DNA of 47,709 bases, from positions 1 to 47,709 of the forward strand of contig NZRL01000157.1 of NCBI GenBank assembly GCA_002696205.1, read 5' to 3'. Source of the DNA: Rhodospirillaceae bacterium (GTDB lineage: Bacteria > Pseudomonadota > Alphaproteobacteria > Rhodospirillales > Casp-alpha2). The position numbers were made by a program, and so were the translations under genes. A model generated the notes under the pieces. The model did not search any database. It was not told the DNA's origin and saw only the letters and a list, made by a program, of their open reading frames with translations. Shown piece by piece: positions 1 to 47,709 of this stretch. How positions within the stretch are numbered: the first letter of the stretch is position 1; each line of letters opens with the position of its first letter.

Positions 1-316
1 CCGCCGACAAGGCCCGTTGAAAACCTGCCGATCCCAGGAAGTTCCTGCTGTCTGTCTTTTCGATTTTTCAATCTGTCGTAGGCCGGAGCCGTGCAGCCGC
101 CCGCGGGCATCCGTGCCTGAGATCATTCATACGCCCCTGAACCCAGTCCGTTCAAAACGAAAATATTCCGCCTAAGCGCGGTCTGGTGGAAAACCCCTAC
201 CGGACAATGGGTTGGGCCGAATAGGCCCCCATGTTATTTTTTTAAGGTGGCCCGGCACCGCGGGGTCCTTTAGGTAAGAATCCGAAAAACCGCAGCGGCC
301 TGATTGGGGAGGAACC
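1..316. other. Gene-free leader region
   Basis: No open reading frame with a convincing start, ribosome binding site or family resemblance is seen here. The stretch is less GC-rich than the genes around it, with several A/T tracts including a T7 run near 237-243. It probably holds the promoter of the following JmjC-type gene, whose ribosome binding site (GGGGAGGAACC) lies immediately before position 317. No clear terminator or operator was recognised. Confidence 0.5.
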
Positions 317-1522
317 ATGCCGACACCGGAATCCACGGTCACGTTCCGCGACCTGATCGCGCCCCTGACGCCCGAAGAGTTCTTCGCCGATTATTACGGC
401 AAGCGCGCGGTCCACATCCCGGGCGACCCAGCCAAAATTCAGAGACTGTTCGACTGGTCGTCCTTCAACCGGCTGATCAACATGACCACCTTGTGGAACG
501 CCCGGACCATGAAGATGGCGATGGACGGCCGCAACCTGGCGCCCGCGGAGTTCTGCCGCATGGGCGGCCTGCGCGACGGCGGCCACGATTTCGTGCCCGA
601 CTGGCCCAAGGTCGGCGAGTTGCTGTCCGGCGGGGCGTCGGTGGTGCTGGACCTGATGGAAATGCTCGATCCCGGATCGGCCGCGATCGCCACGGCGCTG
701 CAGATGGCGACGGCCTCGCGGGTCACCTGCAACGCCTATTACTCGCGCAACCAGCGCCCGGCCTTCAAAAGCCATTTCGACACCATGGAGGTCTTCGCCG
801 TGCATGTGGAGGGCGAAAAGACCTGGCGGCTATACGACGGCCGGTTCGAGGAACCGGTAGAGGCCGAGGGCTACCGTTATTCCAGCTTCGGCGAAGATCA
901 CCACGAAGCGGCCAAGGGCGCTTTGTCGCAGGAAATCGTCATGACGCCGGGCGATATCCTGTACGTGCCGCGCGGCCAGTATCACGACGCCCTGGCGGCG
1001 TCGGAGGCCTGCCTGCATCTGTCCTACGGCACGGTGCGGCCGACGGGCCTGGATTTCCTGTCGACCCTTCGCGCCGCGGCCCTTCACGATCCGCTGTTCC
1101 GCGCCGAGATGCCGACCCTGGACGACCCGGCGGCCTACCGCGAACGGGTCCGCGATCTGGCCCGGCGCCTGGGCGAGATGTGCGACGACCCGGCGGTCGC
1201 GGGTGAATTGCTGGACGAACAGCGTCGCCGCCTGTTCGACATGATCCCGGGCTTCGACCTGCCGGCACCGGACTTCGCCGCCTTCTACCGGGTCCAGGCC
1301 AAGGGGGCGAAGCTGGCCCGGCGCGGCAAGGATTGGCAACTGACGACCCCGGCGGGCAAGGAAGCGCTGAGCCCCGCCGCCGCGTGCCTCGCCGAATGGG
1401 CGTTGCCGCGCGACGTGATCACCCGGGCCGAGGCCGAAGCGGCCCTGCCGGACCTGGACGAAGCCGACCTGCGGAGTGCGTTGTCGCAGCTTCGGACCTT
1501 GGGAATCCTGTTGCGCGCCTGA
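317..1522 (+). CDS. JmjC/cupin-type 2-oxoglutarate oxygenase-like protein
   Basis: A 401-residue protein of the JmjC-like cupin superfamily (JmjC_2/ROXA-like group), whose known members are Fe(II)/2-oxoglutarate dioxygenases, some of which hydroxylate ribosomal proteins. The metal triad is visible: HFD gives H153 and D155 in the stretch FKSHFDTMEVFAVHVEG, and a distal histidine, H223, follows the strand PGDILYVPRGQYHD. The C-terminal part from about residue 260 is predicted helical and ends in a small winged-helix-like segment, as in ribosomal oxygenases. The start is supported by GGGGAGG directly upstream. The FAH-family gene follows by 86 bases on the same strand, so co-transcription is possible. 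The substrate cannot be told from sequence; a tRNA or small-molecule substrate is also possible. Confidence 0.8.
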   Translation: MPTPESTVTFRDLIAPLTPEEFFADYYGKRAVHIPGDPAKIQRLFDWSSFNRLINMTTLWNARTMKMAMDGRNLAPAEFCRMGGLRDGGHDFVPDWPKVGELLSGGASVVLDLMEMLDPGSAAIATALQMATASRVTCNAYYSRNQRPAFKSHFDTMEVFAVHVEGEKTWRLYDGRFEEPVEAEGYRYSSFGEDHHEAAKGALSQEIVMTPGDILYVPRGQYHDALAASEACLHLSYGTVRPTGLDFLSTLRAAALHDPLFRAEMPTLDDPAAYRERVRDLARRLGEMCDDPAVAGELLDEQRRRLFDMIPGFDLPAPDFAAFYRVQAKGAKLARRGKDWQLTTPAGKEALSPAAACLAEWALPRDVITRAEAEAALPDLDEADLRSALSQLRTLGILLRA

Positions 1523-1608
1523 GGCGCATCGCGTACATCCGAAGCATCCGAAGCGGCCCTGGTTTTCATCCACCGGCCCCGCCCTCAGAAGATTTCAAGG
1601 ACGTATTC

Positions 1609-2295
1609 ATGGCTTATGTCATTCCTCAACCGCCCCAATCCGCCCTGCCGGTTGCCGGCACGGACGATTCCTTCCCCGTGCGCCGCGTCTATTGCGTCGG
1701 CCGCAATTACGCCGAACACGCCATCGAAATGGGCCACGACCCGAACCGCGAGCCGCCGTTCTTCTTTCAGAAATGCCCGGACAACCTGGCCGTCGGCGGC
1801 GGCGATTGGCCCTATCCGGTGGCGTCGAACGACGTGCATTGGGAACTTGAACTGGTCGTCGGCCTGAAGGAAGGCGGCACCGATATTCCCGCCGCCAAGG
1901 CGTTGGACCATGTCTACGGCTATGCCGTGGCGTTGGACATGACGCGCCGCGATCTGCAGGGTGCCGCCAAGAAGATGGGCCGCCCCTGGGACACCGGCAA
2001 GGCGTTCGAGCTTTCCGCCCCCTGCACGGCGATTCATCCGGCATCCGAGGTCGGCCATCCGTCGGAAGGCCGCATCTGGCTGGAATGCAACGGCGAGATC
2101 CGCCAGGACGGCGACCTGAACCAGATGATCTGGAAAATCCCGGAAATGATCGAATACCTGTCGGGCCTGTTCACCCTGGCGCCGGGCGACCTGATCCTGA
2201 CCGGCACGCCGGCCGGCGTCGGCCCGGTGCAGCGGGGCGACACCCTGCACGGCGTGGTCGATGGCGTGGACGAGTTGACCATCAAGGTGGTCTAA
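1609..2295 (+). CDS. Fumarylacetoacetate hydrolase (FAH) family protein
   Basis: A 228-residue protein of the FAH fold, the size of fumarylpyruvate hydrolases and FAHD1-like acylpyruvases that cleave C-C bonds in 2,4-dioxo acids or decarboxylate oxaloacetate. The family signature is clear: YCVGRNYAEHA near residue 28, the metal ligands E79 and E81 in HWELELVVG, D110 in ALDMTRRD, and the C-terminal LTGTPAGVGPV. The reading frame is open back to 1333, but homology begins at ATG 1609, which has AAGGA eight bases upstream. It is followed at once by a strong intrinsic terminator. Fumarylpyruvate hydrolase is the most likely label; no aromatic catabolic genes are nearby, so a housekeeping acylpyruvase or oxaloacetate decarboxylase role is equally possible. 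Confidence 0.88.
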   Translation: MAYVIPQPPQSALPVAGTDDSFPVRRVYCVGRNYAEHAIEMGHDPNREPPFFFQKCPDNLAVGGGDWPYPVASNDVHWELELVVGLKEGGTDIPAAKALDHVYGYAVALDMTRRDLQGAAKKMGRPWDTGKAFELSAPCTAIHPASEVGHPSEGRIWLECNGEIRQDGDLNQMIWKIPEMIEYLSGLFTLAPGDLILTGTPAGVGPVQRGDTLHGVVDGVDELTIKVV

Positions 2296-2313
2296 CTCAT
2301 TAAAATATCGAAT

Positions 2314-2351
2314 AAAAAGCGGTGGAACCTGGGGTTTCCGCCGCTTTTTTT
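2314..2351 (+). terminator. Rho-independent terminator after FAH gene
   Basis: A 14-pair stem (2314-2327 with 2336-2349, one G-U pair) closes on an eight-base loop and runs into a T7 tract. It starts 18 bases after the FAH stop codon. The A tract on the 5' side means it could also work on the other strand, but no gene ends there from the right. Confidence 0.9.
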
Positions 2352-2419
2352 GTGCCGAGAATCCGGCGCTCCTGCCCTTGATTTGCCCAATTCCGGCCCT
2401 GGGGCCGCCCCGCTTCCAT

Positions 2420-2459
2420 GGTCTCCTTATTCCCGCTTGGACGGAAATAAAGGAGATCC
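2420..2459 (+). promoter_or_regulatory. Hairpin sequestering the small-ORF ribosome binding site
   Basis: Bases 2420-2431 (GGTCTCCTTATT) can pair with 2446-2458 (AATAAAGGAGATC) with one bulged A and one G-U pair, leaving a 14-base loop. The 3' arm contains the AAGGAG of the ORF beginning at 2463, so the folded form should hide the ribosome binding site. The pairing is read from the sequence; a regulatory role, such as a thermometer or attenuator, is inference. There is no T run, so it is not an intrinsic terminator. Confidence 0.45.
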
Positions 2460-2462
2460 CCG

Positions 2463-2576
2463 ATGGAACCCTGGACAGCCTCCTGGACGGCCCTTGCGGT
2501 CGCCGTGCCGCTGACCGCGACGGCCCTTGCGGCGGAAGCCTTCTTGGATTTGCGGGATATGTTCTGGCTGTTTTGA
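2463..2576 (+). CDS. Candidate 37-residue hydrophobic small protein
   Basis: A short ORF that begins with ATG and has a strong ribosome binding site (AAGGAG, seven bases before the start). The product begins MEPWTASWTALAVAV, has an Ala/Val/Leu/Thr-rich stretch over residues 6-25 that could span a membrane once, and ends DMFWLF. I recognise no family. It lies alone between the FAH terminator and the end of the oppositely oriented DUF2927 gene. Its ribosome binding site can be folded into a hairpin. The strong Shine-Dalgarno and isolated position favour a real gene; the short length means chance cannot be excluded. Confidence 0.4.
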   Translation: MEPWTASWTALAVAVPLTATALAAEAFLDLRDMFWLF

Positions 2577-2599
2577 CGGCCGGGTCGTCGAGCAGCGGG

Positions 2600-3415
2600 C
2601 TATTTACCGGGTCGTTTTTCGGCGAGAATCTTGGCAGCCAACTTGAGCGCCTCGGCATTCGGCAAACCGGGTTTCATGCGGTCGTCGTAGAGCACCCGCA
2701 GCAGCCACCTGTCCGGATCGCTCAGTTCGAGCACCTTGTTCTTGTCGTTGAACAACGACCATTCCAGGTCGGACACGTCGTTCGGCAGCCCCATAAGCTG
2801 GGTGGTCTCCTCGACAATGCAGGTCGCCAAGAACTTCTTCGGATCGACCAGACGGTTGCCGTACTTCGTCTGAGTTGCGACCTCGGCGGCAAAGGCAGCG
2901 TAGGCGAAGGTAAAGGCCCCAGTTTTCTTGCTGTTGATGGCGCGACCGTGGCACATGCCCTCCCCCGACAACCGGGCGGTGTCGGCGGCCTTAAAAACGC
3001 CCTTCGTGTACTTCTCAACCATCGCCGGAAGCTCGGCCTTCGGCGCCCAAAACAGGACCATATTAAACGGCGTCCGGCGGTAGCTTTTCGGCAGCCGCCC
3101 GGCGGCGCGCAAGCCTTCGGAATAAGCCAGATTGATCGCCAACCCGGTCTCCAGACTGAGATCGCGCAGATGGTCGACGATCTGAGATTCGAACTCAGGC
3201 GGATACCCTTTACCCAGGATGGCGATCTTCAGCGGGCGGTCCCAGCGGATCAGCCGTGAGGCTTTCTGATCCTTGTACTCCCGCCCGAAGACCACCAAGT
3301 CGAACGCCTCGACAAGACCCTGGTTGCTCACATCCTGGGCTCGCGCGTTGGACGTCACTGCGCTTAAGAGGGGCAGAAGACAAGCAAGAACCAGGGCGAG
3401 GGCAGAAAATCGCAT
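2600..3415 (-). CDS. DUF2927 domain-containing exported protein
   Basis: A 271-residue protein with an N-terminal signal peptide (about residues 1-26, hydrophobic core LALVLACLLPLLSAV, cleavage likely after NARA). The C-terminal half carries the DUF2927 pattern: a conserved CIVEETTQLMGLPNDV segment followed by SLFND and a LLRVLYDDRMKPG stretch. Known family members are uncharacterised secreted or periplasmic proteins; the EExxQ-like segment recalls a zincin-type helix but lacks HExxH, so protease activity should not be assumed. It starts 23 bases after the stop of the upstream EAL-like gene and is the last gene of that four-gene operon, which is its main functional clue. Confidence 0.8.
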   Translation of the reverse strand: MRFSALALVLACLLPLLSAVTSNARAQDVSNQGLVEAFDLVVFGREYKDQKASRLIRWDRPLKIAILGKGYPPEFESQIVDHLRDLSLETGLAINLAYSEGLRAAGRLPKSYRRTPFNMVLFWAPKAELPAMVEKYTKGVFKAADTARLSGEGMCHGRAINSKKTGAFTFAYAAFAAEVATQTKYGNRLVDPKKFLATCIVEETTQLMGLPNDVSDLEWSLFNDKNKVLELSDPDRWLLRVLYDDRMKPGLPNAEALKLAAKILAEKRPGK

Positions 3416-3438
3416 AAGCTATCCTAACAAGGAATGGC

Positions 3439-4620
3439 CTAGCGGACCATGTCGTCGATGTGAAAGCCTTGGAACATGGTGATGCCGCAGGCATGGCCCG
3501 TCTTGATCGCCATTTCGTCGTCGACGCGGGCGAGAACCAACACGGTGCCGCGCTGTTGCAGGCTATGAACCGTTTCCTTCAACGCGGGCAGGACCGTCTC
3601 CGCCCCCGGCCGCCAGAAAATCTTCGCCAACTTGGCGCCGAGACGCGGCAGGTCGAGCACGCCCAGGCTATCCGGGATGATCGCGTCGATGGCGATGGTG
3701 CCGCCGCGCTGGGTGATCAGTTCCGACGCCGTCTGGAACTGATCCCAGTTCTGCAGGACGTTCTCGGCGCGGAATTCCAGAACCAGGCTGCTCAGCGATT
3801 TCTCGCTTTTTTCCAGCAGGCTTTGGAACGAATGAGTGAACACGGTCTCGACGTTCAGGTTCAGCGACGCCTTGGCGCGGTCCGGATTGACCTCGTCGAA
3901 ACATTCGATGAGCATCTGATCGAGCGTTCGGGTCAGGTGCTGGAACACGAGCCCGGCCCCCCGGAAATCGACGCCCGTCAGGATGTGCTGGCGGATCATT
4001 TCGACGGAGATGAAGTATTCCTTCATCACCGGCATGGGCGCCTTGCCCGGCGTGATCAATGCCGTGACCTGGGAGCGGATGAAGTTTTCCGTGAAGGTCT
4101 TCTTGCCCATCTTGCGCATGCCGTCGCGCACGACCTGAATATCGCTTTCACGCAGCGGCCGCGAATCGCCGGTGGCGACGCCGGCTTCCTTGGCGCGGTC
4201 GTCGAAGGTCTGCAGGAACTTGATGGCATTCTGGATGCGGCCCTGCAGCGGGATGATCCGCAGCATGCGCGACTGATCGATCTGTGAGAAATATTCGGAG
4301 AAATTCTGCTGGATGACCCGGATCAGGTCGACCTTGAGTTCGGACGTCCATTCCATCTGATTGTACTCGTTGAGCTTCATCAGAAGAGCGGTATCCGTAT
4401 TGGTCAGCCGATAGACTTCGGCGCCGCGACGTTCGCGCGACCGTTCATAGGACTCGTCGGTCTTCTTGCGAAGCTCCTTGTCCTCTTCCTCGGACATCCC
4501 GAGGCTCGAAAAGCTGACGAGAATCAGATGGTTGGGTTCTTCCGCCCCACCCTTCCAATTCTTCAGGCGGGTCAGAAGCTTAAGATGGTCGCCACCGCCG
4601 CTGGAGGTCGTTTCAGCCAT
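3439..4620 (-). CDS. Degenerate GGDEF/EAL-like protein, paralogue 1
   Basis: A 393-residue cytoplasmic protein, third in a tandem of three diverged paralogues. The C-terminal 200 residues follow the EAL phosphodiesterase fold order: SLNLNVETVF (like the INLS strand, N254), LVLEFRAEN (like ELTE, E282), GGTIAIDAI (like IDDFG, D312), LAKIFW (like LKID, K333), TVLVLARVD (like VIAEGVE, with R365 replacing Glu) and MFQGFHID (like QGY, Q384). The EAL glutamate, second ELTE glutamate, second Asp of DDFG and AEGVE glutamate are missing, so c-di-GMP hydrolysis is not expected. The N-terminal 100 residues resemble a shortened GGDEF fold (YRLTNTDTALLMKL) without the active loop. The frame opens with TTG at 4635, but ATG 4620 has GGAGAG five bases upstream and is preferred. 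The EAL assignment is by eye. Confidence 0.7.
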   Translation of the reverse strand: MAETTSSGGGDHLKLLTRLKNWKGGAEEPNHLILVSFSSLGMSEEEDKELRKKTDESYERSRERRGAEVYRLTNTDTALLMKLNEYNQMEWTSELKVDLIRVIQQNFSEYFSQIDQSRMLRIIPLQGRIQNAIKFLQTFDDRAKEAGVATGDSRPLRESDIQVVRDGMRKMGKKTFTENFIRSQVTALITPGKAPMPVMKEYFISVEMIRQHILTGVDFRGAGLVFQHLTRTLDQMLIECFDEVNPDRAKASLNLNVETVFTHSFQSLLEKSEKSLSSLVLEFRAENVLQNWDQFQTASELITQRGGTIAIDAIIPDSLGVLDLPRLGAKLAKIFWRPGAETVLPALKETVHSLQQRGTVLVLARVDDEMAIKTGHACGITMFQGFHIDDMVR

Positions 4621-4758
4621 AAACTCTCCAAACAAGTCTCAATTCGAGATTAATCAGGTTAATACGATGTATTCCCTGCAAGAACAATGCCCCCCGGGGG
4701 TTTCTCGTAACAGACCGGTCATCGCCCTGAAATATGCAATAGGTCTAGGGCGGGAAAG

Positions 4759-5946
4759 CTACAGCATCATGCCTTCGACATGCAGGCCCTGGAAGGCGGT
4801 GATGCCGACCTCGCGCCCGACCTGAAGGCCCAATTCGGAATCGACGCGGCACAACACCACGATGCAGCCCGCCTCCTGGGCCTGGCGGATGTTGGCACGG
4901 TTGCGCGCCAGATCTTCCATGCCGGATTGGCGCCAGGCGATCTTTGCGATATTGGCATTGAAGCCGACCAGATTGATCACGCCGAGCGCCGCCGGGTCGA
5001 TGGTATCGACGGCGATGTTCCCGCCGAGTGCGCGCACGGTCGCCTGTGCCGCCTGGTATTTGCGGAGATCGCGCATGATGTCGGCCATGCGCAATTCGAC
5101 AATCACGTTGCTGAGCTTGGCGTCCCCGTTGGCTTCGATGAACTTCTGAAAGGCATTACCGGCGACCGATTCCAAGGTCAGGTTCAAGGCGCATTTGGCG
5201 CCCGACGGATTGAACAGCTTGTGCATGCCCAGCATCAGCCCGTCGAGCGTCAGGGTCAGCTGGGGAAACAGGGGGTCGGATTCGTGAATGGCGACATTGT
5301 TCAGGATGTCAGAGCCCAACAGGTCCAGGCGGACGTAATATTCGCGGGCGATGGGCACCGGCGGCTTGCCGCCGGAGATCAGAGTGATCGACTGGCCCTG
5401 CACGTAAGTTTCCGCGAAGGCCTTGTCGCCGGTCTTGGCATAGAGCGAACGCAAGGTCTGAACGTCCGACGCATTCAGGGGGCGGGTCCCGTCGGCGCCG
5501 GCGATCACCCCGGCTTCCTTGGCCCGCTCCTCGAAAGCTTCGAGGAAACGCAGGGCACCCGCCATCTGGGTCGTCATATCGATCGTCCGGACGATCTTGG
5601 TCTGATCAACCTCGGAGACCTTCTCCGGCGCCTCTTCCTGAACGACCTTGAGCAACTGCATCTTCAATTCCTGGGGCACCTCCATCCGGTTCATTTCCGT
5701 GAGATTGCAGACCAGGGCGATGTTGCTGGGCGACAGCTGATAGGCCTCGCCGCCGCGCACCCGCGCGATACGGGCGTGCAGTTCGGCGATTTCATCCATC
5801 AGGATGTCATCGTCCTCGGGCAGGCCGAGTTCGGAAATATCAACCAGCAGCAGGGTGTTCTGATCGCTTTTCTTCGATCCCATGCCCCGCAGTTTCTTTA
5901 GGAGGTCGACGGCGTCGCCCGCCATCGGTGAAGACCCGAATGCCAT
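4759..5946 (-). CDS. Degenerate GGDEF/EAL-like protein, paralogue 2
   Basis: A 395-residue paralogue of the proteins on either side. It keeps the same order of EAL-like elements: CALNLTLESV, NVIVELRMADI, GGNIAVDTID, NIAKIAW, CIVVLCRVDSE and AFQGLHVEG. As in its relatives, the residues that bind metal in true EAL phosphodiesterases are largely replaced, whereas the N, first E, first D, K and Q positions persist. The N-terminal half again has a GGDEF-like pattern (LLLVDISELG, then YQLSPSNIALVCNL). It is the most divergent of the three at the C-terminus and lacks the Cys-Ile loop of the others. It starts at ATG 5946, 47 bases after the upstream paralogue, and is followed by a 138-base spacer. 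Binding c-di-GMP or a protein partner is a plausible role; no function is established. Confidence 0.7.
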   Translation of the reverse strand: MAFGSSPMAGDAVDLLKKLRGMGSKKSDQNTLLLVDISELGLPEDDDILMDEIAELHARIARVRGGEAYQLSPSNIALVCNLTEMNRMEVPQELKMQLLKVVQEEAPEKVSEVDQTKIVRTIDMTTQMAGALRFLEAFEERAKEAGVIAGADGTRPLNASDVQTLRSLYAKTGDKAFAETYVQGQSITLISGGKPPVPIAREYYVRLDLLGSDILNNVAIHESDPLFPQLTLTLDGLMLGMHKLFNPSGAKCALNLTLESVAGNAFQKFIEANGDAKLSNVIVELRMADIMRDLRKYQAAQATVRALGGNIAVDTIDPAALGVINLVGFNANIAKIAWRQSGMEDLARNRANIRQAQEAGCIVVLCRVDSELGLQVGREVGITAFQGLHVEGMML

Positions 5947-5993
5947 ATCGTGCTTCCGCTCGTATCCTCTTCAGACGCCGGACCGGTGCGGCC

Positions 5994-7226
5994 TCAAGCG
6001 CCGCCTTTTCCGGCCGCACCGCCGGCCAAAAGCTTGTCCACGTGATATCCTTGAAACAGGGTGATGCCAAGGCTTTGGCCGATCTTGACCGCCTGTTCAT
6101 CGTCGACATGCGCCAGCACCATGACCGTGCCGCCTTCCTGCATGGCACGTATGTCGTCCTTGGCCTGCATCAGGTCGTCGACCGCGTCGCCGTGCCACAT
6201 GATCTTCGCCATCTTGACCTTGAGCCGGTGCAGGTTGACGACACCCAGCGTCTCGGTCTGCACGTTGTCGATGGCAACCGACCCGCCTTTGTTGGCGATC
6301 AGCTCACAGGCCGTCTGGAACTGGCTGAAATGCTGGAACATGTTGTCCTGACGGAATTCGACGATCACGCCCTTGAGCCCGGCGTCGCCGCCGTCACGCA
6401 GATAATGTTCGAAGGCGTTCGTGAAGACGGTCTCGACGTTCATGTTGAGTGAAGTTTTCGCCCGTTCCGGCGTGACCGCCCCGATGCAATACAGCAGCGC
6501 CTGATCGAAGGTCAGGGTCAGTTGGTTGAAGACGTTCCCCGTGCCACGGAAGTCGACGCCCCGCAGGACGTTCTGCTTCAACAGGTCGATGCCGACGTAA
6601 TATTCCGTCATCGCGGGGACCGCCGGCTGGCCCGGCTTGATCATCGCGGCGGTTTGCGAGCGGATATAGCGTTTGCCGAACTCGCGCGGGCCCAGCTTGC
6701 GCAGGACGTCGCGGAGTTTCTGGATATCCTGCATGTTGAGCGGCCGCTCGCCCGTATCGGCGTCGGCGGTGGTTTCCTTGCGCCGGTCGCCATAGGCCTC
6801 GAGGAACCGCTTGGCCGTATCCAGACGCGTCGCCAAGTCGATCGGCCGGATCAGACGCGCCTGATCGATCTTGGAAAAATGTTCGGGCAGGTTGTGCTGG
6901 ATCACCCGCATGAGGTCGACCTTCAGGTCCATCATGGTTTCCATGCGATTGAAATCGGCCAGCTTGATAAGGATCGCCGTGTCCAGGGCGGACAGCTTGT
7001 AGACGGCGCCGCCACGGGCATGGACGAACGTGAGGAAGGCTTCTTCCAACGCCTGCTGCACGCCCTCTTGTTCGCCGGGCATGCCGAGCGTCGTGAAAGA
7101 GATCAGCAACAGGTGATTGACGTCGGAATCAACCGCCGACCAATGGTTGAGCGCCTCCATCAGGCCATGGATGTCGCCGATTTCGCCGCCGGGCTCGCCG
7201 CCCGACCCGGCATTCAGGATATCCAA
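5994..7226 (-). CDS. Degenerate GGDEF/EAL-like protein, paralogue 3 (operon head)
   Basis: The first gene of the four-gene minus-strand operon, encoding 410 residues if translation begins at TTG 7226. The frame is open to a GTG at 7247, but the intervening codons (reading R-K-R-R-R-R) are simply a purine-rich AAGAGGAGG Shine-Dalgarno, six bases before the TTG. EAL-like elements in order are TSLNMNVETVF, GVIVEFRQDN, GGSVAIDNV, KMAKIMW, TVMVLAHVDDE and LFQGYHVDK. The catalytic glutamates and the second Asp of the DDFG motif are absent. The N-terminus has LLLISFTTLGM and VYKLSALDTAILIKL, matching the GGDEF-like half of its relatives. It is closer to paralogue 1 than to paralogue 2. A scaffold or ligand-sensing role is inferred from the loss of catalytic residues. 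Confidence 0.7.
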   Translation of the reverse strand: MDILNAGSGGEPGGEIGDIHGLMEALNHWSAVDSDVNHLLLISFTTLGMPGEQEGVQQALEEAFLTFVHARGGAVYKLSALDTAILIKLADFNRMETMMDLKVDLMRVIQHNLPEHFSKIDQARLIRPIDLATRLDTAKRFLEAYGDRRKETTADADTGERPLNMQDIQKLRDVLRKLGPREFGKRYIRSQTAAMIKPGQPAVPAMTEYYVGIDLLKQNVLRGVDFRGTGNVFNQLTLTFDQALLYCIGAVTPERAKTSLNMNVETVFTNAFEHYLRDGGDAGLKGVIVEFRQDNMFQHFSQFQTACELIANKGGSVAIDNVQTETLGVVNLHRLKVKMAKIMWHGDAVDDLMQAKDDIRAMQEGGTVMVLAHVDDEQAVKIGQSLGITLFQGYHVDKLLAGGAAGKGGA

Positions 7227-7308
7227 CCTTCGCCTCCTCTTCCGCACCGGGTATGCCCCGGCATCGGAACCACCGCGGCCGTTGTCCGGCCACGGTCCCT
7301 TTGGGCGC

Positions 7309-7339
7309 AGTATAACCCCAAAGCAAAACCCTTCGCCAA
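7309..7339 (-). promoter_or_regulatory. Candidate promoter for the EAL-like operon
   Basis: On the minus strand TTGGCG (7339-7334) and TATACT (7314-7309) are separated by 19 bases, about 80 bases upstream of the TTG start at 7226. The -10 element is good, the spacing is at the long end, and the region is more AT-rich than its surroundings. Read by eye only. Confidence 0.35.
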
Positions 7340-7373
7340 CAAGGCTTTAGTTATAATTTGGACGTTTTTCGCC

Positions 7374-8954
7374 TTAACCGGCGGAGCGATGCGGCAGTGG
7401 CAACGAAATCACCGCCTTGAGGCCGCCGCCCACCCGGTTTTCAAGGCGAATGTCCCCGCCGTGCGCCCGCACGACGGTCCGCGCGATCGCCAACCCCAGG
7501 CCGACGCCCCCGGTTTCCTGACTGCGTGAGGATTCCAGCCGGGTGAACGGCTCGAACACGGCATCGAATTGGTCTTCCGGAATGCCCGGGCCGTCGTCTT
7601 CCACCGAGATCAGGATTTCCGTCTCGCCAGCCTGAACGCCGATCCGCGCCTCGGCCCCATAGCGCGCGGCGTTTTCCGCCAGATTCCGAACCGCCCGCTT
7701 GATCGCCGTCGGCTGACACGTCAGGCGTATCGGCGCGCCGGCACCGTCGAAACGGGCCGCCATGCCCGCGTCCGTCAACTCATGCGCGACCTCGGCGCAG
7801 AGCTTGGCGACGTCTTCATCCCGCGCCGCCTCGCCGCCCTGGGCATCCCGGGCGAAGGCGAGGGTCGCTTCGGTGATGCGCTCCATCTCGTCCAGGGTCT
7901 TCAGGATCTTCTCGCGGTTTTCGGCGTCGTCCTTGATGAATTCGGCCCGCAAGCGCAGCGAGGTCAGCGGCGTGCGCAGGTCGTGGCTGATCGCCGCCAG
8001 CATCGCCGTCCGGTCGGCGACGAAGCGGTGCAGGCGTTCCTGCATGCGGTTGAAGGCATCGGTCGTACGGCGGATTTCACCGGGTCCCGTGGGCGTCAGG
8101 GGGGCCACGGCCTCACCTCGGCCCAATGCATCGGCCGCCGCGGCCAAATCATTCAACGGCCGGGTCAGGCGGCGCACGATCAGGATGCTGACCAGCGAGA
8201 TCGCCAGAACCGTCACCAGCAACACGGTCATCGTCCGCCCACCCCACAGGCGCGCCGGTTTGGCCGCCAGTTCGCCGTTCAGCCAGCGCCCGTCGCCAAG
8301 CGGCACGGACAACACCAGTCCGGCAGGCAACATGCGGGGCGGCCGGTCGGCGCCGCCGGGGGCGCGGAACCCATCCGGCCCCGGAATCATATGGCCGGGC
8401 CCGTGATCGTCTCCCGAATGGTCGGCGCGGTGACGCTCATGATCGTCGTCGTCTTTTCCGTGATCGTCATCGTGGCGAGGGCGGTCGTGCCAGCCGCGAT
8501 GCCAGCGGCGCAACAGGTCCGGCATGGGGAACGGGCCCCAATCCTCGCGGTCCACCACCCGGACCAGGACCGGGCCGGGGCGCGGCCCATCGAGCCGGTC
8601 CATCAACGTATCCGTGAACAGATTGTCGCGGGCGTCCGGCCCGTCGCCGGCGGCGGCGCCGGGCGCGACCCAGAACCGAAGACGGGTGCTGGTCGCCGCC
8701 GCCAACATGGATTGCGTCAGGGCCGGATCCTCGGGGCGCGGCAGCAGATCGAGCATCCGGACCAGCGAGGCGGTTCGCTGCATGACCAATTCGCGCCGCG
8801 CGTTGATGATCGCTTCATGCCGCTCCGAGGCGAAAAACGCGGCGCTGACGAGCTGCGCGATCAGCAGCGCCGCCAGCAGGGACAGGATCAGCTGACCGGC
8901 CAGGGAGCGCGGCCAGAGACGGCGAAACCAGGGCGCGGGGGTCAGAGCGTTCAT
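7374..8954 (-). CDS. Sensor histidine kinase with His/Asp-rich periplasmic region
   Basis: A 526-residue membrane kinase that pairs with the response regulator upstream. TM1 is about residues 19-41, TM2 about 241-261; the periplasmic domain lies between. HAMP follows (RRLTRPLNDLAAA), then the H box AISHDLRTPL with phosphoacceptor H324, the N box RNLAENAARYG, and G boxes VEDDGPGIPE and GGVGLGLAIA. This is the EnvZ/RstB class. Residues 151-188 of the periplasmic loop hold nine histidines and twelve acidic residues, an obvious candidate metal-binding segment. The frame extends to 9278, but ATG 8954 overlaps the regulator stop by four bases (ATGA), giving coupled translation and placing TM1 near the N-terminus. 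Signal identity (Ca, Zn, Ni, Cu) is unknown. Confidence 0.92.
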   Translation of the reverse strand: MNALTPAPWFRRLWPRSLAGQLILSLLAALLIAQLVSAAFFASERHEAIINARRELVMQRTASLVRMLDLLPRPEDPALTQSMLAAATSTRLRFWVAPGAAAGDGPDARDNLFTDTLMDRLDGPRPGPVLVRVVDREDWGPFPMPDLLRRWHRGWHDRPRHDDDHGKDDDDHERHRADHSGDDHGPGHMIPGPDGFRAPGGADRPPRMLPAGLVLSVPLGDGRWLNGELAAKPARLWGGRTMTVLLVTVLAISLVSILIVRRLTRPLNDLAAAADALGRGEAVAPLTPTGPGEIRRTTDAFNRMQERLHRFVADRTAMLAAISHDLRTPLTSLRLRAEFIKDDAENREKILKTLDEMERITEATLAFARDAQGGEAARDEDVAKLCAEVAHELTDAGMAARFDGAGAPIRLTCQPTAIKRAVRNLAENAARYGAEARIGVQAGETEILISVEDDGPGIPEDQFDAVFEPFTRLESSRSQETGGVGLGLAIARTVVRAHGGDIRLENRVGGGLKAVISLPLPHRSAG

Positions 8955-9682
8955 CGTTCGACGATTTCGACAGGGGCGGCGAAGCTGTAGCCGCCGCCCC
9001 AATGGGTCTTGATGAATTCCGGATTTCGGGCGTCTTTTTCGACCTTCTTGCGCAGGCGCGAAACCTGATTGTCGATGGCCCGGTCGAACAGTTGCGCCGT
9101 GCGCCCGCGCGTCAGGTCGAGCAATTGATCCCGGTTCAATACCCGGCCCGGGTGGCGCAGGAAGACGCCGAGCAATAGACTTTCCCCGGTCGAAAGCGCG
9201 ACCGCCTCGCCCTGCCCACCGCCGCCGGTCAGGGCCTGGGTCTGCGGATCGAACAGCCAATCGCCGAACCGGTAGCACTGGCCCGGCGGCTCACCCGCCG
9301 CCGGCGGCAGCGTTGCCGTCCGCCGCAGCACGGCCTTGATACGGGCCAGCAGTTCGCGCGGATTGAACGGTTTGGTGACGTAATCGTCAGCGCCCATTTC
9401 CAGGCCGACGATGCGGTCGGTCTCCTCGGCCATGGCGGTCAGCAGAATGACCGGCAGATCCGTCGTCGCCCGCAGATGGCGGCACAGCGACAGGCCGTCC
9501 TCGCCCGGCATCATGATATCGAGGACGACCAGATCGATGGCGCTGGTCTCCAGGGCCTGCCGGGCGGTGGCGGCGCGGTCGGCCGTGGTCACCCGGTAAC
9601 CGTGCTCTTTCAGGTAACGCGCCATGGCGTCCCGAATGTCCGGATGGTCGTCGACGACCAGAATATGTTCGCTGTCGGTCAT
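8951..9682 (-). CDS. OmpR-family response regulator
   Basis: A 243-residue two-domain regulator. The receiver holds the acidic pocket ILVVDDHPD, phosphoacceptor D55 in LVVLDIMMPGEDG, the switch Thr in LLTA and K104 in DDYVTKPF. The C-terminal winged helix (about 140-238) has the typical LSTGESLLLGVFLRHPGRVL and RAIDNQVSRLRKK recognition region. It is the first gene of a two-gene operon with the kinase and is transcribed away from the EF-hand gene; the 214-base space between their starts probably holds operators for both. The RstA/TctD-like grouping is a guess from motif style. Confidence 0.93.
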   Translation of the reverse strand: MTDSEHILVVDDHPDIRDAMARYLKEHGYRVTTADRAATARQALETSAIDLVVLDIMMPGEDGLSLCRHLRATTDLPVILLTAMAEETDRIVGLEMGADDYVTKPFNPRELLARIKAVLRRTATLPPAAGEPPGQCYRFGDWLFDPQTQALTGGGGQGEAVALSTGESLLLGVFLRHPGRVLNRDQLLDLTRGRTAQLFDRAIDNQVSRLRKKVEKDARNPEFIKTHWGGGYSFAAPVEIVER

Positions 9683-9767
9683 ATCGTTTGCAGGAGTGTT
9701 ACGGGCGCCTTTCGGCCGCTGTCATCGTCGACTATGCCGGATCGCCGGGCGCGGGCGGGCAAAAAAA

Positions 9768-9783
9768 TGTAACCGATTGTATC
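9768..9783. promoter_or_regulatory. Candidate direct-repeat operator (TGTAAC / TGTATC)
   Basis: Two related hexamers, TGTAAC at 9768-9773 and TGTATC at 9778-9783, repeat with a ten-base period between the divergent regulator and EF-hand genes. OmpR-family regulators generally bind direct repeats spaced by about one helical turn, so this is a reasonable site for the neighbouring regulator. The pair is short and could be chance. Confidence 0.3.
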
Positions 9784-9896
9784 ACCGGCCGGGATCGGCA
9801 CCTTTTGCGACAATCAAGCGGTTTTCCGCCATACTTCAGCGACGTTTGCCGGGTCATCTGGGGTCATCGCAACCACTGACCCAAGGACATACTCCC

Positions 9897-10403
9897 ATGG
9901 CACATCCCCATCGCATGAAACTGCACACCAAGATCATCCTCGGCGCCCTGACCACGGCCGCCGTCGTCGGCGGCGGTGTCGCCTTCGCCGAAGCCGATTA
10001 CCGCGGCCATCACGGCAAGCACGGCGGCGGCGAACGCATCGACCGCATGTTCGAGCGTTATGACGCCAACAACGACGGCAAGATCACCAAGGCCGAAATC
10101 GAAACCGCCCGCAAGGCATCGATCGCCAAATACGACGCCGACAAGGACGGCCAGCTGTCGCTCGAGGAATTCAATGGCCTGTTCAACGAAATCATGCGTC
10201 ATCGCATGGTCCGCATGTTCCAGAAATTCGACCGCGACGGCGACGCCAAGGTCTCGGAAGCCGAAATCGCCCGCAAGGTCGACCGCATGATGACCTGGAT
10301 GGACCGCGACGATAACGGCGAGATCGAACGCGACGAACTGCGCCGCCGCCACATGGACCGGGACGGCGACGGCCGCCGCCATCACGGCAAGGACCGCGAC
10401 TAG
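9897..10403 (+). CDS. Exported EF-hand calcium-binding protein
   Basis: A 168-residue protein with a signal peptide (MKLHTKIILGALTTAAVVGG, cleavage near AFAEA) and four canonical 12-residue EF-hand loops: D56-E67 (DANNDGKITKAE), D80-E91 (DADKDGQLSLEE), D112-E123 (DRDGDAKVSEAE) and D136-E147 (DRDDNGEIERDE). An incomplete fifth, DRDGDG, lies at about 154-159. Every loop has the bidentate Glu at position 12. It should bind calcium in the periplasm or outside the cell. Start 9897 has AAGGA upstream; the frame runs back to 9624 but that part has no homology. It is divergent from the two-component operon with the His/Asp-rich sensor, suggesting it is a target of, or partner in, divalent-cation sensing. 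EF-hands of this type also bind other cations weakly. Confidence 0.92.
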   Translation: MAHPHRMKLHTKIILGALTTAAVVGGGVAFAEADYRGHHGKHGGGERIDRMFERYDANNDGKITKAEIETARKASIAKYDADKDGQLSLEEFNGLFNEIMRHRMVRMFQKFDRDGDAKVSEAEIARKVDRMMTWMDRDDNGEIERDELRRRHMDRDGDGRRHHGKDRD

Positions 10404-10480
10404 TCTTTCTCCGGGCGGGCCGCCCCGGCCCCGGGGGTCTCCGGCCCGCTTTCCCCGCCCTTTCCCCAAACCGGGCGGGC

Positions 10481-10515
10481 AACGCCGCGACCTTCGGGTC
10501 GCGGCGTTTTCATTT
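10481..10515 (+). terminator. Rho-independent terminator after EF-hand gene
   Basis: A perfect 12-pair stem, AACGCCGCGACC with GGTCGCGGCGTT, closes on a TTCG tetraloop and is followed by TTCATTT. It lies about 80 bases after the EF-hand stop and before the transaldolase gene. Confidence 0.88.
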
Positions 10516-10631
10516 GCAGCACCATCGACCGGCGGCGCCGGAAGACCGTCACACGATGGCCGGTTGATTTCCCGCCGGGCAGCGGGTTAAGTGGGCGAAA
10601 CCAAGGAACAAACACGCCTGGGAGCGCGCCA

Positions 10632-11285
10632 ATGAAATTCTTCGTCGATACGGCCGATACGGCCGAGATCAAACGCCTGAACGATACCGGACTGGTCGAC
10701 GGGGTCACCACCAACCCGTCGCTGATCGCCAAATCGGGGCGCGACTTCATCGACGTCATCAAGGAAATCTGCGAGATCGTCGACGGCCCGGTTTCCGCCG
10801 AGGTCACGGCGACCGACGCCGACGGCATGATCGAGGAAGGCCGCAAGCTGGCCAAAGTCGCCGACAACGTCTGCGTCAAGGCGCCGCTGACCGAAGCCGG
10901 CCTGGTCGCCTGCAAGACGCTGTCGGGCGAAGGCACGCCGGTCAACGTGACGCTCTGTTTCTCACCGGCCCAGGCGCTGTTGGCGGCCAAGGCGGGGGCG
11001 GCCTTCATCTCGCCCTTCGTCGGGCGGCTCGACGACATCGGCCAGGACGGCATGAACCTGATCGGCGAGATCGCGGAAATCTATTCCAACTACGATTTCC
11101 AGACGGAAATCCTGGTCGCCTCCGTACGCTCGCCGCAGCATGTCGTCGACGCGGCGCGCATCGGGGCCCATGTCTGCACCTTGCCGCCGGGCGTGATCTG
11201 GCAGTTGTTCAAGCATCCGCTGACCGACAAGGGCCTGGAAGCGTTCCTCAAGGATTGGGAAAAGACGGGCCAGTCGATCCTCTGA
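10632..11285 (+). CDS. tal: Transaldolase, short (FSA/TalC-like) type
   Basis: A 217-residue protein of the small transaldolase/fructose-6-phosphate aldolase family, which transfers dihydroxyacetone units in the non-oxidative pentose phosphate pathway. Family marks are [13 protein letters not shown] at the start, [11 protein letters not shown] near residue 24, the Schiff-base lysine K83 in [19 protein letters not shown] near 137 and [11 protein letters not shown] near 163. Start 10632 is preceded by GGGAGCG. The gene stands alone between a terminator and a convergent PAS_5-like gene. Sequence alone does not separate transaldolase from FSA activity; most alphaproteobacterial members of this size act as transaldolases. 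Confidence 0.93.
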
Positions 11286-11372
11286 TCGCACCTCCCACCT
11301 GATAGACGCCATCTCTGAACCGAAAGGCCGGGACCGGCGCAACCGCCATGGGCGATTCCGGCAGGTGCGTGC

Positions 11373-11945
11373 CTATCGCTGGGCGACCCGGACCCGTTCC
11401 GGCGTCAGCAGGCTGTGATAAATCTCCGACCAGGCCAAACGGTCCTCGTCGTAATTCGAATAGGACACGATCTTGTCGACGGTCCGGCCGTCTTCCGAGA
11501 ACGGCACGCGGCCGGAAACCTGGATGTGGTCCTTCCAGGCGCCGTAGTGCTTCAGCGTATGAAGGAAGACCAGGGGCCGTCCCTGGGCCAGGATCATCTG
11601 GTACTGGCGGACGCCGATGCGCGCCAATTCCGACGCCGTGATCTCGGCCACCCGTTTGCCGGTCATGTCGACGCCTTTGATCTCCGTATGGCCGGTGCCC
11701 CAGAAACGATAGGTGAAGACCGTCGGCTGATGCGCGACGTCGACCACGGCCGTGTAGGGAATGACCTCGTTGGCCAGATCATGGAGCTTGAAATCGGACC
11801 AGCGGGGAAACGGCCGATCGCCCTGCACCGCGCGGCAGTGGTCGAGAAAGCCCAGCGTACGCGCCGAATGAACCTCGTCCGGTTCGACAACGACGAAATT
11901 GTAATCCAAATCTGCCCAGATACCGTTCACGGCGCGCCCATCCAA
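11373..11945 (-). CDS. PAS_5-like domain protein
   Basis: A 190-residue cytoplasmic protein that looks like the PAS_5 (formerly DUF1488-neighbour) group common in Rhodospirillales: an R/P-rich start (PFPRWSDFKLHDLANEVIPY), a central sheet with FTYRFWGTGHTEIKG, the helix DMTGKRVAEI, and the closing strands KIVSYSNYDEDR. Such proteins are small stand-alone sensory modules of unknown ligand. The first codon of the frame is TTG at 11945; a GTG six codons in is an alternative and no strong ribosome binding site decides between them. It converges on the transaldolase gene and is divergent from the solute-binding protein gene. Confidence 0.7.
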   Translation of the reverse strand: MDGRAVNGIWADLDYNFVVVEPDEVHSARTLGFLDHCRAVQGDRPFPRWSDFKLHDLANEVIPYTAVVDVAHQPTVFTYRFWGTGHTEIKGVDMTGKRVAEITASELARIGVRQYQMILAQGRPLVFLHTLKHYGAWKDHIQVSGRVPFSEDGRTVDKIVSYSNYDEDRLAWSEIYHSLLTPERVRVAQR

Positions 11946-12140
11946 AAATCGTGTTTTTACGACGATCTATGCGATTTTAGCCCGCCAATCTTGCAACGAC
12001 CTGACCGATAGCGACAAGAGCGCGCGGGCAAGCCTTCCGCTCCTGCTTCTGGCCTGATAATTATGAAGAATTGGTGCTGGTGATTTTTTTTGAACAGCAC
12101 AGAATAAGCGATTGATCACTGCCGATTGAGATCATCATCC

Positions 12141-13334
12141 ATGGGCCGAACGCCCCAAAAAGAAACAACGAATTCCCGCCGCAACGCGCCCGACAGGACG
12201 GCGCGGTCCGCGCGTTTGTTTTCTCGCCGCACACTTCTCGGCCATGGCGCGGCTCTTGCCGCCGCCGGGGTCGGCACGGCGTTGACGCCGTTTTTCATGC
12301 GCCCGGCCCATGCCGCCGGCAATACGCTGAACGTCCTGACCTGGACCGGCTATATCCCCGACGGCTTCGTGAAGGCATTTCATAAGGCGACGGGCATCAC
12401 CGCGACCATCACGACGGTCGGATCGAACGAGGAAATGCTGACCCAGGTCATGGCCACGCACGGCCGAGCCTGGGACGTGATCTCTCCGTCGGCCCATCGC
12501 AAAACCCAGTGGCAGGAACTCAACATGACCCAGGCCTGGGACATGGAGAAACTGCCCAATCTGGACAACGTCGAATCCCGGTTCCGCAAGATTTCCGAGA
12601 ACTGGACCTGGGGCGACGGCCAACACCACCTGCCCCACGTCTGGGGGACCGAGGCGATATCCTGGCGCACGGATAAGTTCACCACAAGCTACGGCGAATT
12701 GTCCCTGGCCGACCTATGGCGGCCCGAGATGAAGGGCCTGATCCAGGGCCGCGCCCATTCGATGATGTCCGGGATCGGCCGCATGCTGGCGAATCAGGGC
12801 AAACTGGCGCCGCTGGAAGAATCCTACAACGACGAAAGCGCCATGCGCAGCACCTGGAGCGACATCATGCGCTTCGCCGTCGAACATAAATCCTGGTTGC
12901 GCGCCTTCTGGCACGATCACGAAAGCCAGAAGACCAATTTCACCCGCAACGGCGTGGTCATTGGCCAAACCTGGGACGGCCCGGCCATCGAATTGGCCAA
13001 GGCGGGCGAGCCGATCGCCTATCTGGCACCCAAGGAAGGGGCCTTTGCCTGGATGGACGGCCTGGCTATCACCGCCGCGTCGAAAAACGCCGACGAGGCA
13101 CATGCCTTCGCCGACGCGCTCTACACCGTTCGCGCCGGGGCCGAACTGGCCAATACGACGGGGTACAATTCCGTGGTCGGCGGCGTGACGGAGAAATTGA
13201 CCGACGCCTCGCGCGCGGCCTTCGAAGCGGCCTATCCGGAAGACGCCCTCGACAAGTTGTGGTGGTGGCCGGACGAACCGGTCTGGTACGCCCATCTGCG
13301 CAACGCCTATCGCGACCGCTTCCTGGCCGCCTAG
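12141..13334 (+). CDS. Tat-exported PotD-like solute-binding protein
   Basis: A 397-residue periplasmic binding protein of the spermidine/putrescine (family 1, PotD/PotF-like) class. The N-terminus has a twin-arginine signal SRRTLLG (residues about 28-34), a hydrophobic stretch and an AHA cleavage site. The mature protein begins NTLNVLTWTGYIPDGFVKAF, typical of the family, and later has GVVIGQTWDGPAIELAKAGEPI and an EGAFAWMDGLAI motif. No permease or ATPase genes are adjacent, so it is an orphan component whose transporter must lie elsewhere. TTG 12126 would add five residues; ATG 12141 is preferred. Ligand unknown; amines such as polyamines or betaines are typical for this class. Confidence 0.85.
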   Translation: MGRTPQKETTNSRRNAPDRTARSARLFSRRTLLGHGAALAAAGVGTALTPFFMRPAHAAGNTLNVLTWTGYIPDGFVKAFHKATGITATITTVGSNEEMLTQVMATHGRAWDVISPSAHRKTQWQELNMTQAWDMEKLPNLDNVESRFRKISENWTWGDGQHHLPHVWGTEAISWRTDKFTTSYGELSLADLWRPEMKGLIQGRAHSMMSGIGRMLANQGKLAPLEESYNDESAMRSTWSDIMRFAVEHKSWLRAFWHDHESQKTNFTRNGVVIGQTWDGPAIELAKAGEPIAYLAPKEGAFAWMDGLAITAASKNADEAHAFADALYTVRAGAELANTTGYNSVVGGVTEKLTDASRAAFEAAYPEDALDKLWWWPDEPVWYAHLRNAYRDRFLAA

Positions 13335-13422
13335 GCCCGAATTTCCAATCTTCGAATTCCGCCCCACCGGTGCCGGCAGTAATAAGCCGGGGGCGCTCGC
13401 GCGGCCCCATCCCAGATAACAA

Positions 13423-13454
13423 AAAGCCGGGGACGCTCACGCGACCCCGGCTTT
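13423..13454. terminator. Bidirectional terminator between convergent genes
   Basis: AAAGCCGGGG (13423-13432) and CCCCGGCTTT (13445-13454) form a perfect ten-pair stem with a 12-base loop, flanked by A and T tracts that suit termination on both strands. It lies between the solute-binding protein gene and tpa, which converge. A degenerate copy of its 5' arm and loop lies 40 bases upstream. Confidence 0.8.
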
Positions 13455-13476
13455 CCGGTTCGATACTTTCTTAGGA

Positions 13477-14787
13477 TCAGAGCTCTTCGAGCGCTTCCCG
13501 AAGCACGCCGATCATGGCGTCGATGTCGGCTTCCGTGGCGACGAAGGCCGGCGCCACGACGCCGCAGTCGCCCGTGAACTTCACGTGCAGGCCCCGCCAG
13601 AACAGGTCTTTCTGGAACTGGGTGCCGAGCGCGCCCGGCCCGCCCTTGGGCTTCAGTTCGATGGCGCCGAGCATGCCGTAGCCGCGAATGTCGGCCAGAC
13701 AGTCCATGCCTTCCAGCGAGAACAGCGCCTTCTGGAAATGATCGACCAGACCGGCCGCCTTTTCGAAGGTGTTTTCCTCGTCATAGATTTTCTGCACGGC
13801 GACACCGGCGGCGCAGGCCGCGGGGTGCGACGAATAGGTATAGCCGTGGAACAGCTCGATGGCGTTTTCCGGGGCGACGTCGATGATGGTTTCGTAAATC
13901 TCGTCCTTCACCGCGATGGCGCCCATCGGCTGGCAGCCGTTGGTGATCGCCTTGGCCAGGGTCATCAGGTCCGGCGTCACGCCGAAGGCCTGGGCGGCGA
14001 AGGGCGCGCCCGTGCGGCCGAAGCCGGTGATGACTTCATCGAAGACCAGCAGGATGCCGTGTTCGTCGCAAATCTCGCGCAGACGTTCCAGATACCCCTT
14101 GGGCGGCACCAGGCAGCCGGTCGAGCCGGCGATCGGTTCGACGAAGCAGGCGGCGATGGTCGATCCGCCGACGTTGGCGCAGATGCGGGCCAGATCGTCG
14201 GCCAGTTCGGCGCCCTTTTCGGGCTGTCCCTGAACAAAGGTTTCGGACCCGTCCCAGGTATGGCGCATGTGGACGATGCCGGGCATGACGCCGGAGAAGG
14301 TCTCGCGGTTCTTGACCATGCCGGAAAGCGACGTGCCGCCGATGTTGACGCCGTGATAGGCGCGTTCGCGGCTAACGAAGCGCGTGCGCTGGCCCTGGCC
14401 CTTGGCCCGGTGATAGGCCATGGCGATTTTCAGCGCCGTGTCGATGGCTTCGGAGCCGGAGTTGGCGAAGAAGATGTGGTTCATCGGCTCGGGCGTGATG
14501 CGGGCGACGCGCTGCGCCAGATCGAAGGCACCCGGGTGGCCCATCTGGAACGGCGGGGTGTAATCGTTTTCCAGAAGCTGGCTGTAGACCGCTTCGGCGA
14601 TTTCCTTGCGGCCATGGCCGAGCGGGCAGCAGAACAGGCCCGACGAGCCGTCGAGGATCTTCCCGCCCTTGTGATCGTAGTAATGAATGCCTTCGCCTCG
14701 AACGACCAGGCGCGGGCTTTTCTTGAAATCGCGGTTGCCGGTGAACGGCATCCAGTTCTCTTCAAGGGAATTGGTGTTGTATTCCAT
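13477..14787 (-). CDS. tpa: Taurine--pyruvate aminotransferase (class III)
   Basis: A 436-residue PLP enzyme of the class III omega-aminotransferases. It opens with EENWMPFTGNRDFKKSPR, typical of the taurine/beta-alanine:pyruvate group, and has the PLP-site stretches IFFANSGSEAIDTALK, LLVFDEVITGFGRTG and the catalytic lysine in TLAKAITNGCQPMGA. The enzyme would convert taurine plus pyruvate to sulfoacetaldehyde plus alanine. The assignment as tpa rests on context: it is divergent from tauR, with xsc and pta beyond. Beta-alanine or another omega-amino acid is the alternative substrate. The frame is open to 14862, but ATG 14787 has AGGAGG seven bases upstream and family homology begins there. 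Confidence 0.8.
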   Translation of the reverse strand: MEYNTNSLEENWMPFTGNRDFKKSPRLVVRGEGIHYYDHKGGKILDGSSGLFCCPLGHGRKEIAEAVYSQLLENDYTPPFQMGHPGAFDLAQRVARITPEPMNHIFFANSGSEAIDTALKIAMAYHRAKGQGQRTRFVSRERAYHGVNIGGTSLSGMVKNRETFSGVMPGIVHMRHTWDGSETFVQGQPEKGAELADDLARICANVGGSTIAACFVEPIAGSTGCLVPPKGYLERLREICDEHGILLVFDEVITGFGRTGAPFAAQAFGVTPDLMTLAKAITNGCQPMGAIAVKDEIYETIIDVAPENAIELFHGYTYSSHPAACAAGVAVQKIYDEENTFEKAAGLVDHFQKALFSLEGMDCLADIRGYGMLGAIELKPKGGPGALGTQFQKDLFWRGLHVKFTGDCGVVAPAFVATEADIDAMIGVLREALEEL

Positions 14788-14900
14788 GGTCGATCCTCCT
14801 CGAGGCGCCCGCCGGCGTCTTGACCGGTCCGGGGGCGAAAAACGGGCTGACGGTTCACGCATACGAAATGCGTCCGGGAACCGCCGGGCTTGTCACGAAA

Positions 14901-14968
14901 CTGGACCCATCGTAATCTCGCCCGCTGGCACCACGTTAGAGCCAGTCAGGGCATTTCCCTGGACCACA
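14901..14968. promoter_or_regulatory. Candidate TauR sites in the tpa-tauR intergenic region
   Basis: CTGGACCCAT (14901-14910) and CTGGACCACA (14959-14968) lie in the 283-base divergent region. From memory, TauR of Rhodobacter recognises direct repeats starting CTGGAC, so these are reasonable candidates. A third CTGGAC lies at 16757-16766 upstream of xsc. The hexamer is common in DNA of this composition, so confidence is limited. Confidence 0.35.
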
Positions 14969-15070
14969 CTTCCCGGCGTTTCGACGCGGGGCCCGGCAGG
15001 GGGAATGTCCGGGCCTCACGGCGGCGGAAAGCCGGGCCCAAGGGGCGGACAACAAGAAGAACGAGCACCC

Positions 15071-16570
15071 ATGCGCGACGGCATATTTCATTTGGACAAG
15101 CGTCCGAACATTTCGATCCAGGGTCAAATCCGCGAAATGCTGGTTTCGGCCATTCTCGGCCGGCAACTGCCGCCGGGCGACCCGTTGCCATCCTCGCGCA
15201 AACTGGCGAAAAGCCTGGGCGTATCGCGCAACACGGTGGTCCTGGCCTATCAGGGGCTGGTCGACGACGGCTATCTGGAATCCCGCGAACGATCGGGCTT
15301 CTACGTTTCCGACGACATTCTGGAAGGCCGCGCGGACGAACCGATGCCCGCCCCCATGGCGATCCCCGACGCCCGCGCCGCCGCCGGCCCGGCAAACGGC
15401 GAAGGCCCCGATTGGAACGCCATCTTCCGCGTCAGCCCGTCGCGCCAAAGCAACGTGGAAAAACCGACCAACTGGCTGACCTACCCCTATCCCTTCATCT
15501 ACGGCCAGGTCGACCAATCGCTGTTTCCCATCGCACAATGGCGGGAATGCTCGCGCCAGGCGCTCGGCCGCAAGGGCATGGACGCCTGGACCGGCGACGC
15601 CCTGGCCGCCGACGACCCCATGCTGATCGAACAGATCCAGACGCGCCTGCTGCCGCGCCGCGGCATCCTGGCCCGCGAGGACGAAATCCTGGTCACCCTG
15701 GGGGCCCAGAACGCGCTTTATATCCTGGCGGCGTTGCTGGTCCAGCCGGAGACCCGGGTCGCCATCGAAGACCCGGGCTATCCCGACCTGCGCAATATCT
15801 TCGGGCTGAAGACCGACCATATTCAGCCGATCCCGGTCGACGCCCACGGCCTGCCTGTGGACCGGCGGCTGGACGATGCCGATATCGTCTTCGTCACGCC
15901 CAGCCATCAGGCCCCGACCACCGTGACCCTGCCACGGACGCGGCGCCAGGAACTGCTGGCCAAGGCGAACGACAAGGACTTCGTGATCATCGAAGACGAT
16001 TACGAATGGGAAACCAACTACGTCTCCGAACCCACGCCGGCCCTGAAATCCATGGATACGGCCGGGCGGGTGATCTACGTCGGATCATTGTCGAAGACTC
16101 TGTTCCCGGGCCTGCGGCTGGGATATCTGGTCGGCCCGGCGCCGCTGATCCGCGAGGCGCGCGCCTTGCGCCGCCTGATGCTGCGCCATGCGCCCAACAA
16201 CAACCAGCGTACAGCCGCCCTGTTTCTGGCGCTCGGCCATCACGACAGCCTGGTCCATAAGCTGCAGAAAGCCTATCGCGAGCGGTGGAAGATCATGGGC
16301 GAGGCCCTGGCCGAACACCTGCCCGGATGGTCGCAATCGCCGGCCTTCGGCGGGACGAGCTATTGGGTCACCGGCCCGGACGGCATGGACGCCGGAAAAC
16401 TGGCCGACCGCGCGCTGGACGACGGGGTGATCATCGAGCCCGGCGCGGTCACCTTCGCCGGCCCCGACATCCCGAAAAACCACTTCCGCCTGGGCTTCTC
16501 CTCCATCGCCACGGAACGGATCGAGCCGGGCATCCGCCTGCTCGCCGACGTGATCAAGCGTGGTTTCTAG
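15071..16570 (+). CDS. tauR: MocR/GntR-type taurine regulator TauR
   Basis: A 499-residue MocR protein: an N-terminal GntR winged helix (about 8-80, with LPSSRKLAKSLGVSRNTVVLAY) joined by a proline/alanine linker to a fold-type I aminotransferase-like domain. The PLP lysine is K342 in GSLSKTLFPGLRLGY, and IIEDDYEWE carries the Asp that contacts the PLP ring nitrogen. Known TauR activates taurine genes with PLP and taurine as effectors. Divergence from tpa and adjacency to xsc support that identity here. The frame is open back to 14687, overlapping tpa, but the winged helix starts at ATG 15071; the ribosome binding site there is weak. Other MocR regulators of omega-amino acid use are the alternative. 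Confidence 0.85.
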   Translation: MRDGIFHLDKRPNISIQGQIREMLVSAILGRQLPPGDPLPSSRKLAKSLGVSRNTVVLAYQGLVDDGYLESRERSGFYVSDDILEGRADEPMPAPMAIPDARAAAGPANGEGPDWNAIFRVSPSRQSNVEKPTNWLTYPYPFIYGQVDQSLFPIAQWRECSRQALGRKGMDAWTGDALAADDPMLIEQIQTRLLPRRGILAREDEILVTLGAQNALYILAALLVQPETRVAIEDPGYPDLRNIFGLKTDHIQPIPVDAHGLPVDRRLDDADIVFVTPSHQAPTTVTLPRTRRQELLAKANDKDFVIIEDDYEWETNYVSEPTPALKSMDTAGRVIYVGSLSKTLFPGLRLGYLVGPAPLIREARALRRLMLRHAPNNNQRTAALFLALGHHDSLVHKLQKAYRERWKIMGEALAEHLPGWSQSPAFGGTSYWVTGPDGMDAGKLADRALDDGVIIEPGAVTFAGPDIPKNHFRLGFSSIATERIEPGIRLLADVIKRGF

Positions 16571-16914
16571 CCAATTCGGCAATAATTCTGCTAAATCAAA
16601 AAAATCGAGACGAATTTGCGCCGAATTGCGCATTCTGGCGCGTGAAATTGCCCGCATCTGGCCCTATCCCCTGGCCCAAGGAGAGCCTACGAAACGGGGC
16701 ATGGAATGCGGTGATGTGCGCCGCGCCGGCGTGGGCTATCGTCTCTCCAGATCGATCTGGACTCGCCCGTTCGGGAGAACCCGGCGCCACCTGTCATCAG
16801 CATCCAAGCCCGGACTTATGGCCCGGGCTTAGGGTGGTATAACACTTCGGAACATGAAACCCGCCGGGGGCCGTCCATGACGCAGCCCCGGCCGCATACG
16901 GGAGGACCCCACGT
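16571..16914. other. xsc upstream region with inverted repeats
   Basis: This 344-base stretch has no convincing gene. It contains a nine-base inverted repeat CAATTCGGC/GCCGAATTG (16572-16580 and 16620-16628), a TTGCGC direct repeat with ten-base period (16616 and 16626), one CTGGAC element (16757-16766), an eight-pair hairpin AAGCCCGG/CCGGGCTT (16806-16813 and 16823-16830) and a possible -10 box TATAAC (16838-16843) without a good -35, as expected for an activator-dependent promoter. The xsc ribosome binding site GGGAGG ends about nine bases before the start at 16915. Confidence 0.5.
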
Positions 16915-18699
16915 ATGACCAAAATGAACACGGAAGAAGCCTTCGTTAAGGTTCTTCAGATGCACGGCATCGAACATGCCTTCGGGATCATCGGCTCGGC
17001 CATGATGCCGATCTCGGATCTGTTCCCCAAGGCGGGGATCACCTTCTGGGACTGCGCCCACGAATGTAACGCCGGCATGATGGCCGACGGCTTCACCCGC
17101 TCGTCCGGCAAGATGTCGATGATGGTGGCGCAGAACGGCCCCGGTATCACCAACTTCGTGACCCCGGTGAAGACCGCTTATTGGAACCACACGCCGCTGC
17201 TGCTGGTCACGCCGCAGGCCGCCAACAAGACCATCGGCCAGGGCGGTTTCCAGGAAATCCCGCAGATGGCCCTGTTCGAAGACATGGTCTGCTATCAGGA
17301 AGAAGTCCGCGACCCGTCGCGTATCGCCGAGGTTCTGAACCGGGTGATCGAACAGGCCTGGCGCGGTTCCGCCCCGGCGCAGATCAACGTGCCGCGCGAT
17401 TTCTGGACCCAGATCATCGACATCGAACTGCCCCAGGTCGTCAAGATCGAACGCCCGTCGGGCGGCAAGCAGGCCATCGCCGACGCCGCCAAGATGCTGT
17501 CGGAAGCCAAGTTCCCGGTGATCCTGAACGGCGCCGGCGTCGTCCTGTCGGGCGGAATCGAAGCCTCCAAGCAGCTGGCCGAGCGTCTCTCGGCCCCGGT
17601 CTGCTGCGGCTATCAGCACAACGACGCCTTCCCGGGCTCGCACCCGCTGTTCGCCGGACCGCTGGGCTACAACGGCTCCAAGGCGGGCATGGAACTGATC
17701 GCCAAGGCCGACGTCGTCCTGGCCCTGGGCACCCGCCTCAACCCGTTCTCGACCCTGCCGGGCTACGGCATCGATTACTGGCCGAAAGACGCCAAGATCA
17801 TCCAGGTCGACATGAACGCCGACCGCATCGGCCTGACCAAGAAGGTCGACGTCGCCATCCAGGGCGACGCCAAGCTGGTCGCCGAACAGCTGCTGACCGG
17901 TCTTGCCCCCAACGCCGGCGACGCCGGCCGCAAAGACCGCGAAGACCTGATCGCCACGACCAAGTCGCGTTGGGCCCAGGAGCTGACCTCCATGGACCAC
18001 GAAGACGACGATCCGGGCACCACCTGGAACGAACGTGCCCGCAACAAGCATCCGGAGCGCATGTCGCCCCGCATGGCCTGGCGCGCCATTCAGTCGTCCC
18101 TCCCGCGCGATGCGATCATCTCGTCCGACATCGGCAACAACTGCGCCATCGGCAACGCCTATCCGACCTTCGAGCAAGGCCGCAAATACCTGGCCCCGGG
18201 CCTGTTCGGTCCCTGCGGCTACGGCTTCCCGTCGATCCAGGGTGCCAAGATCGCCAACCCGGACGTTCCGGTCGTCGGCTTCGCCGGTGACGGCGCCTTC
18301 GGCATCTCGATGAACGAAATGGGTGCGGTCGGCCGCGACGAATGGCCGCCGATCACCATGATCATCTTCCGCAACTACCAGTGGGGTGCGGAAAAGCGCA
18401 ACACGACCCTGTGGTACCAGGACAACTTCGTCGGCACGGAACTGGACCTGGACGTGACCTACGCCGGGATCGCCGACGCCTGCGGCCTCAAGGGCGTGCA
18501 GGTCACGACCATGCAGGAACTGACCGATGCCCTGGCCGTCGCGGTCAAGGAGCAGATGGAAGACAAGGTCACGACCTTCATCGAAGTGATCCTGAACCAG
18601 GAACTGGGCGAGCCCTTCCGCCGCGACGCCATGAAGGCGCCGGTCGAAGTCGCCGGCATCAGCGCCAGCGACATGCGCCCGCAGAAGGGTGCGGCCTAA
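16915..18699 (+). CDS. xsc: Sulfoacetaldehyde acetyltransferase
   Basis: A 594-residue thiamine-diphosphate enzyme that converts sulfoacetaldehyde and phosphate to acetyl phosphate and sulfite. It differs from acetolactate synthases by features I associate with Xsc: the start KMNTEEAFVKVLQMHGIEHAFGIIGSAMMPISDLFP, read here as separate pieces EEAFVKVLQMHGIEHAFG and SAMMPISDLFP, the segment WDCAHECNAGMMADGF, and the ThDP motif GFAGDGAFGISMNEMG followed by NYQWGAEKRN. Length and domain order (PYR, central, PP) fit the family. It is downstream of tauR and upstream of pta, which completes the pathway to acetyl-CoA. The codon choice is more strongly biased to C-ending codons than neighbours, consistent with high expression. 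Confidence 0.93.
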   Translation: MTKMNTEEAFVKVLQMHGIEHAFGIIGSAMMPISDLFPKAGITFWDCAHECNAGMMADGFTRSSGKMSMMVAQNGPGITNFVTPVKTAYWNHTPLLLVTPQAANKTIGQGGFQEIPQMALFEDMVCYQEEVRDPSRIAEVLNRVIEQAWRGSAPAQINVPRDFWTQIIDIELPQVVKIERPSGGKQAIADAAKMLSEAKFPVILNGAGVVLSGGIEASKQLAERLSAPVCCGYQHNDAFPGSHPLFAGPLGYNGSKAGMELIAKADVVLALGTRLNPFSTLPGYGIDYWPKDAKIIQVDMNADRIGLTKKVDVAIQGDAKLVAEQLLTGLAPNAGDAGRKDREDLIATTKSRWAQELTSMDHEDDDPGTTWNERARNKHPERMSPRMAWRAIQSSLPRDAIISSDIGNNCAIGNAYPTFEQGRKYLAPGLFGPCGYGFPSIQGAKIANPDVPVVGFAGDGAFGISMNEMGAVGRDEWPPITMIIFRNYQWGAEKRNTTLWYQDNFVGTELDLDVTYAGIADACGLKGVQVTTMQELTDALAVAVKEQMEDKVTTFIEVILNQELGEPFRRDAMKAPVEVAGISASDMRPQKGAA

Positions 18700-18719
18700 G
18701 GCCCGCCTTCACTGACTTT

Positions 18720-18808
18720 CCGCCCCTGGGCATTTGCCCGGGGGCGGCCAAGGGATCAGGCTGACAAGCCTTTCCGGAAGAGCGCGGCAACGGCGTCCGC
18801 TCTTCCGG
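18720..18808 (+). repeat. Two stacked hairpins downstream of xsc
   Basis: The first hairpin pairs CCGCCCC-T-GGGC with GCCC-G-GGGGCGG around ATTT (18720-18747). The second pairs CCGGAAGAGCG (18774-18784) with CGCTCTTCCGG (18798-18808), a perfect 11-pair stem. Neither has a T run. They sit between the xsc stop and a separate terminator and may protect the 3' end of xsc mRNA; that role is inferred. Confidence 0.65.
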
Positions 18809-18816
18809 CTCCCCTC

Positions 18817-18837
18817 CGGGGCCTTGCCCCGATTTTT
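18817..18837 (+). terminator. Rho-independent terminator between xsc and pta
   Basis: CGGGGC and GCCCCG form a six-pair stem with a CTT loop followed by ATTTTT. It lies 59 bases before the pta start and would end, or partly end, xsc transcription, lowering pta expression unless pta has its own promoter. Confidence 0.75.
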
Positions 18838-18895
18838 CGAATTTCCCGCGTTTCCCACCTTCCCGTTTCCTTCGTCCACGGAGTATGCTCCCGGC

Positions 18896-19828
18896 ATGCT
18901 GAGCGACGCCCCCTTCGAAGTCCCCCAATACCTGCTTGATCTGGCCAAGGGCCTGGACCGCGTGCCGATGGCCGTGGCCGGGGCCGATAATATGGTGGTG
19001 ATGGAAAGTGCGCGGCAGGCCGCCGACGCCGGTCTGATCGACCCGATCCTGGTCGGCGACCGGGACGAGATCGAAAGCCTGGCCGAGACCATGGGCTGGG
19101 CCGCATCGGAATTCCGCATCGTCGAAAGCGGCGAAGAAGACGAGGCCGCCGCGGCCCGCATGGCCGTGAAGCTGGACCGTGACGGCGAGGTCGCCGCCCT
19201 GATGAAGGGCCATGTCCATACGGACGCCCTGATGGCCGCCGTGGTCGCCAAGGAGACGGGCCTGCGCGACGGGCGCCGCCTCAGTCATGTCTTTCACATG
19301 ACCGTGCCGGGATCCGACCGGGTGCTGATGATCACCGACGGCGCGGTCAACGTGAACCCCAATCCCAATACCCTGATGGACATCGTCAAGAACGCGGTGG
19401 GCCTGGCCCATGCGTTGGGCAATCCCGAGCCCAAGGTGGCCATGCTGTCGGGCACGGAAAGCCCGATTCCGGCGATGCCGTCCAGCCTGGTCGCCAAGGA
19501 AATCGTCGAGCGCGCCCAAGCCGGCGAGGTCACGGGCGCCATCATCGACGGGCCCTTCGCCTTCGACAACGCGATCTCGCCCGAGGCCGCGAAGGTCAAA
19601 GGCATCGACAGCCCCGTCGCCGGGAACGCCGACATTCTGGTCGTGCCCAACATCGAAATGGGCAACGGCCTGTTCAAGATGCTGGTCTATTTCAAAAGCG
19701 GTCTGGCCGCGGGTGTGGTGCTGGGCGCCAAGGTGCCGATCGTCCTGACCTCGCGGGCCGACCCGCCGGAAGCCCGCTTCGCGGCGACCGCCATCGCCGC
19801 CATCGCCGCCGCCAAGGGTAAGGTCTAG
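18896..19828 (+). CDS. pta: Phosphate acetyltransferase (PTA/PTB domain)
   Basis: A 310-residue stand-alone PTA/PTB-domain enzyme that would turn the acetyl phosphate made by Xsc into acetyl-CoA. Typical segments are DPILVGDRDEIESLA, ALMKGHVHTDALM, HVFHMTVPGSDRVLMITDGAVN, GPFAFDNAISPEAA and ADILVVPNIEMGNGLFKML. It lacks the long N-terminal DRTGG-like extension of enteric Pta. ATG 18896 is used because homology begins there; GGAG lies about 13 bases upstream, a weak arrangement, and the frame is open to 18734. A phosphate butyryltransferase or MaeB-like PTA domain are less likely given the taurine context. Confidence 0.88.
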   Translation: MLSDAPFEVPQYLLDLAKGLDRVPMAVAGADNMVVMESARQAADAGLIDPILVGDRDEIESLAETMGWAASEFRIVESGEEDEAAAARMAVKLDRDGEVAALMKGHVHTDALMAAVVAKETGLRDGRRLSHVFHMTVPGSDRVLMITDGAVNVNPNPNTLMDIVKNAVGLAHALGNPEPKVAMLSGTESPIPAMPSSLVAKEIVERAQAGEVTGAIIDGPFAFDNAISPEAAKVKGIDSPVAGNADILVVPNIEMGNGLFKMLVYFKSGLAAGVVLGAKVPIVLTSRADPPEARFAATAIAAIAAAKGKV

Positions 19829-19870
19829 ACGCGCCCGACGGGCACGGTATCCCGGCCCGGTTCCGCGATC

Positions 19871-20851
19871 CTATTTCTTGAATTCGTCCAGTTTCTCGAT
19901 CATCGCTTCGGGTGCGATGGCGCAACTGTGACGCGCGAAAACGCTCAGGTCCGCCCCCCGGATCAACAAGACACGTTCGATGAGCTTTTCGCCGATCCTG
20001 GCGTTCAGCTTGTCCGCCAGTTTGGCGCCCATACGCGCCAATTCCGATTTGGAAAAGGACGCCCCGGCGGCGAGGGCGTCGGAAAACGCCACGTTCAATT
20101 CGTGATAGATCACCGGCGCCTCGGCGCAGACATCGCGAAGCGCGTCCCGATCGACGAGCACCGCCGCCGGCAGAACCAGAGAATTCGAGACCTGCCGTTC
20201 ACCGAAGGCACGCGGGATGGACAGATGCTTGAACAGAACGACCGGCGGCAATTCTTCGGGCTTGTCCTCTGCTTTATAGGGCGCGCGCGGCAGGGGCGCC
20301 GGCTTGGCCGCCGGTGCGGTGGCGGGCGACTGCAGGGCGGGCGGCAGAGAGGCCGGTTTCGACGGCCCCCCATCGGGAACCAGTCCTTCCACGGAGAAGA
20401 ACAGACCGATCGCCAGGATCAACATGGCGCCCGTCGCCGCCGCCAAAAGGCGCGGGTTCTTGAAGAACAGATAGGTCAGGCGCTGCATCTTGCGCCCAAC
20501 CTCGTTGCCCCGCCGATCGGCCTGCGCCCGGTTCTTCTTCGCGAGATAGGCCTGTGCCTTGGCGATCCGCTGGTTCTTGATCGCACGCAAAAGATTGATG
20601 ACCGATTGCGTCGGCATCGTCCCTTGCGCGTCGGCGAACAGGCTGTCGATCTCGGTCAGCAACTGCGCCGTCGCCAGTTCGTCGTCCTTACGGGTATAGA
20701 GTTGGCCGATCACGGCAAGCAGGCAGCCACGCAGGGCATCGGCGTTGGGCGCCTGTGTCACGGCGACGATCAGACCCTGTTCCGGGTCCTCGAACACCGT
20801 CTCCCAATCGGTCACGCCATCGGGCGTTTGCGGAAATGCGGGTTTGGCCAT
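19871..20851 (-). CDS. Single-pass membrane protein of unknown function
   Basis: A 326-residue protein I cannot place in a family. Residues 1-125 are soluble and helical, with a basic stretch (about 95-125). One transmembrane segment (LLAAATGAMLILAIGLFFSV) lies near 135-155, followed by a proline/alanine-rich linker (about 160-205) and a C-terminal domain of about 110 residues that should be periplasmic and includes VVLFKHLSIPRAFG and ERVLLIRGADLSVF. The layout, a cytoplasmic domain, one membrane span, a Pro/Ala spacer and a small periplasmic domain, is that of an envelope-spanning signalling or assembly protein. It is co-oriented with the following envelope protein, 111 bases apart. Confidence 0.65.
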   Translation of the reverse strand: MAKPAFPQTPDGVTDWETVFEDPEQGLIVAVTQAPNADALRGCLLAVIGQLYTRKDDELATAQLLTEIDSLFADAQGTMPTQSVINLLRAIKNQRIAKAQAYLAKKNRAQADRRGNEVGRKMQRLTYLFFKNPRLLAAATGAMLILAIGLFFSVEGLVPDGGPSKPASLPPALQSPATAPAAKPAPLPRAPYKAEDKPEELPPVVLFKHLSIPRAFGERQVSNSLVLPAAVLVDRDALRDVCAEAPVIYHELNVAFSDALAAGASFSKSELARMGAKLADKLNARIGEKLIERVLLIRGADLSVFARHSCAIAPEAMIEKLDEFKK

Positions 20852-20962
20852 GGCCTATACTTGGGGCCGACCGCACCTAAATTCAGTGTTTTCGATCACA
20901 CTGCATGAAAAAAGATGCGAATTTTTAGGTAAATTTGATGCTTTCGGGCCGCAATCCGCAAT

Positions 20963-21775
20963 TTACCGAAGCGGCGTAACGGTCGACGTCGGCGGCACGT
21001 CCTGCGGCTCGCCGAGGATCTTCGCCACGTCCTGTTTCATCAGAATACGCGACCAAGTGCGGATTTGATAAATTCCCTCGACCGGCGTCACCCATTCCGC
21101 CGGATCGTCGGCCGGCGGCAAGGTCAAAACGAAAGCCCGGCGCCCGCCACGGGCGGCAACCGGCGTCAGGGTCCAATCCTCGCTCTCGCCACGCGTGGTC
21201 CCCTTCTCGCCACGCAGGCAGGCCGCCAACAGGCCGTTTTCCGTATCCTCGTGCAGATCCAGCCAGGCAAAGGCGTGCTTCGCGGCGTAGCGGGTCAATT
21301 CGGGATTATCCTTCATCTCCTGGCGCAGAAGGGCGAATGCCGCGTCGAACCAGGTCAATTGTTCCTTCGCCGTTTCGTCGCGGCAACGCCGTAATTGGCG
21401 GATCTGGCGTTCGCGGGCAACGAGGTACCAAAAGGCCGCTTTCAGATAATTGCCGGTTTCCGGCATCCGCCGGGCCGAAGCATAAATCCAGAGCGGGGGA
21501 AAGGTTTCGGCACGGCCTTCGAACCAGCGCCGGTATTCACCCAGCATCTTGGTCGGCACGGCGGCGATCCATTGCTCGCCGATGGCCCATTTGCCGCTTT
21601 CCCGCGCTTTGTCGATCTGAAAGGTATAAACGTCGAGCAGATCGGACGTCCGAAAATGCACCGCGGGCAGGCTCGCCGCAATACCGCTGCGTGCCGTCCC
21701 GTCCTGGCGCGCACAGCCGCCGCCTGCCAGAACGGCGGCGGCAAGGACGAACGGCAATAGGCGGCGTGCAATCAT
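20963..21775 (-). CDS. Putative exported protein or lipoprotein
   Basis: A 270-residue protein with an N-terminal signal (RRLLPFVLAAAVLAGGGC). The cysteine suggests a lipoprotein, but the residues before it (GGG) do not fit a standard lipobox, so it may simply be exported. The mature part is rich in charged and aromatic residues (YRRWFEGRAETFPPLWIYAS, AAFWYLVARERQIRQ) with no recognised motif. It lies upstream of the single-pass membrane protein on the same strand and may be co-transcribed with it. No function can be given. Confidence 0.65.
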   Translation of the reverse strand: MIARRLLPFVLAAAVLAGGGCARQDGTARSGIAASLPAVHFRTSDLLDVYTFQIDKARESGKWAIGEQWIAAVPTKMLGEYRRWFEGRAETFPPLWIYASARRMPETGNYLKAAFWYLVARERQIRQLRRCRDETAKEQLTWFDAAFALLRQEMKDNPELTRYAAKHAFAWLDLHEDTENGLLAACLRGEKGTTRGESEDWTLTPVAARGGRRAFVLTLPPADDPAEWVTPVEGIYQIRTWSRILMKQDVAKILGEPQDVPPTSTVTPLR

Positions 21776-21926
21776 GGCGAAAGCCTAAAGCCTTTCATCG
21801 ATTAAGGAAATCCTTCCCGACGACGGCGTCCCCCCGCCGATGATCTGCATCAATGCGGATGCATGGGCCGTCGCCCTATCTTCCTCGACCAATGGCAATT
21901 CCGTTCCACGACCAGGGGAGGACATT

Positions 21927-22652
21927 ATGGACGGTGACGAACGGCCTTCATCACAAACCTCGGCCTACGACGATCCCGGCTGCGCCTATTGCCCGACGAC
22001 GGTTCAGGCCTGCCGCCAGGGCGAAAGCGACACGCGGGGCCCCGGCTTCTGCCCATCCAAGGTCTGCCCCGACACGATCCGCGACGCCGTCGGCCATTAT
22101 CAGGACCCGACGATTTTGAAGGTCGCCCAGGTCTCCGCCCGGATCGAGGCCGAAGGCTATTGCCAATGGACGCGGGTCGAGGAAATCGTCCAGTTCGCCC
22201 GCCAGATGGGTTTCACCAAGATCGGCATCGCCAGCTGCATCAGCTTCCTGGAGCAGGCCAAGACGCTGAGCGCCGTCCTGGAAAGCCACGGCTTCGAGGT
22301 CGCCTCCACCGCCTGCAAGCACGGCAGCGTGGCGAAGGAAGAGATCGGCCTGCGCGACGACGAAAAAATCCGCCCGGGCCAGCACGAAAGCATGTGCAAT
22401 CCGGTTTCGCAGGCCCAGGTCCTGAACGCCGCGGGCTGCGAATTCAATATCGTGCTGGGCCTCTGCGTCGGCCACGACAGCTTGTTCTTCAAGTATTCCG
22501 ACGGCCTGGCGACGACCCTCGTCGCCAAGGACCGGGTGCTGGCGCATAACCCGATCGGCGCGCTGAACCTGGCGGACAGCTACTATTCCCGCATCTGGGG
22601 CCCCGACCGCCCGGACAAGACGCCGAACAAGCCGAAGCGGAAAGTAAAATAA
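21927..22652 (+). CDS. DUF1847 domain-containing metal-binding protein
   Basis: A 241-residue cysteine-rich protein of the DUF1847 family. The N-terminus has CAYCPTTVQAC and FCPSKVC; further cysteines are in GYCQW, GIASCISF, STACKHG, SMCNPVSQ and LCVGHDSLFF, and the pattern SMCNPxxQAxxLN is characteristic of the family. The number and conservation of cysteines suggest an Fe-S or zinc site; no activity is established. The frame runs back to 21840, but ATG 21927 has GGGGAGG five bases upstream and is used. It stands alone between two minus-strand operons. Confidence 0.85.
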   Translation: MDGDERPSSQTSAYDDPGCAYCPTTVQACRQGESDTRGPGFCPSKVCPDTIRDAVGHYQDPTILKVAQVSARIEAEGYCQWTRVEEIVQFARQMGFTKIGIASCISFLEQAKTLSAVLESHGFEVASTACKHGSVAKEEIGLRDDEKIRPGQHESMCNPVSQAQVLNAAGCEFNIVLGLCVGHDSLFFKYSDGLATTLVAKDRVLAHNPIGALNLADSYYSRIWGPDRPDKTPNKPKRKVK

Positions 22653-22727
22653 TAGGCAGCGGAGTTGCCGCAAATCCCGAGCGGACCGAATGGACCGCGA
22701 CGACGCATTTGCGCCACCAGAACAAGC

Positions 22728-24485
22728 CTACTCCGCCGCCCCTTCCGTCAGCAGGGTTTCGCCCGGTTTGACGCGGGTGAACTTGACCGGCTCGGTCGTG
22801 ATGTCGATGGCGCCGTCGGTCAGCTTCACGCGGGTGAAGCGGGAATTTTCCACGTCTCGGACATCCGGGAAATCGGCGCGGTAATGGGCACCCCGTGAAT
22901 CGTCGCGCGCCGTGGCGGCGGCGGTGATCGCCTTCGACACCAGAATCAGGTTCTTCAGGTTCAGCCAGTCGTGCCAGGTCAGGTTATAGGCCAGGTCCGT
23001 GCCCGTGACCCCGGCCTTGTCCAGATCGGCGTCCAGTTCTTCCAGGCCGGCCTCGGCCCGTTTCAGGCTGTCCAGGTCGCGGATGATCCCGGCGTCTTCC
23101 CACATCAGGTCGTAAAGCCGCACACGGACGTCGTCGATGGTCGTCCCGCCGCCGCCGACGGGCTGGCAGAGCGGGCGGCCGGCGCGGGCGATGGCGGCCT
23201 CGATCTCGGCGCCGTCCGGTTCGGCGTACTGGCCGTGTTCGGGCGTCCATTTGGCGATGGTGTCGCCGGCGATGCCGCCGAACACGGTCGAATTGGCCAC
23301 ACCGTTGCCGCCCAGACGGTTGGCGCCATGGACGCCGCCGGTGTCCTCGCCCGCCGCGAACAGACCTTCGATGGCGGTGGAGCAATCGGCCTCGAACTCG
23401 GCGCCGCCCATCATGTAATGGGCGGTCGGCACGACCTCGACCAGGCCTTCGGCCAGATCGAAGCCACAATCGGCGCAACGTTCGACCATGCCCTTGAAGT
23501 TCTTGCGGACCTGCGGCGTGTCCAGATGCTTCATGGTGATGTAGAGGCCGCCGTTGGCCGCCGTGTTGCCTGCCCGCATTTCCGTGAACATGGCGCGCGA
23601 GACGATGTCGCGCGTCGCGCGCTCGTTCCGTTCGTCATACTTATGCATGAAGCGTTCTTCGTCGCCGCCCAGCAGGTAGCCGCCGAAGCCGCGCAGACCT
23701 TCCTCGATGATCGTGCCGGTCATGCGGGTGTCCGATCCGGCGATCAGGCCGGTCGGGTGGAACTGCACCATTTCCATGTCGCGCAAGGCGAGGCCCGCGC
23801 GCATGGCCATGGCCATGCCGTCGCAGGATTTATCGCCCGACGGCGTGTGGTACTTGTACATGGTCGGCCCGCCGCCGGTCGCCAGCAGCACGGCCTTGGC
23901 CTGGACGAAACGGAAGTGGCCCGTCCGCATGTCGATGAACAGCACGCCGGAAATGCGCGAGCCGTCCTTGGACTTCACCAGTTCGATGGCGCGGTGGTCT
24001 TCCAGCTTGTCGACGTCGCGGGCCCAGGTCTGTTCCATCAGGCGGTTGATGATTTCGATCCCGGTCAGGTCGCCCTTGTGGACCGTGCGGTCGAAGGTCT
24101 GTCCGGCGAAGGCCTTCTGGTGGACGGAGCCGTCGGGGTTGCGATCGAAATAACATCCGAGTTCGTTTTCAAGTTCGCGGATGCGGACCTGCGCCTCGGT
24201 CACCAGGGTCCAGGCGAGGTCCTGGTTATTGAGCCACTTGCCGCCTTCGACGGTGTCCATGAAATGGCGTTCGGCGCTGTCACCCGGCGCCAGGGCGACG
24301 TTGTAGCCGCCCTGCACCATGCGGGTGCAGCCGGTCTTGCCGAGCAAGCCCTTGACCGCGACCGTGACCTTCAGCCCGGGCGCCAGGTCCTTGGCGTGCA
24401 GGGCCGCGAACAGCCCGGCCCCGCCGGAGCCCAAAATCAGAACGTCCGTCTGCTGACGGTCGATGCTATCGACTTCCGTGCTCAC
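22728..24485 (-). CDS. Succinate dehydrogenase/fumarate reductase-like flavoprotein subunit
   Basis: A 585-residue flavoprotein with the FAD motif LGSGGAGLFAA, the substrate-site motifs QFHPTGL, EEGLRGFGGYLL, TAHYMMGG and GANRLGGNG, and a C-terminal helical domain. All catalytic His/Arg positions of the SdhA/FrdA family are present. The covalent-FAD position is not: where SdhA has His five residues before QGG, this protein has C53 in GKTGCTRMVQGG, so the FAD should be non-covalent. It starts with GTG 24485, overlapping the fumarase beta stop by four bases, and is the last gene of the operon, unlike standard sdhCDAB order. Oxidation of succinate or a substituted succinate to the fumarate analogue is the likely role; direction in vivo is unknown. 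Confidence 0.88.
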   Translation of the reverse strand: MSTEVDSIDRQQTDVLILGSGGAGLFAALHAKDLAPGLKVTVAVKGLLGKTGCTRMVQGGYNVALAPGDSAERHFMDTVEGGKWLNNQDLAWTLVTEAQVRIRELENELGCYFDRNPDGSVHQKAFAGQTFDRTVHKGDLTGIEIINRLMEQTWARDVDKLEDHRAIELVKSKDGSRISGVLFIDMRTGHFRFVQAKAVLLATGGGPTMYKYHTPSGDKSCDGMAMAMRAGLALRDMEMVQFHPTGLIAGSDTRMTGTIIEEGLRGFGGYLLGGDEERFMHKYDERNERATRDIVSRAMFTEMRAGNTAANGGLYITMKHLDTPQVRKNFKGMVERCADCGFDLAEGLVEVVPTAHYMMGGAEFEADCSTAIEGLFAAGEDTGGVHGANRLGGNGVANSTVFGGIAGDTIAKWTPEHGQYAEPDGAEIEAAIARAGRPLCQPVGGGGTTIDDVRVRLYDLMWEDAGIIRDLDSLKRAEAGLEELDADLDKAGVTGTDLAYNLTWHDWLNLKNLILVSKAITAAATARDDSRGAHYRADFPDVRDVENSRFTRVKLTDGAIDITTEPVKFTRVKPGETLLTEGAAE

Positions 24486-25108
24486 GAAGATGCTCCTTCC
24501 GCGGCGACGCCCATGGCCGCCAATGCTTCGGCGCGCCGTTCCGCCGCCGTCTTCTTGACCCCGTCATAGAGCGATCCGCCATGGGCATCCATGGCGACCA
24601 GCAGGGGGCCGAAATGCTTGATCCGGAATTCCCACAGGCATTCCGGGTTGAGGTCTTCCAGGTCGACGTCGGTGATGCGCTCGATCCAGGTCGTCTCCAG
24701 CGCCGCCGTCCCGCCGATGATGGCGAGGTACACGCCGCCCAGGTCCTTGAAGGCGGCCCGGCTGTCTTCGCCTAGGCCACCCTTGCCGATGATCATGCGC
24801 ACGCCGTTCTTTTCCATCAGCGGGCGGGTGAACCGTTCCATCCGCATCGACGTCGTCGTGCCGATGCAGACGGATTCGTACCCGGCCGGGCAGAAATTGG
24901 ACGGCGGCACCTTCTTCACGTTGGGTGCCGTGTGGATCACCGCATGTCCGTTCAGGTCGAACTTGGTCTCGCGGCCCTTGTCGAACATATGGATCTGCGT
25001 CGCGTCGCGAATGCCGTAGAGCCAGTCTTCCAGAATCACCGTATCGCCGACCTTGAGTTCGCGGATCTGCTCTTCGGTGCAGGGCATGTGAATTGTATGT
25101 TCAGTCAT
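24482..25108 (-). CDS. Class I fumarate hydratase-like, beta (C-terminal) subunit
   Basis: A 208-residue protein matching the C-terminal domain of class I Fe-S hydro-lyases (fumarase A, TtdB of tartrate dehydratase). Family stretches are LKVGDTVILEDWLYGIRDAT, IHTAPNVKKVPPSNFCPAGY, IGTTTSMRMERF and MIIGKGGLGEDSRAAF. It starts at ATG 25108 after GAGGGCGAG and follows the alpha subunit by 14 bases. With that subunit it should form a two-polypeptide hydratase acting on fumarate or a close relative such as mesaconate or tartrate. The neighbouring succinate-dehydrogenase-like subunits make a fumarate-type substrate more likely than tartrate. Confidence 0.9.
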   Translation of the reverse strand: MTEHTIHMPCTEEQIRELKVGDTVILEDWLYGIRDATQIHMFDKGRETKFDLNGHAVIHTAPNVKKVPPSNFCPAGYESVCIGTTTSMRMERFTRPLMEKNGVRMIIGKGGLGEDSRAAFKDLGGVYLAIIGGTAALETTWIERITDVDLEDLNPECLWEFRIKHFGPLLVAMDAHGGSLYDGVKKTAAERRAEALAAMGVAAEGASS

Positions 25109-25122
25109 CGTCTCGCCCTCCC

Positions 25123-25998
25123 TCAGAAGCCGATCTCGACGCCCTTGGGCGTGAAGGTCGCGCGGGCACGCCGCGCCGAATGGCACATGATGTTGACGGC
25201 GACCGGGTTCATGGTGATGTGGGTCGCCGCCGTCTCGACATGAACGGCGAAGGCGGTGCTGTCACCACCCAGGCCCTGCGGGCCGATGCCCAGCATGTTG
25301 ACCGCCGCCGACAATTCTTTCTCCAGCTTGGCCCCTTCCGGATCGGGGCAGGTCGAACCCAGGGCCCGCGCCCCGGCCTTCTTGGCCAGCTTGGTGCAGA
25401 GGTCCGAGGTGCCGCCGACGCCGACGCCGACGATGGTCGGCGGGCAGACGCGCCCGCCGCATTCGATGACCTTGTCGACGACGAAGCTTTTGATGCCCGC
25501 GACGCCTTCGGCCGGGATGCACATCTTCAGGTAGCTGCCGTTTTCCGAACCGGAGCCCTTGGGGATCATCTCCATCTCGAACACCTCGTCCTTATCGGTG
25601 AAGTCGATGTTGATGACCGGCACGCGGATGCCGCAGGAGGTCTGTTCGTTGATCCGGGTGATCGGATGCACGACGGAGGAGCGCAGCGGGTGTTCCGTTG
25701 TCGCGCGCTCGCATCCCTTGCGGATCGCTTCCTTCAGCTTATGGCCGTCGAAATCGATGCCGCTGCCGATTTCCAGGTTGTAGATCGGGATGCCCGTGTC
25801 CTGGCACAAAAGGTTCGTGGTGTCCTCGGCAACCTCGATGTTCTGGATCATCGTCGCCAGGATCGACTTGGCGGTCGGATCCGTTTCGGTCGCGTCGAGG
25901 CGCTGAAAGCCCTCCTTGATGTCCGGCGGCAGAATTTTAAGCGCCTGGATATAGAGATGCTTGGCCGCTTCTTCCACGGCTTCCATGTCGAGTTTCAT
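25123..25998 (-). CDS. Class I fumarate hydratase-like, alpha (Fe-S) subunit
   Basis: A 291-residue protein of the class I fumarase/TtdA family. Three cysteines in family positions should bind a [4Fe-4S] cluster: LLCQDTGIPIYNLEIG, GGRVCPPTIVGVGVGG and VNIMCHSARRA. RSSVVHPITR near residue 103 and GPQGLGGDSTAFAV near 245 are further family marks. ATG 25998 with GGAG upstream is the start; the frame opens further back without homology. The gene lies between the membrane anchors and the beta subunit, in the same direction, with short spacings, so hydration of the dehydrogenase product is the natural reading. Such oxygen-sensitive hydratases are often promiscuous. Confidence 0.9.
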   Translation of the reverse strand: MKLDMEAVEEAAKHLYIQALKILPPDIKEGFQRLDATETDPTAKSILATMIQNIEVAEDTTNLLCQDTGIPIYNLEIGSGIDFDGHKLKEAIRKGCERATTEHPLRSSVVHPITRINEQTSCGIRVPVINIDFTDKDEVFEMEMIPKGSGSENGSYLKMCIPAEGVAGIKSFVVDKVIECGGRVCPPTIVGVGVGGTSDLCTKLAKKAGARALGSTCPDPEGAKLEKELSAAVNMLGIGPQGLGGDSTAFAVHVETAATHITMNPVAVNIMCHSARRARATFTPKGVEIGF

Positions 25999-26023
25999 AT
26001 CGTCTACTCCTTCAAACCCTGTC

Positions 26024-26362
26024 TCAACCGGCGTTGAGCAGGAACAGCAAACCGGCCGCGACGGACAGGCCGCCGGTGATGGCGACGACGGATTTCTGCC
26101 AATCGCGCCAGGCCAGGAATTCAATGGCGAGCACGCGAAGCCCGCCGGTCATATGGGCGGCCAGCAGGATCACCAATCCGGTTTCCAACAGCTTCACGAC
26201 CGGCGCTTCGGTCCAACTCAGGAACATGTCCAGCGTCGCGGCCTCTTCGACCGCCAGGCCCAGGACGTAGAAATGGGCGGGCAGGAAGAACAACAAGGCG
26301 ACCCCGGACAGCCGGTGCAGGGCGAAGGCCCAATAGTTCGCGTGATTACGGTGTGCTTTCAT
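26024..26362 (-). CDS. SdhC/D-like cytochrome b anchor, second
   Basis: A 112-residue membrane protein with three transmembrane helices. It carries the SdhC-type pattern HRLSGVALLFFLPAHFYVL (H16, R17, H30) in helix 1 and LLAAHMTGGLRVL (H70, R76) in helix 2. H30 and H70 are candidate haem ligands. It follows the other anchor by four bases and shows the same arrangement of R, H, H and GLR, suggesting an old duplication. It should anchor the flavoprotein and Fe-S subunits to the membrane and pass electrons to quinone. Confidence 0.82.
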   Translation of the reverse strand: MKAHRNHANYWAFALHRLSGVALLFFLPAHFYVLGLAVEEAATLDMFLSWTEAPVVKLLETGLVILLAAHMTGGLRVLAIEFLAWRDWQKSVVAITGGLSVAAGLLFLLNAG

Positions 26363-26366
26363 CGTC

Positions 26367-26717
26367 TTACGCCCCCAATCCGTAGAGGCCGATCACGGCG
26401 CGGAACCCCATGACCAGGATCACCACGCAAAAGGCGGCCATGATCCAATGGGTCGTGCGCCGCCCGAAGGAGGTGTATTCGCGCAGGATATTGCGCAGCC
26501 CCACCGGCGCGTGCAGCGCCACGGAAACGACGAAGACGGAATAGAACACCAGCCAGGGAACGGAGCCGCCGACGCGGGCGACGATTTCCTTGGACGTCAC
26601 GCCACCCTGCACGGCGATGACGATAACGGCCAGATGAACGATGACACAGACGGCCAGGATGGCGGCGGTCACCCGCTGCACCAACCATTCGAGAATTTCT
26701 GCTCGGGCGGAGGTCAT
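26367..26717 (-). CDS. SdhC/D-like cytochrome b anchor, first
   Basis: A 116-residue membrane protein with three transmembrane helices and the patterns QRVTAAILAVCVIVHL (R15, H28) and VALHAPVGLRNILREY (H69, R75). These match the other anchor position for position. Two histidines on each of two anchors would allow two b haems, as in type A succinate:quinone reductases. It begins three bases after the Fe-S subunit gene, so it is almost certainly co-translated. Confidence 0.82.
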   Translation of the reverse strand: MTSARAEILEWLVQRVTAAILAVCVIVHLAVIVIAVQGGVTSKEIVARVGGSVPWLVFYSVFVVSVALHAPVGLRNILREYTSFGRRTTHWIMAAFCVVILVMGFRAVIGLYGLGA

Positions 26718-26720
26718 GGA

Positions 26721-27440
26721 TCAGATCTCCCCCTTCAGCGCCGCCTTGACCGTCGCCCGCTTGAGGCCGGCGATCGAGGCCGTCGGATTGAGGTGCTTGG
26801 GGCAGAGCTCGAAACAGCTTTGGTGCGAATGACAGGCCTGGCAGCCGCCGGCGCCGGAAATCGCCTTCAAGCGTTCCGCCCGGCCGCCGTCGCGCACGTC
26901 GTTGTGCAGGGTCCAGGCCCGGTTCAGCGCCGCCGGGCCGAGGTAGTCGTCGACCCAGGCAACCGTGTCACAGGCCGAATAACAGACGCCGCAGTTGATG
27001 CATTCGATCCCGGCGGAGGCTTCCTTACGCTGCGGGTCTTCCGGCGAGACCTGGGCGAAATCGTCGGCGCGGGTCGCCGTCGGCACGAATTGGGCCTTGG
27101 CCTGGGTCCATTTTTCGAAGAAGTCGGTCATGTCGACTGCGAGGTCGCGGATCACCGGCAGGTTGCGCAGCGGCTGGATGCGCAGCGTCCCGTCGCCCGC
27201 GACCTTGTCGATATGGGTGCGGCAGGTCCACCGCGGCTTGCCGTTGACCGTCATCGCGCAGGAGCCGCAGACGCCGACGCGGCAGGCGAAGCGGTAGCTG
27301 AGCCCCGGGTCCAGGTTGCGTTGCACGTAAGTGACGATGTCGAGAACGGTCTGGCTCTCCATGCGCGGCACTTGGTAGGTCTGAAACTCGCCCTCTTCCT
27401 TGCCGCGCCAAATTTCGACGGTGATGGTTTCGCTGCTCAT
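26721..27440 (-). CDS. Succinate dehydrogenase/fumarate reductase-like Fe-S subunit
   Basis: A 239-residue SdhB/FrdB-type protein. A plant-ferredoxin-like [2Fe-2S] site is formed by FACRVGVCGSCAMTVNG and the later WTC. A [4Fe-4S] motif follows (CINCGVCYSAC), then the second cluster motif CHSHQSCFELCPKHLNP, which has the C-x5-C-x3-CP spacing of the [3Fe-4S] site. It transfers electrons from the flavoprotein to the anchors. ATG 27440 is the start, since the frame's upstream part (to 27962) overlaps the GntR gene. It is the first enzyme gene after the regulator, an unusual position for this subunit. Confidence 0.9.
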   Translation of the reverse strand: MSSETITVEIWRGKEEGEFQTYQVPRMESQTVLDIVTYVQRNLDPGLSYRFACRVGVCGSCAMTVNGKPRWTCRTHIDKVAGDGTLRIQPLRNLPVIRDLAVDMTDFFEKWTQAKAQFVPTATRADDFAQVSPEDPQRKEASAGIECINCGVCYSACDTVAWVDDYLGPAALNRAWTLHNDVRDGGRAERLKAISGAGGCQACHSHQSCFELCPKHLNPTASIAGLKRATVKAALKGEI

Positions 27441-27481
27441 GTTCGCTTCCGTTGCTGACGTCTTCCCTGATTGCACGCGTG

Positions 27482-28249
27482 CTATTCGTGTTTCTCGCCC
27501 AGCACCAGGCGGCGGTCGGTCGGCGGGAACCAGGCGATCTGATAACTGATCGGCCGCCCGCGCCGTTCGAACCCTTCCATGTGGTAGGCCAGGCCCGGCT
27601 GTCCGTCCGGCTGACCCAACGCCCGCGCGACGCTGCCGGGCAGCGGCACGCAGGTGACCATTTCGCGCACCCGTTCCGTGACGACGTTGAATTCGTCGGC
27701 CAGAAAGGCGCGGATGTTGACGTTTTCCAATTGCTTCGGCGCGATATGCAGCAGGCCCGCGACCCGGTCGGCCGGCAGGTAAAGCTCGCTGATCCCCGTA
27801 TAGGCATGGTTCACGTCGATCCGCCGGGAGACCACGATCAATTCGCGGTTGCCGAGAAAATCGCGCCAGGGGCCGCTGCGCCGGGCCGGTTCGATGGCGC
27901 CGACCTGGGTATAGACCGGCAGCAACGATTTGCCGTCGTCGGCGAGGAAGCGGAAGTGCCACAGGTCCTGCGGCGCCATGGCCGGTTCGGCCACGAAAGT
28001 GCCGTGGCCGTGGCGGCGCACCAAGAGACCGCGGTCGGCCAATGTGTTCAAGGCTTTCTGAATGGTCCCCAGGCTGGCCGGAAGAACCCGCGCCAGTTCC
28101 GTTTCCGGCGGCAGTTTCTCGCCCGTCTTCAACGCACCCTGATGGATGGCGCGGGCGATGGCGTCCGACAGAAGAAGGTATTTGGGCAGCCGGTCGGCGC
28201 CCGCGGGGGGGCCGTCCTCAAGCGCCGTTGCCAGGGTGGTGGCAATCAT
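27482..28249 (-). CDS. GntR-family regulator with UTRA domain
   Basis: A 255-residue HutC-type regulator: winged helix at about 20-90 (LSDAIARAIHQGALKTGEKLP, quoted in part, then PASLGTIQKALNTLADRGL and RRHGHGTFV) and an effector-binding UTRA domain from about 100 to the end (VVSRRIDVNHAYTGISELYL, SYQIAWFPP). It heads the dehydrogenase-hydratase operon, 41 bases before the Fe-S subunit, so it probably responds to the pathway substrate. ATG 28249 is preferred over GTG 28255 because AGGA then sits at a normal distance. A perfect 16-base palindrome about 90 bases upstream is a likely operator. Confidence 0.9.
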   Translation of the reverse strand: MIATTLATALEDGPPAGADRLPKYLLLSDAIARAIHQGALKTGEKLPPETELARVLPASLGTIQKALNTLADRGLLVRRHGHGTFVAEPAMAPQDLWHFRFLADDGKSLLPVYTQVGAIEPARRSGPWRDFLGNRELIVVSRRIDVNHAYTGISELYLPADRVAGLLHIAPKQLENVNIRAFLADEFNVVTERVREMVTCVPLPGSVARALGQPDGQPGLAYHMEGFERRGRPISYQIAWFPPTDRRLVLGEKHE

Positions 28250-28338
28250 GGACACGTTTCCTCGGTGGTCCGGCGTTGATTTTTATTTGCCGGATCGTTC
28301 CTGGATTCCTACACCCGGGATATGAGACTTCGCAAGTC

Positions 28339-28356
28339 CTATATAGCTATATAGCT
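28339..28356. promoter_or_regulatory. Palindromic operator candidate for the GntR regulator
   Basis: CTATATAGCTATATAG (28339-28354) is a perfect 16-base palindrome made of two CTATATAG octamers, each itself palindromic; AGCTATATAGCT (28345-28356) is an overlapping palindrome. HutC-subfamily operators are AT-rich palindromes of this kind. It lies 90 bases upstream of the GntR start, in a short AT-rich patch that may also contain the promoter. Confidence 0.5.
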
Positions 28357-28403
28357 TTCCGAAGGTGTCCCCGGCCCGCGCCGCGCCGGGAAATTCTGCT
28401 GCG

Positions 28404-29318
28404 TCACCCTTGCGACAGCGCGATCAACGCGCCGAACGCATCGTCCCCGGCCAGGTGGATATGACTGCCGACCCGCCGGAACGGCAATCCGGCCTCGCTC
28501 CAGGCGGCCTGGGCGGCGGAAAGGTCCGCGACCTCGACACGGAAACCGGCGAACAGGGCTTCTTCCCCCTGCGGCTGGGGCGGCGTCGCCCCGGGATAGG
28601 TCTCGACGAAAGCATCCGGCTCAAGGATGCAGAACCCCCCGCCGCTGACCCCGGCGCAGAGCCCGCCGTTGATCGGCACGACCGCGCCGAACAGGCGCCG
28701 CAGGAAATCCGCGTGCATTTCGGGCACTTCCGACACCATGAAGACCTCGGCAAGGCGCAAGGCGCCGTTGGCATGGGTCTGGTAATCGGGTTTCCAGAAC
28801 ACCGAGGCCGGATGGCGGTGATCGCAGGTAAAGAAGGTCGCGCGCAGCATCGCCGGATTGGGCGCGAAGGTCAGGCGGAAGTCCAATTTGACCTCGGTCC
28901 CGTCGGGCTGGCGCGCCGCCCGCCCGAACCCGAAGGGGGCCGGCAGGTCGAGCCCGGCGGCGGTCAAACGAGCGCGGTCGATTTCCCATCCCGGCGAGGT
29001 CAGGGCGAGCATCGCCATTCCGCCGGGCCGGTCGGCCGTGGATTTCAGGTAATCGCGGTTATAGGCGCCGAAGGAGAATTCGCCCTCGCCCGGCTCGGGC
29101 ACGTCTTCGGGCTTGGTCACGGCCAGCAACTCGATGAACGAGCCCTGCATCTGGGCCAGCCGATTACCCGTGCCGAAGGGATGCTGCGCCTTGGGCGTCA
29201 GCGTAAAGCCGATACGTTCATAGAACGCCGCCGCCGCGTCCAGGTCATGAACCGTCAGGACCACATGGTCGAAACCGGCGGGCTCCAACGGACCGTCGAG
29301 TAAGGATTCTTCCGCCAT
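28404..29318 (-). CDS. VOC/glyoxalase superfamily protein
   Basis: A 304-residue protein with two vicinal-oxygen-chelate modules. The first opens DHVVLTVHDLDAAAAFYERI and contains FIELLAV; the second includes LRLAEVFMVSEVPEMHADFL and GFCILEPDAF. Its long form resembles the Glyoxalase_3/Glyoxalase-like domain group. Candidate metal ligands are H18 and E61-like positions, but I cannot fix the set. Its ATG overlaps the stop of the DUF3604 gene by one base (TGATG), so the two are translationally coupled. Substrate unknown. Confidence 0.82.
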   Translation of the reverse strand: MAEESLLDGPLEPAGFDHVVLTVHDLDAAAAFYERIGFTLTPKAQHPFGTGNRLAQMQGSFIELLAVTKPEDVPEPGEGEFSFGAYNRDYLKSTADRPGGMAMLALTSPGWEIDRARLTAAGLDLPAPFGFGRAARQPDGTEVKLDFRLTFAPNPAMLRATFFTCDHRHPASVFWKPDYQTHANGALRLAEVFMVSEVPEMHADFLRRLFGAVVPINGGLCAGVSGGGFCILEPDAFVETYPGATPPQPQGEEALFAGFRVEVADLSAAQAAWSEAGLPFRRVGSHIHLAGDDAFGALIALSQG

Positions 29319-31561
29319 CAGGGCACCAGATAAATCGGCGACGACCAGATGACATGGCCGTCTTCCAGGGTGATACGGACGTACAGCGCGTCATCGCGGT
29401 CCGGCGACAAGGGAATGCGGCGTTCCAGGCGAAGCCGCGTATGGGGGTTTTCTTCCGGCAGGCGGTAGACCCGGACCCGGCGGCCCAGGCCGCCCGCTTC
29501 CAGACAGGTATCTTCGCGGCCGATGTCCTGCACGGCCAGGGTTTCCTTGACCAGCGGCGTATCGATGGCAAGCCATCCCATGACCATATCGTCCAGCCAG
29601 GCGTCGAAGCCGATGAAGCCGCCGGTGGTCAGGGACGTCCATTCGACGCGCTGGGGGCTGACCAGATCGAGTTTCTTTTCAATGTTGTACCAGTTGATCG
29701 GCTCGATCCGGGTGAAGGCGTTGCCGGAAAGCTCGGCCGAGCCGTCCCAGATCGTCTCGCGGCCCCGGCCCCGGTACTCCGATCCTTCCCAGATCACCCG
29801 GATGCGCCGGCCCATGTCTTCCTTTTCCGACGGCCGCCAGGTTTCCAGATGCCGCAGACCGTTGCGGATGTCGATCCGCTCGATCGGGGCCGCGGCGTGG
29901 ATATCGATCTCGAACAGGGCTTCTTCCGCGTCCGTGCGCAGGATATCGCCCATCACGGCCTCGCTCACCCGTTCGTCGGGCGGACCACCCAGGGCCGGGT
30001 CGTCGTCATACCGGTCGGCGGGCCGGTCCAAGGTCACCTTGGTCGTCAACACCGCGCGGCAGCCGGTGGTGCAGTAGTGATGACGGAGGCGCAGCGCCTT
30101 CATCAAATCCGTGCGCGTCAGGTCATCGGCGAACAAACAGGTCAGCCCGCCGTAGGCGCCGAACCGCGTGGCCCCCGGATGGGACGCGCCGGGCCGCCCC
30201 TTATGCCCGTCGGACGTCGCCAGAATGCCCGTGCGATAGCCCATTTCGAAAGCGTCCTCGACCAGCCATTCGAAGGTGCCCCAGGCGGAATGGACCTCGA
30301 CCGAGCGTTCCTTGTCGCGGTCGTGACCGCGCCGGATATCGGCATAACGCCCGCCGACATGGGCGAAGACCATGACGTCCTCGTCGGCCAATTTGTCGAA
30401 CAGGTCTTCGACGCTGTTGGCGTCCTGCACGACGTCGGACCGATCCTCGACCAGGGCGTGGGAGGAGCGGTAGATCGGCCGCCCTTCCTCGGCATAGAGA
30501 ATATTGCGGTCGCCGCCCAGGCAGGTATTGGCCGACCATTCGTAACCGGGGATGACGACGAAGCGGGAATCTTGCGTGAACTCCCGGCTGAGGGTATTCA
30601 ACTCGGCCCAGAAATCGGACGTGATCTGGAAATCGTTTCCTTGGTGCACCGTCGCGTCCAGGAAGGCCCTATCGCGGGCGAAGGCGAAATAATCGCGCGC
30701 GTTGTTGGTGCCGATGGTTTCCTGGGACTGGCCGTGCAGGTCGGCCCAGAAGCTGACCCCCGACCGTTTGGGCAGCACGCGCAGCGGATTGGAACTTGCC
30801 GTGACGTTGCCCGCAAGGTCGATCAGGTCGATGCGCAGGTCGCCTTCCTCCATCGCACGCAAGCCGTCCAACTGCACCGACGCCTGACCGGGGTAGAACG
30901 AGATTTCCTCGGGCAGGTTCTCGACCGGCCGGGTGGAGACCAGGCGGAAGGTATCCTCGCATTTGGTCGAGGGGTTGCCCCATTTATCCTCGCCCTTGAG
31001 GCCCAGAAGAAAGGTCTCGCCGACGCGCTTCAAGGTCGGGATGATGGCCTTGTAGAGGACCGGCGGACCCGGTTCGATGACGATGGACGGCGTGTCGGGC
31101 AGTTCCACGTAATCGTAGGTCGCGAAGGCGTCGACCAGGGTGCGAAACTGGAATTCCTTTTCCTGGAAGGTCTGCATGCGCACGCCGGGGCCGCCGAAGC
31201 GGCGATCCCCGATGCGAATGACGATGCGGTCGCCCTCGCTGAGGAAGCCGCGCACGACCTTGATATAAAGGGTCTTGTCCCAGGGCCGGAAATTGCGTTT
31301 CAGGTCGTACTCCATATGGAGCACCGCCCCGTTGGATGCCTGGGCCGAGACGTAATTGGGGCCTTCGGGATCGTCCATCTGCAACCGCCCCAGGTCCGAC
31401 GCGAACCGGTGGACGATCTTGAGCGATCCGGAATCGTCGATCCCGAACTTACCCGCCGTATAGACGATGAAGAAGGACTGGTAGCTGCCGGCCTCCACCG
31501 GACCCAAGGGCGCGATGGCGACGGAGCCCATTTCCTCCGGCATGTAGGTCGAAAGCGGCAT
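29318..31561 (-). CDS. DUF3604 (PHP-like) domain protein
   Basis: A 747-residue protein of the DUF3604 family, whose central part resembles PHP metallohydrolases. Marks are SFWADLHGQSQETIG near 285 (PHP-like DLHxQ), FVVIPGYEWSANTCLGGDRN, VMVFAHVGGRYAD, SVEVHSAWGTFEW and LATSDGHKGRPGASHPG, which supply His, Asp and Glu ligands for a metal centre. The N-terminal 270 residues look beta-rich. No signal peptide is seen. The frame starts with GTG 31579; ATG 31561 is preferred because GGGGGA lies upstream at a usable distance. Family function is not established. It sits between a threonate-dehydrogenase-like gene and a coupled VOC gene, suggesting catabolism of a small organic acid. Confidence 0.85.
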   Translation of the reverse strand: MPLSTYMPEEMGSVAIAPLGPVEAGSYQSFFIVYTAGKFGIDDSGSLKIVHRFASDLGRLQMDDPEGPNYVSAQASNGAVLHMEYDLKRNFRPWDKTLYIKVVRGFLSEGDRIVIRIGDRRFGGPGVRMQTFQEKEFQFRTLVDAFATYDYVELPDTPSIVIEPGPPVLYKAIIPTLKRVGETFLLGLKGEDKWGNPSTKCEDTFRLVSTRPVENLPEEISFYPGQASVQLDGLRAMEEGDLRIDLIDLAGNVTASSNPLRVLPKRSGVSFWADLHGQSQETIGTNNARDYFAFARDRAFLDATVHQGNDFQITSDFWAELNTLSREFTQDSRFVVIPGYEWSANTCLGGDRNILYAEEGRPIYRSSHALVEDRSDVVQDANSVEDLFDKLADEDVMVFAHVGGRYADIRRGHDRDKERSVEVHSAWGTFEWLVEDAFEMGYRTGILATSDGHKGRPGASHPGATRFGAYGGLTCLFADDLTRTDLMKALRLRHHYCTTGCRAVLTTKVTLDRPADRYDDDPALGGPPDERVSEAVMGDILRTDAEEALFEIDIHAAAPIERIDIRNGLRHLETWRPSEKEDMGRRIRVIWEGSEYRGRGRETIWDGSAELSGNAFTRIEPINWYNIEKKLDLVSPQRVEWTSLTTGGFIGFDAWLDDMVMGWLAIDTPLVKETLAVQDIGREDTCLEAGGLGRRVRVYRLPEENPHTRLRLERRIPLSPDRDDALYVRITLEDGHVIWSSPIYLVP

Positions 31562-31688
31562 GCCTTCGTATTCCCCCACTTGGACCGATGACCCCGGCCC
31601 GGTTCAACACTTCGGATTGTTATAATATAGGGCCCGGACGGCAGGAAGAGGATTGCCCCATCGGCCATGGCCCGTGCCGCGCCGTGGC

Positions 31689-32597
31689 CTAGGTGTCCTC
31701 GTCACCGGGCAGCGTGAAGCCGCCATCGCGTTGATAAACCTTGATGACCGAAGCGTCGTCGGCGCGGCCCAGGCCCATGTCCTTGGCCTCCCGGAAACGC
31801 TCAAACGCGGTCTGTGAAATCGGCAGGGGGAAGTCCAGGCGTTCGCCCTGGGCCAAGACGATGCCCAGGTCCTTGATGAAAATATCGACGGCGCTTTTCG
31901 GGCTGTAATCGTTTTCCAAAACATGCGGCACCCGGTTTTCGAACATCCAGGAATTTCCCGCCGACGCCGTGATAACCTTGAACACCGTGTCGGCGTCCAG
32001 CCCGCTCTTGATGGCCAGGGCCATGGCCTCCATGGCCGATGCGATATGCACCCCGGCGAGCAGTTGATTGACCATCTTCATGGTTGATCCCGGGCCGGGC
32101 GAGTCGCCCAGTGCGAACACCGTTTCCGCCGCCGCATCCAGAAGTGGGCGCGCCTTGTCGAAGGCCGCTTGCGCGCCCGACGCCATGACCGAGAGCTTGC
32201 CCGCCGCCGCCTTGACCGGACCGCCGGAGATCGGCGCGTCGAGGTAGAGCCCACCGGCCGCCTCGACCTCGGCCGCCAGGGACTGGGCCGCGTCGGGCGG
32301 CATGGTGGCACAGCCCAGAACGACTGAACCGGGCGCCAATGATGCCAACACGCCATCCGGCCCCCGCAGGACAGAGGCGACCTGATCCGCATTGACGACG
32401 ACGATGGCGACGGCGTCGGCATCCTTCGCCGCTTCCCGTGGCGTGCCCGCCGCCCGGCCGCCGGCCTGGGCAAAGGCGTTTCGCGCGTCTTCGGAAATGT
32501 CACAACCGGCGGTGTCGATCCCCGCCGCCACCAGGGACGAGGCCATGCCCATACCCATGGCGCCGAGGCCGATCACCGCCGCGCGGTAAGCCGTCAT
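31689..32597 (-). CDS. ltnD: L-threonate/3-hydroxyisobutyrate dehydrogenase family enzyme
   Basis: A 302-residue NAD(P)-dependent beta-hydroxyacid dehydrogenase. The Rossmann motif VIGLGAMGMGMASSL is at residues 8-22, the substrate motif DAPISGGPVKAAAGKL near 120, the catalytic lysine in GSTMKMVNQLLAGVHIA near 170 and a C-terminal FIKDLGIVLAQ. MVNQLLAGVHIA and the overall style are nearest to L-threonate dehydrogenase (LtnD), though the other four-carbon-acid genes (ltnK, otnC, otnI) are not nearby. The symbol is therefore tentative; 3-hydroxyisobutyrate or tartronate semialdehyde reductase activity is possible. It is upstream of the DUF3604 gene with 127 bases between, so a separate promoter is possible. 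Confidence 0.8.
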   Translation of the reverse strand: MTAYRAAVIGLGAMGMGMASSLVAAGIDTAGCDISEDARNAFAQAGGRAAGTPREAAKDADAVAIVVVNADQVASVLRGPDGVLASLAPGSVVLGCATMPPDAAQSLAAEVEAAGGLYLDAPISGGPVKAAAGKLSVMASGAQAAFDKARPLLDAAAETVFALGDSPGPGSTMKMVNQLLAGVHIASAMEAMALAIKSGLDADTVFKVITASAGNSWMFENRVPHVLENDYSPKSAVDIFIKDLGIVLAQGERLDFPLPISQTAFERFREAKDMGLGRADDASVIKVYQRDGGFTLPGDEDT

Positions 32598-32652
32598 GTC
32601 TGGATGTTCCTAAGCGGTCGCTTGTTCTTGTCGTTGTTCGGTTGGCGGAGAA

Positions 32653-33381
32653 TCAGAGCGCGTCGAGCGCGCCCTTGATCCGGGTGATCGTATCCTTGAG
32701 GCCTTGCATCATGTTGTCGGCGTCTTTTTCCAACGCCGCCAATTCCTTTTTACCGGCGGCGATCTTCGCCACCAGTTTCTCGCGTTCGGCGTTCAGCTTA
32801 TCCAGCGCCGCCTGGGCGTCGGCTTGCTTCTGCGCCGCCTCGGATGCCGCTTCCAACGCCGCCTTGGTCTCGGTGTAGAGACCGGACAGTTTGGATTCCA
32901 GTTCCTGGGCTTCCGTGCGGCGTTTTTCGATATCGGCGTTTGTCGCGGCCAGTTCCTGTTTCGCCGTTTCCACCGCCTGGGCGATGTCCTGGCTTTCCTT
33001 CATGAACTGATCCTGCGCGGCCTTCATGGCGGCCCGTTCGTCGGCGACCTGAGCGCGCAGGCGGGTCATGTCGTCCTGCGCCTGACCGACGTCGGACCGG
33101 TAATCGACGGCGGCGACCACGGCCAGGCCGGCAATCACGAACAGGCCCAGGGCGACCCGTTTCCACGCCGCCGCGGAACCGTCCATGCCCAAAAAGGCTT
33201 TGCGTTTCGCCTTGTCCCCGGCGCCGCCGGCGGCCGCTTTGCCGTCGGTCTTGGCATCGGGCTTCGGCGCGGCTTTGGCGTCGGCCTTCGTATCGGATTG
33301 GGCCGAAGCGGCGGGCTTTGCATCCGGCTTGGCGCCGGCGGCCGGCTTCGGCGGAGTGGGTTTGGGTGTTTCGTCGCTCAT
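32653..33381 (-). CDS. Membrane-anchored coiled-coil protein
   Basis: A 242-residue protein in three parts: a low-complexity Lys/Ala/Pro/Asp region (residues 1-60, repeats such as KPDAKPAA and KADAKAAPK), one transmembrane segment (RVALGLFVIAGLAVVAAVDY, about 75-94) and a long coiled coil (about 98-235, full of Ala, Glu, Lys and Gln heptads). No enzyme motif is present. Such proteins usually act as spacers or organisers at the inner membrane. It lies 55 bases upstream of the threonate-dehydrogenase-like gene on the same strand and is divergent from the enolase-superfamily operon. Part of its pattern is compositional, so family matches would be unreliable. Confidence 0.7.
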   Translation of the reverse strand: MSDETPKPTPPKPAAGAKPDAKPAASAQSDTKADAKAAPKPDAKTDGKAAAGGAGDKAKRKAFLGMDGSAAAWKRVALGLFVIAGLAVVAAVDYRSDVGQAQDDMTRLRAQVADERAAMKAAQDQFMKESQDIAQAVETAKQELAATNADIEKRRTEAQELESKLSGLYTETKAALEAASEAAQKQADAQAALDKLNAEREKLVAKIAAGKKELAALEKDADNMMQGLKDTITRIKGALDAL

Positions 33382-33617
33382 GGGTTCCGATCCTTAATAC
33401 ATTCTGTTTGGGGGCCTCTCCCGCCCTTACCCTCTGTCCCTATTATAGAGGAGACGGGCCCGAGAACCAGGGGGCCATGCTGCGACCGCACATCGAACAT
33501 GACTGGCGGAGAGGCCTGAAACCGTTATGATACCGCCCGAAATTCCTCCGCCGCCGGGCCGGTTTCGGCACGAATTCCCAAGCGGCGAACCTCTCCTACT
33601 TATCAGCGGCAGATGTC

Positions 33618-34703
33618 ATGAATGTTTCCGAAATCACCCTGCGGCGCCTCAACCTGCCCTTGAAAATTCCCTACAAGCTGGCCTTCGGGCCGGTCACGGC
33701 CTTCGACACCATTCTGGTGACGGTCACCGGCGACGGCGGCGAGGAAGGCTTCGGCGAGGCGACGATCCTGACCGGCTATACCCCGGAAACGGTCGACGGC
33801 GCCTGGGCCAAAGCCCGGGAATTGGCGGCCGCCCTGAAGGGCATGGAGGCCGCCACGGCCAAGGCCGAAGCGCTCAAGCATCACAAGGCGGCGCCCTTCA
33901 CCGTGACGTCGCTGGTCACCGCCATCGAAATGGCCGAAGGCAGCCCGTTTCTCGAGATCACCCGGGAAACGCCGGTGCCGTTGCTGGCGATCCTCAGCGC
34001 CTCCGACGAGGCCGGCATCGCCCGGGAAATGGAACAACATCGGGCCGCCGGCTACGGCACGGTCAAGGTCAAGGTCGGCTTCGAATGGGAATCCGATGCC
34101 GAGCGCCTGAAATTCATCCAGGATCAGGTCACGGCCATGGGCCCCGCTGCCCCCGGCCTGCGGATCGACGGCAACCAGGGCTATTCCCTGGACGACGCCC
34201 TGGCCTTCACCCGTATTCTGGCCCCCGACCATATCGAATTGTTCGAACAGCCCTGCCACATGGATGATTGGGACGCCGCCAAAGCGGTTTCCGAGATTTC
34301 CCCCGTGCCGATGATGCTGGACGAAAGCATTTACGGCCCGGCCGAAATCGAACGCGCGGCGGAGACCGGATCGGCACGCTTCGTGAAATTGAAATTGATG
34401 AAGGCCGGCAGCCTGGAAAACCTGGCGGCGCAGTTGGAAAGGATTCGGGAACTGGGGATGGAACCCGTTCTCGGCAACGGCGTCGCCGCCGATCCGGGCT
34501 GTTGGATGGAGTCCTGCATCGCGCGCACGCATATCACCAACGCGGGCGAACAGAACGGCTTCCTCAAACCGCACAGCGGCCTGTTCGCCGACCCCATTCG
34601 GGTCGAGCGGGGGGCGATGATCCTGACGCCGGGCCGCCCGGCCCTGATCGGTGATGCGGACCTGGACGCGCTTTCGGCGGAAACGCTTCGGGTCGCCGCC
34701 TGA
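33618..34703 (+). CDS. Enolase-superfamily (MLE-like) enzyme
   Basis: A 361-residue enzyme of the muconate-lactonising subgroup. The catalytic frame is complete: GTVKVKVGF (K150, K152), LRIDGNQGY (D184, N186), ELFEQP (E210), MMLDESIYG (D235, E236) and FVKLKLMKAG (K257, K259). Lysines on both sides of the active site fit racemases/epimerases, cycloisomerases and dehydratases of this subgroup. The C-terminal NGVAADPGCWMESCIAR should shape specificity. It is the first gene of a plus-strand operon with three transporters; the next start is three bases after its stop. Specific substrate, such as a dipeptide, a lactone or a hydroxyproline-like acid, cannot be chosen. Confidence 0.88.
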   Translation: MNVSEITLRRLNLPLKIPYKLAFGPVTAFDTILVTVTGDGGEEGFGEATILTGYTPETVDGAWAKARELAAALKGMEAATAKAEALKHHKAAPFTVTSLVTAIEMAEGSPFLEITRETPVPLLAILSASDEAGIAREMEQHRAAGYGTVKVKVGFEWESDAERLKFIQDQVTAMGPAAPGLRIDGNQGYSLDDALAFTRILAPDHIELFEQPCHMDDWDAAKAVSEISPVPMMLDESIYGPAEIERAAETGSARFVKLKLMKAGSLENLAAQLERIRELGMEPVLGNGVAADPGCWMESCIARTHITNAGEQNGFLKPHSGLFADPIRVERGAMILTPGRPALIGDADLDALSAETLRVAA

Positions 34704-34706
34704 CCC

Positions 34707-35483
34707 ATGGACCGGCTTTCCGAACTACTCGGCTATCCGCCGGAAACGCTCGCGCTCATTTCGCTTTGTATCGTCATGGGCGGTATCGCCAAAGGCATCG
34801 CCGGGGTCGGCCTGCCGATCGTGACGCTGTCGATCATCCTGACGGCGGGCCTGATGGAACCGCGCGACGCGCTGGCCGCCCTGGTCCTGCCGATCCTGGT
34901 CACCAACCTGTGGCAGGCCGTGCGCGCGGGCGATCTGATGACGCCGTTGAAGCGCCATTACCCGATGATCATCACACTGCTGATCTTTCTCTATGTCGGC
35001 TCGCTTCTGCTGGCGGCGCTGGACACGCAGATTCTGTTCGCCGTGCTGGGCGCCTGTCTCGCCGCGTTCTCGGCCATGAGCCTGTGGAAGCCGCGGTTGG
35101 AGCCCCTGAGGCCGGAAACGGAGCGCTGGGCCGGGCCGCTGGCCGGAACGATCGGCGGGCTGCTGGGCGGAATTTCGACGGTCTGGGGCCCGCCCATGAG
35201 CATCTATCTCGTCATGCTGCATCTGAAAAAGGACGAATGGGTGCGCACGGTCGGGCTGATCTGGTTTTCCGGGACGATCCCGCTGACCACGTTCTATTGG
35301 GCCAACGGCGTGCTGCATCCGGGCAATATCTGGATCACCGCCGCCGCCTGCGTGCCGGTCATGATCGGCATTCTGATCGGCGAACAGGTCCGAAAATTCA
35401 TCGACGAGGACCTGTTCCGCAAGATCCTGCTGATCGTCCTGTTCCTGTCGGGCCTGAACCTGATCCGCCGGGCGATTTTCTGA
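34707..35483 (+). CDS. TauE/SafE-family permease
   Basis: A 258-residue membrane protein of the TauE/SafE (DUF81) family, with about eight transmembrane helices and the family glycine-rich start IVMGGIAKGIAGVGLPIVTL and the repeat GGLLGGISTVWGPPMSIYL. Family members export sulfite, sulfoacetate or other organic anions. It starts three bases after the enolase-superfamily gene, so it more probably moves that enzyme's substrate or product than sulfite from the taurine pathway 15 kb away. Confidence 0.87.
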   Translation: MDRLSELLGYPPETLALISLCIVMGGIAKGIAGVGLPIVTLSIILTAGLMEPRDALAALVLPILVTNLWQAVRAGDLMTPLKRHYPMIITLLIFLYVGSLLLAALDTQILFAVLGACLAAFSAMSLWKPRLEPLRPETERWAGPLAGTIGGLLGGISTVWGPPMSIYLVMLHLKKDEWVRTVGLIWFSGTIPLTTFYWANGVLHPGNIWITAAACVPVMIGILIGEQVRKFIDEDLFRKILLIVLFLSGLNLIRRAIF

Positions 35484-35546
35484 TAGCCTTCCGAACGACC
35501 GCCGGGGGATGATGCCCGGCGCGCGATCCGGACGAGGGGGCCTGCC

Positions 35547-36476
35547 GTGCTGAATATTCTGTGGTCGATCCTGCCGATCTTCGTGCTGATCGTGTTGGGC
35601 AACGTCTTGCGCCGGGGCGGCATTCCGTCGATCGAATTCTGGAACCTGAACGACAAGCTCGTCTATTGGGTGCTGTTTCCGTCGCTGCTGTTCTTCAAGA
35701 CCTCGACGACGGAACTGGCCGGCGGCTTTCTGGGCCCCTTGGCGGCGGCGATCCTGACCGGACTGGCCGCCGCCCTGATCGTATCGCTGGGCCTTGGGCT
35801 GGCGTTCGGATTTTCCCGGCCGCAGGCGACCAGCATTCTGCAGGGGGCCGCCCGCCACAACACCTTCCTCGCCCTCGCCATTTCCGAACGGCTGTTCGGG
35901 TTGGAGGGGCTCGCCGTCGCCGCGCTCTGCACGGCGGTTCTGATCCCGCCGACCAACGTCCTGGTGATCAGCCTGATGAACATCCTGTTGCGCCACGGCG
36001 GGCCCGGCGGCCTATGGGCCCCGGTGGCGCGGGACCTCGCGCGCAATCCGCTGATCCTTTCGGTCGGGCTGGGCATTGGCGTCAATTTCGCCGACGTCGG
36101 CCAGATCCCCGTCATCCACGACGCGACGGAAATGCTCGGCCGGGCGGCCCTGCCCATCGTGCTGTTGGCGGTCGGCGCCAATATCCGCATCAACGAGATG
36201 AAGGCCTCACTCTCGCCCATCGCCCTCGCCACGGCGGTCAAGTTCGTGGTCTTCCCCGCCGCCGTCTGGGGGATGTGTTTCACCTTGGGCATCACCGGCG
36301 TCACGGCCTATGTGCTGACCGTCTTCGCGGTCATGCCGATGCCGCCGTCGTCGTTCACCATCGCGCGGGAAATGGGCGGCGACGCGCCACTCGCCGCCAG
36401 CATGGTGTCGCTGCAAACGCTGCTCAGCCTGCTGACCGTTCCCGTCAGTCTGGTGATCGCACAGAACCTGTTTTAA
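35547..36476 (+). CDS. AEC-family transporter
   Basis: A 309-residue auxin efflux carrier (AEC) family membrane protein with about ten transmembrane helices in two five-helix repeats. The start ILWSILPIFVLIVLGNVLRR is typical, as are QGAARHNTFLALAI and the C-terminal PSSFTIAREMGGD. Known bacterial relatives move malate, malonate and other organic acids. It follows the TauE/SafE gene by 63 bases and the NSS gene follows it by 33. Confidence 0.87.
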   Translation: MLNILWSILPIFVLIVLGNVLRRGGIPSIEFWNLNDKLVYWVLFPSLLFFKTSTTELAGGFLGPLAAAILTGLAAALIVSLGLGLAFGFSRPQATSILQGAARHNTFLALAISERLFGLEGLAVAALCTAVLIPPTNVLVISLMNILLRHGGPGGLWAPVARDLARNPLILSVGLGIGVNFADVGQIPVIHDATEMLGRAALPIVLLAVGANIRINEMKASLSPIALATAVKFVVFPAAVWGMCFTLGITGVTAYVLTVFAVMPMPPSSFTIAREMGGDAPLAASMVSLQTLLSLLTVPVSLVIAQNLF

Positions 36477-36509
36477 GACTCCGACAAAGACTAGGGAGAG
36501 ACGACAGCC

Positions 36510-37838
36510 ATGGGACCCCGCGATCATTTCGCCACGCGTTTGGGCTTCATCCTGGCGGCAGCCGGATCGGCCGTCGGGCTGGGCAATATCTGGAAATTTC
36601 CCTTCATGGCCGGACAGAACGGCGGCGGCGCCTTTCTGATCATCTACCTCGCCTTCGTGCTCACGATCGGCTTTTCCGTGATGCTGGCCGAATTCACCAT
36701 CGGCCGCGCCGGCCAGCGTAATCCGGTCGGCGCCTTCCGCGCGCTGAAGGGCGGCGCCTGGCCCGCCGTCGGGGGGCTCGGCGTGGTCGCCGGCTTCGTC
36801 ATTCTGTCTTTCTATTCCGTGGTCGGCGGCTGGACCCTGGCCTACGCCATCAAGGCGGCGACGGGGGCGTTGGCGTCCAACGATCCGGAGACCTTGGGCG
36901 CGGCCTTCGGCGCCTTCATTTCGGAACCCGAGGGCGTGATCGGATTTCACACGCTGTTCATGGTACTGACCGGCGGCATCATCGCCGGCGGGGTGCGGGG
37001 CGGGATCGAACGGGCGTCGCGCATTCTGATGCCGGTGCTGGTCGTGCTGGTGATCGTCCTGGCCGGCCGGGCGGTGACGCTGGAAGGTGCTGCCAAGGGC
37101 ATCGACTTCTTCCTCACTCCCGACTTTTCAAAAGTCACCTGGGGCACGGTCAACGCCGCCCTGGGGCAGGCGTTCTTCTCCCTGTCGCTCGGCATGGGGG
37201 CGATGCTGACCTATGCCAGCTATCTGGACAAGCAGGTGAACCTGCCGAAAACGGCGGCCCAGGTCACGATACTGGACACGACCTTCGCCGTGATCGCCGG
37301 GTTCATGGTCCTGCCCGCCGTGTTCGCCTTCGGCTTCGATCCGGCGGCCGGCCCGGGCCTGACCTTCATCACCCTGCCCGCCGTATTCGCCCAGATGCCG
37401 GCGGGCCAGGTCTTCGCCTTCCTGTTCTTCGCCCTTCTGGCCATCGCGGCGCTGACCTCGGCCGTGTCGATCATGGAGCCCGTGGTTGCCTACCTGATCG
37501 ACGAGCGGCGCATGCCCCGGCGGTGGGCGGCGTTGCTGTCCGGCGTCATGATCTGGGCGCTCGGCGTGCCCTCGGCCCTGTCGCTGGGCCCGTGGAAGGA
37601 CATGACCATCGGCGGCAAGGGCTTCCTGGACGCCATGGACTACCTGGCCTCCAACATCATGCTGCCGACCGGCGGCGTGCTGATTGCCCTGTTCGTCGGC
37701 TGGTCGATTTCCGCCCGCGCCCAGGAAGAAGCACAATCGGACGGCAGCCATCCCTTCCCGCTTATTCGCGTCTGGATCTTCATCTGCCGCTTCGTCGCCC
37801 CGGCGGCCGTTGCCTGGGTGTTGATCAGCGGTCTGTAA
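36510..37838 (+). CDS. Neurotransmitter:sodium symporter (NSS) family protein
   Basis: A 442-residue LeuT-fold symporter with about eleven to twelve helices. The sodium/substrate site of helix 1 is plain: AAAGSAVGLGNIWKFPFMAGQNGGGAF. Read in parts, GSAVGLGNIWKFP and NGGGAF match the family signature. Helix 6 lies in the FFSLSLGMGAMLTYASYL region, and SAVSIMEPVVAYL marks helix 8. Substrates are amino acids or related amines taken up with sodium, which suits a marine or brackish habitat. The gene has GGGAGAG upstream and is last in the enolase-superfamily operon. Confidence 0.92.
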   Translation: MGPRDHFATRLGFILAAAGSAVGLGNIWKFPFMAGQNGGGAFLIIYLAFVLTIGFSVMLAEFTIGRAGQRNPVGAFRALKGGAWPAVGGLGVVAGFVILSFYSVVGGWTLAYAIKAATGALASNDPETLGAAFGAFISEPEGVIGFHTLFMVLTGGIIAGGVRGGIERASRILMPVLVVLVIVLAGRAVTLEGAAKGIDFFLTPDFSKVTWGTVNAALGQAFFSLSLGMGAMLTYASYLDKQVNLPKTAAQVTILDTTFAVIAGFMVLPAVFAFGFDPAAGPGLTFITLPAVFAQMPAGQVFAFLFFALLAIAALTSAVSIMEPVVAYLIDERRMPRRWAALLSGVMIWALGVPSALSLGPWKDMTIGGKGFLDAMDYLASNIMLPTGGVLIALFVGWSISARAQEEAQSDGSHPFPLIRVWIFICRFVAPAAVAWVLISGL

Positions 37839-37918
37839 CACCGGGCCGGACCTCCCCGCGCCTTGCGGTCGGAAATCCGCCGAGCTTTGACTTGCATCAA
37901 GGCGTCATCGGGATTAGT

Positions 37919-37933
37919 TGATAATCATTCTCA
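37919..37933. promoter_or_regulatory. Fur box upstream of the di-haem peroxidase
   Basis: TGATAAT-C-ATTCTCA matches the 7-1-7 Fur consensus (TGATAAT-N-ATTATCA) at 13 of 14 arm positions. It ends 32 bases before the peroxidase start, in an AT-rich patch suited to the promoter. Iron-dependent repression by Fur, or binding by a related Fur-family protein, is expected. Confidence 0.65.
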
Positions 37934-37965
37934 ATATTAGTTTCTGATTCCCGTCGCGAGGCCCC

Positions 37966-39186
37966 ATGCCCAAGCCTGTCCGTCCCGCAATCTTCGCCGC
38001 CGGCGTCCTGGCCGCGGCCTTGTCCTGCGTCCCGGCAATCGCCGGAGATGCCACGTTCGCGACCAAGGCCGACCTGGGCAAGGCGCTGTTCTTCGACACC
38101 AACCTGTCGACGAACCGGACCCAGGCCTGCGCGACCTGCCACGATCCAGCCCATGCCTTCACGGACCCGCGCCCGACGGCGGCCGGGCGCGCCGTCTCCA
38201 TGGGGGACGACGGAACCTCGCTGGGCGACCGCAACACACCGACCGCGGCCTATGCCCGGTTCTCGCCCAAGTTCCAGCGGCTCAAGGATGGGACCTATGT
38301 CGGCGGTCAGTTTCTCGACGGGCGCGAGCCGGACCTGGCCGGACAGGCGGGCGGCCCGCCGCTCAACCCGATCGAGATGGGCATGCCGGATAAGGAAAGC
38401 GTGGTCGCGCGGCTGTGGGAAAATCCCGATTACGTGACGGCCTTCGCCAAGCTGTTCGGCCCCGAAACGGCGGCGAAGCCGGAATCCGCCTATGCCGCCA
38501 TGACCCAAGCCATCGCGGCTTTCGAGGGGACGGACGAATTCGCGCCCTTCACCTCGAAGTACGACCGGTTTTTGGCCGGCGAGGCGAAGTTGACGGACAA
38601 GGAAGAATTGGGCCGCCTGCTGTTCTTTTCCCAGCAGTTCACCAACTGCAACCAATGTCATCAGCTTCATACCGTGCAGCCGGCGAAACACGAGACCTTC
38701 ACCAACTACCAGTATCACAACATCGGAATTCCGGTGAACGCGGCGGCGCGCCGGGCCAACGGGTCGAAGGCCGGGCATATCGACCGCGGGCTTCTGGACA
38801 ATCCGGCGGTGGACGATCCCGCCCAGGCGGGCAAGTTCAAGGTGCCGAGCCTGCGCAACGTCGCCGTCACCGCCCCCTATATGCACAACGGCGTTTTCAA
38901 GGACCTGCGGACGACGGTGGTGTTCTACAACAAGTACAACACCCGCGATCCGAAACGCCTGATCAACCCGGAAACCGGCGCGCCGTTCCGCGACCCGGAA
39001 GTGGCCGAGAACATCGCAACCAAGGAATTGACCCATGGCCCGGCACTGGACGACAAGCGGATCGACGCCCTGGTCGCCTTTTTGAAGACCCTGACCGACC
39101 GGCGGTACGAGCCCCTATTGGCCGAGATCGAGGCCGAGGAAAAAGCCGCCCGCCAGGCGGCACAAGCCGCGTCCGAAAAGAAATAG
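37966..39186 (+). CDS. Di-haem cytochrome c peroxidase/MauG family protein
   Basis: A 406-residue periplasmic protein with a Sec signal peptide (about residues 1-26, cleavage after AIAG) and two c-type haem motifs, CATCH near residue 51 and CNQCH near 225. Family marks are LGKALFFDTNLS, the segment TPTAAYARFSPKF, and VPSLRNVAVTAPYMHNGVF toward the end with a distal Met/His. The protein is longer than classical CcpA and nearer the MauG-like branch, whose members reduce peroxide or oxidise protein and metal substrates. A Fur box and two bacterioferritin genes nearby point to a role in low-iron or oxidative conditions. The last 25 residues are Ala/Glu-rich and probably disordered. Confidence 0.9.
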   Translation: MPKPVRPAIFAAGVLAAALSCVPAIAGDATFATKADLGKALFFDTNLSTNRTQACATCHDPAHAFTDPRPTAAGRAVSMGDDGTSLGDRNTPTAAYARFSPKFQRLKDGTYVGGQFLDGREPDLAGQAGGPPLNPIEMGMPDKESVVARLWENPDYVTAFAKLFGPETAAKPESAYAAMTQAIAAFEGTDEFAPFTSKYDRFLAGEAKLTDKEELGRLLFFSQQFTNCNQCHQLHTVQPAKHETFTNYQYHNIGIPVNAAARRANGSKAGHIDRGLLDNPAVDDPAQAGKFKVPSLRNVAVTAPYMHNGVFKDLRTTVVFYNKYNTRDPKRLINPETGAPFRDPEVAENIATKELTHGPALDDKRIDALVAFLKTLTDRRYEPLLAEIEAEEKAARQAAQAASEKK

Positions 39187-39197
39187 GCAAAGAAAAA

Positions 39198-39236
39198 GGC
39201 GCGTCCCGCCGGATGGCGGGAAACGCGCCCGATTTC
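39198..39236. terminator. Terminator between peroxidase and bacterioferritin genes
   Basis: GGCGCGT-CCCGCC pairs with GGCGGG-AA-ACGCGCC (39198-39210 with 39215-39229) around GGAT, with a two-base bulge. The A5 on the left gives CGCGCC followed by T5 on the minus strand, so it should end the bacterioferritin operon; GATTTCTT on the right gives weaker termination for the peroxidase gene. Confidence 0.8.
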
Positions 39237-39271
39237 TTCACCGGCCCCAAAGGGCCTCAAGGCAGCCCCGA

Positions 39272-39742
39272 TCAGGACATCTTGGACTGGATATAATTGT
39301 CCAGGCCCATTTTCTCGATCAGGCCCAGCTGCTTTTCGCACCAGTAAAGGTGGTCTTCCTCGGTGTCTTCCAGCAGGCCCAGCAGCATCTGACGGGTGAC
39401 GTAGTCGCCTTCCTTTTCGCAAAGGGCGATGACCTTGACCAATTCCTTCTGCACGAACATTTCGTAGGAAAGGTCGTTCTTGATCATCGACGTTACGTCC
39501 TTGCCGATTTTCAGCTTGGCGCGCGAGGCGACGTCAGGGAAGCCCTCGAGGAACAGGACACGCTCGATGATCTTCGCGGCATGATCCAGTTCTTCTTCCT
39601 GTTCGTGCTTCATCCGCTCGTAGAGTTCTTCCAAACCCCAATCCTGGTACATGCGCGAATGGATGAAGTACTGATCGGCGGCCGACATTTCGTGGGTCAA
39701 CAGGCCGTTCAGGGCAGTGATGACGGTCTTCTTGCCTTTCAT
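39272..39742 (-). CDS. bfr: Bacterioferritin subunit with ferroxidase centre, no haem Met
   Basis: A 156-residue bacterioferritin that oxidises and stores iron in a 24-subunit shell. The di-iron ligands are all present: E18, Y25, E51, H54, E94, E128 and H131 (EEDH). The haem ligand Met52 of standard bacterioferritin is replaced by Leu (EELDH), so this subunit should not provide haem binding. ATG 39742 is used; the frame continues upstream into the partner gene. It lies 13 bases after the partner, whose residues are lost in the opposite way, so the shell is probably made of both. Confidence 0.93.
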   Translation of the reverse strand: MKGKKTVITALNGLLTHEMSAADQYFIHSRMYQDWGLEELYERMKHEQEEELDHAAKIIERVLFLEGFPDVASRAKLKIGKDVTSMIKNDLSYEMFVQKELVKVIALCEKEGDYVTRQMLLGLLEDTEEDHLYWCEKQLGLIEKMGLDNYIQSKMS

Positions 39743-39755
39743 GACGGAAAGCTCC

Positions 39756-40226
39756 TTACGCTTGGGATTGGATGTAGTTGGGCAGGCCAATGTCCTTGAT
39801 CAGGCTGACCTGTGTTTCCAGCCAATCCAGGTATTCTTCTTCGTCCTCGAGAATATCGTCGAGAAGATCGCGCGACACGTAATCGCCCTTGGACTCGCAC
39901 AGCGCGATGGCCGTGCGCAGATCGGCGATGCACTGTTCTTCCAGCGCCATGTCGCAATTGATGATGTCGGGCGTGTCCTCGCCGATCCGAAGCTTGCCCA
40001 GGTCCTGCAGGTTGGGCAGCCCTTCGAGGAACAGAACGCGGGCGATCAGCTTGTCCGCCTGTTTCATATCCTTGATCGACTTCTTGTATTCGTGCTCGCC
40101 CAGGTCATCCATGCCCCAATCGTTGAAGATCCGGGAGTGCAGGAAGTACTGGTTGATGGCCGTGAGCTCGTTCTTGAGGATCAGATTAAGGGTTCTGACT
40201 ACCTCCCGATCACCTTTCATCGCCAT
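39756..40226 (-). CDS. bfr: Bacterioferritin subunit with haem Met, degenerate ferroxidase site
   Basis: A 156-residue bacterioferritin. The haem ligand is kept (M54, equivalent to Met52, in SIKDMKQAD), but the di-iron site is eroded: the E51 position is Asp, H54 is Gln (Q56) and H130 is Tyr (Y132), while E20, Y27 and E96 remain. It should supply haem for electron transfer during iron release, with its partner doing the oxidation. It is the first gene of the pair; a candidate weak Fur site lies about 100 bases upstream. Confidence 0.93.
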   Translation of the reverse strand: MAMKGDREVVRTLNLILKNELTAINQYFLHSRIFNDWGMDDLGEHEYKKSIKDMKQADKLIARVLFLEGLPNLQDLGKLRIGEDTPDIINCDMALEEQCIADLRTAIALCESKGDYVSRDLLDDILEDEEEYLDWLETQVSLIKDIGLPNYIQSQA

Positions 40227-40575
40227 TCTCCTTGATTCGGCCGAGGACCCCCATGTCCCCGATAAACAAACCTCTCATAATTCCAAAATATTGGCAAGGC
40301 CATTGATTTTATTAGATAATTTTGAAAGTCATTCGCATCCGCACCTAGACAGAAAACACGCTGCAAGCGGCTGAGATGCTTGGCCCACCGGGAATTCGCA
40401 AGCAGGACGGGCCGTTTAACAAAAGCCCTGATTTTCACAGCGGGTTTATGCAAAACTGCGAATGTGTGCGGACGAGGCGGCAGGGGAGCCGCCAACACTT
40501 TCTTCGACCTTTCTGCGCAATGACGATGCCGCTCCCGGCCGCGCCACGGGAGTTCGCGGACACGGGCTGGACCGA
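40227..40575. other. AT-rich intergenic region between bfr pair and kinase
   Basis: About 350 bases with no convincing gene, although the kinase frame is open from 40462. Positions 40260-40345 are markedly AT-rich. TGAAAGT-C-ATTCGCA (40323-40337) resembles a Fur-type 7-1-7 site at ten of fourteen positions. The minus-strand sequence TAATAA-AATC nearby could be part of the bfr promoter. None of this is firm. Confidence 0.35.
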
Positions 40576-42789
40576 ATGCTGAAATTCATCATCAGGAATC
40601 GCGCCTTCACGATCACCATCGCGGTGGCCGTGGCGCTGACCTGTGCCTTGCTTGCCGCCGTCTGGCATACCTCCGACAGGATCGAAGCGACGGAACAGGC
40701 CGCCTGGGTTGGACGGGCCAAGGCGGAAACGGCGCGGCTGACCGATCAGCTCATTTCCAACATCTATAAGACCGAGGTCAACCTGCGCGCCATTTCCGAA
40801 CGGTTCCGCGCGACGGGATCGGCCACGCCCGAGACCTTCGGCGCCCTGATCGCCGAGGCGAAGAAGTGGGACCCGGACGTCCGCTTTCTTGCCGTCGCCT
40901 TCGCCGAGCGGCTGACGTCCGATGAACGGGCCGCGGTTGAGGCCCAAGGCGGTGTCCTGACGACCCTGGGCAGCCCCAACCGGCGGGCGCCCGAAGCCGA
41001 TCGCAGTTATGCCGTGCGCGCCGTGGCGCCACCCAATCCGCTGATCCGCGTCGGCACCGATCTGGCGTCCCATCCGGCCTTTCTCGCGACCATCAAGACG
41101 GCGGAGCGGCTACCCGGCACGACGATCATCGGCCCGTCCTTTAACGGCACCGAAGGCGACCGGGAATTTCCCATCGCCGTTCTGAGCTCCCTGGGCGAGG
41201 CTCCCGGGGTCGTCGTCGCGACACTGAAGTTGGAGCCGTTCTTCGCCGCGACGACGCAGGGCCAGGCATCTTCGGGGATCGGGCTGCGGCTGATCGAATA
41301 CGACGCCCGGGCAGGCACCGATCCTTTACGGACCGCCGTGATCGGCGACATGGAAGCCCCCGAAGGCGTCCGCACGGAGGTTATCCGCATCAGCCGGGGC
41401 CTCGCCAGCTGGGCACTCTACTGGGATATTTCCGAGGAGTTCCAGGGCGGGCCGAACAAGAACATCGAATACATCACCCGCTACGGCGGCAGTATCCTGG
41501 CGGTTCTGTTGCCGGCCATTCTCGCCTACCTCGCGATCCAGAGCCTGCGCTTCAAAAGCCAGGTGCGGGAAAAGACGGCGGAATTGTCGCGCTCTGCCAT
41601 GATCATACAACTGACCATGGACACCATCGATCAAGGCTTCGCCGTGTGGAACGCCGACCACCGTCTGGTGGTCTGGAGCAAACGCTGCCTGGAATTCTGG
41701 TATCAACCGGGCCCCTGGCTGACGGCGGGCACGCATATGCGGGACATCTTCGTCCATCTCGCCAATCAGGGCGCTTTCGGCGAGGGCGACCCGGAAGACA
41801 TCGCCCAGGTCGAATTGGCGCGGGTCGTCGGCGCAGGCCCGCAATCCGAGGAACGGTTCACCATGACCGACGGGCGCCGGGTCCATGTTCGGCGGTTCCC
41901 CTTGGACCGGGGTGGCCATATCGCCGTCTATACGGACGTCACCGCGCAGGAAAAGGCGATAGAAGAAGTCTCGCACGCCCGCGACGAAATGGAGGACATG
42001 GTCCGTGATCGGACACGCGACCTGATCGTTGCGCGGGACAAGGCGGAACAGGCGAGCCACGCCAAGACCCGTCTCCTCGCCAACGTCAGTCACGAATTGC
42101 GCACGCCGCTGAATGCGATCATCGGCTTTTCCGAAATGATCGGCATGCGCAGCAACGACGACGCGGTGGCGGAATACGCCAAGAACATCAAACTCGCGGG
42201 CGAGGACCTGTTGTCCGTCGTCTGCGACCTGCTGGAAATCTCGCGCGTCGAATCCGGGGTCGCCGAACTGGACATCGAGGATGTGGATATCCGCGATGCC
42301 GTCGATGGCGTCTTCGTCCTGGTCAGCGGCGCCGCACGCGGGTCCGGACCGACCCTGGTCTCTTCCGTGGCCGAGAATCTGCCGCCGCTGCGGGCGGATC
42401 CGCTGCGCCTGAAACAGATCCTGCTCAACCTGATCGACAACGCGATCAAGTTCTCGGCCGAGGACAGCGTGACGGAGGTCTCCGCGTCCCTCGACCATGA
42501 CGGCGACATGATTATCCGGGTCCGGGATCGGGGGATCGGTATTCAGCCGGAAGACCTGCCGCGTATTCTCGAGCCCTTCGCCCAGGTCCAGGACATCATG
42601 AGCCGCACTCATGAAGGCATCGGGTTGGGCCTGCCCCTGGCGCGGTCGTTGACGGAGATGATGGAAGGCAAACTGTCGATCGCCAGCGTGCCCGGCGAGG
42701 GCACGACCGTGACCCTGGTCTTTCCCGCTACCCGGGTCGGCCGCCGCGCGGCACCGCCGCCGGCCGAAGCCGACCGCCCCGGCGCCTGA
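40576..42789 (+). CDS. Sensor histidine kinase with CHASE-like and PAS domains
   Basis: A 737-residue membrane kinase. TM1 is about residues 9-30, an extracytoplasmic CHASE-like domain follows (about 35-300; VRFLAVAFAERLTSDERAAVE and RVGTDLASHPAFLATIKTAE are typical), TM2 is near 320-340, then a PAS domain of the PAS_7 type (TMDTIDQGFAVWNADHRLVVW), a coiled coil and the kinase core. The H box is NVSHELRTPLNAIIGFSEM, the N box LLNLIDNAIKFS, and G boxes VRDRGIGIQ and GIGLGLPLA. No receiver domain or neighbouring regulator is seen, so it is an orphan. The start is uncertain: the frame opens at ATG 40462, but ATG 40576 places TM1 at the N-terminus. CHASE domains often sense small molecules such as cytokinin-like ligands; ligand unknown. 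Confidence 0.88.
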   Translation: MLKFIIRNRAFTITIAVAVALTCALLAAVWHTSDRIEATEQAAWVGRAKAETARLTDQLISNIYKTEVNLRAISERFRATGSATPETFGALIAEAKKWDPDVRFLAVAFAERLTSDERAAVEAQGGVLTTLGSPNRRAPEADRSYAVRAVAPPNPLIRVGTDLASHPAFLATIKTAERLPGTTIIGPSFNGTEGDREFPIAVLSSLGEAPGVVVATLKLEPFFAATTQGQASSGIGLRLIEYDARAGTDPLRTAVIGDMEAPEGVRTEVIRISRGLASWALYWDISEEFQGGPNKNIEYITRYGGSILAVLLPAILAYLAIQSLRFKSQVREKTAELSRSAMIIQLTMDTIDQGFAVWNADHRLVVWSKRCLEFWYQPGPWLTAGTHMRDIFVHLANQGAFGEGDPEDIAQVELARVVGAGPQSEERFTMTDGRRVHVRRFPLDRGGHIAVYTDVTAQEKAIEEVSHARDEMEDMVRDRTRDLIVARDKAEQASHAKTRLLANVSHELRTPLNAIIGFSEMIGMRSNDDAVAEYAKNIKLAGEDLLSVVCDLLEISRVESGVAELDIEDVDIRDAVDGVFVLVSGAARGSGPTLVSSVAENLPPLRADPLRLKQILLNLIDNAIKFSAEDSVTEVSASLDHDGDMIIRVRDRGIGIQPEDLPRILEPFAQVQDIMSRTHEGIGLGLPLARSLTEMMEGKLSIASVPGEGTTVTLVFPATRVGRRAAPPPAEADRPGA

Positions 42790-42813
42790 GGCCGAATTCA
42801 AACCCAATAGGCT

Positions 42814-44175
42814 TTATAGATACGGCCCCGGGACAATGGGGCTGCCGTCACGGAACCGGTCGGCGCGGAAGCGGCGAACGTCGTGGCCGGGATCGCGGCC
42901 CATGACCATATCTGCCATGACCCGGCCGATGGCCGGACCGATCCCGAACCCATGACCGGACAGACCCGTGCAGATGAACATGCCGGGCAGCGCCGGATCT
43001 TCGCCCAGGGTCGGCACCACGTCGGGGGTGACGTCGATCATCCCGGCCCAGGCTTCTGCCAGCTTCAATCCGGCCAGGGCCGGATAGCGTTCGCCGATGC
43101 GCCGTTCCAGGCGCCGGATTTCCGACGGATGGGCCGGCGGGTCGAGCACGCGCATGCGCTCGAAGGGGCTGACCTCGTCGGCGGTCCAGCGCGATGGCGT
43201 GCCCCAGGCACCGGGATATCCGCGGGGCGCGCCCAGGGTCAGGCGCATGTCGCGCCAGGACGCCCCCATGGCCTTTATGAACTTGGCAAAGTACTTGAAT
43301 GATTTAGGCGACAGATAATGCTCCGCCAGGGTGCCGGTGGCCAGGGTATAGCCGCCGTCGGCGCGCCGCCGGAGGCACAGCCCGACGTTGCGGATGTTCG
43401 GCACGTCGTCCCGGCCATCGAACAACGGCGGCGCAACGTCCGTCCGGGCGACCGTGCAGCGCACGGCGAGTTGCGGCAGGTCGACCCCCGCGTTATGGGC
43501 GAAATGGGTGGACCAGGCCCCCGCCGCCAGGACGACCGCGTTACAGGCGACCCGGCCTTTTTCCGTGACCACGCCGACGACCCGCCCGCCCTGCACATCG
43601 ACCGTGCGCACGGCGCAGTCCTCGGCGATCTTGGCGCCCAGGCGCCCGGCCGCGCGGGCCAGCGCGGGAACAGCGGCGAAGGGCTCGCCCCGGCCGTCCG
43701 ACGCGGTCAGCATGCCCCCGGCGAAGTCGCCCGGCAGGCCGGGGTAAAGGGATTTGATCTCGTCCGGCGTCAGCAGCCGCGTATCCAGCTGATGTTCCTT
43801 GGCCATTGCGAGCCAGTCTTCATACCCGGCCATTTGCTGCCGGCTGGTCGCCAGATACAGGCAGCCTTCCTGGGTGAAGGTCAAATCGGCCTCGCCCGTT
43901 TCCGCCGCCAGCCCGCGCCAGATACGGTTGGCCTCCATCATGATCGGGAGTTCGGCATAGTCCCGCCCCTGCTGGCGGATCCATCCCCAATTGCGCGACG
44001 ATTGTTCGCCGGCAACCCGGCCTTTCTCGCACAACAGGACCGATTGCCCGCGCTGGGCCAGGAAATAGGCCGTGGCCGTGCCGGCCACACCGGCGCCGAT
44101 GACGACAACGTCGACGGCGTCGGGGATGGGATCGGAAAACCGAACGGGCGTGTTATGTGTATTGATCGGCGGCAT
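42814..44175 (-). CDS. FAD-dependent oxidoreductase (DAO family)
   Basis: A 453-residue flavoprotein of the D-amino acid oxidase/sarcosine oxidase (DAO) family. The FAD motif VVVIGAGVAGTATAYFLAQRG is near residues 23-43, followed by SSRNWGWIRQQGRDYAELP, and the C-terminal FICTGLSGHGFGIGPAIGRVMADM supplies the second FAD contact. Such enzymes oxidise amino acids, N-methylated glycine derivatives or related amines. It is divergent from the GMC oxidoreductase gene with 192 bases between the starts, and the two may be co-regulated in amine or choline-like catabolism; that link is inference. Confidence 0.88.
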   Translation of the reverse strand: MPPINTHNTPVRFSDPIPDAVDVVVIGAGVAGTATAYFLAQRGQSVLLCEKGRVAGEQSSRNWGWIRQQGRDYAELPIMMEANRIWRGLAAETGEADLTFTQEGCLYLATSRQQMAGYEDWLAMAKEHQLDTRLLTPDEIKSLYPGLPGDFAGGMLTASDGRGEPFAAVPALARAAGRLGAKIAEDCAVRTVDVQGGRVVGVVTEKGRVACNAVVLAAGAWSTHFAHNAGVDLPQLAVRCTVARTDVAPPLFDGRDDVPNIRNVGLCLRRRADGGYTLATGTLAEHYLSPKSFKYFAKFIKAMGASWRDMRLTLGAPRGYPGAWGTPSRWTADEVSPFERMRVLDPPAHPSEIRRLERRIGERYPALAGLKLAEAWAGMIDVTPDVVPTLGEDPALPGMFICTGLSGHGFGIGPAIGRVMADMVMGRDPGHDVRRFRADRFRDGSPIVPGPYL

Positions 44176-44367
44176 CTTGATCGGCGGTATGGGCGCCCCA
44201 TAATCGGCGCCCCGCTGCGCCCTGAGGAATCGATCTTGCCACGGAAAAGCAGCACCGCCTATAGGGAGAATTGATCCTTGCCCAACGGTGGCCGGATGGG
44301 ATTACCTAGGCGTCAAACAGGCTATAAGCCGCTCATCCAAGTTGAAGAATTCCAAGTAGAAAATCAG

Positions 44368-46005
44368 ATGGAAACATACGACTACATCATCATCGGCGCC
44401 GGATCGGCGGGCTGCGTGCTGGCCAACCGGCTGACGGAAAACGGCAGGTACAGCGTCTGCGTGCTGGAAGCCGGGCCGCCCGACCGCCATCCCATGATCC
44501 ATATTCCGGCGGGCTTCATGAAGCTGCTGGATCACAAGACCCTGAACTGGCGCTACGCGACGGAGCCCACGGAATGGACCGCCGGGCGGGCCATTCCCGT
44601 GCCGCGCGGCAAGACGCTCGGCGGATCAAGTTCGATCAACGGCAACGTCTACAACCGGGGCAACCGGGAGGACTACAATTCCTGGGCGCAGTTGGGCAAC
44701 CGGGGGTGGGGCTATGCCGACGTGCTGCCCTATTTCAAACGGTCGGAAAAACGCATCGGCGACGGCGACGACAAATACCGTGGCCGGGGCGGCAGTCTCT
44801 GCGTGACGGACACGGACCTCTCGCACACGCTCTGCGAAGCCTTCATGTCGGGGGCCGAAAGCCTGGGTATTCCGCGCAACCCCGATTACAACGGCGAAAC
44901 CCAGGAAGGCGTCGCCTATACCCAACGTACCATCCACAACCGCCGCCGCATGAGCGCCGCCAAGGCCTTCCTGCATCCGGCGATGAAACGGCCCAATCTG
45001 CGGGTCGTCACCCATGCCTTCGCGACCAATCTGATCCTGGACGGCAAGCGGGTGACCGGCGTGCGCTACCTGAAAGGCGGGCGCGGCGGTGCGGCGCACG
45101 AGATTTCAGCGACCAAGGAAGTGATCCTGTCCGGCGGGGTCATCAATTCGCCGCAGTTGTTGCAGATTTCCGGGATCGGCGACCCGAGCCACCTGGCGGA
45201 CCTGGGTGTCGAGGTGCGGCACGCCCTGCCCGCCGTCGGCCAGAACCTGCGCGATCACTACGCCCCCCGGTTCACGGCGCGGGTCAAGAACACGGGCAGC
45301 ATCAACCAGCGGGCCCAGGGCCTGGGCTTGGTCCCCGAGGTCGCCAAATACCTGATGGGCAAGCCCAGCGTGCTGGGCCTGCAGGCCACCATGGTCTACG
45401 GCTTCTGGCATTCGAACCCGGCGATTTCGAACTCGGATTTGCAGCTGACCTTCATGCCCGCGAGCTACATCGCGGGGCGCCAGACGGTGCTGGACAAGTT
45501 TCCCGGCATGACCGTCGCCTCCTGGCAGCAGCGCCCGGAAAGCACCGGCTATGTCAAAGCCCTATCGACCGACCCCTTCGAAAAACCGGTCATCAATCCC
45601 CGCTATCTGGAACACGAAACGGACCGCCAGGTGCTGCTGGCCGGGATGAAGCTGGTCCGGCAAATCCTCCGCTCCGCCCCCATGGCGCCCTATTTCGCGG
45701 GCGAGGAATTCCCCGGCGAACAGGTCCAAAGCGACGCCGATTTGATGGAGGCCGCCAAGATCCGCGCGACCACGACCTTCCACCCCATGGGGACCTGCCG
45801 CATGGGCCCGGCGACGGACAAGTCGACCGTGGTCGACGATCAATTGCGGATGCACGGCATGGAAGGCCTGCGCGTCGTCGATGCCTCGATCATGCCCAAT
45901 ATGCCGTCGGCCAACCTGAACGCGGCCACCATCATGATCGCCGAGAAGGCATCCGACATGATCCTGGGCAAGACGCCGCCGGCGGCGGAAATCGTCGAGG
46001 GCTGA
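44368..46005 (+). CDS. GMC-family oxidoreductase (choline dehydrogenase-like)
   Basis: A 545-residue flavoprotein of the glucose-methanol-choline family. Marks are the FAD motif DYIIIGAGSAGCVLANRL, signature 1 (GGSSSINGNVYNRGN), signature 2 (SGGVINSPQLLQISGIG) and the C-terminal HPMGTCRMG with the active-site His, followed by VVDASIMPNMPSANLNAATI. It would oxidise an alcohol to an aldehyde or acid. The family includes BetA, but no betB or betI is adjacent, so the substrate is open. The frame starts at 44278, but METYDYII at ATG 44368 is where homology begins. Confidence 0.9.
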   Translation: METYDYIIIGAGSAGCVLANRLTENGRYSVCVLEAGPPDRHPMIHIPAGFMKLLDHKTLNWRYATEPTEWTAGRAIPVPRGKTLGGSSSINGNVYNRGNREDYNSWAQLGNRGWGYADVLPYFKRSEKRIGDGDDKYRGRGGSLCVTDTDLSHTLCEAFMSGAESLGIPRNPDYNGETQEGVAYTQRTIHNRRRMSAAKAFLHPAMKRPNLRVVTHAFATNLILDGKRVTGVRYLKGGRGGAAHEISATKEVILSGGVINSPQLLQISGIGDPSHLADLGVEVRHALPAVGQNLRDHYAPRFTARVKNTGSINQRAQGLGLVPEVAKYLMGKPSVLGLQATMVYGFWHSNPAISNSDLQLTFMPASYIAGRQTVLDKFPGMTVASWQQRPESTGYVKALSTDPFEKPVINPRYLEHETDRQVLLAGMKLVRQILRSAPMAPYFAGEEFPGEQVQSDADLMEAAKIRATTTFHPMGTCRMGPATDKSTVVDDQLRMHGMEGLRVVDASIMPNMPSANLNAATIMIAEKASDMILGKTPPAAEIVEG

Positions 46006-46051
46006 CGCGACCGACCGACACGGACGGCCCAGGACGAGGGAAGTAAACAGA

Positions 46052-46447
46052 CTACCCAGCCTGCTGTTCGCGGATCCAGCCCCTGGCCGCGCGCAGCGTC
46101 GGGAATATCCGAATGGCGTGCCCGGGCGGGCGCGGCCCGCCGTCGATAAAGGCCTGAAAGACGATCTGCATCTTGGTATTGGGCGAGACCAATGCCGTCA
46201 TCCGGGGGTTGGGACGATCGCCGAAAATTTCCCGGGACCGCGCGGCATGCCCGGCGCCGATGGCTTCGGTCAGCGCGAACAGGGCATCGCCGTCGATCCC
46301 TGAAAAATCGAAGACATGATAGGCGTGCCGTTCACGATCCGGATGCGCGGCGGTCGCTTCCGCGATCTCCACGAATTCGTAGGGCACGGCGAACCCGGTC
46401 AGGGATACAAGGAGACCGTCGCCTTCATCGATGATCGTGAACGGCAT
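46052..46447 (-). CDS. SpoIIAA/STAS-like small protein
   Basis: A 131-residue cytoplasmic protein that looks like the SpoIIAA-like/STAS fold: an opening beta strand (FTIIDEGDGLLVSLTG), a helix (YEFVEIAEATAAHP), a strand (YHVFDFSGID) and FPTLRAARGWI at the end, a common closing pattern of the group. Such proteins are small binding modules of unknown role. It lies 30 bases downstream of the nitroreductase gene on the same strand and may be co-transcribed with it. Confidence 0.65.
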   Translation of the reverse strand: MPFTIIDEGDGLLVSLTGFAVPYEFVEIAEATAAHPDRERHAYHVFDFSGIDGDALFALTEAIGAGHAARSREIFGDRPNPRMTALVSPNTKMQIVFQAFIDGGPRPPGHAIRIFPTLRAARGWIREQQAG

Positions 46448-46477
46448 CTATACCTGGCAACAACGCGCCGCAATCAT

Positions 46478-47263
46478 TCAGCGGAAATCGAAACCACGCC
46501 CCTTGAGCGCCGCACGCAGATGGTCGCGGGGGCGTTCGGCATATTTCTTGTCGACGTCGGCGGACCAACTGTCGTCGTCCGTCGGCTTGTTGATGTCGTC
46601 ATAATGCGCCTTCAACTGAGCATTATAAGGCGAGACGATGCCGACGGCCTTGGCCGCGTCATACCGTTCGTAATGAATGACGCCCTCGGCGGGCATGCGC
46701 GGCTTCTGTTTCGGCTGCCCAGCGGGATATCCCAGGCAAAGGCCGAACACCACATAGGTCCGCTGCGCCAGGCCGAGAACCTCGGCGACGGCTTCAGGAT
46801 CGTTGCGCATGGCACCGATCATGACGCCCTGGATGCCCAGGCTGTCCGCCGCCACATAGGCGGCCATGCCGACCAGCGAAGCGTCGATGGACGCCATCAA
46901 GCCCATTTCCAGGTTGTTGTCGTCGAGATCGCGGCCGTTGCGCTGAAACGCCGTCTCGATACGTGTCAGATCGGCGACGAAAGCGAGATAGACCGGGCAG
47001 GTCTCGATGTGCTTCTGGCCACCGGCGATCTTGGCGAGCTTGGCCTTGGTTTCCGGATCGCGCACGACGATCACGGAATAAGCCTGAAGGTTGCCGGAGG
47101 TCGGCGCCCGGCGCGCGGCCTCCAGGATCGCGGTCACTTGTTCGTCGGTCACGTCGCGGTCCGCGAAATCGCGGATCGAACGCCTGGCGCCCAAGACGCG
47201 GATGGTTTCACTGTCGGTGAGGGTTTCCTCGGTCTGGCCCGTGGGGCCGTCTGGCGGGGTCAT
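46478..47263 (-). CDS. NfsA-type nitroreductase / NADPH-dependent oxidoreductase
   Basis: A 261-residue FMN enzyme of the nitroreductase fold, nearest the NfsA/FRP group. The FMN-binding start is RRSIRDFADRDV with AARRAPTSGNLQAYSVIVV, the mid-region has VGMAAYVAADSLGIQGVMIG, and a C-terminal WSADVDKKYAERPRDHLRAAL closes the family pattern. Enzymes of this kind reduce nitroaromatics, quinones or flavins with NADPH. ATG 47263 is taken as the start. It is divergent from the MscS-like gene. Confidence 0.9.
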   Translation of the reverse strand: MTPPDGPTGQTEETLTDSETIRVLGARRSIRDFADRDVTDEQVTAILEAARRAPTSGNLQAYSVIVVRDPETKAKLAKIAGGQKHIETCPVYLAFVADLTRIETAFQRNGRDLDDNNLEMGLMASIDASLVGMAAYVAADSLGIQGVMIGAMRNDPEAVAEVLGLAQRTYVVFGLCLGYPAGQPKQKPRMPAEGVIHYERYDAAKAVGIVSPYNAQLKAHYDDINKPTDDDSWSADVDKKYAERPRDHLRAALKGRGFDFR

Positions 47264-47445
47264 GTCTTAAAACTCCGAAATTACAGATTTGCGCCACAAT
47301 ACCCCCGTCCAGATGGTCAAGGCACCCCTTCTTGTCCAGGCATTCGCTAATTCGTGATCTCGGTCGCACGAAATCCCGATTGCAGGTTTGACACACCAAT
47401 TTATGATCAATCCCAGGGCCGTACAGGACATGGGGATCCGCCGCC

Positions 47446-47709
47446 GTGGATGAATTTGCCAACCTGCAGGATATTCTCGATCTCGTCGTCAAGACGGTGA
47501 CCAGCCAGGAATTCTTCCTGCAGTTGACGGTCGTCGTCTTGACCATCGTCGTCGCCTGGTTCCTGTCGTCGAAATTGCGCGATCGCCTGGACGCCTCCCA
47601 GAACGCCGAGGACGACGGCACCCGCCGCATTCGACGCCGGATCGGCTCAATCTTCTATCCCGTCCGCGAATTGCTGTTCCCGGCCATCGGGGCCTTGCTG
47701 ATGGGCGTC
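47446..47709 (+). CDS. MscS-like mechanosensitive channel, N-terminal part (truncated by window)
   Basis: An open frame beginning with GTG 47446 and still open at the window edge (88 codons). The translation has a hydrophobic segment LQLTVVVLTIVVAWFLSSKL, a charged linker and RELLFPAIGALLMGV, the look of the N-terminus of large MscS-family channels of alphaproteobacteria. GGGGATC lies about ten bases upstream. The channel domain itself lies outside the window, so this is a tentative call. Confidence 0.55.
   Translation, partial: MDEFANLQDILDLVVKTVTSQEFFLQLTVVVLTIVVAWFLSSKLRDRLDASQNAEDDGTRRIRRRIGSIFYPVRELLFPAIGALLMGV

Follow-up and report, generated by a model that had tools for sequence, protein, structure and literature searches.

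Among described EAL proteins, YdiV acts as a protein-protein adaptor, CsrD is anchored in the membrane, and the EAL domain of FimX (P. aeruginosa, Xanthomonas) sits in a larger sensory protein. The closest described system to the one reported here is LapD of P. fluorescens and V. cholerae, a degenerate GGDEF-EAL receptor for c-di-GMP and the top fold match of our T1 model. As set out in PMC3032553, LapD combines a transmembrane HAMP region with a periplasmic domain, and the P. fluorescens protein has a Lys in place of the EAL Glu but keeps the Arg of the EALxR motif, R450, which lies at the centre of its c-di-GMP site. In VcLapD (6pwk, solved with c-di-GMP), other residues take the place of the second DDFG Asp and the first AEGxE Glu; our alignment put an Asn at the former position and an Arg adjacent to the site of the missing Glu. 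The FimX EAL domain is non-catalytic, binds PilZ according to PDB titles, and is without a DDFGTG motif according to PMC5301497. That paper also supplies the definition of the M1 and M2 metal ligands used below, which is that of PA3825; the M1 metal holds the phosphate and the putative attacking water, M1 is filled and M2 empty in the PA3825-pGpG complex, and all sites are filled in the CC3396 complex.

The window, i.e. the whole 47,709-nucleotide stretch of DNA analysed, from an uncultured Rhodospirillaceae bacterium, carries three consecutive minus-strand genes, T1, T2 and T3, followed by a gene for a DUF2927 protein (Table 1). This arrangement had been described in the earlier note and is real, and the four genes may be co-transcribed. 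Elsewhere on the contig no other EAL or GGDEF matches were found, the window contained no tRNA and no Rfam match at gathering thresholds, and positions 2300–7500 yielded neither a sigma-70-like promoter nor an excess of terminator-like sites. A tentative motif, GGCATTGTTCTTGC, of the form GG-N10-GC, is present in 6/8 genomes of the genus and has a sigma-54-like spacing.

Table 1. Features of the T1–T3 locus, in coordinates of the window.
Feature	Position	Strand	Remarks
T1, degenerate GGDEF-EAL protein, 410 aa	5994..7226	(-)	alternative GTG start at 7247
T2, paralogue, 395 aa	4759..5946	(-)	36% identity to T1
T3, paralogue	3439..4635	(-)	ATG start probably 4620, TTG 4635 possible; 46% identity to T1
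DUF2927 protein, 271 aa	2600..3415	(-)	Pfam E 1.1e-29
T1 E208 codon (EAL glutamate, motif EYYV)	6603..6605	(-)	placed by global profile alignment
GGCATTGTTCTTGC motif, T2-T3 spacer	4678..4691	(-)	conserved, tentative
Histidine kinase, directly upstream of T1	7374..8954	(-)	HAMP, HisKA, HATPase_c; start by eye
OmpR-type response regulator, upstream of the kinase, same strand	8951..9682	(-)	by eye

The Pfam EAL model (PF00563) matched T1, T2 and T3 with 32.3, 26.4 and 19.9 bits, respectively, against a cut-off of 31.3 that only T1 passed (E = 5.2e-6 for T2 and 5.2e-4 for T3, both below the cut-off). T2 and T3 are therefore filed with the EAL family by descent only, as homologues of T1 (36% and 46% identity, one clade) with sub-cut-off HMM scores. 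An AlphaFold2 model, built for T1 only of the three (pLDDT 89.1), displayed the EAL-type TIM barrel that had been predicted for the C-terminal half. The best Foldseek matches of this model were GGDEF-EAL didomains (6pwk, E 4.7e-13), with isolated EAL domains from 3.8e-8. VIA aligned it with the EAL domain of LapD (3pjt) at Z 17.9 (rmsd 3.1, 212 residues aligned) and with 6pwk at Z 18.1 (rmsd 13.1, 332 aligned). The fold matches were LapD above all, FimX (Z ~17) and PA0861, in a ranking where active EAL enzymes follow close behind the LapD/FimX receptors and many EAL proteins lie within 1–3 Z units.

The domain preceding the barrel in T1–T3 is probably GGDEF-like. A GGDEF-like N-terminal half agrees with the T1 model, whose didomain alignments begin at residue 4–15 and run for up to 339 residues, where EAL alone would account for about 220. 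Profiles gave no such support: hhalign of the N-terminal half against a GGDEF profile (5 rows out of 12 GGDEF matches) gave a non-significant E of 0.12, and Pfam GGDEF had no match in T1–T3. Hydropathy maxima of 1.09–1.49 indicate no membrane segment in any of the three, and no Pfam HAMP match was obtained at E up to 10.

The placement of E208 rests on aligning the profiles globally with those of canonical EAL domains, in which Q191 of T1 also falls on the Gln of the QP motif; local alignments begin downstream of this stretch. The earlier note had held the EAL glutamate to be lost; to the contrary, E208 of T1 (EYY) aligns on it, and the placement was the same with the larger (32, 28) and the final (27) canonical sets, the 32 loci having been reduced to 27 rows with wrong-frame reads excluded. 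Gaps aside, the M1 ligands are invariant across the family rows (E208, the Glu of an EYF/EYY-type motif, 121/121; N261, 121/121; E290, 121/121; D320, 120/120), and K341 (119/119) and Q392 (119/120) are kept as well. The M2 ligands, on the other hand, are lost throughout (second DDFG Asp, 0/120; KxD Asp, 0/119; first AEGxE Glu, 0/120), and wherever the family rows have a residue at the position of the second ELTE Glu, it is not Glu. The 27 canonical rows served as a control and retained the EAL Glu in 27/27, the second DDFG Asp in 25/27, the KxD Asp in 27/27 and the AEGxE Glu in 25/27. Hence the statement that most metal ligands had gone is correct for all three of M2 and wrong for all four of M1, while the N, first E, first D, K and Q said to survive do so in T1, T2 and T3. 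A class-wide sample of 21 proteins, from 20 places hand-picked among the class-wide matches, gave a similar picture: E208 in 20/21, N261 in 21/21, E290 in 19/21, D320 in 20/21, and each M2 ligand in 0/21.

Other positions differ among the copies. At the EALxR position, 11/121 family rows have Arg, eight of them being T2 proteins, and one has Lys, compared with 0/21 Arg in the class sample and 27/27 in the canonical rows; T2 is thus the sole copy of the three with this Arg, and it also has Ala259 and Thr263 at sites otherwise conserved. No DDFGTG loop can be recognised in T1–T3. Position 373, beside the lost AEGxE Glu, is Arg in 108 and His in 9 of 120 rows, and His in T1. Several observations count against the receptor reading given below: the absence of the EALxR Arg from T1, T3 and most of the family, the unrecognisable DDFGTG loop, the one protein without E208 and two without E290 in the class sample, and the lack of a further EAL or GGDEF match on the contig.

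T1–T3 resemble LapD in that both the EAL barrel and the probably GGDEF-like half are degenerate, and the family shares the DDFG and AEGxE replacements of VcLapD. Unlike LapD, they are soluble, keep the EAL Glu, mostly lack the EALxR Arg and show no transmembrane HAMP input or periplasmic output domain. They share with FimX an EAL domain, presumably non-catalytic in T1–T3, and the want of a recognisable DDFGTG motif, although no partner such as PilZ was seen for them. The phosphodiesterases of PF00563 are similar by HMM, with T1 over the cut-off, and by fold; however, T1–T3 lack the M2 ligands and the ELTE and AEGxE glutamates and would not be of the enzyme kind.

All 121 homologues were placed in one tree, computed by a quick method with SH-aLRT support only; fragments <300 aa were left out, as were rows whose last 150 residues coincided. 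T1, T2 and T3 each form a clade with support of 100, and together they form one clade (SH-aLRT 95); deep branches of the single-copy group have support of 80–84. The triplication maps to the stem of one genus, being present in 8/8 genomes, all of which have open frames for the three copies. The family also includes a single-copy gene and an order-wide tandem pair, and matches occurred in 103/387 sampled alphaproteobacterial genomes when the best four candidates per genome were scored. Six pairs drawn from 7/8 genomes of the genus gave dN/dS of 0.025–0.103 (four closer pairs) and 0.11–0.26 (two wider pairs); T1, T2 and T3 are all under purifying selection. The gathering of 121 homologues in one tree and the dN/dS of 0.025–0.103 place the EAL likeness beyond chance.

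The losses had been proposed to arise before or during the triplication. Single-copy, paired and class-wide relatives have them too, so their origin is neither the triplication nor the time just before it, and we reject the idea that catalysis was lost recently or in connection with the triplication. The accompanying proposal of a stable non-enzymatic role rather than decay is supported by purifying selection, by the family-wide site losses and by the presence of LapD/FimX-type proteins among the nearest folds. The half-site relatives across the alphaproteobacteria suggest that a family of sensors or adaptors in signalling has been overlooked, and not that these are broken genes.

We consider that T1–T3 belong to a soluble, non-hydrolysing family of EAL barrels that would bind guanine dinucleotides, and we give this reading a probability of about 0.5; failing that, they may bind only protein partners. 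Phosphodiesterase activity appears to have been lost: an M2-less barrel with M1 kept (E208, N261, E290, D320, plus K341 and the Gln of QG) should not hydrolyse c-di-GMP. Such a barrel might still retain a single metal together with a guanine dinucleotide. Arg at position 373 (His in T1) may make up for the lost metal charge, a role that we propose tentatively. The bound state would then be passed on through a conformational change to partner proteins. Note that M1 retention alone does not predict binding, since LapD lost the EAL Glu (to Lys) and yet binds c-di-GMP. The family is older than the genus, given the single copy and the order-wide tandem pair, and one genus tripled its single copy. 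The three copies subsequently changed at conserved sites that differ from copy to copy, which would fit a division of labour or a hetero-oligomer; a T1-T2-T3 hetero-oligomer is conceivable.

An alternative that we regard as possible but not probable is that the barrels bind no nucleotide and serve as protein-protein adaptors in signalling, the kept M1 residues holding the fold. The loss of the EALxR Arg in most rows is in keeping with it, and so are the neighbours of the single-copy genes. In one single-copy subclade, genes of one cluster lie directly downstream on the same strand at 17 loci, and the one tested (L106) encodes a Cache-HAMP-SpoIIE phosphatase (Pfam SpoIIE E 4e-48); a further 10 single-copy loci, on 7 distinct contigs, are flanked by a STAS gene in the opposite orientation. 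These SpoIIE and STAS neighbours suggest regulatory protein partners. However, both the family and the class sample show almost no variation at four metal-ligand positions and at the K and Q, and structure alone is unlikely to keep the exact M1 set. A hydrolase of some other nucleotide, working with one metal or by altered chemistry, would explain the intact M1 site, but it is improbable given that the M2 ligands, the second ELTE Glu and the first AEGxE Glu are absent in every row with a residue there. We find it harder still to credit a CsrD-like role, in which the GGDEF-EAL core would bring in an RNase, or govern its action, on a small RNA: CsrD (NF008281) is the sole NCBIfam match of T1–T3 (E 2.1e-4, 0.044 and 0.016), yet the match amounts to a weak local likeness of 12–20 bits against a cut-off of 663, over 70–89 residues of the EAL part, and by hydropathy T1–T3 are soluble, without the membrane segment of CsrD. 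That the copies are decaying phosphodiesterase pseudogenes, as the missing catalytic residues and the sub-cut-off Pfam scores of T2 and T3 might hint, deserves almost no credence and is ruled out by the dN/dS of the four closer pairs for all three copies, in line with frames open in 8/8 genomes and losses common to the class sample.

The DUF2927 protein (PF11150, 104.5 bits against a cut-off of 26.2) has a signal-peptide-like hydrophobic N-terminus (hydropathy peak 2.29 at residue 3), with AxA before QD seen by eye. It had been thought to offer a route to the envelope. Hydropathy shows no membrane segment in T1–T3 and hence no direct way there; a direct LapD-LapG-like connection was ruled out by the same hydropathy and by the absence of DUF2927 beside the single-copy and paired loci read. 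The suggested survey of gene order supported co-occurrence only within the genus, where DUF2927 adjoins the triplet in 8/8 genomes and, there alone, directly follows it. Next to single-copy or paired loci, the genes read included no triplet-cluster DUF2927 gene; several contigs end near there, and the simple ORF caller may miss neighbours or misplace starts. In G024 and G011, the two genomes with a single-copy gene and a DUF2927 match within reach of each other on one contig, the distance is ~43 kb. DUF2927 is not an old partner of the family. In the Rhodospirillaceae source genome the DUF2927 sequence has been exchanged in place; no donor was found among 41 genomes, the best outside match being the counterpart in G006 (53%), and a scan of viral contigs found no relatives.

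The active metzincin zinc motif is HExxHxxGxx[HD]. The DUF2927 protein of the window does not contain it and reads EExxQxxGLxN at this position, as do the other genus members read. A low-confidence model (pLDDT 68.7, from 6 rows) gave no Foldseek match at E ≤ 0.001, the top rows by E-value being mostly non-metzincin, whereas with VIA 36/50 rows were metzincin proteases and 3 YbeY-type, at Z 6.1–8.6, a range that the tool calls common. On this second look with VIA and on the motif, the protein may have a fold like that of metzincins in which the zinc motif has been rewritten. A fuller scheme, which we advance as a doubtful one, would have a class-wide, hitherto unnamed M1-only EAL family with Arg for the second metal capture a guanine dinucleotide uncut, possibly pGpG, and in the genus form a hetero-oligomer, with only T2 having the EALxR Arg, alongside an exported metzincin-like pseudo-protease.

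Open-access searches found no paper on DUF2927, alone or with an EAL domain; for degenerate EAL domains and Rhodospirillales the only match concerns GcrA/CcrM. No title or abstract start among the matches listed dealt with an M1-only EAL family, and a term check of PMC7646526 gave no match. The known receptors of the degenerate GGDEF-EAL kind are isolated cases, and their site losses differ. In the present family, with matches in roughly one in four genomes sampled from the class (103/387), one precise pattern, M1 kept and M2 erased, recurs in 121 rows and a 21-protein sample. This pattern separates the holding of a ligand from its cutting, and cultured relatives exist in Azospirillum (A. brasilense) and Novispirillum (the tandem pair of N. 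itersonii ATCC 12639). For DUF2927 a testable idea emerges, a metzincin-like fold whose zinc motif was rewritten, and the genus-specific triplication provides three natural variants of one protein.

The genes of the three tandem degenerate GGDEF-EAL proteins, T1, T2 and T3, and of their neighbours are compiled in the table below. The intergenic gaps are 47 nt (T1-T2), 123 nt (T2-T3) and 23 nt (T3-DUF2927). T2 shares 36% and T3 46% identity with T1, and Pfam EAL matches all three proteins, above the cut-off in T1 only. The genome is 3.78 Mb in size with a completeness of 83.9%, and its named near relatives are uncultured Rhodospirillaceae/Rhodospirillales assemblies. A short element in the T2-T3 spacer is kept with a GG-N10-GC spacing in six of the eight genomes of the genus, a spacing that resembles a sigma-54 promoter; such sites were counted in 13/136 cases versus 2.5 in shuffles, an excess that is no independent evidence because the loci include some duplicates and the sites are related to one another.

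Features of the window and of related loci
Feature	Position or loci	Strand	Description
OmpR-type response regulator gene		minus	first in transcription order; by eye
Histidine kinase gene		minus	between response regulator gene and T1; HAMP, HisKA, HATPase domains
T1	5994-7226	minus	3' of histidine kinase gene
T2	4759-5946	minus	follows T1
Spacer element	4678-4691	minus	GGCATTGTTCTTGC
T3	3439-4620 or 4635	minus	follows T2
DUF2927 gene	2600-3415	minus	follows T3
DUF2927 segment, exchange in place	2600-3400
Related DUF2927 loci	L215-L234
DUF2927 paralogue with His	L234:119-955
DUF2927 paralogue lacking EE	L222:1042-1869
Tandem pair of the pseudo-EAL family	L036:1356-3981
Single-copy loci with downstream-cluster gene	L099, L101-L107, L109, L111-L113, L115, L116, L121, L122, L124
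Single-copy loci with STAS-cluster gene	L015/L088, L044/L092, L055/L118, L087, L090, L093, L117

A global profile alignment with canonical EAL domains from this and related genomes matched Q191 (T1 numbering) to the QP Gln. In it E208, part of EYY/EYF, coincides with the EAL Glu, and the interval between Q191 and E208 is three residues longer than in the canonical domains; the EAL glutamate had been described as lost in the earlier note, which this alignment contradicts. Because local alignments start beyond this stretch and leave E208 unprobed, its placement rests on the global mode, on the predicted strands at 188-195 and 203-211 of the T1 model, and on its invariance. Throughout the pseudo-EAL family (121 rows, gaps excluded), the residues of metal site M1 were kept (E208, N261 and E290 each 121/121; D320 120/120), as was K341 (119/119). 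The M2 residues were absent, namely the second Asp of DDFG (0/120), the Asp of KxD (0/119) and the first Glu of AEGxE (0/120), versus 25/27, 27/27 and 25/27 in the canonical control. For PA3825, Bellini et al. (PMC5301497) list Glu39, Asn98, Asp130 and Asp160 as M1 ligands, and Asp161 and Asp183 (Mg) as well as Asp160 and Glu217 (Ca) as M2 contacts. Read against these ligands, the family has a complete M1, and the residues proper to M2 are erased. LapD changed the other way: its EAL Glu is replaced by Lys and its site retains a central Arg450 (PMC3032553), whereas the family retains the Glu and has the equivalent EALxR Arg in only 11/121 rows. These are the eight T2 proteins, T2 being the only one of the three copies with this Arg, and three others; one further row has Lys.

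An AlphaFold2 model of T1, made from 56 alignment rows, reached a pLDDT of 89.1 and a pTM of 0.66. Foldseek ranked GGDEF-EAL didomains on top, the first being Vibrio cholerae LapD (6pwk, E 4.7e-13), with isolated EAL domains below them (E from 3.8e-8). VIA aligned the model with the LapD EAL domain over 212 residues (Z 17.9, rmsd 3.1) and with didomains over up to 339 residues at a large rmsd (10-14), which is what a different hinge would give. Active EAL enzymes scored only slightly lower (Z 15-17.6), so that receptors are not singled out by fold alone. The N-terminal half is probably GGDEF-like, judging from the model; its sequence likeness in a GGDEF profile comparison was not significant.

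The family was matched in 38 of 41 genomes (own and relatives), as a tandem pair (two adjacent genes, 20 loci), a single-copy gene or the triplet, the last in all eight genomes of the genus. The tandem pair, as read at L036, is present in most relatives of the order and adjoins cobT- and heptose/sugar-nucleotide-like genes; in the window's own genome a pair stands at contig C182, next to cobT- and sugar-nucleotide-gene look-alikes (all by eye). In the 121-row tree, T1, T2 and T3 each formed one clade (support 100), and their combined clade (SH-aLRT 95) sits within the single-copy group, where deep branches are weak; a branch with support 100 separates that group from the tandem pair. The previously proposed tie between the loss of catalysis and the triplication is not upheld: the triplication is one genus's elaboration and not the origin of the loss. 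Class-wide, 103/387 genomes gave a match at E <= 1e-10. A hand-picked class sample of 21 proteins had E208 in 20, N261 in 21, E290 in 19 and D320 in 20, and no M2 ligand. Nine Azospirillum plasmid records hold relatives, unannotated or "hypothetical", with 26-28% identity to one pair member. For all three copies, dN/dS ranged from 0.025 to 0.103 in four closer genome pairs; two wider pairs gave 0.11-0.26.

The three copies were compared with the other 97 rows at positions where at least 80% of those rows agree. T1 departs at His373 (8/8 genomes), T2 at Asn/Ser82, Ala259 (8/8) and Thr263 (7/8), among others, and T3 at Ile216 and Leu275 (8/8 each). These changes in sequence are compatible with subfunctions or a hetero-oligomer, and prove neither.

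One single-copy subclade comprises 19 rows, and 17 of its loci have directly downstream, on the same strand, a gene belonging to one cluster; the member tested, at L106, is a Cache-HAMP-SpoIIE phosphatase. A STAS-cluster gene stands in opposite orientation beside 10 other single-copy loci (7 distinct contigs), with a Pfam STAS match in the one gene tested (L092). Both kinds of neighbour point to regulatory partners.

The DUF2927 gene follows T3 by 8-50 nt in all eight genomes of the genus and was absent from the neighbours that were read at single-copy and pair loci. In genera lacking the triplet, six genomes served for reading its nearest relatives. Three of them have FAH-hydrolase-, DUF1611- or epimerase-like genes close by, kinds that also occur near the triplet, and in two or three of the others a secA-like gene adjoins (all by eye). 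The link may therefore have started out as neighbourhood. Compared with the nearest genome, DUF2927 is 48% identical, versus 98%, 94% and 97% for T1, T2 and T3; DNA identity is 49-69% per 100 bases over 2601-3400 and mostly above 90% in the rest of the first 12 kb (minimum 72%, in the T2-T3 spacer). The gene has thus been exchanged in place, the slot being retained with a different occupant; no donor was found in 41 genomes. The AlphaFold2 model of DUF2927 was weak (pLDDT 68.7), and with it Foldseek returned nothing at 0.001, while 36 of 50 VIA rows were metzincin proteases (MMPs, snake-venom proteases) and three YbeY-type (Z 6.1-8.6). The pattern EExxQxxGLxND...S[IV]F...D..LxxLYD has a spacing like that of the metzincin motif, HExxHxxGxxH...Met-turn. 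Among 38 aligned rows (33 distinct), one paralogue carries His in place of the Gln and another lacks EE; the remainder keep EExxQ, with His at none of the three ligand places. DUF2927 may be a metzincin-like fold with its zinc motif rewritten to EExxQxxGLxND.

The T1 fold, the residue pattern, age, selection and gene order are what the analysis shows; beyond these we infer a mechanism in which the barrel would not hydrolyze, would hold one metal and would bind nucleotide, with R373 substituting for the second metal (VcLapD likewise has Arg at this position), and the bound state would be relayed to partners. We put a nucleotide-sensing role for the family at roughly even odds (probability about 0.5); a purely protein-binding role is a serious if minority possibility. 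The family itself is real and conserved, with a clear site pattern, and is unnamed as far as the open-access literature searched shows; it belongs, as a variant, among the already known degenerate GGDEF-EAL proteins.
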